From Nitrososphaeria archaeon (lineage in GTDB: Archaea; Thermoproteota; Nitrososphaeria; Conexivisphaerales; DTJL01), in the NCBI GenBank assembly GCA_029775965.1, contig JARVJU010000009.1, positions 1 through 64,000 of the forward strand: 64,000 bases of DNA. The letters run 5' to 3'. Positions within the stretch are counted from its first letter, which is position 1; each line of letters opens with the position of its first letter. Shown piece by piece: positions 1-64,000 of the stretch. The position numbers and the translations under genes were made by a program. The notes under the pieces were generated by a model. That model was not told the origin of the DNA, did not search any database, and saw nothing but the letters and a program-made list of their open reading frames with translations.

Positions 1-1
1 C

Positions 2-79
2 ATCCAAACCGGCATACCAAAGGGGGAGATGGAGCTAGAGGGCATAGAGTTAACCCTCCGCCATCGATGGATTGCGTAG
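2..79 (+). CDS. 3' end of an unidentified upstream gene (partial)
   Basis: An open frame runs in from the window edge to a TAG at 77-79 and encodes about 25 residues ending in ELTLRHRWIA. The fragment mixes acidic, basic and hydrophobic residues as a real C-terminus does. It is too short to assign to a family. The next gene begins 77 bases later on the same strand. The call rests only on the open frame and its composition. Confidence 0.4.
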   Translation: MQTGIPKGEMELEGIELTLRHRWIA

Positions 80-156
80 CCAGCCTTCCGTCACGTGATA
101 CGGAAGATACATAGATTTGGCAACTCTTTTATTACGATAACTTGTAAAGCAGAGCG

Positions 157-1356
157 ATGCTGGTAGGGCTAATAGGCAAACCCAATGCAGGTAAATCAAG
201 CTTCTTCAATGCGGCTACAATGCTGGATGTCCCAGTAGCGAACTATCCTTTTACCACTATACAACCTAACATGGGGATAGCTTATGTTATCAAGCAATGT
301 GTTTGCAAGGAGCTGGGTGTGACTGATAACCCAAGGAACTCGTTTTGTACAGATGGGATAAGAAGAATACCGGTAAAGCTTGTAGATGTGGCTGGATTAA
401 TACCTGGTGCTTCAAAGGGAATGGGTCTGGGAAATAAGTTTCTGGATGAGCTGCGAAGGGCTGACGCATTGATCCATGTTGTTGATGCATCAGGCTCTAC
501 AGATAAAGAAGGCAGAATTGTGCCTCCTCTTAGCAACGACCCCTTGGAGGATGTTATGTTTGTCGAACAGGAGTTCGATCTATGGTTAGCCTCCATTATA
601 AGCAAGGATTGGGATAAACTTGTAAAAGGACCTGACCCCAGCAAGGTAAAGGAGTGGGTGGTTGAAAGGTTATCTGGCTTAGGAGTCTCCAGGGGGGTAT
701 TTTTAGAAGCAGTTAGAACAACTGGATTAGAAAATAAAAGATTCCAAGACTGGGATCAGGAGGATATCCTTGCTCTTGCAAAGGAAATAAGGAATCTGGC
801 CAAGCCTATGCTTATAGCAGCAAACAAATGTGATATTGCAGAATCATCTAAGAACATAGAACGTCTAAAAGCTAGCGGTAGGTTTGTTATACCAACATCA
901 GCTGCAGCGGAGCTTGTTCTTATAAAAGCAGCTCAAAAGGGTCTCATCAGGTATAAGCCAGGTGATAGCAGCTTTGAAGTTGCAGAAGGAGCTGTACTTA
1001 CCCAGGAGCAGGAAAGAGCGTTAAAGTTTGTAGAAGAGAGAGTCCTTAAGAGGTATGGAGGAACTGGTGTGCAAAAGGCTATCAATGAAGCATATTTTGG
1101 ATTGCTTGGAGGCATAGTTGTGTATCCTGTCGAAGATGAAAACAGATTCAGTGATAAAGATGGAAATGTACTGCCTGATGCATATATACTACCCAAGGGT
1201 AGTACTGCTAGGGACCTAGCGTATAAAATACATACAGAGCTGGGAGACGCCTTCCTTTATGCAATAGATGCCAAGAGAAAGGTCAGACTCGGCGCTGAGT
1301 ATATACTTAAGGATCAAGATGTAATAAAAATAGTTTCTACTTCTAAGCGGGGGTAG
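157..1356 (+). CDS. ychF: YchF/OBG-type translation-associated GTPase/ATPase
   Basis: Cytosolic P-loop NTPase of the OBG family, which binds ribosomes and in the YchF branch usually hydrolyses ATP. The P-loop GKPNAGKSS lies at residues 7-15, the G3 motif DVAGL at 77-81 and the G4-like NKCD near residue 225. The C-terminal 75 residues (around DAYILPKGSTARDLAYKIH) form a TGS domain. At 399 residues it matches the archaeal family length. The ATG start places the P-loop at the very N-terminus, as usual. Its 3' end overlaps the convergent S3Ae gene by 14 bases. Strong family match; the exact nucleotide preference is not visible here. Confidence 0.95.
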   Translation: MLVGLIGKPNAGKSSFFNAATMLDVPVANYPFTTIQPNMGIAYVIKQCVCKELGVTDNPRNSFCTDGIRRIPVKLVDVAGLIPGASKGMGLGNKFLDELRRADALIHVVDASGSTDKEGRIVPPLSNDPLEDVMFVEQEFDLWLASIISKDWDKLVKGPDPSKVKEWVVERLSGLGVSRGVFLEAVRTTGLENKRFQDWDQEDILALAKEIRNLAKPMLIAANKCDIAESSKNIERLKASGRFVIPTSAAAELVLIKAAQKGLIRYKPGDSSFEVAEGAVLTQEQERALKFVEERVLKRYGGTGVQKAINEAYFGLLGGIVVYPVEDENRFSDKDGNVLPDAYILPKGSTARDLAYKIHTELGDAFLYAIDAKRKVRLGAEYILKDQDVIKIVSTSKRG

Positions 1357-1960
1357 AAGCCTTCTCTTCTACTTTGCTTGGTTGAAGAATCAGTTTTGTC
1401 TTTCTGATTCCAAGATGCCTTAAAGCTGTGACCTTCTTAGCTTCGTTAAATATGTCGGAAGCTACTTTGTTAAGGACTATTTCCTGAACAAACTGATCAT
1501 ATGTCATAGAGCTGGCTTTTTCCTTCAATATTTTGTCGGCAGCCTTCCTGATGCCAGCTTTTTTGGAACCATTCACCCTACCTTCTGTAAACGCTATAAC
1601 ATATATTCTCAGAACATATCCATCTCTGGTCTTGTAATCCGAAACGTAGTTTACCATGGAGCTTCCTCTTCTTACCAGGCTTCTCATAAATTCTCTAGAA
1701 TATTCATGTCCTTTGAAGATTGTATATGCATTATCTCCTTCAACTCTGTCGATCTTCATGTAGAGCTTTATATTGTAGTGATTTGGATCCTGTTTAAGAA
1801 GATCGAAGAGCGTTGTTTCAACCGTTCTTACAGCAGCGTTGGCTACATCAGTGACAGGTATCTTTGCTACAGCAACGGAACCGAATGTGCTGGGGGCATA
1901 TACCTGCAACCATGTCTTTTCTCTCCACTTATCCTTGACCTTCGTTGTTTTCCTAGGCAT
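1343..1960 (-). CDS. rps3ae: 30S ribosomal protein S3Ae (eS1)
   Basis: Archaeal/eukaryotic small-subunit protein eS1, near the mRNA exit of the 30S subunit. The 205-residue product begins with a basic MPRKTTKVKDKWREKTW segment followed by the QVYAPSTFGSVAVAKIP motif typical of S3Ae, and ends with an alanine/lysine-rich tail. The gene is convergent with ychF and overlaps its end by 14 bases, so the two transcripts have complementary 3' ends. A TATA-like element (TTTATATTT on the minus strand) sits about 25-35 bases upstream of the ATG, suggesting a short or absent leader. Family assignment is firm. Confidence 0.95.
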   Translation of the reverse strand: MPRKTTKVKDKWREKTWLQVYAPSTFGSVAVAKIPVTDVANAAVRTVETTLFDLLKQDPNHYNIKLYMKIDRVEGDNAYTIFKGHEYSREFMRSLVRRGSSMVNYVSDYKTRDGYVLRIYVIAFTEGRVNGSKKAGIRKAADKILKEKASSMTYDQFVQEIVLNKVASDIFNEAKKVTALRHLGIRKTKLILQPSKVEEKASTPA

Positions 1961-1983
1961 AAATACTAGAGCCCGATTGTATC

Positions 1984-1995
1984 ATAAATATAAAC
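1984..1995 (-). promoter_or_regulatory. TATA element for rps3ae
   Basis: The minus strand reads TTTATATTT here, 25-35 bases upstream of the rps3ae ATG. This is the spacing expected of an archaeal TATA box serving a leaderless or short-leader transcript. Position-based inference only. Confidence 0.5.
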
Positions 1996-2036
1996 AGTTC
2001 CAATAATATATCTCATTGGCAGTTGTTGGAGGAAAG

Positions 2037-2046
2037 ACTTATATTC
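2037..2046 (+). promoter_or_regulatory. TATA element for the DUF3311/symporter operon
   Basis: CTTATATTC lies 25-33 bases upstream of the ATG at 2070. This spacing implies transcription starting at or just before the start codon. It is the only A/T-rich element between the two divergent genes that faces right. Confidence 0.5.
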
Positions 2047-2069
2047 ACGCAACACGCGTATGACTGCAA

Positions 2070-2270
2070 ATGGATGGCAGAAAGATAGCCGTCGGTTTAA
2101 TGCTTGCTATTCCTACAATTGTGTTACTCGCATTGCCCCTCTACAACAGAACTACTCCTGTACTTTTCGGTCTTCCGTTCTTCTACTGGTTCCAGGGTCT
2201 CTGGCTCTTCATAGCCGCAGCTTTGTACGTTGCAGCTGCACTTGTGTTGAACAGAATAGATAGGGAGTGA
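2070..2270 (+). CDS. DUF3311 small membrane protein, symporter partner
   Basis: A 66-residue protein with two hydrophobic helices (about residues 6-23 and 33-58) joined by a short NRTTPVLFGLPFFYWFQG loop, the pattern of DUF3311. This family is commonly encoded immediately before SSS-family symporters and is thought to assist them. Here the symporter starts 10 bases downstream on the same strand. An overlapping frame also starts nearby but lacks this family pattern. Molecular role unknown. Confidence 0.8.
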   Translation: MDGRKIAVGLMLAIPTIVLLALPLYNRTTPVLFGLPFFYWFQGLWLFIAAALYVAAALVLNRIDRE

Positions 2271-2280
2271 TACTTTACTT

Positions 2281-3819
2281 TTGATAACAACCGTAACTGT
2301 TGCCGTCTTCGTGGTTCTCTTTGCAATATTTACTGCATTGGGCTTTGGGGGGTCCAGGTGGAGAAAGGGAAATCTTTCCGAGCTTGGGCAATGGGCGCTA
2401 GCTGGAAGGACACTAGGACCATACCTGGCTTGGTTCTTGGTAGGGGCGGACTTGTATACTGCATATACATTCATCTCTGTTCCTTCAGCTCTTTTCGGTG
2501 TTGGTAGCGTATACATGTTTGCTACCCCATATGTAATGGCAACATTTGCCGTTGCAATGGTTACCATGGTTACCTTATGGAAGATGTCGAGAGACAAAGG
2601 TTACATAACAGGCGTTGATTACGTAAGAGATAACTTCAACAGCAGAACACTAGCCATTCTGATAGCAATAACAGGAATTGTTGCAGAGCTACCATATATA
2701 GCACTTCAGATAGTGGGGATGAGATCCGTTCTAATAGTGATGCTTGCTCCTTACTTCGGCGGTACAGGAGTTGCAGGTGTAAGCGAAACAGCTTTAATCA
2801 TTTCATTCGTTATACTCGCAGCCTTCACATTCTGGAGTGGCTTAAGAGGTGCTGCTCTCACTGCGATAATGAAGGATATCATAATACTTGCAACAGTTGT
2901 AGTAGTAGTTATAGCCGTACCTCTAAGCATCCCAGGTGGTTTTGCATATGCCTTTAAACAGGCAGCAGCTACAGCCCCTACGATATTCCACAAGAATATA
3001 GCATATGCGACATTGCCTGCTACCCTGGGTCCTGCCTATATCAGCCTCTTCATTCTTAGTGCGCTTCAATTATATTTCTATCCGCATTCCATAAATGGTG
3101 TTTTAAGTGCAAAGAACGTCAAGAGCGTTAGAATGAGCACAGCCTTCTTGCCTTTATACGGTGTTGGTCTTTTCCTTCTTACGCTATTCGGTGTTCTTGT
3201 ATACGCAGTGCCTGAAGCTCTGAAGATGGTCGGCACCAACGGATCACTTGTGGTTCCAGCTGTAATAGCTTCAACTATGCCTGATTGGTTCACGGGTCTA
3301 GCATTTTTGGGTATATTCATAGGCGGGTTAGTACCAGCAGCTATAATGGCTATAGCACAGGCCAACCTTTTGACCAGGAATGTTATAAAGGAAATAAAGC
3401 CCAATCTGACAAAAGAAGGAGAAACAAGACTTGTGAAGTGGGCTTCTGTAATCTTCAAATTCCTTGCTTTGGCTTTTGTCTTTGTAGTCTCACCCACATA
3501 CGCCATATCACTACAGCTATTCGGAGGGATACTTATCGCACAGACATTGCCAGCTCTTATGATTGGGCTGTACCATAAGTCATTGAACAAGAATGGGTTG
3601 ATTGCAGGTTGGGCTGTAGGAATATTATCAGGTATATACTTCATTGAAGTAGCTAACAAGTTCGGACAGATCAACACATCGCTTATGCAATCACCATTTG
3701 GTTTGCTCTACATATCTGCTACGTCACTTATCTTAAACCTAGTGATAGTCTACGCGTGGACGTATATAGCTAAAGCAGTATCAAGACCAAAGATAGTGTT
3801 ACCAGCTCAGCAAGCTTAG
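2281..3819 (+). CDS. Sodium:solute symporter (SSS family)
   Basis: Polytopic membrane transporter of 512 residues with roughly 13 hydrophobic helices, expected to couple sodium influx to uptake of a small organic solute such as a carboxylate or amino acid. Recognisable SSS features are GRTLGPYLAWFLVGADLYTAYTF near residue 45, the GITGIVAELPYIALQ-like helix, and GGLVPAAIMAIAQANLLTRNV near residue 345. The start is TTG, which places the first helix at the N-terminus. The DUF3311 gene precedes it by 10 bases, so the two form an operon. A T-rich run follows the stop. The substrate cannot be predicted. Confidence 0.9.
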   Translation: MITTVTVAVFVVLFAIFTALGFGGSRWRKGNLSELGQWALAGRTLGPYLAWFLVGADLYTAYTFISVPSALFGVGSVYMFATPYVMATFAVAMVTMVTLWKMSRDKGYITGVDYVRDNFNSRTLAILIAITGIVAELPYIALQIVGMRSVLIVMLAPYFGGTGVAGVSETALIISFVILAAFTFWSGLRGAALTAIMKDIIILATVVVVVIAVPLSIPGGFAYAFKQAAATAPTIFHKNIAYATLPATLGPAYISLFILSALQLYFYPHSINGVLSAKNVKSVRMSTAFLPLYGVGLFLLTLFGVLVYAVPEALKMVGTNGSLVVPAVIASTMPDWFTGLAFLGIFIGGLVPAAIMAIAQANLLTRNVIKEIKPNLTKEGETRLVKWASVIFKFLALAFVFVVSPTYAISLQLFGGILIAQTLPALMIGLYHKSLNKNGLIAGWAVGILSGIYFIEVANKFGQINTSLMQSPFGLLYISATSLILNLVIVYAWTYIAKAVSRPKIVLPAQQA

Positions 3820-3827
3820 CTTAATTA

Positions 3828-3846
3828 AAATTTTTATTTTTAAATT
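3828..3846 (+). terminator. Oligo-T terminator after the symporter gene
   Basis: A run rich in T (TTTTTATTTTTAAATTT) begins about 10 bases past the symporter stop. Archaeal RNA polymerase terminates efficiently at such U-rich tracts without a hairpin. Confidence 0.45.
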
Positions 3847-3852
3847 TAGACG

Positions 3853-3866
3853 ATAGCATATGCTAT
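3853..3866. repeat. Perfect 14-bp palindrome between convergent genes
   Basis: ATAGCATATGCTAT is its own reverse complement. It lies between the 3' ends of the symporter and serS, so it is unlikely to be a promoter operator and could simply form a small RNA hairpin or arise by chance. Confidence 0.5.
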
Positions 3867-3945
3867 TTACCATATCTGTTCTTTATTGCCATCCTGCATA
3901 TAACTAAATCCTTTAGAAGTCGCCAACGGTTAACTTAACTTAAAT

Positions 3946-5220
3946 CTATCTATTGTCAGGTATCCTAGTCTGTCCTCCCATGTATTTCTGAAGTACGTCA
4001 GGGATATCGAAACCGCCGTCATTTCTTTGATAATTCTCCATGATGGCTATCATGGTCCTTTCTGTAGCTACAAGTGTGGAATTCAGTGTATGAACGTACC
4101 TGGTTTCTTCTCCCATCTTCTCCCTGAACCTTATATTCAGCCTTCTAGACTGCCAGTCTGTACAGTTTGAGGCAGAGACCATTTCTCTGTAGGTACCTTG
4201 CCCAGGCAGCCATGCTTCCAGATCGTACTTCTTTGCTGCAGGAGCCCCTAATTCGCCCGAGCAGATGTTAACAACTCTGTACGGTATTCCTAAAGATTGG
4301 AAGAACTTTTCTGCATTATCTATCAACCTCTCATGCTCGGTCCATGAGTCTTCCGGCTTGCAGAAGACGAACTGCTCCACCTTCTCGAATTCATGAACCC
4401 TGAATATCCCCTTTGTGTCTCTTCCATGTGCTCCGGCCTCTCTCCTGAAGCAAGGGGATATACCAACATATCTGAATGGAAGACTTTTACCATCTAGTAT
4501 CTCCCCTGCATGGTATGCAAGTAAAGCATGCTCTGATGTTGTCAGAAGGTAAAGATCTTCATTCTCCACCTTGTATATAGAGTCCTCAAAGGCTGATAGA
4601 TCTACAGCTCCTCTCATTATTTCCCCCTTTAGCATGTATGGTGGTTGCATAAGAGTGAAACCCATCTTGATACCGAAATCGAGGCCATACTCTATGAGGG
4701 CGTAATTCAGCCTGACAAGTCCATCCTTGAGATAGTAGAACCTAGCTCCAGCCACTTCTGCTGCCTTTTCAGTATCAATAAGACCACTTAACTTTCCTAT
4801 ATCTATGTGATCCTTTACGTTATCAAGCCTCCTGGGTTCCCCCCATCTGCGTACTGTCACATTGTTTTCGTCACCAATACAATCAGGAACTGATTCATGT
4901 ACCATGTTAGGAAAACGCATCTCAAGTGATTTTAGTTCATCTTCTATTGTGGCTAATTCACGCTCCATGAGGGATATCTGTTCAGCCAGCATCCTCATTT
5001 CCCGTATTATCTTCTCCGTATCCTTCCCTTCTCTTTTCAGCGATGCTATCTTCTCGGTAACCTCATTTCTGTGATGCTGAAGTTTCTGAAGCGAAGCTAT
5101 TGCCTTTCTTCTACTGCTGTCCAGCTCAAGCAACCTTTCGAGCGGAAATTCTACCCTTCTTTTTCTGAGCCATTCTTCAACCAGCTTCCTATTCTCCCGA
5201 ATAAACTTAAAGTCTATCAA
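3946..5220 (-). CDS. serS: Seryl-tRNA synthetase
   Basis: Class II aminoacyl-tRNA synthetase charging tRNA-Ser (and tRNA-Sec where present). The 424-residue protein has the long N-terminal antiparallel coiled coil (about residues 30-105) that reads the long variable arm of tRNA-Ser. The motif 2 region is FRREAGAHGRDTKGIFRVHE and motif 3 is LNSTLVATERTMIAIMENYQ. This is the common SerRS, not the rare methanogen type. Its start overlaps the stop of pcc1 by 4 bases (ATGA), so it is the last gene of the rps15-DHH-pcc1-serS operon. A matching tRNA-Ser(GCU) gene lies at 49327. Confidence 0.96.
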   Translation of the reverse strand: MIDFKFIRENRKLVEEWLRKRRVEFPLERLLELDSSRRKAIASLQKLQHHRNEVTEKIASLKREGKDTEKIIREMRMLAEQISLMERELATIEDELKSLEMRFPNMVHESVPDCIGDENNVTVRRWGEPRRLDNVKDHIDIGKLSGLIDTEKAAEVAGARFYYLKDGLVRLNYALIEYGLDFGIKMGFTLMQPPYMLKGEIMRGAVDLSAFEDSIYKVENEDLYLLTTSEHALLAYHAGEILDGKSLPFRYVGISPCFRREAGAHGRDTKGIFRVHEFEKVEQFVFCKPEDSWTEHERLIDNAEKFFQSLGIPYRVVNICSGELGAPAAKKYDLEAWLPGQGTYREMVSASNCTDWQSRRLNIRFREKMGEETRYVHTLNSTLVATERTMIAIMENYQRNDGGFDIPDVLQKYMGGQTRIPDNR

Positions 5221-5465
5221 TCGCCATCACTTAAGCAGGAAAGGCTCCTGAGAGACAACTCGCATGACTGCAGCACATCATCGATCGTAGAAATAAAAGT
5301 ATCTATCGAGCAGGAAGAATTAATTGTTACGTTTATTATCCCTTGCTCAATAGACATGCTGAGATTCATGCATTCTGGTACTCCTACGTTATCAGGAATG
5401 AGCGCTTTATAAACAGCGCTTGTTATCTTTCCCATGTTTAATTTAACCTCAGCTTCTATCTTCAA
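5217..5465 (-). CDS. pcc1: KEOPS complex subunit Pcc1
   Basis: Small 82-residue protein of the CTAG/Pcc1 family. Pcc1 dimerises and bridges two Kae1 subunits in KEOPS, which makes N6-threonylcarbamoyladenosine on tRNA. The family pattern is visible as ALIPDNVG (residues about 21-28), an alternating strand with ISMSIEQG-like spacing, and the terminal FISTIDDVL helix. It overlaps the DHH-family gene upstream and serS downstream by 4 bases each. Kae1 and Bud32 of the same complex are encoded about 2.5-4 kb upstream in the same orientation. Confidence 0.85.
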   Translation of the reverse strand: MKIEAEVKLNMGKITSAVYKALIPDNVGVPECMNLSMSIEQGIINVTINSSCSIDTFISTIDDVLQSCELSLRSLSCLSDGD

Positions 5466-6865
5466 AGAGTCTTTACCTCCTTTTTCAGTCGTTCAACAAA
5501 CTCAATAGCCTTGGAAGCAGGCAGTCTTGCCCCCGCAGCATTTCTGTTTCCTCCCCCTTCGCCTCCTAGAGTAATAGCTATCTGACGAAGAATCAGGCCT
5601 AGATTTATGTCAGACCTGCATGTGTTTCCCTTTCTGACGGAAAAGCTGACATCACCATCTGAGGTAAGAGTCCTCAAAACAATCACTTTGTCCCTGAACT
5701 TTGGAACTACAGCTAATGTCTTTACCACAGCTCCTGCCATGGCTTCATGCACTATTCCATCTCCCAGGCATATCGCAAATTGATCGCTTACATTTAATTT
5801 ATCATCTAAAGACATAATCATGTTCAGAACCTTTATCAGTGATTGCTTATACTCAATGAGGAGCTTCTCTGCTTCAGATAATGCCTTGCCTCTATCTCCT
5901 AAGCAGACAGACAACCCTACGCTAGGCTTTCCCATTCTTCCTGTCGCATCAAGCAGTGCAGCGAAATCTCTTGCATCCCTTAGAAAAGAATGCTCATCTT
6001 CTTTGATTAGCAGGTAGGTGTTTCCTATAAGAGATGATATACTGTCTCCAGCCGCTTCTGTGTATGATGTTAGCAAAAGCAACAGCTTGTCTCTTTCTTC
6101 AGGCGAAAGCTCCGATAGAACTCTCCACCTTGAAGCCCTTTTAAGCTCTATACTTGATGCTGATAAAACGGAAAGTGCTATTTCCTTATTGCCTGTAAGA
6201 CCCTGTATATATGGGTCTGTCGTCAAATAGATTGACTCATGCAGAGGTTTAACATCTCTACCAAAGAGCAGTAGATCATCCTGTATTTCTAGCTGAGATG
6301 AACTGATTGCATCCTGCATAAGTGTTTCATTTAACCCTGTAAGTGATCTCTTCACACCAACATCCTGCCTATCGCCCAATGCACCTATGACAGTGAGCCA
6401 GGCGGAATACTTCGGGTTTGGTGTAATATTCTGTGATATCAGGTATACCAATCCGGTTCCAGATATTTCGACTGAACCATCTAGCCCGAAATCCTGTGCG
6501 TTAAGGCTTTGACTTTGATTTATGCCGGAGCTAGCCTGTGACTGATGGTGGCTCACAAACACCGACTTATTCCCAAAGACCTCATATGTTTCAGCTTCCT
6601 TGCCTCCAGCTAACTCCAAAAATACGTAAAGGTCGTATCCTTCTGAAAGTAACATATCAGCTGTCTTCCTGTCTAAAAATCGAATAAACCTAGCCGTGAA
6701 TATTCCTCCAATAGAAAAGATGGCTTTACATAAGGTAGCCAAAGATGCTATGCCATCAGCATCTGGTCTTGCTAGGATAAGAATTCTTGACTTTGAGAGA
6801 GCCATTTTCTTTATAGTTTCGCCGATATCAGAAGCGGAACTCCTTAGCGCTTCGATGTCAGCCAT
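5462..6865 (-). CDS. RecJ/Cdc45-like DHH-fold protein with degraded catalytic motifs
   Basis: A 467-residue protein with the DHH plus DHHA1 layout of archaeal RecJ-like proteins. Motif I reads ARPDADGIAS (residues 32-41), with Arg in place of the usual His. The position of motif II reads FLELAGG (82-88) instead of a VDxG-like motif, motif III is SHH (105-107) instead of DHH, and the C-terminal GGH motif reads GGGNRNAAG (about 437-445). Several metal ligands are therefore replaced. Active archaeal RecJ proteins are 5'-3' nucleases tied to GINS/MCM, whereas Cdc45 is the inactive eukaryotic relative. The order rps15-DHH-pcc1 is a recurrent archaeal arrangement. A Cdc45-like structural role is inferred, not shown. 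Confidence 0.85.
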   Translation of the reverse strand: MADIEALRSSASDIGETIKKMALSKSRILILARPDADGIASLATLCKAIFSIGGIFTARFIRFLDRKTADMLLSEGYDLYVFLELAGGKEAETYEVFGNKSVFVSHHQSQASSGINQSQSLNAQDFGLDGSVEISGTGLVYLISQNITPNPKYSAWLTVIGALGDRQDVGVKRSLTGLNETLMQDAISSSQLEIQDDLLLFGRDVKPLHESIYLTTDPYIQGLTGNKEIALSVLSASSIELKRASRWRVLSELSPEERDKLLLLLTSYTEAAGDSISSLIGNTYLLIKEDEHSFLRDARDFAALLDATGRMGKPSVGLSVCLGDRGKALSEAEKLLIEYKQSLIKVLNMIMSLDDKLNVSDQFAICLGDGIVHEAMAGAVVKTLAVVPKFRDKVIVLRTLTSDGDVSFSVRKGNTCRSDINLGLILRQIAITLGGEGGGNRNAAGARLPASKAIEFVERLKKEVKTL

Positions 6866-6871
6866 ATCAAC

Positions 6872-7318
6872 TCAAGCTAGCTGGGCTACCACGGCAGAGT
6901 ATTTCCACTGCTGAGGAAGTATCCCCTTCCTCTTGTAATATTTAGATAACCTGTGTATCTTTGCCTCCAGAAGTTCAAGAGAATGTACATTTTTTCTGTC
7001 AGTCTTGTGAACTTTAAGGTGATCCTGCAATCTCCTTGCCTTGGTAATCAGATTGGCTAGGTCCTCAGGAATAGAAGGCGCAATCCCTGCCTTCTTTAAT
7101 ACCTGCGTTATAGACTTGTTTATCAATTTCTTCGTCAAAGGAATTCCATATTCATCCCTGAGTCGTAATCCTATGATACTTGGTGGGTTACCTTCTTTTG
7201 CAAGCTTGATTATAAATGATTCAATTGACTCCTGATTATAGTTAATCCATTGAGAGAGAATCGTAGGAGGTCTGTTTGAATGGCTTTTACCATGTCTGTG
7301 GCTGTGGATACGGGCCAT
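6872..7318 (-). CDS. rps15: 30S ribosomal protein S15 (uS15)
   Basis: Archaeal/eukaryotic-type S15 of 148 residues, with the N-terminal extension MARIHSHRHGKSHSNRPP and the conserved core GLRLRDEYGIP and LEAKIHRLSKYYKRKG. It binds 16S rRNA at the central-domain junction. It is the first gene of the tight rps15-DHH-pcc1-serS operon; the next start is 6 bases past its stop. The upstream neighbour rdgB ends 25 bases away on the same strand, so one transcript may span the whole KEOPS cluster. Confidence 0.95.
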   Translation of the reverse strand: MARIHSHRHGKSHSNRPPTILSQWINYNQESIESFIIKLAKEGNPPSIIGLRLRDEYGIPLTKKLINKSITQVLKKAGIAPSIPEDLANLITKARRLQDHLKVHKTDRKNVHSLELLEAKIHRLSKYYKRKGILPQQWKYSAVVAQLA

Positions 7319-7343
7319 ACCCTGACAGGCTTTTAACAGCCCT

Positions 7344-7928
7344 TTAATAAATTGTCTGTCTAATCAATCCTATATTTCTGACCATAGTTGCAAGTCTTCC
7401 TAATGCAAGCGCTCTGTGAGATATCTTACATTTTTCTTCGAGTTTCATTTGAGCAAAAGTCCTGCTTTCTCCTTCTGGTATGAATATAGGATCATAACCA
7501 AAACCAAGAAACCCTCTTTCTTGTCCCGTTATAGTTCCGTTTACCCTGCCAGTAAATACCCACAATTTATCATATGTCCTGAGCGCGACTGCTGCGTCGA
7601 AATGAGCTGACCTCTTTTTCTCGTTCTTCATCAACTTCAAGATGCCTTTATTCCCTATAGTCTTCTGAACATACGATGAGAATGCACCCGGAAACCCGTT
7701 CAGTGCATCTATGTACAAGCCTGCGTCATCGACTATAACTGCTACATCCTTGCCTGGCCTGATATTCTTGGCAGCATGCTTTACAACGTAGATGATATCT
7801 TCTGCCTGTATTTCTGTCCCCTTTATTGGTTTCTGCTCTATCTTTATGCCGTATTCGGAAAGGATAAACGAAGCTTCTTTGAACTTCCCCTCGTTATGTG
7901 TTGCAAATACGAACTTCAAACTATCCAC
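7344..7928 (-). CDS. rdgB: XTP/dITP diphosphatase (HAM1/RdgB family)
   Basis: House-cleaning nucleotide pyrophosphatase that removes non-canonical purine triphosphates. The 194-residue product opens with the substrate-binding FATHNEGKFKEA motif (residues 8-19). It has the catalytic VDDAGLYIDALNGFPGAFSS segment near residue 66 and GFGYDPIFIPEG near residue 142. Length fits the family. The start overlaps the end of bud32 by 13 bases, a link seen in many archaea where the HAM1 gene sits in the KEOPS operon. Confidence 0.95.
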   Translation of the reverse strand: MDSLKFVFATHNEGKFKEASFILSEYGIKIEQKPIKGTEIQAEDIIYVVKHAAKNIRPGKDVAVIVDDAGLYIDALNGFPGAFSSYVQKTIGNKGILKLMKNEKKRSAHFDAAVALRTYDKLWVFTGRVNGTITGQERGFLGFGYDPIFIPEGESRTFAQMKLEEKCKISHRALALGRLATMVRNIGLIRQTIY

Positions 7929-8551
7929 TCACGCCTGCTATACCTTCCCCTCTTCTCTATTTCTCCACTTCTCTCAATTATAGCTGACGCATTCTTTACA
8001 ATCTCTTCATAGCCTTTCAGAAAATATTCGTACGCAGCATCGTACAAGCTGGGATGAGCGCTGTACAGCACTTCCCTTACTAGGTGTATATCAACAGCCT
8101 TGTCTTCAATATCCCTGGAGATATAAGACAGTCCAAAGTCAAGGATATAAAGCCCTTCTGAATTTATTATAAAATTACTCGTGGTCGGGTCTCCATGCAC
8201 TATATCGACTGAATGTAGCGAGCCCAAAATTCTCCCCATATCTTCCATGGCCTTTAGTGTCCTATCTTCTGGATTATTCAGCAGCGATTTCAGTGTGTCA
8301 CCATGCACATACTGCATCGTTATTGTTGAATTTTCTACATCTACAAAGTATATGGCTGGAGTCAGCAATCCTTTTTCCCTTGCCCTGCACAGGAGCTCAG
8401 CTTCTCTAACAGTCCTGTGTCTCCTGAGCTGATCATCTAGCATGGGAAACATGTATGGCCTTGGTTTACGCCTTTTATATACAGCCCTTATTCCCATCCA
8501 TCTGCCCAGAATAATATCTGCTTCTGCCCCTCTCTTAATCAATACCTCCAA
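7916..8551 (-). CDS. bud32: KEOPS-associated atypical kinase Bud32
   Basis: Small RIO-like protein kinase/ATPase of 211 residues that activates Kae1 within KEOPS. The glycine-poor N-lobe starts MEVLIKRGAEADI and contains VYKRRKPRPY with the nucleotide-binding Lys. The C-lobe shows the catalytic loop VHGDPTTSNFII and the metal motif DFGLS, then the short RDIEDKAVDIHLV helix typical of Bud32. It overlaps kae1 by 13 bases at its start and rdgB by 13 at its end. Kae1 and Bud32 are fused in some archaea; here they are separate. Confidence 0.95.
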   Translation of the reverse strand: MEVLIKRGAEADIILGRWMGIRAVYKRRKPRPYMFPMLDDQLRRHRTVREAELLCRAREKGLLTPAIYFVDVENSTITMQYVHGDTLKSLLNNPEDRTLKAMEDMGRILGSLHSVDIVHGDPTTSNFIINSEGLYILDFGLSYISRDIEDKAVDIHLVREVLYSAHPSLYDAAYEYFLKGYEEIVKNASAIIERSGEIEKRGRYSRREWIV

Positions 8552-9522
8552 GGAGTTATCACCTGATCAAGTCTCCACGATTGTCTTACAAAGGCATCTT
8601 CAGGTCTTATTGTAATACCAGCTTGAATCTGTCTGATTCCAGTCCAAGCTATCTGTGGGCCACAGTCACCTGAGTATTTGATAGGTGGTATGTACAATCT
8701 AGCCCCCTGCCTTTTGCATACTGCCTCCAGCATTTCTGCCAGTCTCTTGTTTGCAGCAACACCCCCGGCAACAAGTAGTTCATCTTTTTCCGTGAATGCA
8801 AGGGCTCTTTCCGCAGTTTCGCAGAGCATGGCAAATGCTGTCTCCTGCAACGAAAATGCAACGTCCTCAAGGGTATAGCTCTTAAGAAGCCTTTTAGAAT
8901 GAGTGAGTGTGCCGGAAAAGGACATATCATTTCCCTTTACTGTGTAAGGAACCTGAATGTATTTCGTTCCCTTTGAAGCAAGCTCCTCTATAACTGGTCC
9001 ACACGGGCTCGACAGTCCAACATACCTACCAAACTGATCGAAGAGCTGACCTATGGTTATATCTAAGGTCTCGCCGAAAAAACGCCATCTACCTTGTGAG
9101 AAGGCAACAATAGCTGTATGTCCACCAGATACAAGTATGCAGATAGGGTCTTTCGAAGAAGTCAAAAGTGAAGCGAGTTCAATATGCCCTACTGCATGGT
9201 TGACTGGTGTGAGTGGTTTAGAGTAGTAAGATGCCAAGGTCCTAGCTACTATAGCACCTACCCTTAGGCAAGGACCTAGTCCTGGACCTGCAGAATAGGC
9301 TATTGCATCTATGTCCTTTATGCTAATTCCTGATTTCTCAATTGCTTCTTTAATTACATGGGGTGCTACATCTGCATGATGGCGAGAGGCTTCCCTTGGG
9401 TGAATGCCAGAGCCTGATGGTGCTCTGTATGAGTTTCTTACATCACTCAGTATTACACCAGATTCGTTCAAAACTGCTGCTGCAAACGTATGCGCAGTAC
9501 TCTCTATTCCAAGAACTAGCAC
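8539..9522 (-). CDS. kae1: tRNA N6-threonylcarbamoyladenosine synthase Kae1/TsaD
   Basis: Catalytic subunit of KEOPS, transferring threonylcarbamoyl from TC-AMP to A37 of ANN-decoding tRNAs. The 327-residue ASKHA-fold protein starts LVLGIESTAHTF. It carries the metal-binding NHAVGH motif with His109 and His113, the phosphate loop ILVSGGHTAI near residue 128, and the GGVAANKRL adenosine motif in the C-terminal third. It is the first gene of the minus-strand KEOPS cluster, and an A/T-rich divergent promoter separates it from the gene at 9577. Confidence 0.97.
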   Translation of the reverse strand: MLVLGIESTAHTFAAAVLNESGVILSDVRNSYRAPSGSGIHPREASRHHADVAPHVIKEAIEKSGISIKDIDAIAYSAGPGLGPCLRVGAIVARTLASYYSKPLTPVNHAVGHIELASLLTSSKDPICILVSGGHTAIVAFSQGRWRFFGETLDITIGQLFDQFGRYVGLSSPCGPVIEELASKGTKYIQVPYTVKGNDMSFSGTLTHSKRLLKSYTLEDVAFSLQETAFAMLCETAERALAFTEKDELLVAGGVAANKRLAEMLEAVCKRQGARLYIPPIKYSGDCGPQIAWTGIRQIQAGITIRPEDAFVRQSWRLDQVITPWRY

Positions 9523-9576
9523 GTAAATTGAGACTATATGATAACATTTATCTTTTATCTAAAAGTTGACATCTTG
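9523..9576. promoter_or_regulatory. Divergent promoter between kae1 and the RNase P block
   Basis: This 54-base spacer contains GATAAATG facing left about 25 bases from the kae1 ATG, and TTTTATCTAAAA facing right about 24 bases from the ATG at 9577. Both fit archaeal TATA boxes with leaderless transcription. Assigned by position only. Confidence 0.45.
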
Positions 9577-9996
9577 ATGGAAGTTATCTTTGATTCGGCG
9601 GAAGTTACATTCCATATTCATGCTACGGAGGATAAGGATAAAATATACAGATCTATTCAAAGCGTTCTTGGATTTGATACCAAATTCATACAGGAGTCTA
9701 AGGCGTATGGTCATTTTGGTAATACAATACTTGTGTGCAGGGCGATTCTTGATAAAGAGCTTTCGTCAAGTCTTTTCAATCGCATTATCACATCAGCAAC
9801 ATCTGAGGATTTGAACAATCTCAGGGAAGAAATAAGAGATAGGGTGGAAGATAATAAGTTTCTTCATGTAAGGCTTGATAAACAGATGCTGGTATCAGGC
9901 TTTGTCAAGCTAGGTGACGAAGATTCATTAAAGGTCAGGTTCAGGCTGACAAAATACGGAGTGCAGAATATACAAAATATAGTGATTCGAAATTGA
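9577..9996 (+). CDS. PF01877 (DUF54) RNA-binding protein
   Basis: A 139-residue protein of the archaeal PF01877/COG1325 RNA-binding family, often annotated as a predicted exosome subunit. It starts MEVIFDSAEVTFHIHATED and continues with the ESKAYGHFGNTILVCRA strand-loop region. The frame remains open to 9538, but ATG 9577 fits the family start and the TATA spacing better. Its last bases overlap the TTG start of rnp3 (stop TGA at 9994-9996). Co-occurrence with RNase P proteins suggests a role in RNA processing or quality control; no activity is established here. Confidence 0.8.
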   Translation: MEVIFDSAEVTFHIHATEDKDKIYRSIQSVLGFDTKFIQESKAYGHFGNTILVCRAILDKELSSSLFNRIITSATSEDLNNLREEIRDRVEDNKFLHVRLDKQMLVSGFVKLGDEDSLKVRFRLTKYGVQNIQNIVIRN

Positions 9997-10559
9997 TACA
10001 GGTCGAGCCATGCATCATACCGCAGCAAGATTCTTTAATGGTAGTAAGAAGACTAAAGTCCTTGGGGTTTAGAACTGTTGGTGCAGAGCTGAACGACAAT
10101 TTTACGGAGTTTGTTAAAGCTGCGAATTCCGAAGGATTAAACGTCTTTAGAAGGGCAAGTCTAAGATCTTCTACAGACATAAGTGTAGCTGGATTACGTG
10201 AATCAGTAGAGTCCAAAAGAATTCCAAAATTGCTGGCAGTAGATATTGAAGAAGGGATTGATCTTCTAAATCAACTATCCCCAAACCAGGCGTTAAAGAT
10301 AATGGCAATCGAAGTAAGCTTTTCTCAACTGCGAGAACTCTTCAACAAGGATGCGCATGTCACGTTTAAATCACTATCAAAGATTATTTCTGCAGCCAAA
10401 TTAAAGAAGATACCCATCCTCTACGCTTCGTATGCAAAAAGAGCGTCGGAGCTGGTTGCACCTCCTGCATATGACCAGATCTTCGAAATGACATATGGAA
10501 AGATCCCTCTGGATGTAAGGAGAGTACTGCAAAAGTTGAGTGAGGAATACACAGTATGA
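9993..10559 (+). CDS. rnp3: RNase P protein component 3 (Rpp30)
   Basis: TIM-barrel protein subunit of archaeal RNase P, which pairs with Pop5 to activate the catalytic domain of the RNase P RNA in tRNA 5' maturation. The 188-residue product starts at TTG, overlapping the previous stop. Diagnostic segments are KSLGFRTVGAELND near residue 22, IMAIEVSFSQLRELF near residue 107, and PPAYDQIFEMTYG near residue 157. It is somewhat shorter than many relatives but complete in pattern. Its partner rnp2 lies 750 bases downstream, separated by an unidentified ORF. Confidence 0.88.
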   Translation: MIQVEPCIIPQQDSLMVVRRLKSLGFRTVGAELNDNFTEFVKAANSEGLNVFRRASLRSSTDISVAGLRESVESKRIPKLLAVDIEEGIDLLNQLSPNQALKIMAIEVSFSQLRELFNKDAHVTFKSLSKIISAAKLKKIPILYASYAKRASELVAPPAYDQIFEMTYGKIPLDVRRVLQKLSEEYTV

Positions 10560-10596
10560 AGATGCAAGGGGTATCACATGAAGAAGGGAGCCTGCC

Positions 10597-11229
10597 ATGG
10601 TGATAGCAATGCAAGTCCTGACAGGCCTCGACTCCTGCCAAGGAGCTATGCAATTGAGGGTGGCAGCTCCAGATGCCTCTATGGTCTCGATATGTGCACA
10701 AGAACCTCTGAATGGATTATCAAGTTGCGCAGGCTTCACCTGTAGTAGCAAGGGGAAGAGTGATGACATACTAGCATGTGAAAATGCAATCGTCAGCAGT
10801 TTGGCAGCAGTATACGCTTCACGAATATCGTTGATGGGTTGCAAGACAGCAAGGTCAAGAAAGCTTTTAGAAAAAGGCAGGGTAGTAAAGAACCCAAGCA
10901 AATCAACATCTTTCTGCATTAAGCATTGGTTCAATGTGAATAAATCTGCATCACTTCCTTTTGCAATAGGAACAGAGCAAGACAAGTCCAGAGGAATCTC
11001 AGTAGCGCGCAATAAGGATACAACTATTTTTGCAATGTCTGATGCGGTTGACTTGGTTAGGAAGGTATTAGGAAAGAGAAGGAGATTCTCGGATGGAATG
11101 GTATGGAAGATGAATGGTGGATTATGCAGACTTGAAAAAAGAAGGATATGGGTTCCTTTAGCAAAGTTAAGGTTCAGCCTTTGCAGCATCAAGAATGTCA
11201 TAAGGCTGGATAGAGCTGAAGACAGGTGA
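10597..11229 (+). CDS. Unidentified protein between rnp3 and rnp2
   Basis: A 210-residue open frame starting at ATG 10597, 37 bases after the rnp3 stop, on the same strand as both RNase P genes. I do not recognise a family. The product is basic and unusually poor in Glu, rich in Ser and Lys, with several cysteines in the first half and a strongly basic C-terminal third (for example VRKVLGKRRRFSDG). No signal peptide or membrane helix is seen. A 266-codon frame also exists on the opposite strand (10401-11201), but it runs into rnp3 antisense and is less likely. Either a divergent RNA-binding protein or a non-coding stretch is possible. Confidence 0.42.
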   Translation: MVIAMQVLTGLDSCQGAMQLRVAAPDASMVSICAQEPLNGLSSCAGFTCSSKGKSDDILACENAIVSSLAAVYASRISLMGCKTARSRKLLEKGRVVKNPSKSTSFCIKHWFNVNKSASLPFAIGTEQDKSRGISVARNKDTTIFAMSDAVDLVRKVLGKRRRFSDGMVWKMNGGLCRLEKRRIWVPLAKLRFSLCSIKNVIRLDRAEDR

Positions 11230-11310
11230 TTTCAAAATGCTGACTAGAATAGCTTTTAGGATCCAATTCCTGCCTGTGCTGAAACAAACGGGTCTCCTTG
11301 GAGATTGTCT

Positions 11311-11631
11311 ATGAAGAAAAGATATCTGGCAATAGTTTGCCAGAGAAGAGACGCACAGCTGATAAGTTCTTTGATTATGAACCTTTATTCTCTGATAGGT
11401 GCTGATGCACTTCTTAATACACACATAAAGCTGATCAGCACAGAAAGGTGGGGGATAATCATCAGGTTGTTATCAACTTCAGGAGCTGTGCATAAAAAAA
11501 TGCACCTTGCTATAGCATTGACACAAGATACGGAGGGCTGGATGCAAACTGTTGCCTCCTCTGGCACGTTACGAGGTCTTAGGGCAAAGCTTATAGCCTA
11601 TGGGTTCGAACTAAACACAGGAATGAGGTGA
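11311..11631 (+). CDS. rnp2: RNase P protein component 2 (Pop5)
   Basis: A 106-residue protein matching the RRM-like Pop5 fold: MKKRYLAIV at the start, a central WGIIIRLLSTSGAVHKKMHLA segment, and the terminal SGTLRGLRAKL corresponding to the family's SGT-[IL]-[RK]-x-L-[RK]-x-K motif. Pop5 forms a heterotetramer with Rpp30, whose gene is just upstream. A TTG two codons earlier (11305) is the alternative start; ATG 11311 gives the usual N-terminus. GGAG at 11297-11300 may serve as a ribosome-binding site. The sequence is divergent, so confidence is moderate to high. Confidence 0.75.
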   Translation: MKKRYLAIVCQRRDAQLISSLIMNLYSLIGADALLNTHIKLISTERWGIIIRLLSTSGAVHKKMHLAIALTQDTEGWMQTVASSGTLRGLRAKLIAYGFELNTGMR

Positions 11632-11634
11632 AGC

Positions 11635-12060
11635 CGTCCCAGTCTGAGCCTAACGGCGCTGAAGACCTCGCGACGAACCGACCTAAAATTTCATGCCATA
11701 TCAGATAAGAATAAGCCAGATTATTGCATGATCTTGGCAGGAAAGCGAGAAACCCCGCATCTTTTAGAGATGGGATGAAAGCCAGTCTGAATGCTTGTGT
11801 AGAAACCTGTAAACATTCCAGCGAGGGTCTGAGATGGGATGGCAGATGCTTAGCAAGAATCTCTTGTTGCTCAATGAAGGATAAGCAGGTTTGTCTTTGC
11901 AAAGCACGAAGCCATGCTCAAAAGGGCAGATTGGTTCACTGGGAAGATGTGTATTCATATACAGTAATTCGTTAGCTGTTATCTTCTTCTCTAAAACGAA
12001 GAGTATGCTTGTGCAATGAGAATTTTATATTACAAAAGGAGTTTCAATAAGGGCTGAAGG
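11635..12060 (+). mobile_element. Gene-free gap with a probable IS200/IS605 (TnpB) end relic
   Basis: About 510 bases lie between rnp2 and the lrp-type gene. At 11751-11790 a short C-rich stretch, a CATCT/AGATG stem with a TTTAG-type loop (11758-11772) and a following GGGATGAAAGCC resemble the right end of an IS605-family element. The frame reading through it gives RKARNPASFRDG, like a decayed TnpB tail. No intact transposase frame is present. The rest (11800-12060) shows nothing I can name. Confidence 0.35.
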
Positions 12061-12140
12061 TGATATAACTTAACTGATCAATTACTCTACTTATCTTGCA
12101 CGAGCAGAAATGAATGGCTATCAAGCTGGAGTGTAAATGC

Positions 12141-12554
12141 TTATGTAACCTGCCTAAGTATAACCATCGTTACTGTAGAGCCTATGCCAGGCATTTTCCT
12201 GATCTGGTCAATTGTATTGTTGACATCAGATATGGTTGGTCCTGATATCAGAATCGCTATATCATGCTGCCCTGTAACCTCGTAAACTCTGTCCACAGTA
12301 TGTATGCTCTTGATCTTACTTGAAATTTCAGAGCTGTCTGCTCCAGGTGTAACAGTAACTAGAGTAAGAGCGCTAGCCTCGTGTTGAAGCTCTACATCTA
12401 TAGTAAATCTTCGTATTATACCCGAGTCAACAAGATTTTTCACTCTGCGCCTTACCGCAGCCTCAGAAAGGCCTACCTGTGAACCCAGTTCAACAAACGG
12501 CATTCTGGCATTCTGTTTTAGTAGCTCCAACAACTTTTTGTCTATATTATCCAT
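12141..12554 (-). CDS. Lrp/AsnC-family transcription regulator
   Basis: A 137-residue regulator with an N-terminal winged helix (DKKLLELLKQNARMPFVELG, then VGLSEAAVRRRVKNLVDSGII as the recognition helix and wing). A C-terminal RAM domain includes YEVTGQHDIAILISG (about residues 93-107). Such proteins form dimers and higher oligomers and usually sense amino acids. It stands alone: the DUF371 gene upstream on the same strand is 101 bases away. An A/T-rich TTTAAAGG lies about 35 bases upstream of the ATG. The target is unknown. Confidence 0.9.
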   Translation of the reverse strand: MDNIDKKLLELLKQNARMPFVELGSQVGLSEAAVRRRVKNLVDSGIIRRFTIDVELQHEASALTLVTVTPGADSSEISSKIKSIHTVDRVYEVTGQHDIAILISGPTISDVNNTIDQIRKMPGIGSTVTMVILRQVT

Positions 12555-12655
12555 AAAGTATGATATGTATAGGGCTATAATCCTTTAAACATTTACATTC
12601 CTTTTTGCTCTCAAAAGATATACTTACCTTGCATATTTGAGCTAGATCAAGCCCC

Positions 12656-13108
12656 TCAGTTCCTGCTCAAGTTAGAATCATCAAGTATCGCATATATCTC
12701 CATTCTGCCTTTGCTGCCCTTGATTAATGATTTAACAATGCTTCTGGGCAAATCAGAAGCTGAAGCTGATGACTCAATGACCAAAGTCCTAGGGCAGATA
12801 AAAGAACTCTTCCTTATGACTATACTCTTGTCATTTGTCAGTATAAGCCTGCTATCACCCCTAGCATGTATGTTGAACACTTCTTTATCTACAAAGATCT
12901 TAATCAGAACTCTTGACCCGTTAGACGCAAGATAAGACTTGGCCCTTTGTGTCAGATCAGCGCAAGCTTTATCTGAAGATACACCTATGATGCAATCCCC
13001 GCGTGGGGTTAGAAAATCTTCTTTGGTGACTTCCAGCGTGGAAGTATTCGTTGCCTTGATGTTTACATGGCCTTCAAAATTGATAAGATCAAGAAGGATT
13101 GTATGCAT
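12656..13108 (-). CDS. DUF371 family protein
   Basis: A 150-residue member of the archaeal DUF371 family. Diagnostic segments are FEGHVNIKATNTSTLEVTKE (residues about 11-30), then DFLTPRGDCIIGVSSDKAC, and a C-terminal IVIRKSSFICPRTLVI strand pair. No catalytic function has been established for the family to my knowledge. Its start lies inside the end of pcm, overlapping by 20 bases on the same strand, so the two genes are co-transcribed. A substrate-related link to isoaspartate repair is possible but only inferred from position. Confidence 0.85.
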   Translation of the reverse strand: MHTILLDLINFEGHVNIKATNTSTLEVTKEDFLTPRGDCIIGVSSDKACADLTQRAKSYLASNGSRVLIKIFVDKEVFNIHARGDSRLILTNDKSIVIRKSSFICPRTLVIESSASASDLPRSIVKSLIKGSKGRMEIYAILDDSNLSRN

Positions 13109-13757
13109 ACTTACCCACTAGAGGAACGAACGCCACGCTGCCAAGCACCGACTTTTCCACTTCACCCTTATTATTCTTTTTTAGTTTTACCAGATCTTGT
13201 ATATATGAAGAGCCTACAGGAATAAGCATAATACCACCCTTCTTCAATTGCTGGAACAAAGTTTTTGGAATGGAGGGTGCGCATGCAGTGACTATAATTC
13301 TATCATATGTTTCCTTTGGCGATTCTGGTGGGTAGCCTAGCGTACCATCACCATGAATCACAAGAACAAACTTGCTGTAGCCCGTCTTCTCGAGATTCCC
13401 CTTAGCAAAGTTCACAAGTACTTCAAGTCTTTCGATCGAAACCACACCACCACTTCCAACAATGCTAGCAATCAGTGCTGCATTGTATCCGCTGCCTGTT
13501 CCTACTTCAAGTACATGCTGACCTGCTGAGAGTTCCAATTCTTCCAACATTATGGCAATCATATGAGGAGCTGATAAAGTTTGACCTGTATCACCTAACG
13601 GTAAAGGATTATCATCGTAAGCTAAATCCTGTTGTCCAGGCCAAACAAAATCTTCCCTTCTTACCTTCAGCATAGCCTCTTCTACATTGTGTGCCTTTAT
13701 GATTCCTTGCGCCTTCAGTTGAGCGACCATCTCTCTTCTTTTTAAATCAGATTCCAA
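13089..13757 (-). CDS. pcm: Protein-L-isoaspartate O-methyltransferase
   Basis: SAM-dependent enzyme that methylates isoaspartyl residues in damaged proteins to start their repair. The 222-residue product shows the family-specific GQTLSAPHMIAIMLEELEL segment (residues about 57-75). SAM motif I is VLEVGTGSGYNAALIAS near residue 83, and YDRIIVTACAPSIPKTLFQQ lies near residue 147. It starts one base after the stop of fen and overlaps DUF371 at its end, giving a fen-pcm-DUF371 operon on the minus strand. Confidence 0.95.
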   Translation of the reverse strand: MESDLKRREMVAQLKAQGIIKAHNVEEAMLKVRREDFVWPGQQDLAYDDNPLPLGDTGQTLSAPHMIAIMLEELELSAGQHVLEVGTGSGYNAALIASIVGSGGVVSIERLEVLVNFAKGNLEKTGYSKFVLVIHGDGTLGYPPESPKETYDRIIVTACAPSIPKTLFQQLKKGGIMLIPVGSSYIQDLVKLKKNNKGEVEKSVLGSVAFVPLVGKYAYNPS

Positions 13758-13758
13758 A

Positions 13759-14814
13759 CTAGAACCACTTTTCTAAGGATTGAGAAGTGCTGGGGAGAGA
13801 AATTCTCTCTAATGCTGAAACCACTCTCTCACGTGAAAAATCATGTTCATCACAGAGGAACTTTACTACTGCATCCTTGTCAGTAGCCTTCCACACAGGT
13901 GGGTCGATGTCAGTAACACTAGGCTCCAAGAAGATGTGTCTTATACTCTGATAGTCTAAGCCAGCCAGCTCTGATTGCAGCTCAACTATGCCTTCCAATC
14001 TGCCGTATTTTTTGATAAAGTTCAGTGCTCTGGAATGTCCAATGCCTTTGAAACCTTCGCGGTTAAAGTCTGTTCCAAGTAGTATGGCCACATCGATCAA
14101 TTGTTCCCTTGTAAGTTCTATCTCCTTCAGTACCTCGTTCAGGATAACAAGCTCGGGCACAATGTTAACGTACACATCTTTTCTGGGAAGTTTTCTTCTT
14201 CCAGATATGGTCAAGTTCCTGACAAGACGAGGAGAACCGAATAAAAGTGAATCGTAGTCTTGTGATACTGTAGCCCATGCAACCCCTTTGCTAGTAAGGT
14301 AGGCTGCTTCAGCTTCTCCTTCAGATGGAGCCTGCACCCAGGGCAGACCCATACAGGACAGCAGACTTTTTGCATCACTTACCATGGATTCAGTCAGTCT
14401 GGATGACATAGATGCGAATCTCCTTGCTGCCTCAGTATCTCCTCTGCTTATCGCCTCATACATCATTGATTCAGCATTTTTCTTAAGCTGGCTCCGTCTA
14501 ACTATTTCCCTCTCTTTAAGCTCAGGTGGCTTACCATCAAAGATATAAAGCGGTTTGGCCCCTTTCTCCATAATGTTTACTGTCCTGTAAAACAAGCCAC
14601 TCAGATGGCTTGTTATGTTTCCATGAGAATCCATCAGTGGTTCCCCTCCTTCGCCCCTTATTATTGTAAGAAACTGATATAGGGAATTGTATGCGTCTAT
14701 AGCTAATACCTTCTGGTTCAACTCTTCTAGGGAAATGATGTGTCTGCCCTTTACAAGGGGCCCTAGGTCTACTCCCACATGCTGACTAACTCTACGCCTC
14801 TTTATAAGAGGCAC
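13759..14814 (-). CDS. fen: Flap endonuclease 1 (FEN1)
   Basis: Structure-specific 5' nuclease that removes flaps in Okazaki-fragment maturation and repair. The 351-residue protein retains the acidic catalytic set: GVDLGP near the start, AIDAYNSLYQFL (residues about 38-49), YIFDGKPPELK, APSEGEAEAAYL, SQDYDSLLFG and GTDFN. The helix-hairpin-helix follows as GFKGIGHSRALNFI. The tail SQSLEKWF resembles a PCNA-interacting PIP box, although the first position is Ser rather than Gln. It is followed by pcm after one base. Length and motif order are normal. Confidence 0.95.
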   Translation of the reverse strand: MPLIKRRRVSQHVGVDLGPLVKGRHIISLEELNQKVLAIDAYNSLYQFLTIIRGEGGEPLMDSHGNITSHLSGLFYRTVNIMEKGAKPLYIFDGKPPELKEREIVRRSQLKKNAESMMYEAISRGDTEAARRFASMSSRLTESMVSDAKSLLSCMGLPWVQAPSEGEAEAAYLTSKGVAWATVSQDYDSLLFGSPRLVRNLTISGRRKLPRKDVYVNIVPELVILNEVLKEIELTREQLIDVAILLGTDFNREGFKGIGHSRALNFIKKYGRLEGIVELQSELAGLDYQSIRHIFLEPSVTDIDPPVWKATDKDAVVKFLCDEHDFSRERVVSALERISLPSTSQSLEKWF

Positions 14815-14892
14815 GCTTGCTACTCTTTATCTTTAGTTATGAATTTGCCATATCGGTTCATCCTGCCTTCCAGAATTCAAGTAATAAGCAAC

Positions 14893-14930
14893 AAAACTCA
14901 ACAGCTTTAGCTATGGGAGTATGTCAGATC
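14893..14930 (+). mobile_element. Solo IS200/IS605-like end relic
   Basis: A weak stem with a CTTTAG-type loop (AGCTTTAGCT) is followed by GGGAGTATGTCAG. AGTATGTCAG is also found at the end of the TnpB relic at 49921-49930. No transposase sequence remains next to it. It is probably the last trace of an excised or decayed element; chance similarity is possible. Confidence 0.3.
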
Positions 14931-15034
14931 TGCTTGCTGTGTATAAGCTATTGTTTTCAAAAGGCCCTATATTAAAAGCATTTTTTAACTAAAACCTGCG
15001 ATGTTAAGAAGAGGTTATACATGAGATTCCAATA

Positions 15035-16078
15035 TTAGATCCCTGTGGAATCTATATCCACTCTTACATAACTTGTCTGTCTTGATATATTTATGCTGCA
15101 GTCGATAAACTGTTTTAGAACGTAGATATTGCTCTGCATATGTTCTGTTAACTGGGGAGTGGTAAAAGAAGATTTACCACCTGCAAGTCCAAGCAAAGGT
15201 ATAGCCATATCTGCAGCATGAGAATCTAAAGATGCCTTTGAGGAATATAGATGTGCAAGAGATTCAGCAACTCTCATGCCTATCTCTTCTGCTCTTAGAC
15301 CTCTTTCGCCCACCATATCACTGCCTATAAAATAATCACTTGAGGGAATGAAAGCCAGTAAAGAAGAGCCTGGAGACAGAGCGTTCTCCATGCTAATATC
15401 AATTCCCCCCACTTCTATGTTCCTATCTTCTAGATACTTTAGACATGAATCAGCTTGTCTGCGCGCTACATGGCCTGGTAAGTTAGAACATACACTCTTT
15501 ATCATTACTTGGCCATTGATTCTTTCAGCTACATTCAGGCTAGAAAGTTTACTTGGGTAGATGTTTGTTTCCACAAGACCTCCTCCAGCTGGATAGTAAC
15601 CTCTTCTTATTAGCTCGCATCTAAACTTGATACCAATACGGTCATACATGTTCTTGACCACGTTGCTGAAATAATCATATGTTGGCGACCATTTTGTATC
15701 TGTTCCGCCTACTACGGTTACCTTTACCTCTTTACCACGTAATGCTAGTGCAGGAATTATTGAACCCAAGATAAGAGTTATGCTTCCTGCTGTGCCAACG
15801 TCAATTTTGACATTTTCCTTGACTTTCAAGTCAGGTCTGAAGTAAATAGACGTACTTCCTATGCTTGCACCCTCCACATAAGCTCCTGTTGCTTTGCTGA
15901 ACGCACTTATTGCAGCAATGTGCTGCGGTCTTAGCCCTGGGACAGGCCTCTTCAGCCTAATTTTTTGAAGTCTAAAAGGCCTGCCTGTTATAGTTGACAG
16001 AAGCAGGGAGGTGCGAAGTATCTGACCGCCTCCTTCTCCCACAGTCCCGTCCAACTGGACAGAATTATTATCGCTCAA
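15035..16078 (-). CDS. rtcA: RNA 3'-terminal phosphate cyclase
   Basis: Converts RNA 3'-phosphate ends to 2',3'-cyclic phosphates through an adenylated-enzyme intermediate. The product shows the family signature QLDGTVGEGGGQILRTSLLL at its N-terminus, RLKRPVPGLRPQH, and the C-terminal SHAADMAIPLLGLAGG segment that carries the conserved His. The frame stays open to 16138, where an ATG would make it overlap nadM. A TTG at 16078 puts the signature near residue 7, as in relatives, and removes the overlap, so I prefer it. The true start is uncertain. Confidence 0.92.
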   Translation of the reverse strand: MSDNNSVQLDGTVGEGGGQILRTSLLLSTITGRPFRLQKIRLKRPVPGLRPQHIAAISAFSKATGAYVEGASIGSTSIYFRPDLKVKENVKIDVGTAGSITLILGSIIPALALRGKEVKVTVVGGTDTKWSPTYDYFSNVVKNMYDRIGIKFRCELIRRGYYPAGGGLVETNIYPSKLSSLNVAERINGQVMIKSVCSNLPGHVARRQADSCLKYLEDRNIEVGGIDISMENALSPGSSLLAFIPSSDYFIGSDMVGERGLRAEEIGMRVAESLAHLYSSKASLDSHAADMAIPLLGLAGGKSSFTTPQLTEHMQSNIYVLKQFIDCSINISRQTSYVRVDIDSTGI

Positions 16079-16142
16079 CGCAGCAAAAGGGAGCTTATCA
16101 CATTTTAATATACCAGTCTTGATAGTTGTTGCCGTCATCGGG

Positions 16143-16688
16143 TTGTCTACCTCTTTATTTGTGGGAAGGTTTCAGCCCTTACATCTAGGGCATCTTACTG
16201 CCATAGAATATGCATTAAAACACTCTGACAGGCTGATAATTCTGGTCGGAAGCGCTGAAAAAAGCTTCGAGCTGAGAAATCCTTTCACTGCAGGAGAAAG
16301 GGTAGAAATGCTCTACCTAACACTCAAAGCCAAGGATATAATATCAAGAGTGCTTATTATTCCTATACCTGACGTAGAAAATCACATGCTCTGGGTGCCA
16401 TTTGTTGAATCCATTGTTCCTCCTTTTCAAAAAGTCTTTTCAAATGATTATCTGACTGTTGCCCTCTTTAGAATGCATGGTTACGAGGTTGAGGAGGTCC
16501 CCCTTTACCGAAGAGAGGAGCTCATGGCAACAGAAGTGAGACGTCGAATGGCTTCCGGCGGTAATTGGGCTCCTTTGGTGCCGCATCAAGTATACGACTA
16601 TCTTATGAAGAACAAGGGAGAAGAAAGAGTAAAACAGCTATGGAGCTATTACACACTGCAGAACCAAAACAACAAAAGATTTACATAA
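16143..16688 (+). CDS. nadM: Nicotinamide-nucleotide adenylyltransferase (archaeal NadM type)
   Basis: Nucleotidyl transferase making NAD+ from NMN and ATP. The Rossmann core shows LFVGRFQPLHLGHL with the HxGH motif, LIILVGSAEKSFELRNPFTAGER, IPDVENHMLWV, and a C-terminal LMATEVRRRM in place of the ISSTxIR motif. The frame is open from a TTG at 16119, but TTG 16143 gives the usual MxxxLFVGRFQP start and avoids the divergent rtcA start, so I chose it. The next gene starts 24 bases downstream on the same strand. Confidence 0.9.
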   Translation: MSTSLFVGRFQPLHLGHLTAIEYALKHSDRLIILVGSAEKSFELRNPFTAGERVEMLYLTLKAKDIISRVLIIPIPDVENHMLWVPFVESIVPPFQKVFSNDYLTVALFRMHGYEVEEVPLYRREELMATEVRRRMASGGNWAPLVPHQVYDYLMKNKGEERVKQLWSYYTLQNQNNKRFT

Positions 16689-16712
16689 TTAATCCCTGTA
16701 ATACAAAGTGGT

Positions 16713-17903
16713 TTGAGTTATTATCCGAGACGTAAACTTGTGATGCTTCCTGGACCAACTAATGTCCCCGAAAGGGTATCTGCAGCCATGATGAAGGCAA
16801 TAATAAACCATAGAGGAGACGAATTCAGACCACTTCTTAAATCCATAATGGCAAAGCTACAGCACGTTCTTGAAACAACATCAGATGTTGTAGTTCTGTC
16901 AAGTTCAGGCACCGGAGCAGTCGAAACTGCAGTCAAAAACATAGTCAGGAAAGGAGACGATGTGGTGGTACCTGTATTCGGCGAATTCAGTACCAGGTTG
17001 GCAGAGCAGGCTGAGGAAGAAGGGGCAAACGTAATAAGAGTTAATGAAGAAATGGGTAGAGCGCCTACTCCAGACATGATAGAGGATGCTGCAAGGAGGG
17101 CTAAATCCTTAAAGGCCATACTGCTTGTTTACAACGATACATCCCCAGGCACGACCTACAGATGGTTGAAAGAGGTTTCTGACATAGCTGTAGCTAACGG
17201 AGGATTTATCGTGGCTGATGCTATATCAATAGTTGGAGGTGACGAGTTGCCTCAGGATAAATGGGGGGTAGATATGGTTGTAGGGGCCTCTCAAAAATGC
17301 TTGGCGGCTCCACCCGGCGTAGCATTCGTATCAGTTTCTGAAAGACTGAAAAGATACATAGAAAAGAATCCACCCATAACTTCATACTTTAATATCATGA
17401 AGTATCTGGATTATGGATCAAGAGGAGAAACTCCCTTTACTCCAGCATTACCTCTCTTCTTTGCATTTGATGAAGCGCTATCGATGGTTCTTGAAGAAGG
17501 TATGCAGAGGAGAATAGCAAGGCATAGTATTACAGCTAGTGCATTCTACGATGCTCTTTCAGAAGCAGGTCTGCATCCGTTTGTAGAGCAACAGTTCCGG
17601 TCGAATGTGGTTATAGCTGTAAGACATCTAGAAGGTGTGGATGACATAACATTCAGAAGAATTGTTGAGGATAAATTTGGGGTTATACTTGCAGGTGGTT
17701 TTGGAAAGTTAAAGGGTAAGATATTCAGAATAGGCAATATGGGTGAAGTCAATTCTTATCATGTGCTTGCGACACTCAACGCCATAGGTGGGGCACTAAG
17801 GCTTATGGGAAAGATTGTTGATAGCGAAAAGATGCTTATGACAGCAGAAAACAGGCTGAAGACGCTGGAAAGAAACAATCCCACCATATCCGGGCATATG
17901 TGA
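16713..17903 (+). CDS. Class V aminotransferase (alanine-glyoxylate / serine-pyruvate type)
   Basis: PLP enzyme of fold type I, 396 residues from a TTG start. It begins with the RKLVMLPGPTNVPERV motif characteristic of the AGAT/SPT subgroup. It also has SSSGTGAVETAVKNIV near residue 65, VADAISIVGGDE near residue 170 and the PLP lysine in VVGASQKCLAAPPGVAF near residue 195. Substrates in this group are serine or alanine with glyoxylate or pyruvate; which pair applies cannot be read from the sequence. It lies 24 bases after nadM and may share its transcript. Confidence 0.9.
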   Translation: MSYYPRRKLVMLPGPTNVPERVSAAMMKAIINHRGDEFRPLLKSIMAKLQHVLETTSDVVVLSSSGTGAVETAVKNIVRKGDDVVVPVFGEFSTRLAEQAEEEGANVIRVNEEMGRAPTPDMIEDAARRAKSLKAILLVYNDTSPGTTYRWLKEVSDIAVANGGFIVADAISIVGGDELPQDKWGVDMVVGASQKCLAAPPGVAFVSVSERLKRYIEKNPPITSYFNIMKYLDYGSRGETPFTPALPLFFAFDEALSMVLEEGMQRRIARHSITASAFYDALSEAGLHPFVEQQFRSNVVIAVRHLEGVDDITFRRIVEDKFGVILAGGFGKLKGKIFRIGNMGEVNSYHVLATLNAIGGALRLMGKIVDSEKMLMTAENRLKTLERNNPTISGHM

Positions 17904-18057
17904 GCTTCATCAACACAGATATCAAGGCTGAAAACTCTGGGGTGTTCCTTGCACACTAGGTAAAGCAATTTCAGCCTGATGTTTGTTTTACAAGAGGACT
18001 TGTTTTATTTCACTTGATATGAGGTAGAATTGTTCCATGATATTTATCTGCAGCTCA

Positions 18058-18212
18058 ATGGCTACGTAGCAGAGCTACCATAATCATTCTTGCATTTTTA
18101 GCACAGCATCAGGAGGCTGACTACATCATTACCAATGATGCGAGATGAAAAGAGCTGAGAGAAGACTAAACAGCTAGGAATATCATTCATCCGATATTTG
18201 CGGATGGTATAG
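18058..18212 (+). pseudogene. Broken PIN-domain (VapC-like) fragment
   Basis: The gap between the aminotransferase and CBS genes (17904-18269) contains a reading segment ILAFLAQHQEADYIITNDAR ending in a stop at 18146. The next frame continues DEKS, a stop, then EKTKQLGISFIRYLRMV. Together these match the C-terminal half of a PIN domain, in which the acidic residue in TND is a metal ligand, interrupted by one frameshift and one stop. The N-terminal half is not recognisable in 17904-18057. No antitoxin gene is seen. Confidence 0.4.
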
Positions 18213-18269
18213 AGGTAGGACTTGAACAATTAAACGCATATCATCGAGCTAGTGAATAACAAATGCAAA

Positions 18270-18701
18270 TCAGGGCTGAAAATCAGGTGGCCTATACCTA
18301 GCAAGAACCATTTCCTTAAGAGTAGTTACCAGATCATAGCTTGATGCCACTATATCTGTCTGGGTAACTATCCCTACCAACCTTCCATCTTCTACTACCG
18401 GTAGCTTTTTGATATGTCTTTCAGCCATTAACTTTGCAGCCTCTTCAACCCTTGCATCAGGACCTATTACAACAAGAGGTTTTGACATCGCTTTTACCAC
18501 CTGAGTTGTGTTTGGATCCATATTCCTTGCAATAGATCTCGAAACATCACCTTCCGTAAGTATACCTACCAGCTCGCCATCGCTCATAACAACAAGAGAT
18601 CCTATACCGAAACGGGCCATTGCACCTGCAGCTTCGTAAACTGTCGCTTTGGAGCTTATGGTCTTTACTTCTCTGCTCATAATGTCTTTGACATATATCA
18701 T
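18270..18701 (-). CDS. Tandem CBS-domain protein
   Basis: A 143-residue protein made of two CBS motifs only. The first is VKDIMSREVKTISSKATVYE to LVGILTEGDVSRSI (residues about 4-58). The second is AMSKPLVVIGPDARVEEAAK to LVGIVTQTDIVASS (about 72-126). Stand-alone CBS pairs bind adenosine nucleotides and regulate partner enzymes or transporters. It lies just downstream of the acyl-CoA cluster on the same strand, with 54 bases between, so a regulatory link is possible but not shown. Confidence 0.92.
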   Translation of the reverse strand: MIYVKDIMSREVKTISSKATVYEAAGAMARFGIGSLVVMSDGELVGILTEGDVSRSIARNMDPNTTQVVKAMSKPLVVIGPDARVEEAAKLMAERHIKKLPVVEDGRLVGIVTQTDIVASSYDLVTTLKEMVLARYRPPDFQP

Positions 18702-18755
18702 TTCGCATCTATATTCCTATAACAGAGATGTATCTTATTTACATTGCCAAGATAT

Positions 18756-19154
18756 TCATCCTAAAAGCCTAAAGAATGGATAGTTTCTTCCCCTTGCTTC
18801 GGAAAAGTAGACCTGAACCTCATTCCCTATATCTACATTCTTTCCCTCGACATTGCTGTACATCCGGAACCCTTCGTTCATTTCAATTATGGCGTATATC
18901 AGCTGCCCCTCTTTTCTATTTATCCTCGTGTAAGAAAAGATTACTCCTTTGCCTGTGCTCGTGCACAACCTTAGCTGTTTGGAATGGCATTTCGGACATA
19001 AACTTCTTGGATAATAGAATTTATTTCCACAAGCTTCACAACATATGTATGGGAGAGATCCTTTATCAAATGACATGTAGTAGAAATCCACGATCTCTTT
19101 CAGGTTCATTCCCTTACACCCAAGATCAATGATACGGAATGGCTCCTGTTCCAT
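18756..19154 (-). CDS. DUF35 zinc-ribbon/OB-fold acyl-CoA-associated protein
   Basis: A 132-residue protein with an N-terminal helix-rich region, a rubredoxin-like zinc ribbon (CCEACG at about residues 37-42 and CPKC near 53) and a C-terminal OB fold. DUF35 proteins act as obligate partners of thiolase-fold enzymes, either passing CoA intermediates, as in the archaeal thiolase/HMG-CoA synthase complex, or supporting retro-aldolases such as bacterial Ltp2-type enzymes. Its start lies within the end of the thiolase-like gene (49-base overlap), which strongly suggests a two-subunit complex. Confidence 0.88.
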   Translation of the reverse strand: MEQEPFRIIDLGCKGMNLKEIVDFYYMSFDKGSLPYICCEACGNKFYYPRSLCPKCHSKQLRLCTSTGKGVIFSYTRINRKEGQLIYAIIEMNEGFRMYSNVEGKNVDIGNEVQVYFSEARGRNYPFFRLLG

Positions 19155-20263
19155 CCTCCTATTCCATTCAAAAAGATCTTCTTTGCACCATCAACTTGGT
19201 GCCCCTGAGCCATAGAGTTGAGCTGAAGCAATGCTTCATGTAGAATTATACCACCGCTCATATAAGCAGGCTGACCACAATTGAGGCTTCCACCTCCTGT
19301 GTTGATAGGCACTTCTCCCTTGTATGAGATATCTTTATCTTCAACAAACTTGGCCACCTTTCCTTTCTCAACGAGTCCTATATCCTCTATCTGCAGCATA
19401 ACTGTTATCGTGAAAGAGTCATACAGCTCAAAGGCATCAACTTTGGATAAATCGTAGGCCATTTCTCTCGAACTTTCCACAGCTGGAGTTTGTACAATAT
19501 CCTGTAATTCTGGAGGCATTGCCTGCCAGTGAGCTTCGCCATATCCCAGTATGTCAAGTTTATACAACGGAGAATTTCTTTTACTTACAACAAAACAATG
19601 AAACCCGTCTACAGGATAAACTATTTCAAGGAGATGTAGCGGTTCCGATATTAAAGGAGAAGACAAAACATCTTTTACTGACAGATCATTTTTATAGAGC
19701 GCATATGGATTATTCTTTGCATTATATCTCTGCTTGACTGCCAATTCAGCTCTTGACTCGTCTGAAGTACCGTAGAGCTTGGCATGTCGCATCGCAACCA
19801 GAGCGTAGTCTGAAACAGGATTCATATCTCCGTATATCCTGTAAAAGTCGTCAAAAGGTGTCAACGAAACATCATTGGTATACCTGTCAAGAGAATCGAC
19901 CGTTAACCCTTTGCTTCTTATGCCAGATGCCTTGCCCCCTATTATGCACAATACAGTATCAGCTTCCCCAGCTTTTACAGCTTTGTATGCTCTGTAGACC
20001 ATAGCCAGGGCTGAGGCTCCTCCGAAATCTATAGTATCTATGAATCTAGCTTTGATCCCCAGATATTGTCTTACCTGATTGGTAAAGAAATGAAGATGAA
20101 CTTTTTCATCAAACGTTCCAGGAAGGTACGTAGCGAGAAGACCGTCCACATCGTTGTAGGAAAGATTAGCCATCTCCAGTGCTTTTGATACAGCTTCTTC
20201 CATAAGCTCAAAAGTGCTTCCGGGATAGCTTTTGTATACACAACTCGAGAAGCCAGATATCAT
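19106..20263 (-). CDS. Thiolase-fold protein lacking the nucleophilic Cys
   Basis: A 385-residue member of the thiolase/SCP-x family. The usual ACASG segment is replaced by IDFGGASAL (residues 78-86), so the acyl-accepting Cys corresponds to Phe80. The usual GHPxGATG is replaced by CGQPAYMSGG, so the catalytic His is Gln. The GGGSLNCGQP and NGIGGWNRSH loops otherwise keep the fold. It is paired with a DUF35 gene downstream and an acyl-CoA ligase one base upstream. Loss of both residues argues against thiolysis; DUF35-linked retro-aldolases of the Ltp2 type also lack them. Function is inferred only. Confidence 0.85.
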   Translation of the reverse strand: MISGFSSCVYKSYPGSTFELMEEAVSKALEMANLSYNDVDGLLATYLPGTFDEKVHLHFFTNQVRQYLGIKARFIDTIDFGGASALAMVYRAYKAVKAGEADTVLCIIGGKASGIRSKGLTVDSLDRYTNDVSLTPFDDFYRIYGDMNPVSDYALVAMRHAKLYGTSDESRAELAVKQRYNAKNNPYALYKNDLSVKDVLSSPLISEPLHLLEIVYPVDGFHCFVVSKRNSPLYKLDILGYGEAHWQAMPPELQDIVQTPAVESSREMAYDLSKVDAFELYDSFTITVMLQIEDIGLVEKGKVAKFVEDKDISYKGEVPINTGGGSLNCGQPAYMSGGIILHEALLQLNSMAQGHQVDGAKKIFLNGIGGWNRSHSVSLILGVRE

Positions 20264-21814
20264 TTAATAATCCTCTTTGAATGCTCGTCTCATAATCTTA
20301 CCGCTTGCTGTCTTCTTAATCTCAGGTACAAACTCTATTATTCTAGGAACCTTATACGCTGCAAGCCTCTTTCGTGCGAACTCTATTATAGACCTCTTCG
20401 TTTCCTCTTCAGCAGAAAAGCCATCCTTCAGCCTTATGTATGCCTTTACAGTCTCTCCCCTGTATTCATCAGGTACGCCTACAACTGCGGCTTCCAGAAC
20501 AGCTGGATGATCATACATCACTTCTTCAACCTCTCTAGGCCAGACTTTGAATCCAGAGGCATCGATAATATCCTTCTTTCTGTCTATTATGAATACGAAA
20601 TCATCTTTAATCTTTGCTACATCACCAGTCAGCAGCCATCCATCAACTATTGTCTTTGCCGTTGCTTCTGGTTTGTTCAAATATTCTTTTATGACCTGTG
20701 GGCCTCTCACAGCTATTTCACCAACCTGTGATCCGTCAACAATTTTAACCCTAGTATTTGTCACAGGTACACCAGAACTGACAACTTTGCTTTCTTCGTC
20801 GTAAGGCATTTCTCCGTCATAAGGGTACGGCCAAACTGTTGCTGGTGAAGTTGTCTCTGTCAGACCCCAAGCAACGTAAATCCACTGGCCCGTAATTTTT
20901 TTCCATCTTTCTTCCAGCGCTTTCGGTACAGGCATCCCTCCTGACGACCACATTCTCATGCTTGAGAGATCAATCCTCTCTATGCCTGGCACATTTAGCA
21001 TTGCCAGATAAGCAGTCGCTGCAGCCATAGTTACGGTTGTCCTCTTCCTTTCGACTGTTTTAAGTGCAAATTCCGGGTCAAATCTGTATGATACAGCTAT
21101 TGATGCTCCTGACAGAATAGCGGTTGCAATATGAAAGACCAAGCCTGTAATGTGGAAGAATGGAGCTATTCCTAATATTTTATCTTCCTTTGAAAATCTG
21201 AACCATCTTTTGTAGATGCTTGAGCTGCTGTAAAGGTTTCTATGACTTATAACTGCACCTTTTGGATCACCAGTTGTGCCAGACGTGTATACTATCATAG
21301 CAGTGTCATCTGGGGATAATGTCGCATCTTTGCACCTCTCTTCTGAATCTGTCTGAAATTCAAGATCATCATTGCAGTCAATAACACCCCATTTTGTAGC
21401 AAGGTAATCCGGAATCTTCCCTAGACTGTTGGAATTCGTCTTCATTACACTAACAGACTTTCCCTTTGCAGCAGTCTTCAGCGCCTCATATGTTTCGCAC
21501 ATAGAAACCACAAGCTTGACATTCGCATCGTCAAGATAATATTCTATCTCTCTAGGCGTGTACATGGGGTTTAGGGGCAAAACTATTGCACCCAACTTCC
21601 ATATTGCGTATTCCAGTATTACAAACTGCGGTATATTCTGCATTGATAGTGCAACTACGTCCCCCTTTCTAACATAGCTTGATAGCTGAGCTGCAATTGA
21701 ATTGACATACTTATAGAGGGTGAAATAAGTTATGCTTGTATCGAAGTATTCAAGTGCAACATCTGTCGGAAATTTTTGCACTGTTTCTTTAAGCACCTGT
21801 GTCTGAGTCTTCAA
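20264..21814 (-). CDS. AMP-forming acyl-CoA synthetase (ANL superfamily)
   Basis: A 516-residue ligase that activates a carboxylic acid to its acyl-CoA through an acyl-AMP. The AMP-binding P-loop is YTSGTTGDPKGAVIS (about residues 176-190), with the A5-type motif AWGLTETTSP, the A8 hinge region LTGDVAKIKDDFVFIIDRKKDIID, and the C-terminal catalytic Lys in TASGKIMRR. No signal or membrane segment is seen. It overlaps the SDR gene by 4 bases and is followed at once by the thiolase-like gene. Chain length of the substrate is not predictable; a paralogue is encoded at 60928. Confidence 0.92.
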   Translation of the reverse strand: MKTQTQVLKETVQKFPTDVALEYFDTSITYFTLYKYVNSIAAQLSSYVRKGDVVALSMQNIPQFVILEYAIWKLGAIVLPLNPMYTPREIEYYLDDANVKLVVSMCETYEALKTAAKGKSVSVMKTNSNSLGKIPDYLATKWGVIDCNDDLEFQTDSEERCKDATLSPDDTAMIVYTSGTTGDPKGAVISHRNLYSSSSIYKRWFRFSKEDKILGIAPFFHITGLVFHIATAILSGASIAVSYRFDPEFALKTVERKRTTVTMAAATAYLAMLNVPGIERIDLSSMRMWSSGGMPVPKALEERWKKITGQWIYVAWGLTETTSPATVWPYPYDGEMPYDEESKVVSSGVPVTNTRVKIVDGSQVGEIAVRGPQVIKEYLNKPEATAKTIVDGWLLTGDVAKIKDDFVFIIDRKKDIIDASGFKVWPREVEEVMYDHPAVLEAAVVGVPDEYRGETVKAYIRLKDGFSAEEETKRSIIEFARKRLAAYKVPRIIEFVPEIKKTASGKIMRRAFKEDY

Positions 21815-22551
21815 ATCGTCATCCCTCCTGAGATATTTATCACTTCACCAGTGACATAGGATGCTTCTTCTGAAACAAGCAGGCTGACAAAATTAGCAAC
21901 ATCCTCAGGTAATCCTATTCTTCTCATTGGAATTCTATCGAGAAATTTCTGCCTTATATTCTCCGGAACCGCTCTTGTCATTGGGGTATCTATGAATCCT
22001 GGACATACTGCATTGACTGTTATGTTGTACCTAGCAAGTTCCTTGGAAAGTGTTTTTGTAAAGCCAATCACTCCTGCTTTCGCTGCAGAGTAATTCGCCT
22101 GCCCAACATTGCCAAGCCAGCTCATTGAAGATACATTAACTATTCTTCCATGATTCACTTTGATCATTCCAGGAACAACCTGCTTTGTGCAGTTGAATAC
22201 GCTGTAAAGGTCTACTTTTATCACTTCATCCCATTGCTGCTCAGTCATATTCACAAAAAGCGCATCTCTATTTATGCCTGCGTTATTTACAAGTATATCC
22301 ACATGATCACATTCCATAGCTGACAGAACATTTCTGTAGAAATTGCTACATGAGTTATAGTCCTTAACATCAACAACAAATCCTTCAAGCTTTGAACCTG
22401 TCTGCTCTGAAATCTGCTTTCCTACTTCAACTACTGCAGGGTCTATATCTCCTAAAGCTACATGTATCCCTTTTGTAGCCAGTTTGTTAGCTATAGCTCT
22501 ACCTATTCCTCTAGCAGAGCCTGTAACTATTGCAACATTTTTCTCTTGCAT
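21811..22551 (-). CDS. SDR-family 3-oxoacyl (acetoacetyl-CoA type) reductase
   Basis: Classical short-chain dehydrogenase of 246 residues. The cofactor motif is VTGSARGIGRAIANKLA (residues 9-25), with NNAGINRDALF near residue 87 and the catalytic Ser, Tyr and Lys in SSMSWLGNVGQANYSAAKAG. The C-terminus is ASYVTGEVINISGGMTI. The NNAGINRD and NVGQANYSAAKAG segments resemble PhaB/FabG reductases acting on 3-oxoacyl thioesters. It is the first gene of acyl-CoA cluster 1 and overlaps the ligase gene by 4 bases. The reaction could run in the oxidative direction in this catabolic setting. Confidence 0.88.
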   Translation of the reverse strand: MQEKNVAIVTGSARGIGRAIANKLATKGIHVALGDIDPAVVEVGKQISEQTGSKLEGFVVDVKDYNSCSNFYRNVLSAMECDHVDILVNNAGINRDALFVNMTEQQWDEVIKVDLYSVFNCTKQVVPGMIKVNHGRIVNVSSMSWLGNVGQANYSAAKAGVIGFTKTLSKELARYNITVNAVCPGFIDTPMTRAVPENIRQKFLDRIPMRRIGLPEDVANFVSLLVSEEASYVTGEVINISGGMTI

Positions 22552-22617
22552 GCAGAAGTGTTTGCCTCTACTATGTTAAATGCTTTAGGAATATATTGAT
22601 GTTAGTTAATTCTGCTT

Positions 22618-23931
22618 TTACTTTACCTGTACGTCAGCCTTCTGAGTTATCTCCTTTACTATACCTGCAGCTACTGTTCTTCCTGAATCCCTTAAAGCAA
22701 ACCTCCCTAGCTCCGGGAAATCCTTGTAGGTCTCTATACATATAGGCTTTACAGGTTTTATCTTAACTATAGCAGCATCTCCTGTTTTGAGGCTCTTTGG
22801 TTTATCCTCGACAACCTGGCCACTCCTTGGATCTATCTTTGAAACCAGTTCGCTTATAGTTGCAGCAGCCTGTGAAGTATGTGCGTGAAGGACTGGTGTA
22901 TATCCAGCTGCTATAGCTGTGGGGTGATACACCACTATAATCTGTGCCAGAAACTCTTTTACAACTGTAGGCGGTGAACTTACAGGTCCTACCACATCTC
23001 CTCTTTTGATATCTGTCTTTGCAACCCCCCTGAGGTTGAAGCCTATATTATCACCTGGTATTGCCTGCTGCATAGGTGTATGATGTGTCTCTATCGATTT
23101 GACTTCTCCCTTTACGCCTGCAGGCATCACAACAACAGTGTCCCCCACCTTTAGTACACCTGTTTCAACCCTACCGACAGGCACAGTACCTACTCCTGTT
23201 ATTGTATATACATCCTGTACCGGAAGCCTCAATGGCTTATCAAGCGGCTTTGCAGGCTCTTGTAAAAGGTCCAAAGCTTCATAGAGAGTTGGCCCCTTGT
23301 ACCATGGAGTGTTACTTGATTTATCTGTTAGATTATCCCCCTTCCATCCAGAAACAGGTATGAAGTTGATGGTTTCAGGTTTGTAACCTACAAGTCTGAG
23401 TAGCTTTGCTGTTTCTTCTTTAGCCTTTTCAAAGGATTGCTGGGAATAGGGTGGGTTAAATGTGTCTATCTTATTTATAAGGACTACTATCTGATTAACC
23501 CCAAGCGTCTTCAACAGGAAAGCATGCTCTCTTGTTTGACCGCCTTCGGATAGACCTGCTTCTAACTCTCCCTCCTTACCTGAAACTACTAATACCGCAG
23601 CATCAGCTTCACTTGCCCCAGTTATCATATTCTTTACGAAGTCTCTATGACCTGGGGCATCGATAAGAGTCCAAGAATACTTCTTGGTCTCAAACTTCTG
23701 GAAAGCAAGATCAACTGTGATACCTCTCTCCCTTTCTTCCTTAAGCTGGTCAAGAACCCAGGCATACTTGAAGGTATCACCCTTACCTGTCTGTTCTGAC
23801 TGCTTTGCATACTCTTCAATAAGCCTCTCATCCACAACTCCTAGATTAAACAGGAAATGCCCCATGGTGGTGGACTTCCCATGGTCTATGTGACCTGTTA
23901 TCACAAGGTTCATGTGTGGTTTATCAGGCAT
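22618..23931 (-). CDS. tuf: Translation elongation factor 1 alpha
   Basis: GTPase delivering aminoacyl-tRNA to the ribosome. The 437-residue protein has the P-loop GHIDHGKST (residues about 13-21), switch II DAPGHRDFVKNMITGASEAD, NKID and the C-terminal beta-barrel domains ending in GRFALRDSGRTVAAGIV. It ends the rpo/ribosomal block but is separated from rps7 by 140 bases containing its own TATA-like element (CCTTAAATAA). In many archaea rps10 follows directly; here an SDR gene follows instead. Confidence 0.97.
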   Translation of the reverse strand: MPDKPHMNLVITGHIDHGKSTTMGHFLFNLGVVDERLIEEYAKQSEQTGKGDTFKYAWVLDQLKEERERGITVDLAFQKFETKKYSWTLIDAPGHRDFVKNMITGASEADAAVLVVSGKEGELEAGLSEGGQTREHAFLLKTLGVNQIVVLINKIDTFNPPYSQQSFEKAKEETAKLLRLVGYKPETINFIPVSGWKGDNLTDKSSNTPWYKGPTLYEALDLLQEPAKPLDKPLRLPVQDVYTITGVGTVPVGRVETGVLKVGDTVVVMPAGVKGEVKSIETHHTPMQQAIPGDNIGFNLRGVAKTDIKRGDVVGPVSSPPTVVKEFLAQIIVVYHPTAIAAGYTPVLHAHTSQAAATISELVSKIDPRSGQVVEDKPKSLKTGDAAIVKIKPVKPICIETYKDFPELGRFALRDSGRTVAAGIVKEITQKADVQVK

Positions 23932-24071
23932 TCGAAAGCACCTAACTGCGATTGGGTCGATGAATACGTTATTTAAGGTTTAACAGAATACTAGAATATA
24001 TTTTTCTTATCCACAGTTTGCAATTCAAGCCTTTGCATATTGCAACGCATTTGAGCAATTGCTATGGCAAT

Positions 24072-24665
24072 CTACCTGCTCGCTAGGGCCATTCTTTCCT
24101 GCTCTGTCTTTTTCTTTATTGAAGCGCTTGCTGGGTCGTTCTGTGCTGCAGCTATAAGCTCATCAGCTAATACTTCTTCTATTCCCTTAGGGGTTGAAAA
24201 GGAGGCTTCTCTTACAGCTTCTGATATGAATCTCAAGGCTAGGTCGACCCTTCTCTGTGGCGAAACATCAACAGATACATGGTATACTACTCCTCCATAG
24301 CTTATTCTTGTTGTGTCTTCATTCGGACTCGCGTTTTCTACCGCTTTTACAAGTATTTGGACAGGATTTTTGCCTGTCTTCAGGTATACAATATCAAACG
24401 CTGTCTTTACTATCTTAATAGCCTTCTGTTTCTTTCCTCCCATTCTTCCTGTATTCTTGGCATATTTCTTGCCGAAATGCATTATACTATTTACCAGTCT
24501 CTCAACCAAGTTCACTTTGGACTTTCCAAACTTACTGTGCTCGTGCCTTCCAAAAGTATGGGGGATTACTGTAGGGTCAAGGTTTATCACACTCTTAAGA
24601 CCTGAGTCTTCTACATTAACCTCATCCATATCCCACTTGCCAAACAGAAGTATTTTTTCTGACAA
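24072..24665 (-). CDS. rps7: 30S ribosomal protein S7 (uS7)
   Basis: Primary 16S rRNA-binding protein of the 30S head. Core motifs are VERLVNSIMHFGKKYAKNTG, a KTGKNPVQILVKAVENASPN segment and GGVVYHVSVDVSPQRRVDLA. The frame is open upstream, but TTG 24665 (MSEKILLFGKW) gives a normal 197-residue protein, lies 7 bases after a GAGGTGA ribosome-binding site, and just follows the rps12 stop, so I chose it. It is co-transcribed with rps12. Confidence 0.95.
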   Translation of the reverse strand: MSEKILLFGKWDMDEVNVEDSGLKSVINLDPTVIPHTFGRHEHSKFGKSKVNLVERLVNSIMHFGKKYAKNTGRMGGKKQKAIKIVKTAFDIVYLKTGKNPVQILVKAVENASPNEDTTRISYGGVVYHVSVDVSPQRRVDLALRFISEAVREASFSTPKGIEEVLADELIAAAQNDPASASIKKKTEQERMALASR

Positions 24666-24669
24666 AGTA

Positions 24670-25110
24670 TCACCTCTTTGGCTTTTCTTTCTTACCCAGC
24701 ACAAGCATGTTCAAGGATACACCGTTAACCATGGATACCTGCCATCTTACTCCAGGTATATCACCCATTGCTCTCCCTTGTGAGCCGCCTATACCCTCTA
24801 CAACAACTTCATCGTGCTCATCAACATAGTTAAGCGCTCCATCGCCGGGCAAAAACGCTGTTATCTGCTTGCCGTTCTTTACAAGCTGTATCCTGACACA
24901 TTTCCTTATGGCAGAGTTAGGCTGCTTTGATTCTACGCCGACCTTTTCAAGTACTATGCCCTTTGCCTGGGGGGATCCTTCCAGAGGGTCTGCCTTTTCA
25001 TCAAGAGCCAGAAGACGTCTCTTATAGTACTTATCAGACCACCTGAACCTTTGCCTTTTTAGCCTTAGCTTCCTCGCAGCGAATTCACCCCTAGGCGATT
25101 TATGCGACAT
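24670..25110 (-). CDS. rps12: 30S ribosomal protein S12 (uS12)
   Basis: Decoding-centre protein. The sequence includes [20 protein letters not shown] at the start, the loop [15 protein letters not shown] near residue 62, and [20 protein letters not shown]. Four extra codons are open upstream to 25122, but ATG 25110 ([10 protein letters not shown]) matches the archaeal family start. The product is 146 residues. The stop overlaps the Shine-Dalgarno region of rps7. The gene belongs to the conserved nusA-rps12-rps7 run. Confidence 0.95.
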
Positions 25111-25180
25111 AGCACTAATCATCAGACGCCTTGCTGAGCTATCTTTTAAGATTTAGGTTGAGTTTATGTTTGTATTAATA

Positions 25181-25624
25181 TCATTGGGTTACTATGTGTA
25201 TGTGCTGAATGTCAAAGTATCTTTGTGCAAGTATACGCGCTCTCTCAGCATTCCTCCCCCCTTTACCCAACACTGCGCCCTTATTTTTTGCAGATGTTTG
25301 TACTATAGCAACTTTTTGCCCATCCGCTCTCGTGTTTATTTTAACGTCTATTACATTTCTGCTGCCCAGAGCGTTCTTTATGAATTCTGCAGCACTGTCA
25401 GAATACTCAACAAGCTCAACAGGTTTACCAACGATCCTCTCCAGGTTTATTATCGTTCGTCCCTCCTTTCCTATGGCAAGACCCATCAAACCTTTATCCA
25501 CAACAAAGATTATTCTTCCAGCTTGCTGGTCTATTATACAGTCTCTCGAATTGACCCCTGTCACATTCTGAAATACTGACATGAGTCCCAGCTCCTCTTC
25601 TGTCAGGCGAATTTCTGTTGGCAA
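25181..25624 (-). CDS. nusA: NusA-like KH-domain transcription factor
   Basis: Archaeal NusA of 147 residues consists of two KH domains without the S1 and N-terminal parts of bacterial NusA. The GxxG loops are visible in GLAIGKEGRTII (about residues 47-58) and AVLGKGGRNAERAR (near residue 117). It sits between rpl30e and rps12, as in most archaea, and is thought to act in transcription elongation or termination and to bind RNA. Spacing to both neighbours is 55-70 bases. Confidence 0.93.
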   Translation of the reverse strand: MPTEIRLTEEELGLMSVFQNVTGVNSRDCIIDQQAGRIIFVVDKGLMGLAIGKEGRTIINLERIVGKPVELVEYSDSAAEFIKNALGSRNVIDVKINTRADGQKVAIVQTSAKNKGAVLGKGGRNAERARILAQRYFDIQHIHIVTQ

Positions 25625-25679
25625 TACTTGCTACCCTTTTAGTTGGCTACCTTATCGTATGGTAGGCTTTTTTAAATCT

Positions 25680-25994
25680 TTAGGTCGCTCCAGCCATTTT
25701 AAGAAGCCTCTCTATATCAGCGTCTCCAGCTGACCTTATTGCTAACGATTTGATTGGAAATGCCTTACCAGATATGTTACCCAGCCTTATGGATGTTTCA
25801 TCAAAAGTTACAATGGGTACGTTAGCACTCTTTGCAGCATCCACTATCGCTTTCCTTTCGTGGCTAGTTAATGATGAGCTAAGAATTATGAGTTTTGCTC
25901 CCTTTATAGCTTTTAACGTTTCTTTTACCCCAAAAGAAATTCTTCCTGTCTTTGCAGCTGTTTTAAGTATCGGTTCCAAGAGTCTTGGCTCCAC
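25680..25994 (-). CDS. rpl30e: 50S ribosomal protein L30e (eL30)
   Basis: L7Ae-superfamily RNA-binding ribosomal protein of 104 residues. The pattern is LKTAAKTGRISFGVKETLKA, then LIILSSSLTSHERKAIVDAA, then NVPIVTFDETSIRLGNISGK. It starts one base after the rpoA stop, in the conserved archaeal order rpoA-rpl30e-nusA-rps12-rps7. The assignment is firm from both sequence and context. Confidence 0.93.
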   Translation of the reverse strand: MEPRLLEPILKTAAKTGRISFGVKETLKAIKGAKLIILSSSLTSHERKAIVDAAKSANVPIVTFDETSIRLGNISGKAFPIKSLAIRSAGDADIERLLKMAGAT

Positions 25995-25995
25995 T

Positions 25996-28900
25996 TCACT
26001 CCCCTCCTCTCATAAATATCTCCACCATGCCTGTTCCTACAGGAATGGTAGACCCTACAATTACATTTTCTGTGACTCCCTTGAGCTCTTCGACTTCACC
26101 TGTTGCTGCTGCTTCGGCCAAAGTAGGAACTGTTATTTCGAATGCGGCCCTAGCGAGCACACTTGTCTTTGACCCTGCAATACCATGTCTTCCTATCTGT
26201 TGCACAAATCCCTTGCTTGTCATCAGGTCCGCGACTAGAAGTATATGTCTAATATCCACCTCCAGACCTTGCTCTTCTAGTGTTGATGTAATTTCTTTGA
26301 CCAGTGCCGTTCTGGCAGCTTCAACGCCAAGTGCCATGTTAATTTCGTATATGTTGTTAGTGGTTGTCCTTGTGGGATCAATACCTGGGATCTTAAGTAC
26401 CTTCTGAAGGTTTGAACCTGCTGTCTGTATCATCCATTCGCCATTTGCCATCACCACGGATACACTTGTTATTCCTGGAACACCTTTAACCCTTGTATTA
26501 AGTATCTTCTCCCTTGTAGAGGAGACTACAGATTCGTCCATGCTCTCCAGTGCTATAGACATGGTGAGATTCTTTTCATCCACTGTAATTCTTTCCTTCG
26601 GAGTTCTCAACACAGAGGCAACGTCGCTGACAGTAGTCCCTCTTTCATCCATCTTGTCTTTATCGAATATGAAGACTAGGGATCCCGTAGCATAATCTCT
26701 CTTGACCTGCTGTATCAGGTCATATGTCTTAGTAAAGAGTATCTCCTTCGCTACTTCTAATGCTGCAGTCCTGCTCTGCCTATGTTCTTCATCAAGGTAG
26801 ATATCCATGGTCGGTGTGCTTGGCTGCTTTCTTGCGTCTACCAGCTCTATAAGACGGGGAAGACCCAGAGTGACGTCTCTTTCCTTGACACCAGCAAAGT
26901 GAAAAGTACGAAGAGTGTTATGTGTCACAATTCCTTCCGAAGTTACGAACGTCTCCAGTCCAGGTACAGAGAAATCATACACTTTCTCCTTCCTGGATTG
27001 AAGTCTCTCTATAGCTACGATTTCATCCCATACTACATCCTCAGCTAGGAAAGAGCGAAGTGTCTCGATCTCCTGCCTTATATCAACTGACATTTCTTTA
27101 GCCCTTTGATCAAAGATTTCAATGTACCTGCTCAGTACAGCTTTTTCTACTCCTTGGCTATAGGTAAAACCAATTTCCCCATAGCTTGAGACACCAAGCT
27201 TCTTTAATATACTGGATACAATGCTATCTAACCCGTAAGCGACGTCAATGGCATCTGTATCACTGTACAATTTACTCAATCTCTCTATTTGTAACTTCCT
27301 TTCCTCCGAGTCCGATCCTACCTCATGCAAGAACGCATTTGCAAAATGGGCACTGATCAAGACTGTTAACCTATCATCATGACGTATTTTATTGGTAAAG
27401 ATTCCAAATCTGGCCAAAAGTAATGCAATTCCATCTGCTAATTCTTCAGATGTGGCATTAATGTATATAGCCTTGCTATCTAGTTCGACAACACCTTTAC
27501 TATCAAAGTATGCCCTGAGAAGCATACGGACGAATTCATCACTTGCACTCAACGCGAAATATGGAAGATGCTTACTGTCAGGTTCTGAACCACATAACTC
27601 GCCAATGACCCTTTGTAGGGAGAAAATTATATAATCACGTGATAACTCTACGCCTTTCTTATCAAGTACAGCCTTCAATTGTACAGCTGTTTCCAGAAGA
27701 CTTGAATACATATCTGAAGTGGACCCTGATAGGTATAGACCTATAAGCCTGCCAAGTTTGCTTTCTAAATTGCCAGCAACCGTTTGGGTTGCCTCAACTG
27801 ACAGAAATTCTTGATCTTCTGCAACCTTGCCATGCAACTGTTCAGATCCATCTTGGTATAATATTTGATAGAGGTTATCTGAGGCTGCTTGAATTATGTC
27901 AGTATTTATTTGCTCGCTCTTCTGCATTGTAGATATTTTGAAGACGAGATCGTTCAAGCTGAGACTCCTATTAGGAACTTGCAGATGCTTGACAACTGGG
28001 ATTCTATCTCCTACCTTAAGATCGCTTCCTAAGACAGGGATCAGCTTTCCGTTCATTCTGGTTACAAATGAGTGATTATCTGTAGCATCTATGACTCTAC
28101 CTGACTGTGTCATGACTCTTATCAGGGGACGTCTGTATTCGTGCCTACTTACAGCCTTAAGCCTCTTCCATTCTACCTTACCTTCTGGATTAAGCGAGGG
28201 TACCTCTATTCCCACCTCGGGAGGAATGTCACACCATTCTGTATCAGACTCTCTTGTGACAGGGAACCTTTGCATCAGCTCGTCTACGAACTCGCCTATT
28301 TTGATTGTGTGTACAAGGTTCCCTTCCTTGACGATTACAGATTCCCAGCTAGCTATGCTCATCTGTGTCCCAGGTTCTCCTATGGATTGTGCTGCCACTA
28401 CACCCATGGCCTCTCCCGGCTCCACGAAGGCGTTTCTGTACAATTCAACTGCCTTCTCACATACAAGCCTGGCAGCCTTCTTGCTGAGTCCCATGGTCTT
28501 CAAAACCTCCAGCTCTGATGCCAGTCTATCATTAAGCCTTGGAGCAAATTCCTGTATCAGAGCATCCACTTCTTTATCTGTTACCTTAGGCGCCTTCGGG
28601 TCGTCAAGTATTATAGCTGAAGCTGCTAGCCTTTCTATGTTTACAGCCTTGCCATGGTCGCTCTTTGATGGGTCTACTCCATCTTCGCCGTAAAGGAATT
28701 GGACTATAGCACCTTGTGGGTCCCTGACAGTGAGGTCGTACTCTACCCTTAGGTGCTCCATGGCATTGACCAATCTTCTCTGCATGTATCCTGACTGTTG
28801 CGTTCTGACAGCGGTGTCGACAAGACCCTCTCTCCCTCCCATGGCGTGGAAGAAAAACTCTATCGGGTTGAGCCCATCTCTATAATTTGATTTCACAAAA

Positions 28901-31230
28901 CCGTATGCATCAGGATTCTTTTCCTTTGCTCTAAAGTGTGGAAGTGCCCTATGGTAGTATCCTCTTGATATCCTCTTACCTCTGACAGACTGTTGCCCAA
29001 CAGTTGCCATCATCTGCCCAAGGTTTAGCGACGAACCCCTTGCTCCTGTCTTTGCCATCACTATACCTGCGTTCGTATCAGGAAGACTCCTCTCCACTAT
29101 TCTTCCGGCTGCTTCCCTGGCATGACTTAGCTCTGTCATTATCTTCTGCTCTAGTACCTGCTCCGGCATCAATCCTTTCATTACCTCGAGTTTACCTTCT
29201 TCGTATTTGCTGAAAAGTTCATTCACGTTTAGGTAAGCTTTTTCTATCGCCTGTTGAATTTCTTCTCTAGCCTCTGGCGATAGCTCGAGCTCATCATATC
29301 CGTATGAGAATCCAACAGAGCTTATGAATGCTCTCAGTATTCTGAGTATTGAATTCAGAAAATTCCTTGCCACATCTGTACCGTAATCCTTTGCCAGCCT
29401 GTGCAAGAGTGTCTCTGGTTCTTCTGCACCAATCGATGCTTTATCAACCACACCTGAAACAAGTTCTCCGGCCTTGACCAGGACATCATCCTTGTCACTC
29501 TTTACTCCTTTTGCCTTTGACCATTTTGACGTAAGCCTATAGTTGAAATCCTTTGGCAGAAAGAGGCTAAACAACTGCCTTCCGGAATAGAAGCTCCTTT
29601 CTTCTGGCTCTGGCAGTGGACCGCTATAGCCCCCTGCATATGCAAGGTTCGCAAACTGCTCCTTTGTCAGCTTTGTATCCCCTTTTGTAAGCAGAAACGC
29701 AGCAGTTAGAAAATCCCTTATTCCACCTATGATCGGTCCACCGTATCTAGGAGATATGATCTGGTCCTGCACTCTCATGAGTGTTAGAGCTTCTGACCTT
29801 GCTTCTTCGCTTTGAGGGACATGAAGGTTCATTTCGTCTCCATCGAAATCTGCATTGTAAGGTGGGCACACAGCTGGATGTAGTCTGAATGTTCTGTAGG
29901 GTAGTACTTTTACGTAGTGAGCCATTATGGACATTCTGTGAAGACTTGGTTGCCTGTTAAAGAGCACTATGTCTCCATCAACGAGATGTCTTTCAACTAC
30001 GTAATTTGGAGCAAGCGCTTCACTTATGGCCTGTCTATCTGACGCAAATTCTAATCTTATCTTTACTCCATCAGGTCTTATTACATAATTCGCGCCTGGG
30101 TGGTTCAATGGCCCATTTATCACAAGCTTCTTAAGGAAGTCAATATTCCACGGAGTGACCCTTTCTGGTACTGTCAGTTTTCTTGCAACATCATACGGCA
30201 CACCCACTTCAGAGATATCAAGGCTTGGATCGGGGGAGATTACAGTTCTACTGGAAAAATCGACTCTCTTCCCTGATAAGCTTCCTCTGAACCTACCTTC
30301 TTTACCCTTCAACCTTTGACTGAGTGTCTTTAAAGGTCTACCTGACCTATGGTGTGCCTGGGGAATACCGGATACTTCATTATCGAAATATGTTGTGACA
30401 TGATACTGTAGAAGGTCTACAAGGTCTTGAACTATTAGCGGAGGCGTGCCAGAATCCTTGCTCTCCCTGACCCTCTGATTAACCCTCAGGATATCTACTA
30501 GCTTGTGTGTAAGGTCATCCTCAGACCTTATTCCAGTTTCAAGTGTTATTGAAGGCCTGACAGATACAGGAGGAACAGGCAAAACTTGAAGCACTAGCCA
30601 CTCAGGCCTGGCGCTTGTAGGATCATAACCAAGAAGTCTCAGGTCATCATCTGTTATCCTCTCCAACCTCTCCCTTATGGCAGCTGGTAGGAGCCTTACA
30701 GCGCCTCCTTCCTCGTTTATCTCATGGAACATGTGTGGCTTTGTAAATTCTACTTCCAGTTTCTTCTTGCCACAATGAGGGCAGACCTTTGCCTTTTTGG
30801 CTTTGGCTATTATCTCTTTGGAAATCTTCTCAAGAAGGTTCGGGTTTGTGAGTCCTTGTTCTGCCAGTTTTTCCTTATATACCTTTATTTCATCTTCCGG
30901 TATTAATATTCTTCCACACGTTCTGCATGTAGCTATGAGAAGCTCATGTATTATATCTACAAAGGCAACATGAAGAACAGGCTCCGCCAGCTCTATATGA
31001 CCAAAATGTCCTGGACACCTTGCACTGGTATTGCCACATGTGCCACATTTCTGACCTGGCTCCAGAACACCAAGCCTGCTGTCCATCAATCCTCCTTGGA
31101 CAGGCATCCCATCCTCGTCGTATGTTTCTGGCACTGTTACCTCTACAGTTGAGTATTTTCTGACTTCTGTAGGCGAAAAGACATCGAAGCTTATCGCCCC
31201 TACCATCTTTATTGATTCCTCGAGTGCCAT
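25996..31230 (-). CDS. rpoA: RNA polymerase subunit A, unsplit A'/A'', interrupted by an intein
   Basis: Largest RNA polymerase subunit, 1744 codons including a 481-residue intein; the mature chain would be 1263 residues. Zinc sites near the N-terminus read CGTCGNTSARCPGHFGH and CRTCG...CPHCG. The catalytic metal loop NADFDGDEMNLHVPQ lies near residue 457. The A'' part continues in the same frame through VVAAQSIGEPGTQM, where the intein is inserted, and resumes at TLRTFHFAGV. Most archaea split this gene in two; an unsplit gene is typical of Thaumarchaeota and relatives. It follows rpoB by 3 bases. Confidence 0.97.
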   Translation of the reverse strand: MALEESIKMVGAISFDVFSPTEVRKYSTVEVTVPETYDEDGMPVQGGLMDSRLGVLEPGQKCGTCGNTSARCPGHFGHIELAEPVLHVAFVDIIHELLIATCRTCGRILIPEDEIKVYKEKLAEQGLTNPNLLEKISKEIIAKAKKAKVCPHCGKKKLEVEFTKPHMFHEINEEGGAVRLLPAAIRERLERITDDDLRLLGYDPTSARPEWLVLQVLPVPPVSVRPSITLETGIRSEDDLTHKLVDILRVNQRVRESKDSGTPPLIVQDLVDLLQYHVTTYFDNEVSGIPQAHHRSGRPLKTLSQRLKGKEGRFRGSLSGKRVDFSSRTVISPDPSLDISEVGVPYDVARKLTVPERVTPWNIDFLKKLVINGPLNHPGANYVIRPDGVKIRLEFASDRQAISEALAPNYVVERHLVDGDIVLFNRQPSLHRMSIMAHYVKVLPYRTFRLHPAVCPPYNADFDGDEMNLHVPQSEEARSEALTLMRVQDQIISPRYGGPIIGGIRDFLTAAFLLTKGDTKLTKEQFANLAYAGGYSGPLPEPEERSFYSGRQLFSLFLPKDFNYRLTSKWSKAKGVKSDKDDVLVKAGELVSGVVDKASIGAEEPETLLHRLAKDYGTDVARNFLNSILRILRAFISSVGFSYGYDELELSPEAREEIQQAIEKAYLNVNELFSKYEEGKLEVMKGLMPEQVLEQKIMTELSHAREAAGRIVERSLPDTNAGIVMAKTGARGSSLNLGQMMATVGQQSVRGKRISRGYYHRALPHFRAKEKNPDAYGFVKSNYRDGLNPIEFFFHAMGGREGLVDTAVRTQQSGYMQRRLVNAMEHLRVEYDLTVRDPQGAIVQFLYGEDGVDPSKSDHGKAVNIERLAASAIILDDPKAPKVTDKEVDALIQEFAPRLNDRLASELEVLKTMGLSKKAARLVCEKAVELYRNAFVEPGEAMGVVAAQSIGEPGTQMSIASWESVIVKEGNLVHTIKIGEFVDELMQRFPVTRESDTEWCDIPPEVGIEVPSLNPEGKVEWKRLKAVSRHEYRRPLIRVMTQSGRVIDATDNHSFVTRMNGKLIPVLGSDLKVGDRIPVVKHLQVPNRSLSLNDLVFKISTMQKSEQINTDIIQAASDNLYQILYQDGSEQLHGKVAEDQEFLSVEATQTVAGNLESKLGRLIGLYLSGSTSDMYSSLLETAVQLKAVLDKKGVELSRDYIIFSLQRVIGELCGSEPDSKHLPYFALSASDEFVRMLLRAYFDSKGVVELDSKAIYINATSEELADGIALLLARFGIFTNKIRHDDRLTVLISAHFANAFLHEVGSDSEERKLQIERLSKLYSDTDAIDVAYGLDSIVSSILKKLGVSSYGEIGFTYSQGVEKAVLSRYIEIFDQRAKEMSVDIRQEIETLRSFLAEDVVWDEIVAIERLQSRKEKVYDFSVPGLETFVTSEGIVTHNTLRTFHFAGVKERDVTLGLPRLIELVDARKQPSTPTMDIYLDEEHRQSRTAALEVAKEILFTKTYDLIQQVKRDYATGSLVFIFDKDKMDERGTTVSDVASVLRTPKERITVDEKNLTMSIALESMDESVVSSTREKILNTRVKGVPGITSVSVVMANGEWMIQTAGSNLQKVLKIPGIDPTRTTTNNIYEINMALGVEAARTALVKEITSTLEEQGLEVDIRHILLVADLMTSKGFVQQIGRHGIAGSKTSVLARAAFEITVPTLAEAAATGEVEELKGVTENVIVGSTIPVGTGMVEIFMRGGE
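26917..28359 (-). other. Intein in rpoA (A'' EPGTQM site) with degenerate LAGLIDADG endonuclease
   Basis: In-frame insertion of 481 residues (958-1438 of the precursor) between GTQM and TLRTFHF. Residue 1 is Ser, block B reads TDNHSF, block F reads VYDFSVPGLETFVTSEG, and it ends VTHN followed by Thr. All splicing positions look intact. A two-motif homing endonuclease lies in the middle: LIGLYLSGS and LLRAYFDSKG. The acidic residue that should precede each final Gly is Ser in the first and Lys in the second, so cleavage activity is probably lost. The insertion site in the active-site region of A'' is one known to host inteins in other archaea. Confidence 0.93.
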
Positions 31231-31233
31231 TTT

Positions 31234-34200
31234 TTACACCTTATCCTTTAATCTAAGCCTTGGTGCTATCACCAAGCTCATCATCTCCTGTACAAGTAGC
31301 TTAAAGGCATAGGCTACAGTGACTGTGGATATTTTTGCCATATCTCCATCCACTTTGCATACATACTTTCTCTGTTTTGCATCATAGTAAGCTATGAGAC
31401 CACATTTCTCACATATGTTTATTTCTGTCTTATCTGATTCTTCAAGTAATCTATCCTTCAGAACCATCGCAGCTCCATATGCTATTAAGCAGTCTCTCTC
31501 CATTTCACCAAATCTAAGGCCTCCACCTCTGGCTCTCCCCTCTGTCGGCTGCTTGGTAAGCATCTGCACCTGTCCTCTAGCTCTGGCGTGGATCTTATCA
31601 GCCACCATATGGTGTAGCTTTTGATAGTAAACTACGCCGATGAATATTTCTGCAGGGAATTTCTTACCTGTTTTACCGTCGTACATTATCTCTTTACCAG
31701 AGGATTTGAATCCGTACTGCTCCAGACACCTTTTGATATCTTCCGGCTTTTCACCCATGAATGAAGTGCCATCAACAGGCTCACCCCTGAGTGCGGCTGC
31801 TTTACCACCTATAGATTCTAGGAATTGGCCGACAGTCATCCTTGAGGGGAATGCATGAGGATTGATTATAACATCGGGTACTATACCCTCTTCGGTGTAA
31901 GGTAGGTCTTCTTGGTTAAATAGCATACCTACTACACCTTTCTGTCCATGCCTTGAAGCAAATTTGTCTCCAAGTTCCGGTATTCTCTGATCTCTGACCC
32001 TTATCTTGTAGCTCTTATTTCCATCAACATTCTGAGTCATAAATACTGCATCTACGACGCCCGATTCACTCGGTCTAACAGCTATTGAAGTATCTCTTCT
32101 GTACGGCCCCTTTACTTCAAATTCTTTATATTCTTCCATGAACCTTGGAGGACTTGTTCTTCCAACCAGAACGTCTCCCCCACTCACTACTGATTCCGCA
32201 GCTATAGCCCCATCCTCTTCGAGAAGTCTGTAGAATTTCTCGCCTCTGAAACCTCTGACATTATCATCCGGCGATGGTATTTCGAATTTATCTCTCATTC
32301 CACCTAGATACTGCTGTGCCTCTGCCTCGTAAATCCTGTAGAAGAACGTCCTGCCGAACCCTCTTTCTACAGATGCTTTGTTCAGTATTACTGCATCTTC
32401 AATGTTATACCCCTCGAATGATAGTACAGCTACAACAGCATTCTGCCCCATCGGTCTTTCATCCACATTGGCTAATCTATTTGCTCTTGTTCTTACAAGA
32501 GGTATCTGCGGATAAACTGCCAGATGCTGCCTAACATAATTGGCAAACATAAAACTCGAAACAGAGAATCCAAGGGCTTGCTTTGCCATGGCAGACTCAT
32601 AGGTATTCCTTGGAGATTGATTATGTTCAGGGTATGGTATGAGAGAAGCTGCGACTCCGAGTATTGCCGGCGGGTATAACTCCAGATGTGTGTTATTGGT
32701 TGTGACCTCTCTTGGAGTTAAAGCTATGTATGTGTTTTCTTCTTCATTCGCATCAACAAGCTCTATGAATCCTTGATTCACTAGGTCCCTCCAGCTGATC
32801 AGCCCCTTCCTGACCTTGTCTATGATGTCTTGTGTGACAAGAGGTCTTCCTGCTTCCACTACTATGAGTGGCCTAAGAACCCTGCCTGCAGTTGCCGATA
32901 TATATACTCTGACGGTTGAATTTGGTCTGCCTGGGTCGTACACATAGATGCTTACGTCTGGAGGTAATTCCCCTTTTCTACGTAGCCTTCTAAATGCTGT
33001 TGCCAGTCTTTGCGCGTCATCTACGAATCCGATAAACCTACCGTCCACAAATACTTTTGCTCCCTTTCTCTTTAACTCATCATCAGCCTCAGAGTATCTG
33101 ACAACACCCAGAGCGAAAGGCTTGTTGATAACATCATAGCTAGATGATGTCACAGATATAACAGCTGATAAAGCAAGATTCTTCACCAGCCCACAGTTAG
33201 ACCCTTCAGGAGTCTCATTGGGACAGATCCTACCAAAATGCGTGCTATGCAGGTCTCTTGCTTCAAAGTTAGGTTGACTTCGACTGAGAGGTGACTGTAT
33301 CCTTCTCAGATGGCTTAGCGTTGAAAGGTAGTTTGTCCTATCAAGCAGCTGCGTAACCCCTACCTTTCCCCTTCCCCAGTTCCCAGTCGCTATTGCGTTT
33401 GCAAGCCTATCCGTTATAATACCTGGCCGTATAGCGGAATTGACAACTGCAGGTCCCCTTTTCTGGCCAACTCTGTCAAGCTGATATTTCATATCTCTGA
33501 CCATATTTCTAAAAGCTGTCCTGAACAGATCAGCCAGCATCTGTCCTGCAAATTTTATCACCTTGTTTCCATAATGGTCTTTATCATCTTCGTCTATAAG
33601 ACCTAGCTTCAATTCAAGAAGCTTGCATGCTGCTTCTCCCAGAAAAGCTGCCTTATCCATTCTGTTTGATTGTTGGCGACCCAAATGGGGCAAAAGATAC
33701 CAGTCGAGCAGCATTTCTGCCCTTTTGAGCCTGAGCTCATCCATCATTCCATGAGCTATTCTGTTTCCAATGTACATCAGCGCCTCCTGCGTTGTAGATG
33801 CCTCAGCAGCCTTTTCAAAGCTAGCTTCTAAAAGATCCTGAAGCTCGGGTTTTACAGAAACTATATCCGCAATTTCTTTGTCTGTAGAAAGACCCAATGC
33901 CCTAAGAATGATAACAAACGGAAGCTCTACAGGAGAAGCAGGAAGTTTAGCGTATATGGCACCATCAGGCTTCAGCTCGAGTTCAAGCTTTGACCTGTAT
34001 CCGACGATTGAAGAGTAGATCTTTGCTTTATAGATAGTTTTACCACTTGTCTTATCTGTCTCAACAAGAATCTTGTTTGGTGATAGATCTTCTAGTCCAA
34101 CAATTACCCTTTCGGATCCATTTACGATAAAGTAACCGCCTGGATCCTTTGGATCTTCGCCTGCTTCGATAAGCTCTTCATCGGTAAGCCCATGCAATGC

Positions 34201-34602
34201 ACACAGATTAGACTTCACCATTACAGGCAAGTCTCCCACTTGGTAGGTCTGAGTGTACTGCCCAGTAGGTCCAAGTTGCGAATCTATAATGGTTATTTCC
34301 AGCTGAATCGGTGCAACATAAGACAGATTCCTCAATCTTGCTTCCATTGGAAGTATAAAGCTTGTAGATCCATCTATTTCCACTACTCTGGGCCTTCCAA
34401 CAATCACTTTTCCAAACTTTATTTTATAAGAACCTGTAGCAGTTTCTATATCTACTTCTCCGACTTCATCTATAATGCTCTGTATTCCTCTACTAATGAA
34501 TTCGTTATAAGAGTTAAGATGCTGCCTAGCTATTCCTTCTCTTTTTAAAATATCTTCTATTATAGGCCATCCATCGACATATTCAAGAGTTTGTTCTAAC
34601 AT
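31234..34602 (-). CDS. rpoB: RNA polymerase subunit B (unsplit)
   Basis: Second-largest RNA polymerase subunit, 1122 residues in one chain. Recognisable segments are GGYFIVNGSERVIVGLEDLS near residue 150, HFGRICPNETPEGSNCGLVK near residue 455, GYNIEDAVILNKASVERGFG, and KLHHMVADKIHARARGQVQM near the C-terminus. The C-terminal zinc site reads CEKCG...VCKVDGD, so the fourth position is Asp rather than Cys. It starts 4 bases after rpoH and is followed by rpoA after 3 bases, in one operon. Confidence 0.97.
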   Translation of the reverse strand: MLEQTLEYVDGWPIIEDILKREGIARQHLNSYNEFISRGIQSIIDEVGEVDIETATGSYKIKFGKVIVGRPRVVEIDGSTSFILPMEARLRNLSYVAPIQLEITIIDSQLGPTGQYTQTYQVGDLPVMVKSNLCALHGLTDEELIEAGEDPKDPGGYFIVNGSERVIVGLEDLSPNKILVETDKTSGKTIYKAKIYSSIVGYRSKLELELKPDGAIYAKLPASPVELPFVIILRALGLSTDKEIADIVSVKPELQDLLEASFEKAAEASTTQEALMYIGNRIAHGMMDELRLKRAEMLLDWYLLPHLGRQQSNRMDKAAFLGEAACKLLELKLGLIDEDDKDHYGNKVIKFAGQMLADLFRTAFRNMVRDMKYQLDRVGQKRGPAVVNSAIRPGIITDRLANAIATGNWGRGKVGVTQLLDRTNYLSTLSHLRRIQSPLSRSQPNFEARDLHSTHFGRICPNETPEGSNCGLVKNLALSAVISVTSSSYDVINKPFALGVVRYSEADDELKRKGAKVFVDGRFIGFVDDAQRLATAFRRLRRKGELPPDVSIYVYDPGRPNSTVRVYISATAGRVLRPLIVVEAGRPLVTQDIIDKVRKGLISWRDLVNQGFIELVDANEEENTYIALTPREVTTNNTHLELYPPAILGVAASLIPYPEHNQSPRNTYESAMAKQALGFSVSSFMFANYVRQHLAVYPQIPLVRTRANRLANVDERPMGQNAVVAVLSFEGYNIEDAVILNKASVERGFGRTFFYRIYEAEAQQYLGGMRDKFEIPSPDDNVRGFRGEKFYRLLEEDGAIAAESVVSGGDVLVGRTSPPRFMEEYKEFEVKGPYRRDTSIAVRPSESGVVDAVFMTQNVDGNKSYKIRVRDQRIPELGDKFASRHGQKGVVGMLFNQEDLPYTEEGIVPDVIINPHAFPSRMTVGQFLESIGGKAAALRGEPVDGTSFMGEKPEDIKRCLEQYGFKSSGKEIMYDGKTGKKFPAEIFIGVVYYQKLHHMVADKIHARARGQVQMLTKQPTEGRARGGGLRFGEMERDCLIAYGAAMVLKDRLLEESDKTEINICEKCGLIAYYDAKQRKYVCKVDGDMAKISTVTVAYAFKLLVQEMMSLVIAPRLRLKDKV

Positions 34603-34606
34603 CTTA

Positions 34607-34852
34607 TCATCCCTCTACAACAAGTCTATAATAGACCGTAGTGCCTGCAGTTTCGCTCTTTCTGGTTATTTTAATTACATCACCAGGCTTGGCTTGGAGC
34701 TCTACAACGTTTGGGTCTGTGGTCAGTATGTAGGGGAGCTGCTCGAGTGTTGCGTTATACTTCCGCAATATTTCAGGAACTTCTCCCGGTTGCACTATTT
34801 CGTGCTTGGGCACAAATATATGCTTAGAAACCTTAAACTCCACTTCCGTCAA
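34607..34852 (-). CDS. rpoH: RNA polymerase subunit H (Rpb5 C-terminal homologue)
   Basis: Small RNAP subunit whose archaeal form corresponds to the assembly domain of Rpb5. The core FKVSKHIFVPKHEIVQPGEV and LPYILTTDPNVVELQAKPGD-type segments are diagnostic, with the terminal VYYRLVVEG. The frame is open to an ATG at 34885, but that adds an unrelated MGILICKWWS leader. TTG 34852 gives MTEVEFKVSKH, an 81-residue product that fits the family, so I prefer it. It is the first gene of rpoH-rpoB-rpoA. Confidence 0.9.
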   Translation of the reverse strand: MTEVEFKVSKHIFVPKHEIVQPGEVPEILRKYNATLEQLPYILTTDPNVVELQAKPGDVIKITRKSETAGTTVYYRLVVEG

Positions 34853-34990
34853 GACGGACCACCATTTACAAATAAGTATCCCCATGAACTCCGTTGATTA
34901 AAAACCGTAAAGAACAACTCCGTACCCGTGACCTTAATGGTAGAATATTTAAATCTTCTCAAGATAATTTTATCTAATCTCCCAAGAAGA

Positions 34991-35020
34991 CCCCGCCCGC
35001 AAGGGCGGGGTAGTTCACTA
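34991..35020. repeat. Strong GC hairpin sharing a sequence with a TnpB relic end
   Basis: CCCCGCCC (34991-34998) and GGGCGGGG (35003-35010) form an 8-bp stem closed by GCAA, followed by TAGTTCACTA. The stretch 34999-35020 is identical, in inverted orientation, to the end of the TnpB relic at 44984-45005. No transposase code is next to it. The gap 34853-35171 otherwise holds only the rpoH promoter region and A/T-rich sequence. Confidence 0.55.
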
Positions 35021-35171
35021 GTCATTGCAAGTTCTAAATTCATATCGCATATAACCCAGACGGTATTCTACATACGTTATAGTTTCTGATACAAGAATAA
35101 TGAAATTAATTGTAAGAAATAAAGCTACAACCAGCGGAAAGGTTATCTACCCTGTGGTTGAACTTTTTGAC

Positions 35172-35285
35172 AGCCGGCCATAGCAACGGGGTTACACCCG
35201 GTCCCATCCGAACCCGGAAGTTAAACCCGTTGACGCCGATGCGGTAGTGAAGTGCGTAAGCCCTCGCGAAACATCGGTGCCGGCA
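35172..35285 (+). rRNA. 5S ribosomal RNA (stand-alone)
   Basis: The terminal stem GCCGGC (35173-35178) pairs with GCCGGC (35279-35284). Inside are the universal 5S segments CCCATCCGAACCCGGAAGTT and GATGCGGTAGT. No 16S or 23S sequence is nearby, which fits thaumarchaeal genomes where 5S is unlinked. A TATA-like TTATCTA lies at 35143-35149, about 25 bases upstream. Ends are approximate to within a base or two. Confidence 0.93.
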
Positions 35286-35351
35286 CTACCTTTAAAATCA
35301 AGTGAAATACTTTAATACCCATTTTATGTCGGAATGCAAGTAGAAAAGTAG

Positions 35352-36470
35352 ATGTTATTATTCCAGTTAACGCCTTCGCTCGGTTCCAGTAATTCTTTAT
35401 ACAGTTTGATAGTGTCTGCACTATTCTGGGTGCCTTGGATTATTCTTATCTTTTGGGGGCAGAGAATCCAAGTCACTATATCCTTGGGACAGGTTTCGAG
35501 AAGCTTAGCTAGATTAAAGCTACTCAGCGACAGGTCGAAGCAGGTGCTCCTGAATTATATTTCAAACAAAGGATTTAAAACAGATATAACACGCTTCAAT
35601 GACTTTCTTGAGTACTTTACCATACCGCCTGTCAGTATGGACCCGGTAGGAGTTGTAAAGAGGTTCGACCATATACTAACCACTCAGGACAAAAGAATAA
35701 AGAATGAGGTAGCACAACTATTCTCTACAAGTGATAAGATAGAAAGAAGTATAATAGAGAATATGGTTGGAATTGCTGCTGCTATGAATCAGATATTTAA
35801 GATTATAAGGCATTACTATATACTTGGGAAGAAGGGAAATAACATATACCTGCTAGCTCAACTTCAGATGATTATGCCAATGCTACTGAAGCAGGCTGAC
35901 GCATTGGTAAATGCTATGTCAACACTCGAGTTGGGGCAACCCTTAGGCGATGGTATTGGACCAGCTTCTGTCGCTCTCCTGATGAGGGAAAAAGAGAAAA
36001 GGAGGATAGGAGATGAAACAGTATTTGCAGAGACTGAGTATAAGGGTAGAAGAGCCATATTAGTCAAGGCTGAAGGGCCTGAAGGTAATGTGGGGGAGAT
36101 AGATGACGCTTTAGAGAAGATAGTCAAGGAGATCTATCCAGATGTATCTGCAATAATAATGATAGATGCAGCACTAAAATTGGAGGGAGAGAAGACTGGG
36201 GATGTGAGCGAGGGAGTCGGAGCTGCCATTGGTGGTTATGGTATTGAGAAGTTCAAAATAGAACAGCTAGCATACGAGAAGAATATCCCTGTATATGCTA
36301 TCATAGTTAAGGAATCTATAATTGAAGCGATAGGTGCTATGAGGAAGGAGATAGCAGAGTCAGTAAACCAGGTTCAGCAAACTCTGTTTCGTATAATAGA
36401 GGAAAGGGTACCAGAAAACGGAAGAGTGGTAGTAATAGGGGTAGGTAATACACTCGGTGTGGGGCAGTAG
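35352..36470 (+). CDS. DUF1512 family protein
   Basis: A 372-residue member of archaeal DUF1512. An N-terminal hydrophobic helix (about residues 14-36, SLYSLIVSALFWVPWIILIF) would anchor it in the membrane with the rest in the cytosol. The C-terminal half contains conserved blocks GDGIGPASVALLMREKEKR, KAEGPEGNVGEIDDALEKIV and VVVIGVGNTLGVG. No catalytic function is established for the family. It is followed after 11 bases by a small zinc-ribbon gene on the same strand, suggesting a shared role. Confidence 0.85.
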   Translation: MLLFQLTPSLGSSNSLYSLIVSALFWVPWIILIFWGQRIQVTISLGQVSRSLARLKLLSDRSKQVLLNYISNKGFKTDITRFNDFLEYFTIPPVSMDPVGVVKRFDHILTTQDKRIKNEVAQLFSTSDKIERSIIENMVGIAAAMNQIFKIIRHYYILGKKGNNIYLLAQLQMIMPMLLKQADALVNAMSTLELGQPLGDGIGPASVALLMREKEKRRIGDETVFAETEYKGRRAILVKAEGPEGNVGEIDDALEKIVKEIYPDVSAIIMIDAALKLEGEKTGDVSEGVGAAIGGYGIEKFKIEQLAYEKNIPVYAIIVKESIIEAIGAMRKEIAESVNQVQQTLFRIIEERVPENGRVVVIGVGNTLGVGQ

Positions 36471-36481
36471 GTGAAATATGA

Positions 36482-36679
36482 ATGTTGGGCGCAGAGCTTG
36501 GTAGCGAACAGAGACAGATTGTATTCACAATAGAGCACTGTGATTTTTGTAACATTAACAACAAAAGGAGTTTTCAGAAGGGGGACTATGTAGTAAAGGC
36601 ATCAGGCAGATGCCCCAAATGTGGAAGGGATATGTATATCTCTGCAATATACGCCGAGAGTCTCAGACAGCAAGCGTAG
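36482..36679 (+). CDS. Small zinc-ribbon protein
   Basis: A 65-residue protein with two CxxC knuckles: HCDFCN (residues about 19-24) and RCPKCG (near 43-48). The spacing suits one structural zinc, and the tail DMYISAIYAESLR is helical. I do not recognise a named family. It lies 11 bases after the DUF1512 gene on the same strand, so the two are probably co-expressed. Its 3' end overlaps the convergent map gene by 17 bases. Confidence 0.75.
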   Translation: MLGAELGSEQRQIVFTIEHCDFCNINNKRSFQKGDYVVKASGRCPKCGRDMYISAIYAESLRQQA

Positions 36680-37562
36680 TTATTATAGTCCTATTCTCCC
36701 CCACGTATATCGTATGTTCGAATTGTGTGACTTTAGCACCGCTAGACTCAACAAGAATGGGATATTCCATGATGATTCTCTTGCTTTCTAGTTCTTTAAT
36801 CGCTTTTTTCACAAACTCCTCCTTGAAATCTTTAACTAACCATCTAGGCGTGAACGGAAGTGTTTTAAAGTTACTCCATATATAGTCCGTCAACTGATCT
36901 ATATTAGCATCCTTTGTCCTTTTTCTTGTCGTTAGTCTAAATATATTTCCACCTCCATGATTAACAACCCACCCACTAGCTTGCCGTGACACAAGAAATG
37001 GCTCTATAGCATATGCGCATGATTGTTTAAAATTCTGTGGTATATTCTCTCTTACATTAGGAACTGATACTCCTGCATGGATTGTATACCTGTCAAGTTG
37101 ATGACCGGATAGGTTTGAGATTGGCCTGAAACCCTGCCTCAATGCCTCTGACTCGACTGTATCACCTACAGCACCTATTCTACCTCCTGCTTTAACTGAC
37201 TTTATTGCCTCATACAGTAATTGTTCGTTCACCTTTGCCATCAACATTTCATCCTGAGATAATGCTATGGTCAGAGCTGTATCAGCTATGTACCCGTTGA
37301 TATGAACACCAATATCTATCTTAACGGTAGATCCTGGTAAGATTATTTTTGTATCACTTATACCTGCAGTGTAGTGAGCTGCCTCATCATTTTGCGATAC
37401 ATTACACGGGAAGGCTGGAAGACCCCCTAGTTTTTTTATCTTCTCTTCCAGCTCTTCGCATAGATCTATTACCTTAATCCCTTCCTTAGTTATCTCTTGC
37501 GCAAATTTAAGAACAGATGCAGCTATGCTTCCTGCCCTCTGATATGCTTCCAATTCACTCAT
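36663..37562 (-). CDS. map: Methionine aminopeptidase, type II
   Basis: Removes the initiator Met from nascent proteins using two divalent metals. The pita-bread fold is marked by FPCNVSQNDEAAHYTAG (catalytic His), VKIDIGVHINGYIADTALTI (metal Asp pair), SGHQLDRYTIHAG and EPFLVSRQASGW. The insert between the metal ligands defines type II. The frame is open five codons upstream to 37577, but ATG 37562 (MSELEAYQRAG) matches the family start; the product is 299 residues. The gene converges on the zinc-ribbon gene with a short 3' overlap. Confidence 0.95.
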   Translation of the reverse strand: MSELEAYQRAGSIAASVLKFAQEITKEGIKVIDLCEELEEKIKKLGGLPAFPCNVSQNDEAAHYTAGISDTKIILPGSTVKIDIGVHINGYIADTALTIALSQDEMLMAKVNEQLLYEAIKSVKAGGRIGAVGDTVESEALRQGFRPISNLSGHQLDRYTIHAGVSVPNVRENIPQNFKQSCAYAIEPFLVSRQASGWVVNHGGGNIFRLTTRKRTKDANIDQLTDYIWSNFKTLPFTPRWLVKDFKEEFVKKAIKELESKRIIMEYPILVESSGAKVTQFEHTIYVGENRTIITTLAV

Positions 37563-37623
37563 GTTATTTGCTCTCAATAATGATTTAAAAGCAATACCTT
37601 TTATTGTTAGCGGATGATATTAT

Positions 37624-38118
37624 TTGAATAAGAAAAAGAAAGATGACCATAAATTTAATATCGTGGCATTAGGAGGCACTTTTGACCATTTTCATAAAGG
37701 CCATAGAGCATTGATTGAGGAAGGGTTTAGAATAGGAAAGATTGTCTTTATAGGGGTAGTATCAGATAAACTGGCTAGGGAGTTGGGAAAAAAACCAGAC
37801 CAGAGTTATGAGTTTAGAAAAGGTGTGGTAGAATCTTACGTACTGAAGCATCATCCTAAAAGAAGATTCAACATATTCCCTTTAGATGACCCCTTTGGTC
37901 CGCTAGCTGATGATCCATCTGTAGAAGCACTTGTTGTTACGCCAGAGAGCTTGGCCAGAGGTGAATCAGCCAACATGATAAGGTTGAAAAAAGGATTAAA
38001 GCCTGTCAGAATAATCATGGTTCCTCTGGTTCTTGCAGATGATGGAATCCGGATATCATCAACACGCATCAGAAAAAAGGAGATAGATGAAGAAGGTCAC
38101 CTAAAGAAGAATATATAG
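37624..38118 (+). CDS. coaD: Phosphopantetheine adenylyltransferase (archaeal/eukaryotic type)
   Basis: Nucleotidyl transferase making dephospho-CoA from 4'-phosphopantetheine and ATP. The 164-residue product starts at TTG and shows the signature VALGGTFDHFHKGHRALIEE with the HxGH motif, KPDQSYEFRKGVVESYVLK, VVTPESLARGESANMIR and the ISSTRIR motif near the C-terminus. Archaeal PPAT differs from the bacterial one, and the FDHFHKGH pattern supports the archaeal form. It is followed by pheS after 37 bases. Confidence 0.93.
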   Translation: MNKKKKDDHKFNIVALGGTFDHFHKGHRALIEEGFRIGKIVFIGVVSDKLARELGKKPDQSYEFRKGVVESYVLKHHPKRRFNIFPLDDPFGPLADDPSVEALVVTPESLARGESANMIRLKKGLKPVRIIMVPLVLADDGIRISSTRIRKKEIDEEGHLKKNI

Positions 38119-38155
38119 TTATGAAGATCTGCCATGGGGGAAATAGGTGAAGTAA

Positions 38156-39637
38156 GTGGCAAAGCAGATACCTTTGCACTGGCTGGAAAAGAAAGTTGTA
38201 GCATACCTAGCAAAAAATAATCAGGCTCATATAGAGGATATAGCAGCAGGAACAGGTGAATCAATCGATCAAGTACGTAGAGCTGTAGAATGGTTAAGAG
38301 AAAAGCACCTGGTTTCTATAAATGTATCAGTCAAACGAATGATATATCTTGACGATAAAGGAAAGAAGGCTGCGGAGTTTGGTCTACCTGAAAGAAGAAT
38401 ATACAGTCTTGCCAAACATGTTACTGGGCTTGAAGATCTACGAAATTTATCTGGTATGTCTGAATTTGAGTTTAATGCTGCTTTGGGTCGTGCAAAAAAG
38501 TTAGGGTGGATAGAGATTAAGGGTAAGGGCGAAGTGCTTGTCAATTCTGACGCAAAGGAACTTCCTGAAGAAAGGCTTCTCAATTTACTATCCAAGGCTC
38601 CTTTAGCTGAAGAAGAGATACCGAAGGATTTAACTGAAGCTTATGCTGGTCTTTTAAAAAGACCTGGCTACATAGAGACAAAAGAATCTAAAGAAGTACT
38701 TGTCACATTGCTAAAGAAGCCTGATATTTCTGAATTTGAACAGAAGGAGTACACAGTGATAACGCCAGAGCTCATAAAACAGGGTTATGAATTACATCTG
38801 GCTCCACTTGATGTTGTATCACCAGTCCCTGTATTATTCCCTGGGAGATTGCATCCTGTTACAAACTTCATAAATGAAGTTAGAGAGATTCTTATTTCCA
38901 TGGGATTCATTGAGATAACTGGTCCTATTGTGCAGCCAAGCTTCTGGACGTTTGATGCACTTTTCACTCCACAAGACCATCCTGCGAGGGAAATGCAAGA
39001 TAGTTTGTACCTGGCAGGCTTAAAATCCAAACTCCTGAATAATGATCTGATACAAAGAATAAGTCAGACACATGAAAATGGATGGAAAACCGGGTCAAAA
39101 GGCTGGAGATATAAATGGTCCCTTGATGAAGCAGAAAAATGTGTCCTTAGAACACACACCACTGCTATAAGTGCCAGATACCTAGCAGAAAATCCTGAAA
39201 AGGAATCTAGAGTGTTCTGTATAGGAAAGGTGTTCAGAAATGAAAATCTGGATGCAACCCACCTTTTCGAATTCACACAGATAGAGGCTGTGATATCTGA
39301 GAAAGATGCTACGGCTAGGAAACTGTTGGGATATATGCAGACATTTTATTCATCATTGGGTTTCGATCAAGTTAGGTTCAGACCCACATACTTCCCATAT
39401 ACAGAACCCTCCTTTGAACCCTCTATATACTCTAAAGAACTGAATCAATGGCTGGAAGTGGGCGGCTCCGGCGTCTTCAGACCCGAAGTAACCAGACCTT
39501 TAGGCATAAGCAATAACGTTCTTGCCTGGGGGTTCGGTCTTGAAAGGATAGCTCTGCTCAGACTAAAAGAGGATGATCTAAGAAAACTCTACTCCAACAA
39601 TCTTTCTTGGTTAAGAGGTAAAATTGAATGCCTGTAA
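38156..39637 (+). CDS. pheS: Phenylalanyl-tRNA synthetase alpha subunit
   Basis: Catalytic subunit of the heterotetrameric PheRS. The 493-residue archaeal form has N-terminal winged-helix DNA-binding-like domains (residues about 5-180), then the class II core with HPVTNFINEVREILISMGF, motif 2 GKVFRNENLDATHLFEFTQI, and motif 3 GLERIALLRL near the C-terminus. The start is GTG 38156. The stop overlaps the pheT start by 10 bases, indicating translational coupling. Confidence 0.96.
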   Translation: MAKQIPLHWLEKKVVAYLAKNNQAHIEDIAAGTGESIDQVRRAVEWLREKHLVSINVSVKRMIYLDDKGKKAAEFGLPERRIYSLAKHVTGLEDLRNLSGMSEFEFNAALGRAKKLGWIEIKGKGEVLVNSDAKELPEERLLNLLSKAPLAEEEIPKDLTEAYAGLLKRPGYIETKESKEVLVTLLKKPDISEFEQKEYTVITPELIKQGYELHLAPLDVVSPVPVLFPGRLHPVTNFINEVREILISMGFIEITGPIVQPSFWTFDALFTPQDHPAREMQDSLYLAGLKSKLLNNDLIQRISQTHENGWKTGSKGWRYKWSLDEAEKCVLRTHTTAISARYLAENPEKESRVFCIGKVFRNENLDATHLFEFTQIEAVISEKDATARKLLGYMQTFYSSLGFDQVRFRPTYFPYTEPSFEPSIYSKELNQWLEVGGSGVFRPEVTRPLGISNNVLAWGFGLERIALLRLKEDDLRKLYSNNLSWLRGKIECL

Positions 39638-41271
39638 TATCGGTAATGCTGGACAGGTTAGAAAGGTTAACCGGGAGACCAAAAGAGGACGTGATAGAAG
39701 CTTTACCCTGGATAGGTGTTCACATAGAAAGCATAGATAAAGAATATGCTAGGCTGGAATATGATCCGAACAGGCCAGACTTTTCTACAGATTATGGAAT
39801 TGCTAGAGCACTGAAGGGTAGGTTCGAGAAAGAACTTGGAATACAAAGAAGGAATATTGACAAGTCTGACTGGAAGATAATTGTTGAAGAGAAAGTCAAA
39901 CCAATCAGGCCTTTTGTCATCGGATTACTAGCTCATGACCTGCTGCTTGATGATGAGACGATCAGACAACTTATTTCTATGCAGGAGGACCTGCATCAAG
40001 GCATAGGCAGAAAAAGGAAGAAGTTAGCAATAGGATTACATGATATAGCTAACATACGTCCGCCTGTTAAGTATGGCACTGTAGGTCCTGACTTCAAATT
40101 CACCCCTTTAGGGTATAAACATCCTATGAGTATTGATGAAATATTAAAGATCACAGAAGTAGGAAGGCTTTATGGTCCTTTGCTTAGTAAGAAAGATGTC
40201 TTTCCCATCTTAATGGATAGCCACAATACAGTACTATCCTTTCCCCCGATTGTAAACGGTACAGCGACACAAGTAACATACAGAACGAAGGACCTTCTTG
40301 TGGATATGACAGGCACAGATATGCAGGCAATGGAAGATGCTTTAGCCATAGTGGCTGAAGCTCTTTGGGATGCAGGAGGCAAGATCTTTTCAATTACTGT
40401 AAAAGATGGTGAAAGAGAGATGAAGACACCTAACTTAGCAACAAGTACAGCTAGAATATCACCAGAAGATGTGGAAAAGTTGATCGGTCTAAAGCTTGAT
40501 AGCGAGACTATAGTAAAGTCGCTCAGAAGGGCAAGACTTGATGCAAAGGAGGACAAAGAAGGGATAGAAGTAAGGATTCCAAGGTATAGGGTTGATATAC
40601 TGCATACAGTGGATGTAGTTGAAGAAGTGGCATATGGCTACGGGTCTGAGAATCTAACTCCTGATTTTGGTTTTAAATATTCAAAAGGGTCAGAACTGGA
40701 AGTTAATAAAAAGGTTGAAGCTATAAAAAGAGTTGCAGTAGGACTGGGGTTGCAGGAAGTCTTGACGTATTCACTTAGCAGCAAGCAGACATTATATGAC
40801 AGAGTACTGAGAGACCCAGTGAATGCGATAAAAGTGGAATCACCCAAGAGCTCCCTCTATGAATATCTTAAAGATTGTTTATCACCTGACCTCCTGCGCA
40901 TTCTATCAGAGAACATACATGAGCAGTATCCTCAAAAAATATTTGAAATTTCCAGTGTCTTTTCGAGAGATGATTATTCTGAAATAGGCGTAAAGGAATC
41001 TCTCAGCCTTGCTGTTGCCATATCATCTGATATAGCTACTTTCACTGAAATCAGGTCGTTACTTGATACTATACTCCTTAGAACACTGGGAATAAGGGCT
41101 GAATACTATGAAGGTCATGTGCCATTCCTGGCTGATGGAAGGAGCGCTAAATGCAAAGTAGGCAGTAAAGAGATTGGGTATGTGGGTGAAATAAAGCCAA
41201 GGGTTCTGTTAAACTTTGGTTTAAGAATGCCAGTAGCTGTTTTTGAGATTGACCTTAGCTCGTTGATTTAA
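39628..41271 (+). CDS. pheT: Phenylalanyl-tRNA synthetase beta subunit
   Basis: Structural and tRNA-binding subunit of PheRS, with the B3/B4 editing region and a B5 domain. The 547-residue length is normal for the archaeal/eukaryotic form, which lacks the bacterial N-terminal OB domain. Recognisable parts are YDPNRPDFSTDYGIARALKG near residue 50, VPRYRVDILH-like IRIPRYRVDILHTVDVVEEV near residue 318, and a C-terminal pseudo-catalytic domain with VGEIKPRVLLNFGLRMPVA. It overlaps pheS by 10 bases. Confidence 0.96.
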   Translation: MPVISVMLDRLERLTGRPKEDVIEALPWIGVHIESIDKEYARLEYDPNRPDFSTDYGIARALKGRFEKELGIQRRNIDKSDWKIIVEEKVKPIRPFVIGLLAHDLLLDDETIRQLISMQEDLHQGIGRKRKKLAIGLHDIANIRPPVKYGTVGPDFKFTPLGYKHPMSIDEILKITEVGRLYGPLLSKKDVFPILMDSHNTVLSFPPIVNGTATQVTYRTKDLLVDMTGTDMQAMEDALAIVAEALWDAGGKIFSITVKDGEREMKTPNLATSTARISPEDVEKLIGLKLDSETIVKSLRRARLDAKEDKEGIEVRIPRYRVDILHTVDVVEEVAYGYGSENLTPDFGFKYSKGSELEVNKKVEAIKRVAVGLGLQEVLTYSLSSKQTLYDRVLRDPVNAIKVESPKSSLYEYLKDCLSPDLLRILSENIHEQYPQKIFEISSVFSRDDYSEIGVKESLSLAVAISSDIATFTEIRSLLDTILLRTLGIRAEYYEGHVPFLADGRSAKCKVGSKEIGYVGEIKPRVLLNFGLRMPVAVFEIDLSSLI

Positions 41272-41289
41272 ATGCCAGCCTCTTTATAT

Positions 41290-41575
41290 GGAAGCAACCT
41301 ATTTGTCAACTACCCATGAATGAAGTTCATGGGCTTGCCCCTTCCCAGGACTGGTTTATGCACAGCCTCCAGTCCAGCTGCATTGGAGCCATGCATAAGC
41401 TAGTTGACTGCGATTCTTCTGGTGTTAATCTGGAACCATTTCTGGTTAGGAATTCTGTTCCGCAACACCAGAGTTTTGATAGCTACAGCTTTCCTTGCGA
41501 AGTCATGAAGAATGTTCAGTTTGGATTGCGTCGCTTCTGTCTGAAGGAGAATAGCACTATGCAATCTTCCTAACT
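41290..41575 (-). mobile_element. Decayed IS200/IS605-type TnpB fragment with end hairpin
   Basis: On the minus strand this gap reads a broken protein segment (LNILHDFARKAVAIKTLVLR, later MHGSNAAGLEAVHKP and LGRGKPMNFIHG) with stops between. The tail resembles C-terminal tails of archaeal TnpB proteins. It is followed by an 8-bp hairpin, CCCATGAA at 41313-41320 with TTCATGGG at 41326-41333, and then TAGTTGAC. That order (tail, hairpin, AGTTSAC) is also seen at 44986-45175. The plus-strand 85-codon frame here is not judged real. Confidence 0.5.
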
Positions 41576-41595
41576 AAAGGAGACTGTAGATATTG

Positions 41596-41605
41596 TTATA
41601 TAAAC
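41596..41605 (+). promoter_or_regulatory. TATA element for the HEAT-repeat gene
   Basis: TTATATAAAC lies about 50-70 bases upstream of the two candidate starts of the HEAT protein gene, so the transcript would carry a short leader of roughly 20-40 bases. It is the best TATA match in the gap. Confidence 0.5.
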
Positions 41606-41668
41606 AGCCTGCAGCAATTCCTCCCAAACTCTTTAGAGGCGGGCTTCTTTGTGGCTCTTCCTGTGAGT

Positions 41669-42178
41669 ATGATCTATACTAAGACGGTGATAGATGATGA
41701 AGAGCATTGTATGCGGGTCATGTATGAAATGGAAAAACAGTATACAAATAGGAATGAAGAGTTTTTCATAAAAGTGATAAGAGAGGAACCGAGTCTCGTT
41801 CTAAGGGTTCATGCTGTTACTATACTTGCTGAGCTAGGCACACAGAAGGCTATTGAAGCTCTATCAGACGTTCTTCTAAATGATCCAGACCCTCTGGTGA
41901 GGCATGAAGCAGCTTTCTCCATGGGACAGATAGGATTGCCATCTGCAAACGAAGCCCTAAAGAAGGCTACGCTTAAAGATCCGGATCCAGTAGTTAGACA
42001 TGAATCCGCTGCTGCATTAGGAGCGATAGGAAGTCAGGATTCGAGGGAGACACTGGAAAAGGCACTTGAAGATAAGGATGAAATAGTCAGAAATTCGGCT
42101 ATGACATCTCTCTTTAATTTAAGGTTCCTTCTAAGGTACCCTTCACTGTCTCTACAAAACCTTGCTCCTCGCCCGTAG
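41669..42178 (+). CDS. HEAT-repeat protein resembling half of deoxyhypusine hydroxylase
   Basis: A 169-residue all-helical HEAT protein (PBS-lyase type). Two repeats carry His-Glu motifs: RHEAAFSMGQIG and RHESAAALGAIG, with the His residues 32 apart. Eukaryotic deoxyhypusine hydroxylase has two such domains, each with an HE..GQ motif followed about 33 residues later by an HE..GAIG motif, and its four HE motifs bind two irons. This protein has just one such domain, so a dimer could rebuild the site. A plain scaffolding HEAT protein is the alternative. GTG 41651 is an earlier possible start. The C-terminus (FLLRYPSLSLQNLAPRP) is not repeat-like. Confidence 0.85.
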   Translation: MIYTKTVIDDEEHCMRVMYEMEKQYTNRNEEFFIKVIREEPSLVLRVHAVTILAELGTQKAIEALSDVLLNDPDPLVRHEAAFSMGQIGLPSANEALKKATLKDPDPVVRHESAAALGAIGSQDSRETLEKALEDKDEIVRNSAMTSLFNLRFLLRYPSLSLQNLAPRP

Positions 42179-42217
42179 ACAATGCTTAAATCTTTATCAA
42201 AAAGTGAATTTTATCAT

Positions 42218-42307
42218 GGGCCGGTAGTTTAGCATGGTAAAATGCTCGCTTCGCATGGGAAAGCCAGAAAGAGCGAGAGTTCACGGGTTCAAGTCCCGTC
42301 CGGTCCA
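42218..42307 (+). tRNA. tRNA-Ala (CGC) with a 16-nt intron
   Basis: Acceptor strands GGGCCGG and CCGGTCC pair with a G3:U70 wobble, the main alanine identity signal. The anticodon stem is CTCGC (42245-42249) with GCGAG (42273-42277), and the anticodon CGC lies at 42252-42254. The T arm is ACGGG-TTCAAGT-CCCGT. Removing 42256-42271, at the standard archaeal position after nucleotide 37, restores a seven-base loop. The discriminator is A and no CCA is encoded. TTAAAT at 42186-42191 fits a promoter about 27-32 bases upstream. Confidence 0.93.
42256..42271 (+). other. tRNA-Ala intron
   Basis: Sixteen bases interrupt the anticodon loop after A37. The intron contains TGG and CCA that can pair around a GAAAG loop, consistent with a minimal splicing-endonuclease substrate. 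I did not establish a full bulge-helix-bulge. Confidence 0.75.
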
Positions 42308-42491
42308 CACATATTATTATTAAAATCAAATTCAAAAAGCATATTTTTATTAGCATTTGACTGTACATTCGATACCGAATCTGCCTCGTCCAAATCTGTT
42401 GGACTAATTCTATAATCGTCAACACTTTTTCATCTGCTCCTCTTAGTGTATGAGAAATTGAATTTTCAACGATAATCTTTGAAATATGATT

Positions 42492-44357
42492 TTACTCCCT
42501 TGTAGCAGCTCTTGCTATAGTAGGCGCAAAAGTTCTTTTAATAACGTATACGTCAATGATTATATTCATAATAAGGAACAGAGTTGATGCTCCAAGTCCA
42601 TACAGGAGAACCTCATTTGCATATTGCCGATTGAAGGGAATGATAGGAACTATTGCTGCACTTTGTGCTGGTAACGTGCTAAGCAATAAAAGGCTGAATA
42701 TGTCGAATATTGCTAAAAATAACTGTACTCCTACAGCTCCAAGTTCTACCACATCATACATAAGATACACAATTATTATAGAGAATATGCCCAGAATTGT
42801 TACAGATTCACTTATCACGTATTCCAGTGATGCTATTACTATGCACACAATAGCTGTAATAAGAGGCAAAATATCAGACTTGATAAGAAACGAAGTTCTA
42901 TCCTTCCGAAGCCAAATAGCTGATAATGCTGTGATCCCCAGTCCGACCAAGACCATAAAGTCCGTTATGTTGACAAGAAAATTCTCACCGCTTATCACAA
43001 GCAGAGCGATGAATATTGTGGTAAATATCCATGCTAGACTTGAAACAGACTTTGGCATATAACCATCCTCACCTAACGATGCAAGATGCCTTGATGCAGC
43101 CAAAAAAGCGGGAACAAAAGTGGTAAACGTAGCTATAAGAAATGCTACAGCTGTTAGAAGGGCCTGAGAGGGCCCAAGATAGTGCAGAGATATAAACAGA
43201 GCAGGTATTCCAGATGACTCTATACTAGCTAAAGAAGGATGCAGTGCGTATATTGCCAGTGCATAGAAGATATTTATACACAAAGCTATTATTACGCTGA
43301 GCATCATAGTTTGTCTAAAATATTTTGTTTTGTTGACTATTTTCTTCTTGCCAAATAGCGAAGCAAATGGAATGTTAGACTCTTCGATTGAATCAAGATC
43401 AAGAGATTGTATTTCCTCAAAACCGAAGAAAAGGAGATATATATAGGCTGTATTTATTAAGAGCGCAATAGGCCAGTTCCCTGTAAAGCTGTGACTTATC
43501 AGCCCAGTAAGGTTCCATGATCCGATGGTTCCAAATTCAAAACCTTGAAATGTTATTATTATTACCATAGATGTGGTCAACAGAATTTGCGCGAATCCTA
43601 TCGTTTTTAAGAATCGACTTTCCAGCACAGTGTTAAGAACGAACCAAATGGCGAAGACAACTATTATTGTGTAGACTATCAAATTTATCGATTCTTTATC
43701 TAGACTAAGCTGAGACAGTATGTTTGGCATTACAGTTGTAGCAAAAACTACAAAAATTATAGCGCAGTAAGCTGCAAGAGTAGTATTAGCAATCCATTTG
43801 GTTACTCTGGCCAAGAAGTATCTTACACTTCTAGTCCCACAAGCTAATTTCGTGAAGGAAGGTGAACCTATCGCTGTATTGCCTGTCTCCCTTGATATAA
43901 CATACATATCTGCATAAAGTTTGGCAAGAAGGAATGTAATTGTTCCGGCCAGTAGAAGTGATCCTACGGATACAAGTTCGTACTGAATAATATTCTCCGG
44001 GATTATGACGAATAAAGGTGATCCAAGCGTCGCTCCTACACCAACAGCAAGAACTGTACCATAGCCATACACTGGATTCGCTCTTCTCTTCCTTCTTGGG
44101 CGCCATATTTTTGTCCTTAATGATTCAGGAAGAAGGGATACTAGAGTTATACCAGAAATAACGCCAGCAACACTGCTCAGTATTTGTATGAGTTCTTTTG
44201 GAGTAAAAGCTGTTGGAGCCACGATATATGATATTTCTGAGAAGAGGTAAATGAACGAAAAGGCAGCTAAAATAAAGCCTACAGCAGCTGCTAGCATCTT
44301 GAATACGAATGCCACGTCTCTGGCTGTTGCTCCGACATTAGCCAACAGATTCATCAC
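42492..44357 (-). CDS. APC-superfamily permease with an extended N-terminus
   Basis: A 621-residue polytopic protein with about 14-16 hydrophobic helices. The APC core begins with a glycine-rich first helix (YGYGTVLAVGVGATLGSPLF near residue 98) and shows the helix-8 type loop AASRHLASLGEDGYMPKSVS near residue 425, both typical of amino-acid or polyamine permeases. Two or three extra helices precede the core (residues 1-90), which is unusual, and a basic KIWRPRRKRR stretch separates them. Its start lies inside the previous gene (20-base overlap), so the two membrane proteins are made together. Substrate unknown. Confidence 0.82.
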   Translation of the reverse strand: MMNLLANVGATARDVAFVFKMLAAAVGFILAAFSFIYLFSEISYIVAPTAFTPKELIQILSSVAGVISGITLVSLLPESLRTKIWRPRRKRRANPVYGYGTVLAVGVGATLGSPLFVIIPENIIQYELVSVGSLLLAGTITFLLAKLYADMYVISRETGNTAIGSPSFTKLACGTRSVRYFLARVTKWIANTTLAAYCAIIFVVFATTVMPNILSQLSLDKESINLIVYTIIVVFAIWFVLNTVLESRFLKTIGFAQILLTTSMVIIITFQGFEFGTIGSWNLTGLISHSFTGNWPIALLINTAYIYLLFFGFEEIQSLDLDSIEESNIPFASLFGKKKIVNKTKYFRQTMMLSVIIALCINIFYALAIYALHPSLASIESSGIPALFISLHYLGPSQALLTAVAFLIATFTTFVPAFLAASRHLASLGEDGYMPKSVSSLAWIFTTIFIALLVISGENFLVNITDFMVLVGLGITALSAIWLRKDRTSFLIKSDILPLITAIVCIVIASLEYVISESVTILGIFSIIIVYLMYDVVELGAVGVQLFLAIFDIFSLLLLSTLPAQSAAIVPIIPFNRQYANEVLLYGLGASTLFLIMNIIIDVYVIKRTFAPTIARAATRE

Positions 44358-44832
44358 TTGACTTTATCTCTATTCCGGCCCTCGCTAAAGATAATGCAGC
44401 ATATCTTAGCGTATAAACCGCTGATAGCAGAAGTAAAGCTGCAAGAATGAAATCCAGTAACTTAAGTAATGGAAAATATTGAGCATTCATAAATAAGTAG
44501 TATAGGAGCTTTGTAAAATATTGATAAAGTTGATTGACATTGTTTAATCCAGTGATTATAGGAGCTAGGAGTGCTAGACCCGCAATTATGAGTATAGAAG
44601 AAATAACCATCTCCCCTATCGCTATCAGAACAAAGCTACCGGCAACCTTTTCTCTATACTCCTCGCCTATGAGCTTGAAAAAGTGCCTTACATCTTCATC
44701 ATGAGACTCTGAAACTATCCTGTTAAGAGCTTCTTTCATAGTAGTATCCGATTCATGAAGCAACATGACACCCTTAATGTCTACTATTACCTGTTTCAGA
44801 AGTTTTTCTATCGCGTCACTTGATTTCGCCAT
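44338..44832 (-). CDS. Small membrane protein coupled to the APC permease
   Basis: A 164-residue protein with a soluble helical N-terminus (about residues 1-60, acidic and His-containing) and three hydrophobic helices (about 65-90, 104-120 and 124-148). I do not recognise a family. The 3' end overlaps the start of the permease gene by 20 bases on the same strand, implying translational coupling and possibly a complex. No signal peptide is seen. A regulatory or accessory subunit is the simplest inference. Confidence 0.7.
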   Translation of the reverse strand: MAKSSDAIEKLLKQVIVDIKGVMLLHESDTTMKEALNRIVSESHDEDVRHFFKLIGEEYREKVAGSFVLIAIGEMVISSILIIAGLALLAPIITGLNNVNQLYQYFTKLLYYLFMNAQYFPLLKLLDFILAALLLLSAVYTLRYAALSLARAGIEIKSSDESVG

Positions 44833-44985
44833 CTGAAGCCAATCTTGTTAGATTGTCAGATAATATATGCGTTGTGCATTCAATTGTATAATAAGCATGG
44901 TCTTATTACCCCGTTATGGATAAAGGAAAAATGTAAAAAAGACAATAGCCTATCTAAAGGGTAGATGCGTCCATCTTATAGTGTA

Positions 44986-45180
44986 GTGAACTACCCCGCC
45001 CTTGCAGATGTGGCTTCTGCCACATCCGTTTGTTTGGAGCTTCTCGCTTCATAGGCAATGCTTGCTCATGTATTGGAATATGGGTTTCCATATTCCGCAT
45101 TGCATACAAGGCAGAGGCATAATTCTCCACGAGTGTTTAACCTGCGTTCCACAGGCGAGCCTTTTCGGCAGTATTATTAT
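44986..45180 (-). mobile_element. Decayed TnpB C-terminus and right end of an IS200/IS605 element
   Basis: The minus strand reads TAEKARLWNAG, a stop, then TLVENYASALYAMRN, THIPIHEQALPMKREAPNKR and QKPHLQGRGSS, a pattern of archaeal TnpB tails. A perfect 8-bp stem, GATGTGGC (45007-45014) with GCCACATC (45019-45026), lies inside the tail. The element ends in GGGCGGGGTAGTTCAC (44986-45001 inverted). The remaining gap 44833-44985 shows nothing, and 45181-45292 is upstream sequence of the next gene. Two small plus-strand frames here are shadows. Confidence 0.65.
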
Positions 45181-45292
45181 ATTAGCACAACTATAAACAC
45201 TTTTGCTTTCATCCTCTTGCCAAGTCAAGGGGACTTCCCGCTCGCTGAGTTAAAAGAGAGACGCATATATTAATAGGAGGGACAGTTGCCCT

Positions 45293-46393
45293 ATGATATA
45301 CAGGTTGACAGAGAAAGCAGCAGCTTTTAGATCATTACTTATTGACTTGGTAGATGCTGTTAGACATTCAGAGTTAAAATCAGAGACGGAACAAAAGAGG
45401 AAGGAGCTAGAAGTAAAATATCAAAAGAAGTTCGAAGCTCTTGAAAGATTGAAGGATGACATTAACACTGCATTCTCAAACCTTGAAGTGCTGCCTCAAG
45501 AGCAGGCCGAGGAGCTTAAGAAAAAAATATCCAGTTTTGTAGAACTAGCTATAGATCAGGCTTCAGCGGATGTAAACACCAAATTCAAAAAAGAAGACGA
45601 AGAGCTGAAGGCTGTAGCTGAATCCGAAAAAGCAAAGACGATAAAGAGTCTCGAGTCATTTTTGTCAGTCTCTCCTCTGCATGTGATAGATATGGCGATT
45701 ATGCTGAGGCTTGTCAACGGAACCTATTCTGCATCTGCCAGATACCAATGTGATGGTGATATAGAATATCAGTTCTCTCTAAATGCTGCTGATTCAGATT
45801 ACTTCAGAGGAGAATTTTCTCTTAATGTGATAAAGAAGAAACTTAGAATCCCTGTCAGACTGTCGAAGAACTGGTTAAGGGGAGAACCTGTGCCCGACTT
45901 TGAAAAACTGGAGGAATATACACTTGTAAATGCCGAGGCTGCAGTTAATCATATACTAACTACATTTAAAGACGAATCCACGAATTCAATGATAAATATT
46001 GTGTACTCCAGGTCAAACAGTGAAGGATTTCTTACCTTGGAATACGAAGATGCAAAAGGTAAGGTTGTAGTAACTAACGAACCTGCACTAAATAAGCATC
46101 TTGACCTGATGACTCTTAAGTCGATTCTGGAAACAATAGTTTCTTCTATCTTTGACCTGGAGCAGAAGAAGATGGCTCTTATCAAATTAACGATGGATGA
46201 TAAAGATATCCTTGATCAGCTTGATTGCTTTAGCCTGTTTGAGAGAGTGTGGAAGCTCCTTGTCCCTGACCATAAAACTGCGGGCATAATACTGGAGGAG
46301 TTGGGTACAGATACAGTAAGGGAGAGGCTGAAGTTGTTAGGGGAGAAGGCAGATCAATTTGCAACATCACTGGGCATTCAAGAATTGACATGA
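45293..46393 (+). CDS. Coiled-coil protein of unknown function
   Basis: A 366-residue soluble protein with no signal or membrane segment. Residues about 30-125 form a charged coiled coil rich in Glu and Lys (for example KRKELEVKYQKKFEALERLK). The rest is a mixed alpha/beta region with strands such as ARYQCDGDIEYQFSLNAAD and a C-terminal helical end. I do not recognise the family. Codon use and charge pattern look like the neighbouring real genes. It is convergent with the aminotransferase gene, with one base between stops. A scaffold or nucleoid role would be guesswork. Confidence 0.8.
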   Translation: MIYRLTEKAAAFRSLLIDLVDAVRHSELKSETEQKRKELEVKYQKKFEALERLKDDINTAFSNLEVLPQEQAEELKKKISSFVELAIDQASADVNTKFKKEDEELKAVAESEKAKTIKSLESFLSVSPLHVIDMAIMLRLVNGTYSASARYQCDGDIEYQFSLNAADSDYFRGEFSLNVIKKKLRIPVRLSKNWLRGEPVPDFEKLEEYTLVNAEAAVNHILTTFKDESTNSMINIVYSRSNSEGFLTLEYEDAKGKVVVTNEPALNKHLDLMTLKSILETIVSSIFDLEQKKMALIKLTMDDKDILDQLDCFSLFERVWKLLVPDHKTAGIILEELGTDTVRERLKLLGEKADQFATSLGIQELT

Positions 46394-46394
46394 G

Positions 46395-47570
46395 TCAAAA
46401 ACCTATACTTTTGGATTGAATGAGAAAGTCATCTATATCATCCTGTGTATTGTAAAAATGGGGGGAGACTCTGACATGTTTGAATCTACCTGATACAATT
46501 ATCTTTCTTTTCTTTAATTCAGTCACAAACTCGGACTGATTCTTTACTGCAAACGTGACTATTCCGGCGCCTGGGTTCAGTCCTTCGTCCGGTGTAATAA
46601 TATTTGCTCCTATATCCTGAAGGCCTTCCATAAGCTTCTTTTTTAACCTCGATATTGACTGATATCTGGATTCTATCCCCTTTCCCTTTGTGTATCTTAA
46701 TGCTTCAAGTGCTCCTTTGACTACCACAGGAGACCACGTCCCCCATTCGAACCTGGCAGCAGTGGCTGACGGCGTTGCCATGTCTAATGGGAAAGGGATA
46801 TCGAATGGGTCTCTTCCTGCTAGAATTCTTTCAATTACATTGTCTTTAATTCCATGCCAGCCTATATATGCTGGAGACCTATCTTTAAGGAGCTCATTAT
46901 CCATATAAATACATGCTATTCCATGAGGCCCACAAAGCCATTTATAAAATCCGGATGCAAGCATATCTATCCCGTCTTTTTTTACATCGACAGGAATTAC
47001 CGAAAGGGCATGGAATGCGTCCACTAAAAGGTATGCGCCATTTTTATGAGCGATTTCAGCCACTTCCCTAACATTCTCTCTTGCCCCACTGAACCAAGAA
47101 ACATAATCTATAGATACGAGAGCTGTATTTTCATCTATAGCTTTTCTGTAACTTTCTACCGGAATGATTCCGTCTTTTTGCTTCAGAACTTCAACCTTCT
47201 TTATTAGTCCACTCTCTTTCATTCTCTGCCATAAGATAACATTAGTTGGAAAGTTGAGCTCGCTCACTACAACTTTCTTATCTTTAAAACTGAAAGATGA
47301 AGCTAATGCTGCGAGACCTACGCTTACACTTGGTACTACGCCTATTTCATCTCTGCTTGCGTTTATTAATCCCCCGAACTCGCTTCTAAGCTCTACTACA
47401 TTCATCAACCATTCTTCCCACTTCTCTCCGTTGAGCCCCCAGTCTTCGGTCAGTTTATTCATTGCTTCGAGAACCCTTAATGGCGGGAGACCAGCTCCAG
47501 CACTGTCAAGATAATTCACATTTTTAAGAGCTGAGAAGTCATTTTTCACATTAGATGCTTGATGCATCAT
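46395..47570 (-). CDS. Class V aminotransferase (cysteine-desulfurase-like)
   Basis: PLP enzyme of fold type I, 391 residues. NYLDSAGAGLPPLRVLEAMN lies near residue 19, the LVDAFHALSVIPVDVKKDGID segment carries the PLP-contacting Asp and His, and the cofactor Lys is in ASGFYKWLCGPHGIACIY near residue 205. It resembles the SufS/isopenicillin-N-epimerase branch, but I see no clear active-site Cys loop near the C-terminus, so desulfurase activity is doubtful. It stands alone on the minus strand. ATG 47570 or the next codon (also ATG) may be the start. Confidence 0.85.
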   Translation of the reverse strand: MMHQASNVKNDFSALKNVNYLDSAGAGLPPLRVLEAMNKLTEDWGLNGEKWEEWLMNVVELRSEFGGLINASRDEIGVVPSVSVGLAALASSFSFKDKKVVVSELNFPTNVILWQRMKESGLIKKVEVLKQKDGIIPVESYRKAIDENTALVSIDYVSWFSGARENVREVAEIAHKNGAYLLVDAFHALSVIPVDVKKDGIDMLASGFYKWLCGPHGIACIYMDNELLKDRSPAYIGWHGIKDNVIERILAGRDPFDIPFPLDMATPSATAARFEWGTWSPVVVKGALEALRYTKGKGIESRYQSISRLKKKLMEGLQDIGANIITPDEGLNPGAGIVTFAVKNQSEFVTELKKRKIIVSGRFKHVRVSPHFYNTQDDIDDFLIQSKSIGF

Positions 47571-47718
47571 AACCGATCAGTTTCAGAGCTATAATATAAG
47601 TATACAGAACCCTGTAATTGTAGCTTTATATGGGGACTGAGGCCAGAACAGACTTCGTAAGGCCCTGACTATCTGTTGTATTAAAGCAAGTATTATGAAT
47701 AGAATTATGATTCTAGTC

Positions 47719-47919
47719 CTACATGCGGGCTCGAATGAGTGAAGTACAAAAAATGCCTGTGAGAAAAGAGACTATAGCTAATGGTAGAAGTATCGCTATC
47801 AGGAACTGAGTTGCCTCCTGCAAAGTGGCCTGTACAAACTGCGATATCCCTTGAATTATCTAGCTTGCAACATTGATTATCTGTTGCAGCTCGCCTGCAG
47901 AAAATACATTCTGCGTCAT
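47719..47919 (-). pseudogene. Small membrane-protein ORF interrupted by one TAG codon
   Basis: In the gap 47571-48003 a minus-strand frame starts at ATG 47919 and reads 66 codons to a TAG at 47719. Codon 20 is also TAG (47860-47862). Either side looks protein-like: MTQNVFSAGELQQIINVAS, then IIQGISQFVQATLQEATQFL running into a hydrophobic helix (AILLPLAIVSFLTGIF). This may be a recently broken gene or a read-through case. A second frame on the same strand is open across the region but has an odd composition. The remainder of the gap holds nothing I can name. Confidence 0.4.
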
Positions 47920-48003
47920 CTACAGTCAAGCATGAGGATATTTAGCGACATGCTATGCTATACCTTCGATTAGGTTAAAAGACACCGTTGCCAAGGCGCG
48001 CAT

Positions 48004-48960
48004 ATGTATTGTGACAGGTGCAACAGACAGGTCTTTTATAGACGACCGTACTCAGGGGAGAGCCTTTGTGAGAAGTGCTTCTCAAATAGCATAGAAGAGA
48101 AGGTAAGAAGAACAATATCAAGATACAACATGCTAAAACATGGAGAAAGAATAGGAATAGCTGTTTCGGGAGGAAAGGACAGCCTCAGCCTGCTAAGTAT
48201 AATGTCGAAAATAGCTCCGGATCATGGGTCTGAGATAATAGCGATCACCATAGATGAAGGAATCGAGGGCTATAGGGACGAATCTATTGAAAATGCAAGA
48301 TACATTACTAGGAAGCTAGGGATAAAGATGATAGTGCTTGGGTATAAAGATCTGTTCGGATTCTCGCAGGATGAGGCTATGACAAGAAAGAGCACCAAAA
48401 TTACATCCTGCGCTATATGCGGAACGCTTAGAAGAAGAGCCATAGATATAGCTATATCTAGAGCCGATGTAGATGTAGTTGCGACAGCCCATAACCTTGA
48501 TGACATGGTGCAGACATTCTTGATTAACGTTATGAACGGAGATATGAGAAGATTAGCTTGGTTGTCAGGTGTTTCTTCTGGATCTGCTTTTAAAACACGG
48601 AGAATACATCCGTTTATGGAAATATACGAAAAAGAATCAACCCTGTATGCATTTGTTAATCATATACCTCTACAGACTGAGAAGTGCCCATACATGAATG
48701 AAGGTATAAGGAGCACTATCAGAGCCTTCCTGAATGGCTTGGAAGATTCGCATCCTGGTATAAAGCTTATGATGCTAAAGTCAGCATTATCTATTGCAGA
48801 GAGCTTAAGGAAGGACTATGGAAGTGTTGCCGCAAAAAGATGCTCCTTGTGTGGTCTCCCATCTTCTAAAGATCCATGCTTAGCGTGCCAGCTTTCTTCT
48901 ATGTTATCTCTGCCAGTGTTTAATAAGAGGTTAGCTGTTAATCGATTGGGCGATGGGTAG
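48004..48960 (+). CDS. ttuA: tRNA 2-thiolation enzyme (TtuA/Ncs6 family)
   Basis: Adenylates and thiolates uridine in tRNA (U54 for TtuA, U34 for Ncs6; the family cannot be split safely by eye). The 318-residue protein has an N-terminal zinc finger (CDRC and CEKC within the first 26 residues), the PP-loop VSGGKDSLSLLS near residue 55, the CAICG motif that helps hold an Fe-S cluster, and a C-terminal zinc finger (CSLCG...CLAC). Its last 14 bases coincide with the 5' strand of the SRP RNA closing helix. Confidence 0.92.
   Translation: MYCDRCNRQVFYRRPYSGESLCEKCFSNSIEEKVRRTISRYNMLKHGERIGIAVSGGKDSLSLLSIMSKIAPDHGSEIIAITIDEGIEGYRDESIENARYITRKLGIKMIVLGYKDLFGFSQDEAMTRKSTKITSCAICGTLRRRAIDIAISRADVDVVATAHNLDDMVQTFLINVMNGDMRRLAWLSGVSSGSAFKTRRIHPFMEIYEKESTLYAFVNHIPLQTEKCPYMNEGIRSTIRAFLNGLEDSHPGIKLMMLKSALSIAESLRKDYGSVAAKRCSLCGLPSSKDPCLACQLSSMLSLPVFNKRLAVNRLGDG
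48919..48927 (+). promoter_or_regulatory. Probable TATA box of the SRP RNA gene, inside ttuA
   Basis: TTTAATAAG lies 20-28 bases upstream of the predicted SRP RNA 5' end at 48947 and within the last codons of ttuA. Position and composition fit an archaeal promoter. Confidence 0.5.
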
Positions 48961-49268
48961 GGCTGGAAGGCTAGCCGTCTTCCTAACCCGAAACCGGCTA
49001 CACGCGGGAGCCAGCAACCTTCGGGTTAACCATGTCCATGCACAGAAATGACCGAGAACGGAAAGGTGATCCTACGCCCCATCGGGTAGCCACAAAGAGG
49101 CCTTATCCTTCGAAGGGAGGAGATAGACCTCCTAACCGTCAAACCGTGTCAGGCCCGGGAGGGAGCAGCACTAAGGCGGTGTGGCGACGCTGTTGGGTCA
49201 ACGTGGGTGATTTACGGGCTTGGCGCGTGCTGTAATGGGTATGGGAAAACCGGAGGAGCCGTCGCCCA
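48947..49268 (+). ncRNA. Signal recognition particle 7S RNA
   Basis: The universal SRP54-binding helix 8 sequence is present at 49148-49167 (GTCAGGCCCGG, then GAGGGAGCAG). The ends TGGGCGATGG (48947-48956) and CCGTCGCCCA (49259-49268) form the terminal helix 1 found in archaeal SRP RNA, giving about 322 nt, a normal length. A 67-codon frame inside it is a shadow. The tRNA-Ser gene begins 58 bases downstream. Ends are set by pairing, accurate to a few bases. Confidence 0.93.
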
Positions 49269-49326
49269 TTTCAAGAGCACTCTAACAAAGAAAGGTAATT
49301 AACACCTTTACCCCCCGAGTTATTGG

Positions 49327-49410
49327 GCCGGGGTACCCAAGCCTGGTATGGGGCAGGCCTGCTAAGTCTGTGGGCGAAAGCCCTCGTGGGTTCAAATCCC
49401 ACCCCCGGCG
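49327..49410 (+). tRNA. tRNA-Ser (GCU)
   Basis: The acceptor stem GCCGGGG pairs with CCCCGGC. The anticodon arm CAGGC-CTGCTAA-GTCTG carries anticodon GCU. The long variable arm (TGGGC-GAAA-GCCC) marks a class II tRNA, and the T arm is GTGGG-TTCAAAT-CCCAC. The discriminator is G, as required by SerRS, and no CCA is encoded. It reads AGC and AGU codons. An A/T-rich TAATTAAC about 27 bases upstream may be its promoter. Confidence 0.95.
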
Positions 49411-49634
49411 CATAATTACAGATAGGATTTCGCTTTCGCAGATCCGATTAGGCATTATGAACTTAATAGGATGGACATTTACGAAAAGTTTCGCAGAAAG
49501 CCAAAGCCAACTACCTTTAGTCTTTCAATGAATGTGATGAAAGATTGTATAATAACCACGAATATAAAGATGCTATATATGTTATGTCTAATCGTTTGCT
49601 TTATAGCAATAAAGCATGATTAAGACACATCCTA

Positions 49635-49931
49635 CTTGCCTACGTTGAGCCTAGAAACACATCGCAAGAGTGCTCTTAGCCTAGAAGCATAGGGACAAGG
49701 AAAGGGAAGGGAAGAAGTGAAAAGAAAATCGCTTCCCACCAAGGTCACTTTACCATGCTGATGCAAAAGCTGCATTCAACATAGCGTTGCATTCTCCTTT
49801 CCTTTAATGGAAAGCATAGTCGATTGCATGCAGATAGAGATGCATGCATAGCTAGCTCTGATACCAGAGGCGCAACTCTGTGAATCCTAGAAACGCCAGA
49901 ACCCCACACTTCAGCTGTGGCAGTATGTCAG
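49635..49931 (+). mobile_element. Decayed TnpB C-terminus with end hairpin
   Basis: Plus-strand frames read AYVEPRNTSQECS, a stop, then PRSIGTRKGK, and in another frame YHADAKAAFNIALHSPF. These correspond to the zinc-ribbon start (TSQ-x-C) and the HADxNAAxNIA catalytic-Asp motif of TnpB, broken by frameshifts. The stem CCACA/TGTGG (49904-49920) with a TTCAG-type loop and the end sequence AGTATGTCAG follow. Nothing recognisable remains upstream in 49411-49634. Confidence 0.6.
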
Positions 49932-49939
49932 TGAGCTTC

Positions 49940-50140
49940 ACTTGGAAGAATATGGTGGGGTTGGAAAGCTGATAGTGTTCGGATTATTTCTGTCTGCTAT
50001 TATATCCTTGTGATCTTTTCTTGCGTTGATCTACTTTGCTGGGAGTTCGATGGCTGCGCCCAATCCGTCATTAGGATTTTGCCCTTCTGTTCTTTTATAT
50101 TTCTGATTGTCCTTATAGCGATGTCTGATTCCGTTTCTGC
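49940..50140 (+). pseudogene. Scraps of a membrane-protein gene
   Basis: Just after the TnpB relic, three frames in turn read hydrophobic pieces: EEYGGVGKLIVFGLFLSAII then a stop, FLALIYFAGSSMAAPNPSLG, and FIFLIVLIAMSDSVSAS. This looks like one membrane protein broken by frameshifts, but no family is recognisable and chance hydrophobicity of T-rich sequence is possible. Confidence 0.25.
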
Positions 50141-50145
50141 TAGTT

Positions 50146-50439
50146 CTAAGAGCGGCTCCTCCTTACCAAGAAGTAAGTTGCCGATGCAAGAAAGAAAGCA
50201 AGCAAAGAGCTTGCAACGTAAAGAAAACTATTCTTTGTAGCATAATTTGACACTGCTATGCCCACAGGTGACTTCTGAATATACGTTGTTGTACCATTAG
50301 AAGGCTGGCTGGTTAGTCTGTTTTGTTGAATGTGTAAGGGCAGATAAAATTGTAGCACCAAGACTAATACAAGAGCTATTACAAGCGCAGGGATAGCGCC
50401 CCTTGCAAACTCTCTATATTCGCTCAACGGGATAATCAT
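50146..50439 (-). CDS. Small two-helix membrane protein
   Basis: A 97-residue protein with two hydrophobic helices (about residues 14-33, ALVIALVLVLVLQFYLPL, and 71-90, LYVASSLLAFFLASATYFLV). They flank a polar loop containing several Asn and Thr residues that is probably outside the cell. It ends in a basic RRSRS tail. I do not recognise a family. It lies 24 bases downstream of the membrane-anchored HTH gene on the same strand and is probably its operon partner. Confidence 0.65.
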   Translation of the reverse strand: MIIPLSEYREFARGAIPALVIALVLVLVLQFYLPLHIQQNRLTSQPSNGTTTYIQKSPVGIAVSNYATKNSFLYVASSLLAFFLASATYFLVRRSRS

Positions 50440-50463
50440 CCTCTTCGCCAGATTTAATACTAA

Positions 50464-50904
50464 TCATAAGAACGGTCTTCTCCTCCATATTCTTACTGTT
50501 TCATACCAGAAGCCCACTGCTGACCCGAAGCAACCTATCAATGCTAGGGGGTCAAGGTATCCCCAACTGAGCAAGGAATAAGATATAGCTATGACTGAGA
50601 AAAAGACTGCATAGAAGCCCAGCCTAGGGAGTGTAAAGCTGCCGACATTCATGAATGCTTGTAGTATTCCTACATCCACGTTCTTAACAAGCTCATAGTC
50701 ACCGCTATCATCTTTTACTGCCAAGCCTAACTCAACAAGCTTTTCAAGATGATAAAATGAGACACTGGGACTTGAGAAGCCTAGCTTTCTCTGCACTTCT
50801 CTTACTCCCAATCCCTTCTTGCGCTTCAGAAGGTAAAGGTAGACCCTCAGTGTTTTGCCACGTAGCTGGTATTCTATCGTTTCTCTTTCATCCAATTCAG
50901 TCAA
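50464..50904 (-). CDS. Membrane-anchored winged-helix regulator
   Basis: A 146-residue protein with an N-terminal winged helix (KTLRVYLYLLKRKKGLGVREVQRKLGF, then SSPSVSFYHLEKLVELGLAV as recognition helix and wing; residues about 16-65). It is followed by two membrane helices (about 91-111 and 116-135) and a basic RIWRRRPFL end. The DNA-binding domain resembles the ArsR/MarR-like group common in archaea. Anchoring a regulator in the membrane suggests it senses an envelope signal, perhaps through the two-helix protein encoded next to it. This link is inferred from context only. Confidence 0.75.
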   Translation of the reverse strand: MTELDERETIEYQLRGKTLRVYLYLLKRKKGLGVREVQRKLGFSSPSVSFYHLEKLVELGLAVKDDSGDYELVKNVDVGILQAFMNVGSFTLPRLGFYAVFFSVIAISYSLLSWGYLDPLALIGCFGSAVGFWYETVRIWRRRPFL

Positions 50905-51047
50905 TATAATATGAAAGAAGCATAACTAAAACTTTTCCTGGGACGTTTTAACATATAAAATTAGTTGTGATAGAATTGCAAAATAAGATTAATTGCTGAT
51001 ACATACATAAGCATAATACTTGTCCATTCATCCTTCTGCAGGTTTAC

Positions 51048-51436
51048 ATGCTTGTTTCTGCCTTCCTTTTGTATTTACTTAAAGGCTCGGTTGTCTCCCC
51101 TATCTCAGGCATTAAGATTGTGCTGAAGAAAGGAAAATTTTACATTTTGACTGCGGCCCTAGCTATCTTGGTCTTACTCTGTCATGGCCAGAAGATTACT
51201 GGTTCTTTAAGCAGGGAGATATGATGGGTACGATGATTTTTGTAATAGGCGACATAATCAATCCTCTTGTTGCAGCAGGCTCTTTGAAGACTCTACATGA
51301 AAAGAATGGAACCTCAGTAAGGTGGCAGAATATAAGGCGAATTGGTTTGCAGATTAATCTGCCTATACAATATTTTTCATATATGTTACTGCGATTCCTA
51401 TTCTCTCCTTTACCTCTAGTCTGCCTTCAGAGCTAG
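51048..51436 (+). pseudogene. Frameshifted membrane-protein gene
   Basis: The gap 50905-51637 holds one coding-like stretch. A frame from ATG 51048 reads MLVSAFLLYLLKGSVVSP through FYILTAALAILVLL and stops near 51222. A second frame then continues SWPEDYWFFKQGDMMGTMIF and GDIINPLVAAGSLKTLHEKN to 51436. Joined by one frameshift they would give a roughly 125-residue membrane protein of unknown family. The flanks 50905-51047 and 51437-51637 contain no gene that I can support. Confidence 0.35.
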
Positions 51437-51517
51437 AGGGCCCGTCCAAAATGCCATATGATTCAGCAGCTTTAAACTGAGATATATGTGGTTATGATGA
51501 GTCGCTCTATGTACCAA

Positions 51518-51540
51518 TATGGTCTGTAAGTATGACCATA
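51518..51540. repeat. Inverted repeat in a gene-free stretch
   Basis: TATGGTC (51518-51524) and GACCATA (51534-51540) form a perfect 7-bp inverted repeat with a 9-base spacer. It lies downstream of both flanking genes, so a terminator hairpin or chance are the likely explanations. Confidence 0.4.
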
Positions 51541-51637
51541 GAAGAAAATGTGTCTGGTTATTAATGCAAATTGAGGCTAGGATATAAACGGTGTAGCTCT
51601 TTAGAGCCCAAGCTAGCTCCAGATTAAAGAAAAAATT

Positions 51638-52762
51638 CTACTTTCTTTTCTTCATTACAAGGGCTATGCCTACTGCAGCAGCTGCCAGAGCTGATAGAGG
51701 TATAACTATCCAGTAATAGTAGGTCTGATGCACGAATTGAGATGGATTGACTGTTTCAAATGAGGGTAGAGATGAGGGAGATTGGCCACTCTGGATACTC
51801 TGATATAGGCTAGCAGGGACTCCCAACTGCGAGGACGATTGCTTTATACCTGGTATGGTTAGAGATGAGGATGACTGGGCACCTTGATAGATCCAGTACT
51901 GCTCAGGCTGGTAATGAAGCGTTATCATTGCACTGTTTTGAGGAGGAATTATCAGGGAATTGCCGCTAAAACCGACTGACTGAGGTTGATAATAGATTGA
52001 AACGTTTATTGCCTGACCAGCGACATTTATGCTGACTGTGGTTACATTTTTCTGTAGATCTATGGGTACCCAGAGCCAAGCTGTTATCAGGGTTGGCAGC
52101 TCAGGTATGGCTAAAGTAACATGACCTGTTGCATCTGTCTGTCCCCACATCTTTATTTCTGATTGATTAACCGCTGCATACCAATACCACCATCCAGTAG
52201 CTACAGGACTGGCGTAGACGTCAGCATTTGCTGCAGGAGAACCATCCGGCAGCAGAGCAGAGATATCAACCTTGTATACAGGTATGGCAGATGGAGCGCT
52301 TGTCTTTATAACTATGTTTGTAGACGAATTAAGGCCTATCAGTCTGTATCCATATTCTTCGTATGGTTTGTAGGCTATAATTGAAGGACTCTTGATTGAA
52401 GCGTTGGCGGAGATAGGCGTGATATTAGCCAAGCTTGTTGATGAGAACAGGGAAATGGGCAAAATCGTTTTAGTTGCTGCCGCTATTATTAAGTACTTCC
52501 CTGATGGTAGGCCGAAAGAATATACTGGATAACTTCCATAGGCCTGAGCTACAAGCTGGCCTGATGAATTGTATACATATGTAGAATAGTCAGTTACCGT
52601 GGAGTTGCTCGGCTGTATCTGTACTTGAAGAATGTTCAATGAAGCTATGTCTGTAGCTGCATGCGCAATGACGAGGGGAACTGATAGAGCTGATAATGCC
52701 AATGCTGATGCTACAATGATTAGCAATGCCCTTGTTGTTATCGATTTTTCAAATGTCTTCAA
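51638..52762 (-). CDS. Secreted or surface-anchored protein
   Basis: An extracellular protein of 374 residues from TTG 52762. It has an N-terminal signal segment (RALLIIVASALALSALSVPL and AHA cleavage region), a large Ser/Thr/Asn-rich exterior part with many potential N-glycosylation sites, an internal beta domain with GQTDATGHVTLAIPELPTL (carboxypeptidase-regulatory-like), and a C-terminal membrane anchor (YYYWIVIPLSALAAAAVGIA) ending in KKRK. The frame is open to 52822, but the TTG start follows a GGGGATAT site and gives a proper signal peptide. Family not recognised; a cell-surface role is likely. Confidence 0.8.
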   Translation of the reverse strand: MKTFEKSITTRALLIIVASALALSALSVPLVIAHAATDIASLNILQVQIQPSNSTVTDYSTYVYNSSGQLVAQAYGSYPVYSFGLPSGKYLIIAAATKTILPISLFSSTSLANITPISANASIKSPSIIAYKPYEEYGYRLIGLNSSTNIVIKTSAPSAIPVYKVDISALLPDGSPAANADVYASPVATGWWYWYAAVNQSEIKMWGQTDATGHVTLAIPELPTLITAWLWVPIDLQKNVTTVSINVAGQAINVSIYYQPQSVGFSGNSLIIPPQNSAMITLHYQPEQYWIYQGAQSSSSLTIPGIKQSSSQLGVPASLYQSIQSGQSPSSLPSFETVNPSQFVHQTYYYWIVIPLSALAAAAVGIALVMKKRK

Positions 52763-52816
52763 ACAATATCCCCTATAATAAGTATAGAAATAGAGATGAT
52801 ATAATAGCACTAGTTT

Positions 52817-52841
52817 GAACATATGTTCTGTATTTCAGAAC
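52817..52841. promoter_or_regulatory. Overlapping palindromes upstream of the surface-protein gene
   Basis: GAACATATGTTC (52817-52828) is a perfect 12-bp palindrome. It overlaps a second inverted repeat, GTTCTG (52825-52830) with CAGAAC (52836-52841). Both lie just upstream of an ATTATAT element at about 52796-52804 that could be the TATA box of the surface-protein gene. This placement suits an operator or activator site. The rest of the gap to 53083 shows nothing clear. Confidence 0.45.
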
Positions 52842-53083
52842 AACGATATTCTGACGATCGAACATTCAGTTCAGTTAATTGATCAAAGCTCAACTTTGCA
52901 CATTTTCGGAGCAAACCTTTCTTCCCTTTTGAAGGGGTTGAACCGATCTTATCTTTTGTATTTTCTCTTGCTTCCCTCTGACTTAAGTGAAAAAGTATCC
53001 TTCATCCCATATAAGTTTTCTTGGTCCTCTCCTTAGAGTTTGATTGATTGCGCTTGAAACCGTCCTTAACTCTCTACGACGAG

Positions 53084-53203
53084 TTATGTATTGCTGTGGA
53101 AGAATAAGTCAGGATGAAATTTTGCTCTAGGAGCAGATATACTATCATGCTTTAAATCTTTGATGCTTTTGTACCTTTCAAGCAAAGCAATCGCATACTC
53201 CAA
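53084..53203 (-). CDS. Possible 39-residue small protein
   Basis: A minus-strand frame with coding-like composition starts at TTG 53203: MEYAIALLERYKSIKDLKHD, continuing SISAPRAKFHPDLFFHSNT to a TAA at 53084-53086. The open frame extends 12 codons further upstream without a usual start codon. A GTATAAGG element about 25-30 bases before the TTG could be a TATA box. No family is recognised. It may be a real small protein or the end of a lost gene. Confidence 0.3.
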   Translation of the reverse strand: MEYAIALLERYKSIKDLKHDSISAPRAKFHPDLFFHSNT

Positions 53204-53291
53204 ATCGCTCCGTGTTTTTACCTTATACTCTTTTTATGTGTACAGTAACTTGAGGAGTTTCTAAATACATGTGGCTGTATGCCAATTAGCA

Positions 53292-53978
53292 ATGGAGAGC
53301 GATATACAGACAATACTAACTCAAATTAGGCATATGGTTAATAACTCAGATGATAAAAGAAAAACTGCGTTAGCTCAATTAAAAGAGGAAGAAGCTCAGG
53401 ATCCATTTCGTATACTTATAGGTACTATTCTATCGCATAGAACCAGGGATGAGAATACCACGCTCGCAGCAAGAAGACTCTTCTCTAAATATGGTACTCC
53501 TGAAAAACTTGCACAGGCTGACGTTAAAGAAGTTACTGCTTTGATCAAGCCAGCAGGGTTCTACAACGTAAAGGCCAAAAACATAATACAGGTAGCTAGG
53601 CAAATCGTTACTGAATTTAAAGGTGTAGTACCAGATAATTTACAGGATTTGCTTAAACTCAAGTCTGTAGGAAGAAAGACTGCTAACTGTGTACTTGTTT
53701 ACGGGTATAACAAACCTGCTATACCAGTTGACACCCATGTTCACAGAATATCTAACAGACTGGGGCTTGTCAATACAAGAACACCCGAAGAGACTGAAGA
53801 GAGACTCGTTGAACATATTCCAGAGAAATATTGGATCAATATAAATGAATTATTTGTGAGATTTGGACAAACCATATGTAAACCTGCAGCTCCTAGGTGT
53901 GATATATGTACCCTTACAAATGTATGTAGATACTATAATGAAGTTGTTGTAAAGGAGAAGTTAAAAAATAAAGCATAG
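53292..53978 (+). CDS. nth: Endonuclease III (DNA glycosylase/AP lyase)
   Basis: Base-excision repair enzyme for oxidised pyrimidines. The helix-hairpin-helix LKSVGRKTANCVL carries the catalytic Lys, the catalytic Asp is in IPVDTHVHRISNRLG, and a [4Fe-4S] cluster is bound by CKPAAPRCDICTLTNVC (C-x6-C-x2-C-x5-C) near the C-terminus. The frame is open to 53271, but ATG 53292 (MESDIQTIL) is more typical, giving 228 residues. The MFS gene follows after 12 bases on the same strand. Confidence 0.95.
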   Translation: MESDIQTILTQIRHMVNNSDDKRKTALAQLKEEEAQDPFRILIGTILSHRTRDENTTLAARRLFSKYGTPEKLAQADVKEVTALIKPAGFYNVKAKNIIQVARQIVTEFKGVVPDNLQDLLKLKSVGRKTANCVLVYGYNKPAIPVDTHVHRISNRLGLVNTRTPEETEERLVEHIPEKYWININELFVRFGQTICKPAAPRCDICTLTNVCRYYNEVVVKEKLKNKA

Positions 53979-53990
53979 CTGGGTCTGTTA

Positions 53991-55094
53991 TTGATAAGGA
54001 CACATCTACCTGCCTTCATTTCATTACTATCAGAAATAACGATAGTTATGCTTTCTATCTATCTACCATTGAGAGCATATCAGCTTGGAGCTAATAGTTT
54101 TGTTGTAGGTCTTATAGGTGGATCAGCATCACTGGTCTACATGTTTGCACCTTTCTTCATGGGAAGATTATCGGACAGAATTGGACCAAAGAAGCTTGTA
54201 TCCATTGCAACTATAGCAATTTCAATTCTCTGTTTTGTATATGCTATGATAGGTTCTCCCCTGCTATTCATTCCTCTGCGAATTGTTGAAGGTGTAGCAT
54301 GGGCTATGATATGGGCCCCTCTAGAAGCGTTATACAGCTTGACTGGTAAAGATACCTTTTCCAGCCTTAAGGTTTTCAACATGGCATGGGGTATCGGAGC
54401 TATGGCGGCACCTATATTAGGTGTTTTGATAGGCCATGTTATCGATATAATATTTGCTTCGTCTGTTGCCATGCTGTTATCTTTCTTTTTTTCACTCAGC
54501 ATGAAGAACATTACTGTGCATCAGATGCAAGAGGTATCAAAAGACAACACATCGAACAACTTCAGAAATGTGATTATGCTTCTAGCTTTTGCTGTGGCTT
54601 ATGGTGCTACTACTACCACCATTACAACCTTCTATCCAAAGTATGCATCAGTATCAAGGCTTAATAGTGTTGAATGGGGAATCATAATAAGCTCGTTGCT
54701 AGGTGGTAGGCTTGCTGCTTTTATTACATCGAGTAGTATAAGGAAAAGAATTGGTATTAGGCAGATACAGATAATATTCTCGGTTGCAGCCTGCTCTTTT
54801 CCATTGGCTTCTATCATAGCTCCGTCAGCTAGTTATCTGCTAGGAGCAGTCTCTTTAATAACTGGGTTAAGCCTTGGATTTGTATATTCTGTCACATTGT
54901 ATGCTATGCTCACTGGATCTGTCAGAAATAGAGGAATGTCCGCAGGACTATTCGAATCATCCCTTGGGTTAGGGTCCTTTATAGGCCCGGCTCTGGCAGG
55001 CGTAGTAGCTGTAGGAGGACTATGGTTAACAATGACCATCCCTATACTATTCTTGCTGGCAGGCATAGTCCCCAGTATCCCTAACAGAACATGA
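53991..55094 (+). CDS. Major facilitator superfamily transporter
   Basis: A 367-residue membrane protein with about 11-12 hydrophobic helices. The MFS signature between helices 2 and 3 is visible as FFMGRLSDRIGPKKLVSIA (residues about 55-73), and the helix 4-5 region includes RIVEGVAWAMIWAPLEALYS. It starts at TTG right after nth and ends 2 bases before the convergent cdd gene. The lack of charged residues inside helices suits a drug or small-molecule exporter, but no substrate is evident. Confidence 0.88.
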   Translation: MIRTHLPAFISLLSEITIVMLSIYLPLRAYQLGANSFVVGLIGGSASLVYMFAPFFMGRLSDRIGPKKLVSIATIAISILCFVYAMIGSPLLFIPLRIVEGVAWAMIWAPLEALYSLTGKDTFSSLKVFNMAWGIGAMAAPILGVLIGHVIDIIFASSVAMLLSFFFSLSMKNITVHQMQEVSKDNTSNNFRNVIMLLAFAVAYGATTTTITTFYPKYASVSRLNSVEWGIIISSLLGGRLAAFITSSSIRKRIGIRQIQIIFSVAACSFPLASIIAPSASYLLGAVSLITGLSLGFVYSVTLYAMLTGSVRNRGMSAGLFESSLGLGSFIGPALAGVVAVGGLWLTMTIPILFLLAGIVPSIPNRT

Positions 55095-55096
55095 GA

Positions 55097-55501
55097 TCAG
55101 CTAGGTTTGGGCTCAAGTCTAAATACGTATGGCAGCAACTCAGACAGTTTGTACTTCTTTATTCTGCCGGTGGAAGACAATAAAACAACATCTATATTGT
55201 TTCCAAACTCGGACAGGAACTGCCTGCATGCACCACAAGGATATATGAACCCATCAAGGTTTGATGTTATTACTATAGACCTTATTTTTTTTGAACCCGA
55301 AGATACAGCCTTAGATGCAGCCACACGTTCTGCACAAATTGTTAGACTGTAAGAGGAATTCTCTATATTGCAACCACTATATATTCTCCCATCAGAGCAC
55401 AGTACTGCTGCACCAACCTTTATGTTAGAATATGGTGAATAAGCCATCTTCATCGCTTGCTTGGCTGCCTTCTCCAGCTCCTTTAATCTTCTTTGATCCA
55501 C
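55097..55501 (-). CDS. cdd: Cytidine deaminase
   Basis: Zinc enzyme converting cytidine or deoxycytidine to uridine forms in pyrimidine salvage. The 134-residue length fits the homotetrameric type. The substrate loop is AYSPYSNIKVGAAVLCSDGR (residues about 20-39). The zinc site consists of CAERVAASKA (Cys with catalytic Glu) and PCGACRQFLSEF (two Cys). It stands alone on the minus strand, with the MFS gene converging from the left. Confidence 0.95.
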   Translation of the reverse strand: MDQRRLKELEKAAKQAMKMAYSPYSNIKVGAAVLCSDGRIYSGCNIENSSYSLTICAERVAASKAVSSGSKKIRSIVITSNLDGFIYPCGACRQFLSEFGNNIDVVLLSSTGRIKKYKLSELLPYVFRLEPKPS

Positions 55502-55644
55502 ACACAGGGTTCAAGAGCCAGCTATTTATCTCCTTGAAGAATTTGATTGATATCAGCGTAGATCAGAATCGATATTTTACTCTATTCACCATCATTTTAT
55601 ATGAATTCGTAAAGTAAGTTGCTGTTATATGAATTTGATGATTC

Positions 55645-57603
55645 TTACTTTAATGCCTCATGTACGACTTCAGATATATCCTTGACTGATACTTCAGATT
55701 TAGCTTTAACAGTTACTGCATCAGACAGCATTGCGTTGCAGAATGGACATAGTGTCACTATGTTTTTTGAGCCTGTGATAAGCAGCTGATCCAGTCTCTC
55801 GTGGCTTATTCTTCTTTTTTCCTTTACTTCATACCAGTAATTGGCTCCTCCTGCACCACAACAGAATGTCTTCTCTCCATGTAATTTTGGTTCTTCTATC
55901 CTTCCTATGCTTCCAATCACGCTTCTCTGAGGTTCTACTATACCGTTATATCTAGACAGATAGCATGGATCATGTATAACGAAGTCTTCATCTTCCTTGC
56001 CTATTTTGATTTTTCCCTCTTTTAGTAGACTTTCTATGTATTGACTATGGTGCACTACGGACACACCTTGCATCCAGCTATCCAGCTTTGGATATTCATT
56101 TGCGAAAGTGTTTACACCGTGTGGACAGATAAGAACTATCTCTCTTACGTTGTATTTCTTAAAGATCTCTATGTTCTTTAAAGCCAGCTCTTGAAACTTG
56201 CTCTCTTCTCCAATTCTCCTGGCAGGGTCTCCACAGCAACCCTCTTCTTCCCCCAGGATAGCAAATTCCTGTAGCACGCCTGCTCTGTCAAGAATTGAAA
56301 TAAAATCTCTGATTGTCTTTTTTATTCTTCCATCGAAGCTCCCCATGCAGCCAACCCAAAAAAGATACTTGAATGTAGGGTTCTGAGCTGGAGTTCTTAG
56401 GCCCAAATCTATTAACCATGAATTCCTCCCCTCATTCGGACTTCCTAAAGAATTATTATATTGAGCTATGCTAAGAAGCAACGTGGATTTCTTCTTATCA
56501 ATTTTTCCCTGTTCAACCAGCTTCCTTCGCATATCCATTATAATTGGTACATGCTTGACATCAACAGGGCAGCTATGTACACACGCACCACATGTCGTGC
56601 ATGCCCAAAGCTCTTCTTCGCTAATACTCTCAAAAATATAGCCATCTGTACCCTGCTTTGCCTGTTGAATCGCAAGCTTTCTCACAAGAGCCCTGGGAGA
56701 TAAAGGTCGCCTTACAGCAGTAGCAGGACATGCAGCCTCACATGCACCTATCTCAACACATGCTTCAAAGCTATTTATTTCAAATTGCTGCAAATCAGAT
56801 ATCTTTTCAGCTCCGAGCCTTATTCCAGAAGGGTCTATCTTACCATCCATCACGTCTTTTAAGTTGAATGGAAGTGTCAGTTCAGTGATATTTCTGCCCA
56901 AGTTTGAATATGTATTCATTGCTGGCTTTACATACAGTAGAGCGACAATAACTGTTCTTATGATGAATATACCACTTGAGTAATAAAAGAAGTTTCGAAA
57001 AGGCACCGCAATAAGGTCTAAATCTAGCATAGTGAGGAGTATCACTGCTATAAGGGTTACCTGGAACAAGAATGAGGAGGAAACGAATCTTTTGTCGAGT
57101 TTGAGCTCAGCACCGAGTTCTTTGTGAATTGTCCTGCTCTTATATAATATATCTATCCTCCACCAAACAGCTGCCAAAAGGCCTATTGTTAAAATAGCAG
57201 ATATGATAGTAATAATATAGTATATCCATATGGATAAAAAAAGAATCGGATAAATAATCATAAATAAAATAGAAAGACCTACAGCACCAAATATAGAAAG
57301 ATGAAGGTATGCCACAAGGCCTTTTCGCAATCTGAATATTTCTTCCCTTATCAGCCTAAGCATATACTGAAAGTTTACAGGTACCTCTATCCTTTTTGCT
57401 TCCTTAAGAAGTGCTACTAGAAAGAACATGATTACTGCTACATCTGCTGCATACACGGAGTAAAAGAGTACAGAGTTTGTAACAGACAAATCTATAGCCT
57501 TGGCTCTGGCTTCTATAAACGTAGTATTTTTATATTTACATGACTCGAGCCTGTTATACGATCTTTTTAAAAAAGATGTATTACAGCATTTATAACCTTT
57601 CAA
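55645..57603 (-). CDS. EtfAB:quinone oxidoreductase-like membrane Fe-S protein (FadF/HdrD type)
   Basis: A 652-residue protein with several N-terminal membrane helices (to about residue 235), a two-cluster ferredoxin domain and two CCG domains at the C-terminus. The layout matches EMO/FadF proteins that pass electrons from ETF to quinone. The second cluster motif is normal (CTTCGACVHSCP), but the first reads CVEIGACEAACP, with Ile where the second Cys belongs. CCG motifs are GCCGDPARR and FCCGAGGANYW. etfA and etfB lie nearby on the same strand. The true start may be TTG inside the first 45 codons, since residues 1-40 look unlike a membrane leader. Confidence 0.85.
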   Translation of the reverse strand: MKGYKCCNTSFLKRSYNRLESCKYKNTTFIEARAKAIDLSVTNSVLFYSVYAADVAVIMFFLVALLKEAKRIEVPVNFQYMLRLIREEIFRLRKGLVAYLHLSIFGAVGLSILFMIIYPILFLSIWIYYIITIISAILTIGLLAAVWWRIDILYKSRTIHKELGAELKLDKRFVSSSFLFQVTLIAVILLTMLDLDLIAVPFRNFFYYSSGIFIIRTVIVALLYVKPAMNTYSNLGRNITELTLPFNLKDVMDGKIDPSGIRLGAEKISDLQQFEINSFEACVEIGACEAACPATAVRRPLSPRALVRKLAIQQAKQGTDGYIFESISEEELWACTTCGACVHSCPVDVKHVPIIMDMRRKLVEQGKIDKKKSTLLLSIAQYNNSLGSPNEGRNSWLIDLGLRTPAQNPTFKYLFWVGCMGSFDGRIKKTIRDFISILDRAGVLQEFAILGEEEGCCGDPARRIGEESKFQELALKNIEIFKKYNVREIVLICPHGVNTFANEYPKLDSWMQGVSVVHHSQYIESLLKEGKIKIGKEDEDFVIHDPCYLSRYNGIVEPQRSVIGSIGRIEEPKLHGEKTFCCGAGGANYWYEVKEKRRISHERLDQLLITGSKNIVTLCPFCNAMLSDAVTVKAKSEVSVKDISEVVHEALK

Positions 57604-57729
57604 AGATAATTTGTGTATTAGTTACTTTAGTTCATGGATCCTTTTATCGAATTAGACATATGTTTCTTTGAATAGCCATAACATTATATCTCCAAAAACA
57701 ATAAATCTATCCAAGGTGTATAAACAAAC

Positions 57730-58074
57730 ATGTCTTTAGGCGCTGGCGAAGACCTTGTAAGCAGGATAAAAAAACTTGCAGAGGAAAACTTTCCCTCAAT
57801 AAAGGATAAGCTACCTTCCAACTCGCAGGTTTACAACATAAAGACAAACGAGGGACTTTCGGTGACTATATCATTAAGCAATTCAGGGATAACTGTGGAG
57901 AATGGGGAAAGCAAAGCTGCTGTTGCAACCATGTCAATGTCGCAGAGCGACCTTGAATCATTGATAAATGGACAACTTGATGGAGTCAAAGCTTTTCTCT
58001 CTGGTAGGATAAAGATTCAGGGTGATGTGTTCAAGACAATGATGCTTAATCAGATACTGAAGGGTGCTCACTGA
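57730..58074 (+). CDS. SCP2-type sterol/lipid-carrier domain protein
   Basis: A single-domain SCP2 protein of 114 residues. These domains bind acyl-CoAs or other lipids in a hydrophobic tunnel. The fold is indicated by VYNIKTNEGLSVTISLSNSG strands, AAVATMSMSQSDLESLINGQ, and the conserved C-terminal FLSGRIKIQGDVFKTMMLNQ. The hydroxyacyl-CoA dehydrogenase gene starts 2 bases later on the same strand, so it probably carries substrate for that pathway. Confidence 0.9.
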   Translation: MSLGAGEDLVSRIKKLAEENFPSIKDKLPSNSQVYNIKTNEGLSVTISLSNSGITVENGESKAAVATMSMSQSDLESLINGQLDGVKAFLSGRIKIQGDVFKTMMLNQILKGAH

Positions 58075-58076
58075 AC

Positions 58077-59261
58077 GTGGGTTCAACAAGAACTGTAGCA
58101 GTATTAGGTGCTGGAACTATGGGTCATGGAATAGCCGAAGTACTAGCTATCCATGGCATACAAGTGAACGTGAGGGATATAGAAAGAAGATTTCTTGATA
58201 ATGCAAAGCAAAAGATAGAATGGAGTCTGAAAAAACTACAAGAAAAAAATCAGATAAATGAGAATGCAGAAAGAATAATGTCAAGACTCAGTTTTGAGCT
58301 TGATATGCAGAAGGCGGTAAGAGATTGCGATCTGATAATAGAGGCTGTTCCTGAAGACATAAACGTAAAAAAGGATATTTTCAGGCAGCTAGATCTATAT
58401 ACAAAATCTTCTGCTATACTTGCTACGAATACGAGCAGCCTACCAATAGGTGAGATATCCTCTGCAGTAAAAGATCCGTCAAGGGTGGTTGGAATCCATT
58501 TCTTTAACCCTCCTGTGATGATGAAGCTGGTGGAGGTAATAAGAAGCACATCTACGTCTGATAAGGTTGTCAGAGATGCTATATCCCTAGCAAAAGAGAT
58601 AAGTAAAGTGCCTATCCTTGTTCAGAAGGATGTACCGGGATTTATAGTGAATAGGTTGCTTGTCAGAATGATGGTGACTGCAAGGCTTCTCGTGGAAAAG
58701 AGAATGGCTACAGTCGAGGAAGTGGATTCTGTGCTTAAATACGGTGCAAAGCTACCTATGGGTGCTTTTGAGCTAGCCGATTATATTGGCCTTGATGTTA
58801 TAACATTTGTAGAAAAGGCGATGTCTCAAAGGGGTTTTCATGTCCCTCTAGGGACACTAATTGAGGATAAGGTTAGAGAGGGCAAGCTGGGGGTAAAGAC
58901 TGGATCAGGCTTCTACACATACACAAAAGAACAACCAAAACCTGTAATTCCATTAGAATTGTCAAGCAAAATTAATTCCGCCTTGATACTTGCTCCGTCA
59001 GTAAACGAAGCTGCGTGGTTGCTTTCTAATTCTGTGGCCAGTAAAGATGACATAGAGGTTGGTGTAAAGCTCGGCTTAGGATTTCCTGAAGGATTGCTTC
59101 ATATGGCTGACGAATGGGGGATTGATGTAATCATTTCAAGCCTAAAATCGCTTTATAAAGCTACAGGGGAAGCATGGCTGGAACCACAGCAACTGCTTCT
59201 AAGCATGGTGTCTGAAGGTAGACTGGGTAGAAAATCGAAAAAAGGTTTCTTTGAATATTAA
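58077..59261 (+). CDS. 3-hydroxyacyl-CoA dehydrogenase
   Basis: NAD-dependent beta-oxidation enzyme of 394 residues from a GTG start. The Rossmann motif is VAVLGAGTMGHGIAEVLA (residues 7-24). The catalytic His is in VVGIHFFNPPVMMKLVEVI with its Glu partner. Two C-terminal helical domains follow (VPGFIVNRLLVRMM near residue 182; LGLGFPEGLLHMADEWGID near 330). It keeps both C-terminal HCDH domains but has no fused enoyl-CoA hydratase, unlike many archaeal homologues. It is co-transcribed with the SCP2 gene and ends one base before the convergent DUF35 gene. Confidence 0.95.
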   Translation: MGSTRTVAVLGAGTMGHGIAEVLAIHGIQVNVRDIERRFLDNAKQKIEWSLKKLQEKNQINENAERIMSRLSFELDMQKAVRDCDLIIEAVPEDINVKKDIFRQLDLYTKSSAILATNTSSLPIGEISSAVKDPSRVVGIHFFNPPVMMKLVEVIRSTSTSDKVVRDAISLAKEISKVPILVQKDVPGFIVNRLLVRMMVTARLLVEKRMATVEEVDSVLKYGAKLPMGAFELADYIGLDVITFVEKAMSQRGFHVPLGTLIEDKVREGKLGVKTGSGFYTYTKEQPKPVIPLELSSKINSALILAPSVNEAAWLLSNSVASKDDIEVGVKLGLGFPEGLLHMADEWGIDVIISSLKSLYKATGEAWLEPQQLLLSMVSEGRLGRKSKKGFFEY

Positions 59262-59738
59262 CTATTCGTGTCCAAGAATTTTAAAAAAGTAGGATATAGT
59301 ATTATCTACTTTCCTTGACATAACAACCAGTCGCATCTTTGCACCTATCCTTATGCGAGATAGATCTTCGTCTATCCAAGCAAGTATGTTAATTCCTTCT
59401 GCCATCCTACCTATTCCAACGGCGTAATCAGCAAAAGAAGAAAAGGTTGAAGGTTTTACACGTACAACTGTGAAGCTGACCAGTGTTGCTTCTCCCTTAA
59501 GCTCAATATATTCCATAGATGAAGACATGCATCTATCACAATCCGCCTTGGGTGGAAAGTATATAGTGCCACAACTTTTGCATTTTGTAGCAGTAACCTT
59601 CCCATCCTTCAAGTTGTCAAAGAAATCCTTTATTCTCGAGATGGGAATAAGGTACCTCTGTTCCAAAATTCTCTTGCTAACATATACCTCACTCCCTGTC
59701 TTTTCATCTTTTATTATTGGAATAGATTGCTCAGACAC
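59262..59738 (-). CDS. DUF35 zinc-ribbon/OB-fold protein (thiolase partner)
   Basis: A 158-residue DUF35 protein: N-terminal helices, a zinc ribbon (CKSCG at about residues 53-57 and CDRC near 68) and a C-terminal OB fold with YAVGIGRMAEGINILAWID. Its start overlaps the thiolase stop by one base on the same strand. In archaea such proteins form complexes with thiolases and channel acyl-CoA, so a heteromeric complex with the adjacent enzyme is likely. A paralogous pair is found at 18756-20263. Confidence 0.9.
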   Translation of the reverse strand: MSEQSIPIIKDEKTGSEVYVSKRILEQRYLIPISRIKDFFDNLKDGKVTATKCKSCGTIYFPPKADCDRCMSSSMEYIELKGEATLVSFTVVRVKPSTFSSFADYAVGIGRMAEGINILAWIDEDLSRIRIGAKMRLVVMSRKVDNTISYFFKILGHE

Positions 59739-60925
59739 TATAGTACATCTCCGTTCTTGTCCAAAGAAAGTATTGTAACGTAAGCATAATGCCCAGTGCC
59801 ACCAACATTATGTGCCAGAGCCCAACCATGTTTTATGTCAGCCTGTCTTTCTCCGCCTATTCTACCCAAAAGTTGCTTTGACAATTCCCCTATCATGCTC
59901 ACACCGGTTGCGCCTATAGGATGACCCTTAGCTTTTAGTCCACCACTTAAATTGACAGGAATCTTACCTCCTTTGTATGTCTGTTCTTCTTTGATTAACT
60001 TGTAACCTTCGCCTCTTTCCACAAGTCTTAGATCTTCATATGCCATCACTTCTGCTATGGTGAAGCAGTCATGAGCTTCAACCAGGTCTAATTTGGATAT
60101 CGGTCTCTCTATGTTAGCTTGCTTATATGCATCATCTGCTGCCTTCCTTGCAGCTTCCAACCCAAGAAAGTTATCTCTTTTGCTCAAGTTAGCCGTGCCT
60201 GATGCCGCCCCTATTCCCCTTATCCATACAGGCTCGTTTGTAAATTTCTTTACTGACTCTTCGCTGGCAAGTATAACAGTCGCGGAACCATCTGTTATAG
60301 GAGAACAGTCCAGCAGCTTCAGAGGGTCTGCTACATAAATGGATTTCATCACATCATCCACAGATATTCTCCTTTGAAAATGCGCTTTAGGATTAAAGGA
60401 GCCGTAATAGTGATTCTTTACAGCAACAAGAGCCAAGTCTTCCTCAGTAGCACCATACCTATTCATGTAGCTAGAAGCATACAATGCATAGTAAGCTGGA
60501 AATGTCATACCATAATTTTCAAATTCCCAGAAATAATTTCCCGCCCTTCCTATGAGCTCTACGGTTGTAGGAGTAGATGATTCACTCATCTTTTCAACCC
60601 CGATCACTGATACTACTTCTGCATGGCCGCTTGCTATCATCGTGTAAGCTTGATACACAGCTGCGCTTCCTGAGGCACAGGCTGCTTCAACTCGCATTGT
60701 TGGTTTGGGTGTTAAACCGCAATATTCTCCCACCACCACTGCAGGAAGCACTTCTGCACTCCAGCCACCTAGGGTGGAAACGATAAAGGAATCAATATCC
60801 CTCTGGGTTACACCAGATTCCACCATAGCCTCGCGAAATGATTCCCAAGCAAGCTCGTCAAGCCTGACATCCGTCCTCTTACCAAATCTTGACTGTCCCG
60901 CTCCTAATATAGCAACACGTCGCAT
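59738..60925 (-). CDS. Thiolase (acetyl-CoA C-acyltransferase, SCP-x type)
   Basis: A 395-residue enzyme cleaving 3-oxoacyl-CoA, or condensing acetyl-CoA. Unlike its paralogue at 19106, it has a complete active site: the nucleophile in VEAACASGSAAV (Cys near residue 84), KAKGHPIGATG near residue 340, and the HNVGGTGHYAYV loop at the end. It belongs to the archaeal group that needs a DUF35 partner, and that partner gene follows directly. The acyl-CoA ligase gene ends 2 bases upstream, placing it in a beta-oxidation operon. Confidence 0.93.
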   Translation of the reverse strand: MRRVAILGAGQSRFGKRTDVRLDELAWESFREAMVESGVTQRDIDSFIVSTLGGWSAEVLPAVVVGEYCGLTPKPTMRVEAACASGSAAVYQAYTMIASGHAEVVSVIGVEKMSESSTPTTVELIGRAGNYFWEFENYGMTFPAYYALYASSYMNRYGATEEDLALVAVKNHYYGSFNPKAHFQRRISVDDVMKSIYVADPLKLLDCSPITDGSATVILASEESVKKFTNEPVWIRGIGAASGTANLSKRDNFLGLEAARKAADDAYKQANIERPISKLDLVEAHDCFTIAEVMAYEDLRLVERGEGYKLIKEEQTYKGGKIPVNLSGGLKAKGHPIGATGVSMIGELSKQLLGRIGGERQADIKHGWALAHNVGGTGHYAYVTILSLDKNGDVL

Positions 60926-60927
60926 TA

Positions 60928-62610
60928 TTATGCCTCTTTTAGTTTTCTTCTCAACACCTTTCCGACAAGCGTAGTAGGTAATTCATCCTTTATTTCCACA
61001 ACCTTTGGGACTTTGTATGGAGCCAGATTTTCCTTAATGAAACTTCTTATTTCTTCGGGGTCCACTTTATTCTTGAATTCGTCCTTCAATACTACGAATA
61101 ATTTAGGTACTTCACCATAGAAGTTATCAGGGATTCCTACGACCGCAGCCATTCTGACGGCCTTATGCTTGTAGGCAACTTCCTCAACTTCTCTTGGCCA
61201 GACTTTCAGCCCACCGACGTTTATCATATCCTTCTTCCTGTCCACAATGTAGAAATATCCGTCATTATCCATATAGGCTATATCACCTGTGTAAAGCCAT
61301 CCATCCCTAAATGTGGCTTTTGTTTCCTCAGTCCTGTTCCAGTATCCTAAGCCTACTTGGGGCCCTTTGACTATCAGCTCTCCTACTTCCATAGGTTTCA
61401 ATTCTCTTGTACCTGTCTCCATATCGACTATCTTTGCATCTGTGTCAGGCATTGGTATACCTATAGAGCCAAGTTTGATATGTGAAGGGTCATCAAGGGG
61501 GTTTGCATGTGTAACGGGGCTGGCTTCCGATAGTCCGTAACCCTCAGCAAGGATAGACCCCGTCTTCGCAGACCAGTTCTTCGCTATTTCTACAGGTAGA
61601 GGTGCAGCGCCTGAAAGGCCACTCTTTAAGCACCTTATATCTGATTTATACTTCGCAAATAATGGTGAGTTTAACAGTGCTATATACATAGAGAATACTC
61701 CAGGGAATGTTGTTGGATGATACTTCTTGATAGCTTTAAATGTCTCATGTACAGAGAATCTTGGTAATACAACTATCCATACACCTGATGTTATCGACAT
61801 ATTTAGCGCTACTGTCATACCATACACATGAAACCAAGGAAGAACTGCCAGAACACCATCGCTGCTGGATAAATTACCCCAAGCTGAAACCATCATCGCG
61901 TTTGAGACAAGGTTCATGTTAGTCAGAATTGCTGCTTTGGGTGTGCCGGTTGTTCCACCTGTATACATCAGTATAGCTGGGTCTCTCCTTACATCTATGT
62001 CCACTTCAGTATACTGACTGTCCATTGTCAGAAGGCTACTAAAATCTATATGAGTATCAGTAATTTTTGGGTTTTCTATCTTTCCTGTCAACCTACCCAG
62101 CACTGCTGTAAGCTTTGGCATGAAGTCAGATATGTTCGTAACAATTATTTCCTTTACCCTTGTACCCTCCGATGCTTTCTTGGCGACCCGATAGAAACTA
62201 TCCAGAACAACAATCAGTTCAGCTCCAGAATCTATCAATTCCGTGTTCAGCTCACGCTCTGTATATAATGGATTGACAGGTACTACCACTCCTCCACTCT
62301 TCAATATAGCATAATAAGAAAAGGCAAACTGGGGCGAATTAGGTAGCATGACAGCAACTCTTGTTCCTTTGCTTACTCCAATCTTCTGGAACGAAGCAGC
62401 CAGTTTCTGAACTGTTTTACTTGTCTCTTGAAAAGATATCCTTCTTCCAAAGAATATAAATTGGGTGTCGCTAGGCCTAGCCTTGGCTCTCTGATCAAGG
62501 AGTTCTGATAATGTCTTTTCAGGATATTCTATATGAGTGGGTACTCCTTTTGGCCAGTGCAAAAGCCATGGTTTTCCCTCCTCTAACTGACCACTGTTTT
62601 GCTCAATCAT
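60928..62610 (-). CDS. Long-chain fatty acid-CoA ligase (AMP-forming)
   Basis: A 560-residue ANL-family ligase. The P-loop is MYTGGTTGTPKAAILT near residue 210, the adenine motif is EGYGLSEASPVTH, the hinge region is YTGDIAYMDNDGYFYIVDRKKDMIN, and the catalytic Lys is in TLVGKVLRRKL. The MYTGGTTG variant and overall length fit long-chain FadD enzymes better than short-chain ligases. It lies between etfA (43 bases upstream) and the thiolase gene on the same strand. Chain-length preference is inferred. Confidence 0.92.
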   Translation of the reverse strand: MIEQNSGQLEEGKPWLLHWPKGVPTHIEYPEKTLSELLDQRAKARPSDTQFIFFGRRISFQETSKTVQKLAASFQKIGVSKGTRVAVMLPNSPQFAFSYYAILKSGGVVVPVNPLYTERELNTELIDSGAELIVVLDSFYRVAKKASEGTRVKEIIVTNISDFMPKLTAVLGRLTGKIENPKITDTHIDFSSLLTMDSQYTEVDIDVRRDPAILMYTGGTTGTPKAAILTNMNLVSNAMMVSAWGNLSSSDGVLAVLPWFHVYGMTVALNMSITSGVWIVVLPRFSVHETFKAIKKYHPTTFPGVFSMYIALLNSPLFAKYKSDIRCLKSGLSGAAPLPVEIAKNWSAKTGSILAEGYGLSEASPVTHANPLDDPSHIKLGSIGIPMPDTDAKIVDMETGTRELKPMEVGELIVKGPQVGLGYWNRTEETKATFRDGWLYTGDIAYMDNDGYFYIVDRKKDMINVGGLKVWPREVEEVAYKHKAVRMAAVVGIPDNFYGEVPKLFVVLKDEFKNKVDPEEIRSFIKENLAPYKVPKVVEIKDELPTTLVGKVLRRKLKEA

Positions 62611-62653
62611 TAGGCCAACAATATTTTACTGCTAGATGAGTTAATATACATTG

Positions 62654-63616
62654 CTATAGAGATTGCTTCTTTATAGCCTCTATCTGCTTAGTCAGCTCGG
62701 GTATGATCTGATAAAGGTCCCCTACTATTCCATAATCACAATCTGAAAATATGGGAGCGCTTTTGTCCTGATTTATTGCAACTATAATTCCTGCGTCTTT
62801 GACCCCCGCCATGTGTTGTAACTGGCCTGATATACCTATAGCCACGTACAACTTCGGTTTCACCTGTATTCCTGATAACCCTATGTGTGCTTCTTCTGGC
62901 ATCCATCCCAGGTCTGCTGCAAGTGGCCTTGAACATCCTATAGCAGCACCCAAAACATTTGCAAGTGGTTCTATAACAGAAAGGTCTTCTTTTCTCCTTA
63001 GCCCTCTTCCGACGGATACTATCTTTTCAGCTTTGGTCAGGTCCAAAGCTGATATAGCCTGCTTTGAAATATTTACTACCTTGACTGACTGTTCCTTTAG
63101 TGGAAGCTCGATATGCTCTATCTTGCCTTTGTTCTGTTCATTCATTTTTTTATACGACCTAGCCTTCAGCGCTATCAGATAGCTGTCCTTGGGTAATGAT
63201 GCTGTGGCGACTACTCTTCCCCCAAACGCCATTCTTTCCACCCTGAGTTCTCCGTCTTCTGGGTACAGCTTGTAACAGTCAGTCGCCGCTGGGATCTGTA
63301 ACATACCTGAAAGTCTGCCTGCAAGCTCCTTTCCGTCTTTTGTGGAACCTATTAGCAACATTTTTGTATTGTACTTTTTTGAAAGTTGCTCTAGCACTAC
63401 TGCTGCAGTTTCGGGGCTCACATAAGGATCTGTGCCAACTGAAACACTGCATACAATATCACAACCTGACGTAGCCAGTATGGATGGATCTGTGTTTATT
63501 GTGACTGCTATAATCTGATGGCTAAATACTTTTGAAATCTCTTTTGCTGCTGTTATCAGTTCTAGCCCGATTTCTTCATCCTCAGAATATGTTAAGATAG
63601 ATGAATATGAGCTCAT
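62654..63616 (-). CDS. etfA: Electron transfer flavoprotein alpha subunit
   Basis: FAD-binding subunit of ETF, which takes electrons from acyl-CoA dehydrogenases. The 320-residue product has the N-terminal alpha/beta domain (LIGSTKDGKELAGRLSGML near residue 93) and the conserved C-terminal FAD motif YVAIGISGQLQHMAGVKDAG followed by IVAINQDKSAPIF. VSVGRGLRRKEDL near residue 200 is also typical. It overlaps the etfB stop by 4 bases. The nearby membrane Fe-S protein is the likely electron acceptor partner. Confidence 0.95.
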   Translation of the reverse strand: MSSYSSILTYSEDEEIGLELITAAKEISKVFSHQIIAVTINTDPSILATSGCDIVCSVSVGTDPYVSPETAAVVLEQLSKKYNTKMLLIGSTKDGKELAGRLSGMLQIPAATDCYKLYPEDGELRVERMAFGGRVVATASLPKDSYLIALKARSYKKMNEQNKGKIEHIELPLKEQSVKVVNISKQAISALDLTKAEKIVSVGRGLRRKEDLSVIEPLANVLGAAIGCSRPLAADLGWMPEEAHIGLSGIQVKPKLYVAIGISGQLQHMAGVKDAGIIVAINQDKSAPIFSDCDYGIVGDLYQIIPELTKQIEAIKKQSL

Positions 63617-64000
63617 ACTAGACCTTCCTTTACCAACGCATCAACCAGCCTTGCTACTGAATCATGCAAAGAACCCTCAAGTACTATTTTCTTTCTTTCT
63701 TTCCCTTTACCAGATAGTTGAATCGTCTTGTATTTCTGCTCTAACTGGCTCAACCCTAGATCCTCTAAGGTGTATACTAGAACTTCCTTCTTAGATGCTG
63801 CAAGTATTTGAAGAAGAGTGGGAATTCTAGGTTCGTTTATTTCGCTCACAACTGATACTATGGCAGGAAGTTCCACCTGAACAGTTACTGCCTTTCTTTC
63901 CAGAGACCTATCTCCAGTCAGATATTTTCCATCTATCTTTAAGGACCTAGCATAGGTTATCAGTGGTAGCTTGAGCTTAGAGGCTAGTATGCCAGGTAGC
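63613..64000 (-). CDS. etfB: Electron transfer flavoprotein beta subunit (5' end outside the window)
   Basis: The C-terminal 128 residues are inside the window; the gene runs off the right edge. The visible part begins LPGILASKLKLPLITYARSL and contains the ETF-beta signature VQVELPAIVSVVSEINEPR, which lines the nucleotide site, then a variable tail with GKGKERKKIVLEG. An ATG within the frame at 63876 is internal, not the start. The stop overlaps etfA by 4 bases, so the pair is translationally coupled. Confidence 0.93.
   Translation of the reverse strand, partial: LPGILASKLKLPLITYARSLKIDGKYLTGDRSLERKAVTVQVELPAIVSVVSEINEPRIPTLLQILAASKKEVLVYTLEDLGLSQLEQKYKTIQLSGKGKERKKIVLEGSLHDSVARLVDALVKEGLV

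Follow-up and report, generated by a model that had tools for sequence, protein, structure and literature searches.

Deoxyhypusine hydroxylase (DOHH; human enzyme, PDB 4d4z; yeast Lia1) carries out the last step of hypusine formation on a translation factor. It is a symmetrical dyad, whose four-repeat arms jointly form one binuclear iron centre (PMC8153317). The iron is anchored by H56, H89, E90, H207, H240 and E241, and the residues that contact the substrate are E57, E90, E208 and E241 together with two glycines, the one in the N-terminal half being printed as G65 (PMC9117371). In papers published in 2016, 2018 and 2021 no DOHH orthologue was known in archaea (PMC5178350, PMC6105217, PMC8153317). 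Our search of the literature on archaeal DOHH and on hypusine in Nitrosopumilus or Asgard, with subscription papers and preprints outside its scope, found no earlier report of the protein family described here.

The DNA examined, referred to as the window, is a stretch of 64,000 nucleotides from a Nitrososphaeria archaeon (contig JARVJU010000009.1, positions 1 to 64,000). An open reading frame in the ORF list, running from a GTG at 41651 to a stop codon at 42176-42178, had been picked out from the letters alone (the sequence-only reading) as a half-size DOHH-like HEAT protein. The frame is real, but the start proposed there is not the one favoured by the orthologues. When aligned with the window protein, same-family orthologues begin M/V-Y-T, and the likely start is therefore the ATG at 41669 (MIYTK...), giving a product of 169 aa. 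Use of the GTG instead would add 6 residues, and the product is 169-175 aa depending on the start chosen. The AlphaFold model consists of one domain of HEAT hairpins. Pfam matches are to generic HEAT families only. The PBS-lyase HEAT proteins NblB and CpcE/CpcF share the repeat type, and NblB also the size, but the window protein lies far below the cut-offs for those families, the weak NCBIfam match to NblB scoring 54 bits against a cut-off of 300 bits. The features of the gene are listed in Table 1.

Table 1. Features of the single-domain HE-HEAT gene and its predicted product (window positions)
Feature	Position	Strand	Basis
Family A gene, single-domain HE-HEAT protein, 169 aa + stop	41669..42178	+	ORF list; start from orthologue comparison; Pfam HEAT_2 5e-37; AlphaFold pLDDT 91.9, pTM 0.87
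R46, invariant Arg in the repeat preceding the HE repeats	41804..41806	+	Motif RxRA...GG, shared by the DOHH halves and most family A members
H79-E80, first His-Glu pair	41903-41908	+	Invariant in 24 orthologues and 28 representatives; in-register profile alignment to H56-E57 and H207-E208 of human DOHH
F83..G86-Q87, face of first HE helix	41915..41929	+	Residue 83 is F or Y; G86 and Q87 invariant; counterpart Y60..G63-Q64 and Y211..G214-Q215 in DOHH
H111-E112, second His-Glu pair	41999-42004	+	Invariant in 24 orthologues and 28 representatives; in-register profile alignment to H89-E90 and H240-E241 of human DOHH
C-terminal tail APRP	42164..42175	+	Same ending in homologues from f1 and f11; TGG in most of the other families

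Homologues were sought among the window's relatives and in 398 genomes of its phylum, where full-length members were recovered at E <1e-45. This group, designated family A, has members in eight archaeal families, all within one phylum: f1 (that of the window), f7, f9, f10, f11, f24, f39 and f66. Conservation was assessed in 24 orthologues and in 28 representatives that were drawn from all eight archaeal families and share 36-74% identity with the window protein. Residues H79, E80, A81, G86, Q87, V109, R110, H111, E112, A114, A116, G118 and G121 are invariant in both sets. The claim that the His-Glu pairs lie in the contexts seen in DOHH was borne out, as the patterns HExx(F/Y)xxGQ and HExAxALGxIG are found in both proteins. 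In the window protein they read HEAAFSMGQ at H79/E80 and HESAAALGAIG at H111/E112, with the His residues 32 apart, and the corresponding pairs in the profile alignment to human DOHH, H56/H89 and H207/H240, are each 33 apart. HE and GQ are indeed invariant, but the second motif is not fixed as GAIG, the family showing GAIG, GSIG, GVIG and GVVG. The helices that carry the pairs in the model span residues 75-88 and 107-120, and the His occupies the same helix position in both.

In an ordinary PBS-lyase-type HEAT adaptor the HE pairs would be incidental, and the exposed slot after VR would hold variable residues. Such variability is seen in the flanking repeats (positions 47-48 and 141-142), whereas repeats 2 and 3 always have HE there. 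Conservation of the pairs among homologues had been set beforehand as a check, and both are invariant in the representatives of all eight families. Across all six frames of the window, HE-x28-36-HE occurs only once, as the H79/H111 pair. A background set of 33 other HEAT ORFs, some of them overlapping, was taken from other archaeal loci and a few bacterial ones. It contains no HE pair at such spacing, and HE fills the slot in none of its 83 repeat-like segments. Together, the invariance of HE, the variable flanking slots and the empty background indicate that the HE pairs are a selected site and not the product of repeat drift.

The human DOHH sequence, checked against PDB 4d4z, is the best natural match in the PDB to the single window sequence (E 1.2e-16). 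A profile of the family (A1) gives two matches to human DOHH, one to each half, at 61.8 and 58.6 bits, and all four HE pairs align in register. Whole-chain E values are 9.8e-35 with the family profile and 1.9e-39 with a wider profile. With the A1 profile, other natural PDB chains, e.g. Rpn2, score no higher than 45.8 bits, and the maximum among the 33 other HEAT ORFs is 51.7 bits. Alignment of family A to DOHH using hhalign gave a probability of 98.4 (E 6.8e-15), and a Foldseek search with the AlphaFold model ranked human DOHH first among natural PDB folds (TM 0.73, 141 columns), the model thus having the fold of a DOHH arm. Greater similarity to generic PBS-lyase HEAT proteins had also been specified in advance as a point to check, and DOHH proved closer than every natural generic HEAT protein examined.

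Designed consensus HEAT and alphaRep proteins in the PDB outrank DOHH, both by sequence and by fold. Score alone was dropped as proof of kinship with DOHH because the alphaRep designs score higher, and the argument for kinship hence rests on the register and on the site residues. Each iron or substrate residue reported as critical in DOHH is matched by an invariant residue of family A, including the Glu that follows either His (E80 and E112) and the Gly on the first HE helix (G86). The two also share HEAT hairpins with HE pairs in two consecutive repeats per unit, and the Gly-Gln and an aromatic residue on the HE helix. The higher-scoring designs, the purely generic Pfam matches and the NblB score of 54 against 300 bits are what an adaptor with incidental HE pairs has in its favour. 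However, the designs are many-repeat proteins that match HEAT proteins of every kind, while both DOHH halves are matched in register, HE is invariant in eight archaeal families and other HEAT repeats have no HE in the slot. We consider the adaptor explanation highly improbable, and it was rejected on the HE invariance and the background count (0/83).

By sequence comparison, the window protein is a real, conserved, half-size homologue of DOHH, and the assignment of family A as a single-domain DOHH-like family is well supported. The half-size description holds, there being one domain of DOHH-like HEAT repeats where DOHH has two. DOHH is a chain of 302 aa with two fused domains, spacing 33 and four HE pairs, whereas family A, which is archaeal and shares only about 30% identity with the DOHH halves, has one domain, 169 aa, spacing 32 and two HE pairs, and would have four only upon dimerisation. 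No fused two-half form was found among the 398 genomes of the phylum, the strong matches being open frames of ~160-240 aa. By strict membership, which includes the fused two-arm chain, family A is not DOHH, though it very probably works like DOHH.

Since one copy of the window protein corresponds to one DOHH arm, a homodimer would hold the complete residue set. We envisage two copies meeting face to face in a symmetric homodimer that resembles the N/C pseudo-dimer of DOHH, with each iron ligated by H79, H111 and E112 from the same chain, and with E80, E112 and G86 lining a pocket for the aminobutyl side chain of the substrate. O2 would be activated at the diiron centre, yielding a peroxo species, and deoxyhypusine, placed by deoxyhypusine synthase (DHS) on the conserved lysine of aIF5A (SKPGKHGSAK), would be hydroxylated to hypusine. 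That the protein is a dimeric diiron protein is very likely, and we rank this step above the assignment of deoxyhypusine as the substrate. The full statement, a homodimeric diiron hydroxylase acting on the deoxyhypusine of aIF5A, is reasonably probable. The dimer could instead be non-catalytic, acting as a sensor or scaffold that binds iron or O2, with a regulatory metal at the HE pairs. The small size of the protein and its conserved C-terminus (TGG or APRP), through which a partner could be bound, would suit this role, and the peroxo intermediate of DOHH is unusually stable (PMC9117371). Conservation nevertheless reaches beyond the metal ligands to E80, G86 and Q87 on the substrate side, and we regard this alternative as quite improbable.

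DHS was found in 20 of the 20 family A genomes tested and in the window genome, where it retains GGGISKHH. DHS is nearly universal. Each aIF5A read from family A genomes retains the GKHG lysine motif, and the combination found with DOHH, namely DHS and an IF5A with the target lysine in the same genome, is thus present. Most of these archaea contain two DHS-family genes, the canonical one with GGGISKHH and a longer paralogue, often adjacent or convergent. In one f24 genome (G175) the longer paralogue has GGGVPKDF (L068:5032-6066).

In that same genome the canonical DHS gene, the DHS paralogue and the family A gene adjoin, the family A gene being divergent from the paralogue with ~75 bp between them. 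In two f24 genomes of another genus (G075 and G103) the canonical DHS gene is ~5 kb from the family A gene. In the other seven archaeal families the family A gene is not near DHS. A rough estimate puts the chance of such linkage arising somewhere in eight families at ~2% for adjacency and ~10% for a distance within 6 kb, and at this level the linkage in f24 is only suggestive. Gene order was dropped as general proof of a link to DHS, as it is conserved only in f24. In f7, the genes neighbouring family A, read by eye, are HerA/NurA/Mre11/Rad50-like.

The distribution of family A, like that of DOHH, is linked to oxygen, and DHS is the pathway partner of both. In the window's order, family A and a haem-copper oxidase (COX1) are both present in 4/4 f1 genomes and both absent from the 16 others. 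In the phylum sample outside the class, COX1 is present in 8/9 genomes with family A and in 75/315 without it (Fisher p 1e-4), but the genomes are related and the p values for oxygen therefore overstate independence. The assembly of the single family A genome without COX1 (G259) is split into 350 contigs and 81% complete. Some aerobic relatives, in f6 and in f24 genus g76, have COX1 but no family A. Among the nearest relatives, two records are Thaumarchaeota MAGs. A search of genome contigs outside the archaea returned weak generic HEAT matches only, and a search of plasmids gave no match.

Among the genomes searched, family A is confined to some aerobic lineages of the window's phylum. In Sulfolobus acidocaldarius, which is reported to contain hypusine (PMC5178350), DHS was found and HEAT_2 was not matched. 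Hence another enzyme would be needed there, and family A is not a general archaeal solution. Of the suggestion that this is the poorly known archaeal hydroxylase, what survives is a DOHH-like single-domain family, and not an archaea-wide scope. In one f7 genome (G422:C1) the family A gene is in pieces with stops, and another of the same genus (G430) is without the gene, reflecting either sequencing error or loss. One genome of another genus (G003) carries, besides its own orthologue with 61% identity (G003:C8, L083), a gene for a protein identical to that of the window (G003:C19:1958-2479, L003); this contig is probably a contaminant of one bin or the other.

A second HEAT family of ~170 aa, family B, is found in part of f7 and f10 (L089-L097, e.g. 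L089:452-958), and in this sample only alongside family A. It resembles family A in size, in having two invariant HE pairs with spacing 32 (RHEVCYQIAxRN ... VRHEAxECLGI) and in the aromatic residue at the same place, but differs in the absence of Gly-Gln, in its first half and in a weaker match to DOHH (50 and 38 bits). With two HE pairs in family B as well, the HE signature does not necessarily imply a single substrate.

The coexistence of families A and B in some genomes suggests that the scaffold has diversified, raising the question of whether family A is a homodimeric diiron HEAT oxygenase of DOHH-like build with another target, e.g. a protein side chain or a polyamine-derived group. Conserved catalytic residues and an aerobic distribution would suit any O2-using enzyme, and identity to the DOHH halves is just ~30%. 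However, the residues that DOHH uses for its substrate, the second-position Glu and the motif Gly, are conserved too; both DHS and the aIF5A lysine are consistently present, and in f24 the family A gene sits in a cluster with DHS. DOHH is also the sole solved natural relative found with such a site. We consider action on another target unlikely. Action on deoxyhypusine is the reading we prefer, and the sequence evidence makes family A a strong candidate for the archaeal hydroxylase that the literature has called missing.

In a tree that included both halves of DOHH, the N- and C-terminal halves are sisters (support 100/99) and group with families A and B, apart from generic HEAT proteins. The latter split is weak (67/76), with long branches and an unusual composition in DOHH. 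The sister relationship of the halves fits duplication of a single arm, and the tree does not fix the donor. The proposal of a single-domain ancestor is compatible with this topology. A single-domain protein of the family A kind could have given rise to eukaryotic DOHH by gene duplication followed by fusion. The most inclusive version of our reading, in which the missing hydroxylase that forms hypusine in the aerobic archaea of this phylum is family A, working as a homodimer with a symmetric diiron interface and corresponding to eukaryotic DOHH before its fusion, is tentative, and we place it a little below even. If it is true, archaea would gain an enzyme for the deoxyhypusine hydroxylation step, and the family would show a diiron site arising at a homodimer interface and later being fixed by duplication and fusion. 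As the protein is small and found in many genomes of cultivable-looking aerobic lineages, these proposals are directly testable.

The C-terminus of family A is a conserved TGG (often LTGG) in most members and APRP in those from f1 and f11, and this tail may have a functional role, e.g. near the dimer site or with a partner. Upstream of the family A gene in the window are pheS-pheT (read by eye). A tRNA-Ala(CGC) at 42218-42308 lies 40 bases downstream, and its length of 91 nt suggests an intron in the anticodon loop.
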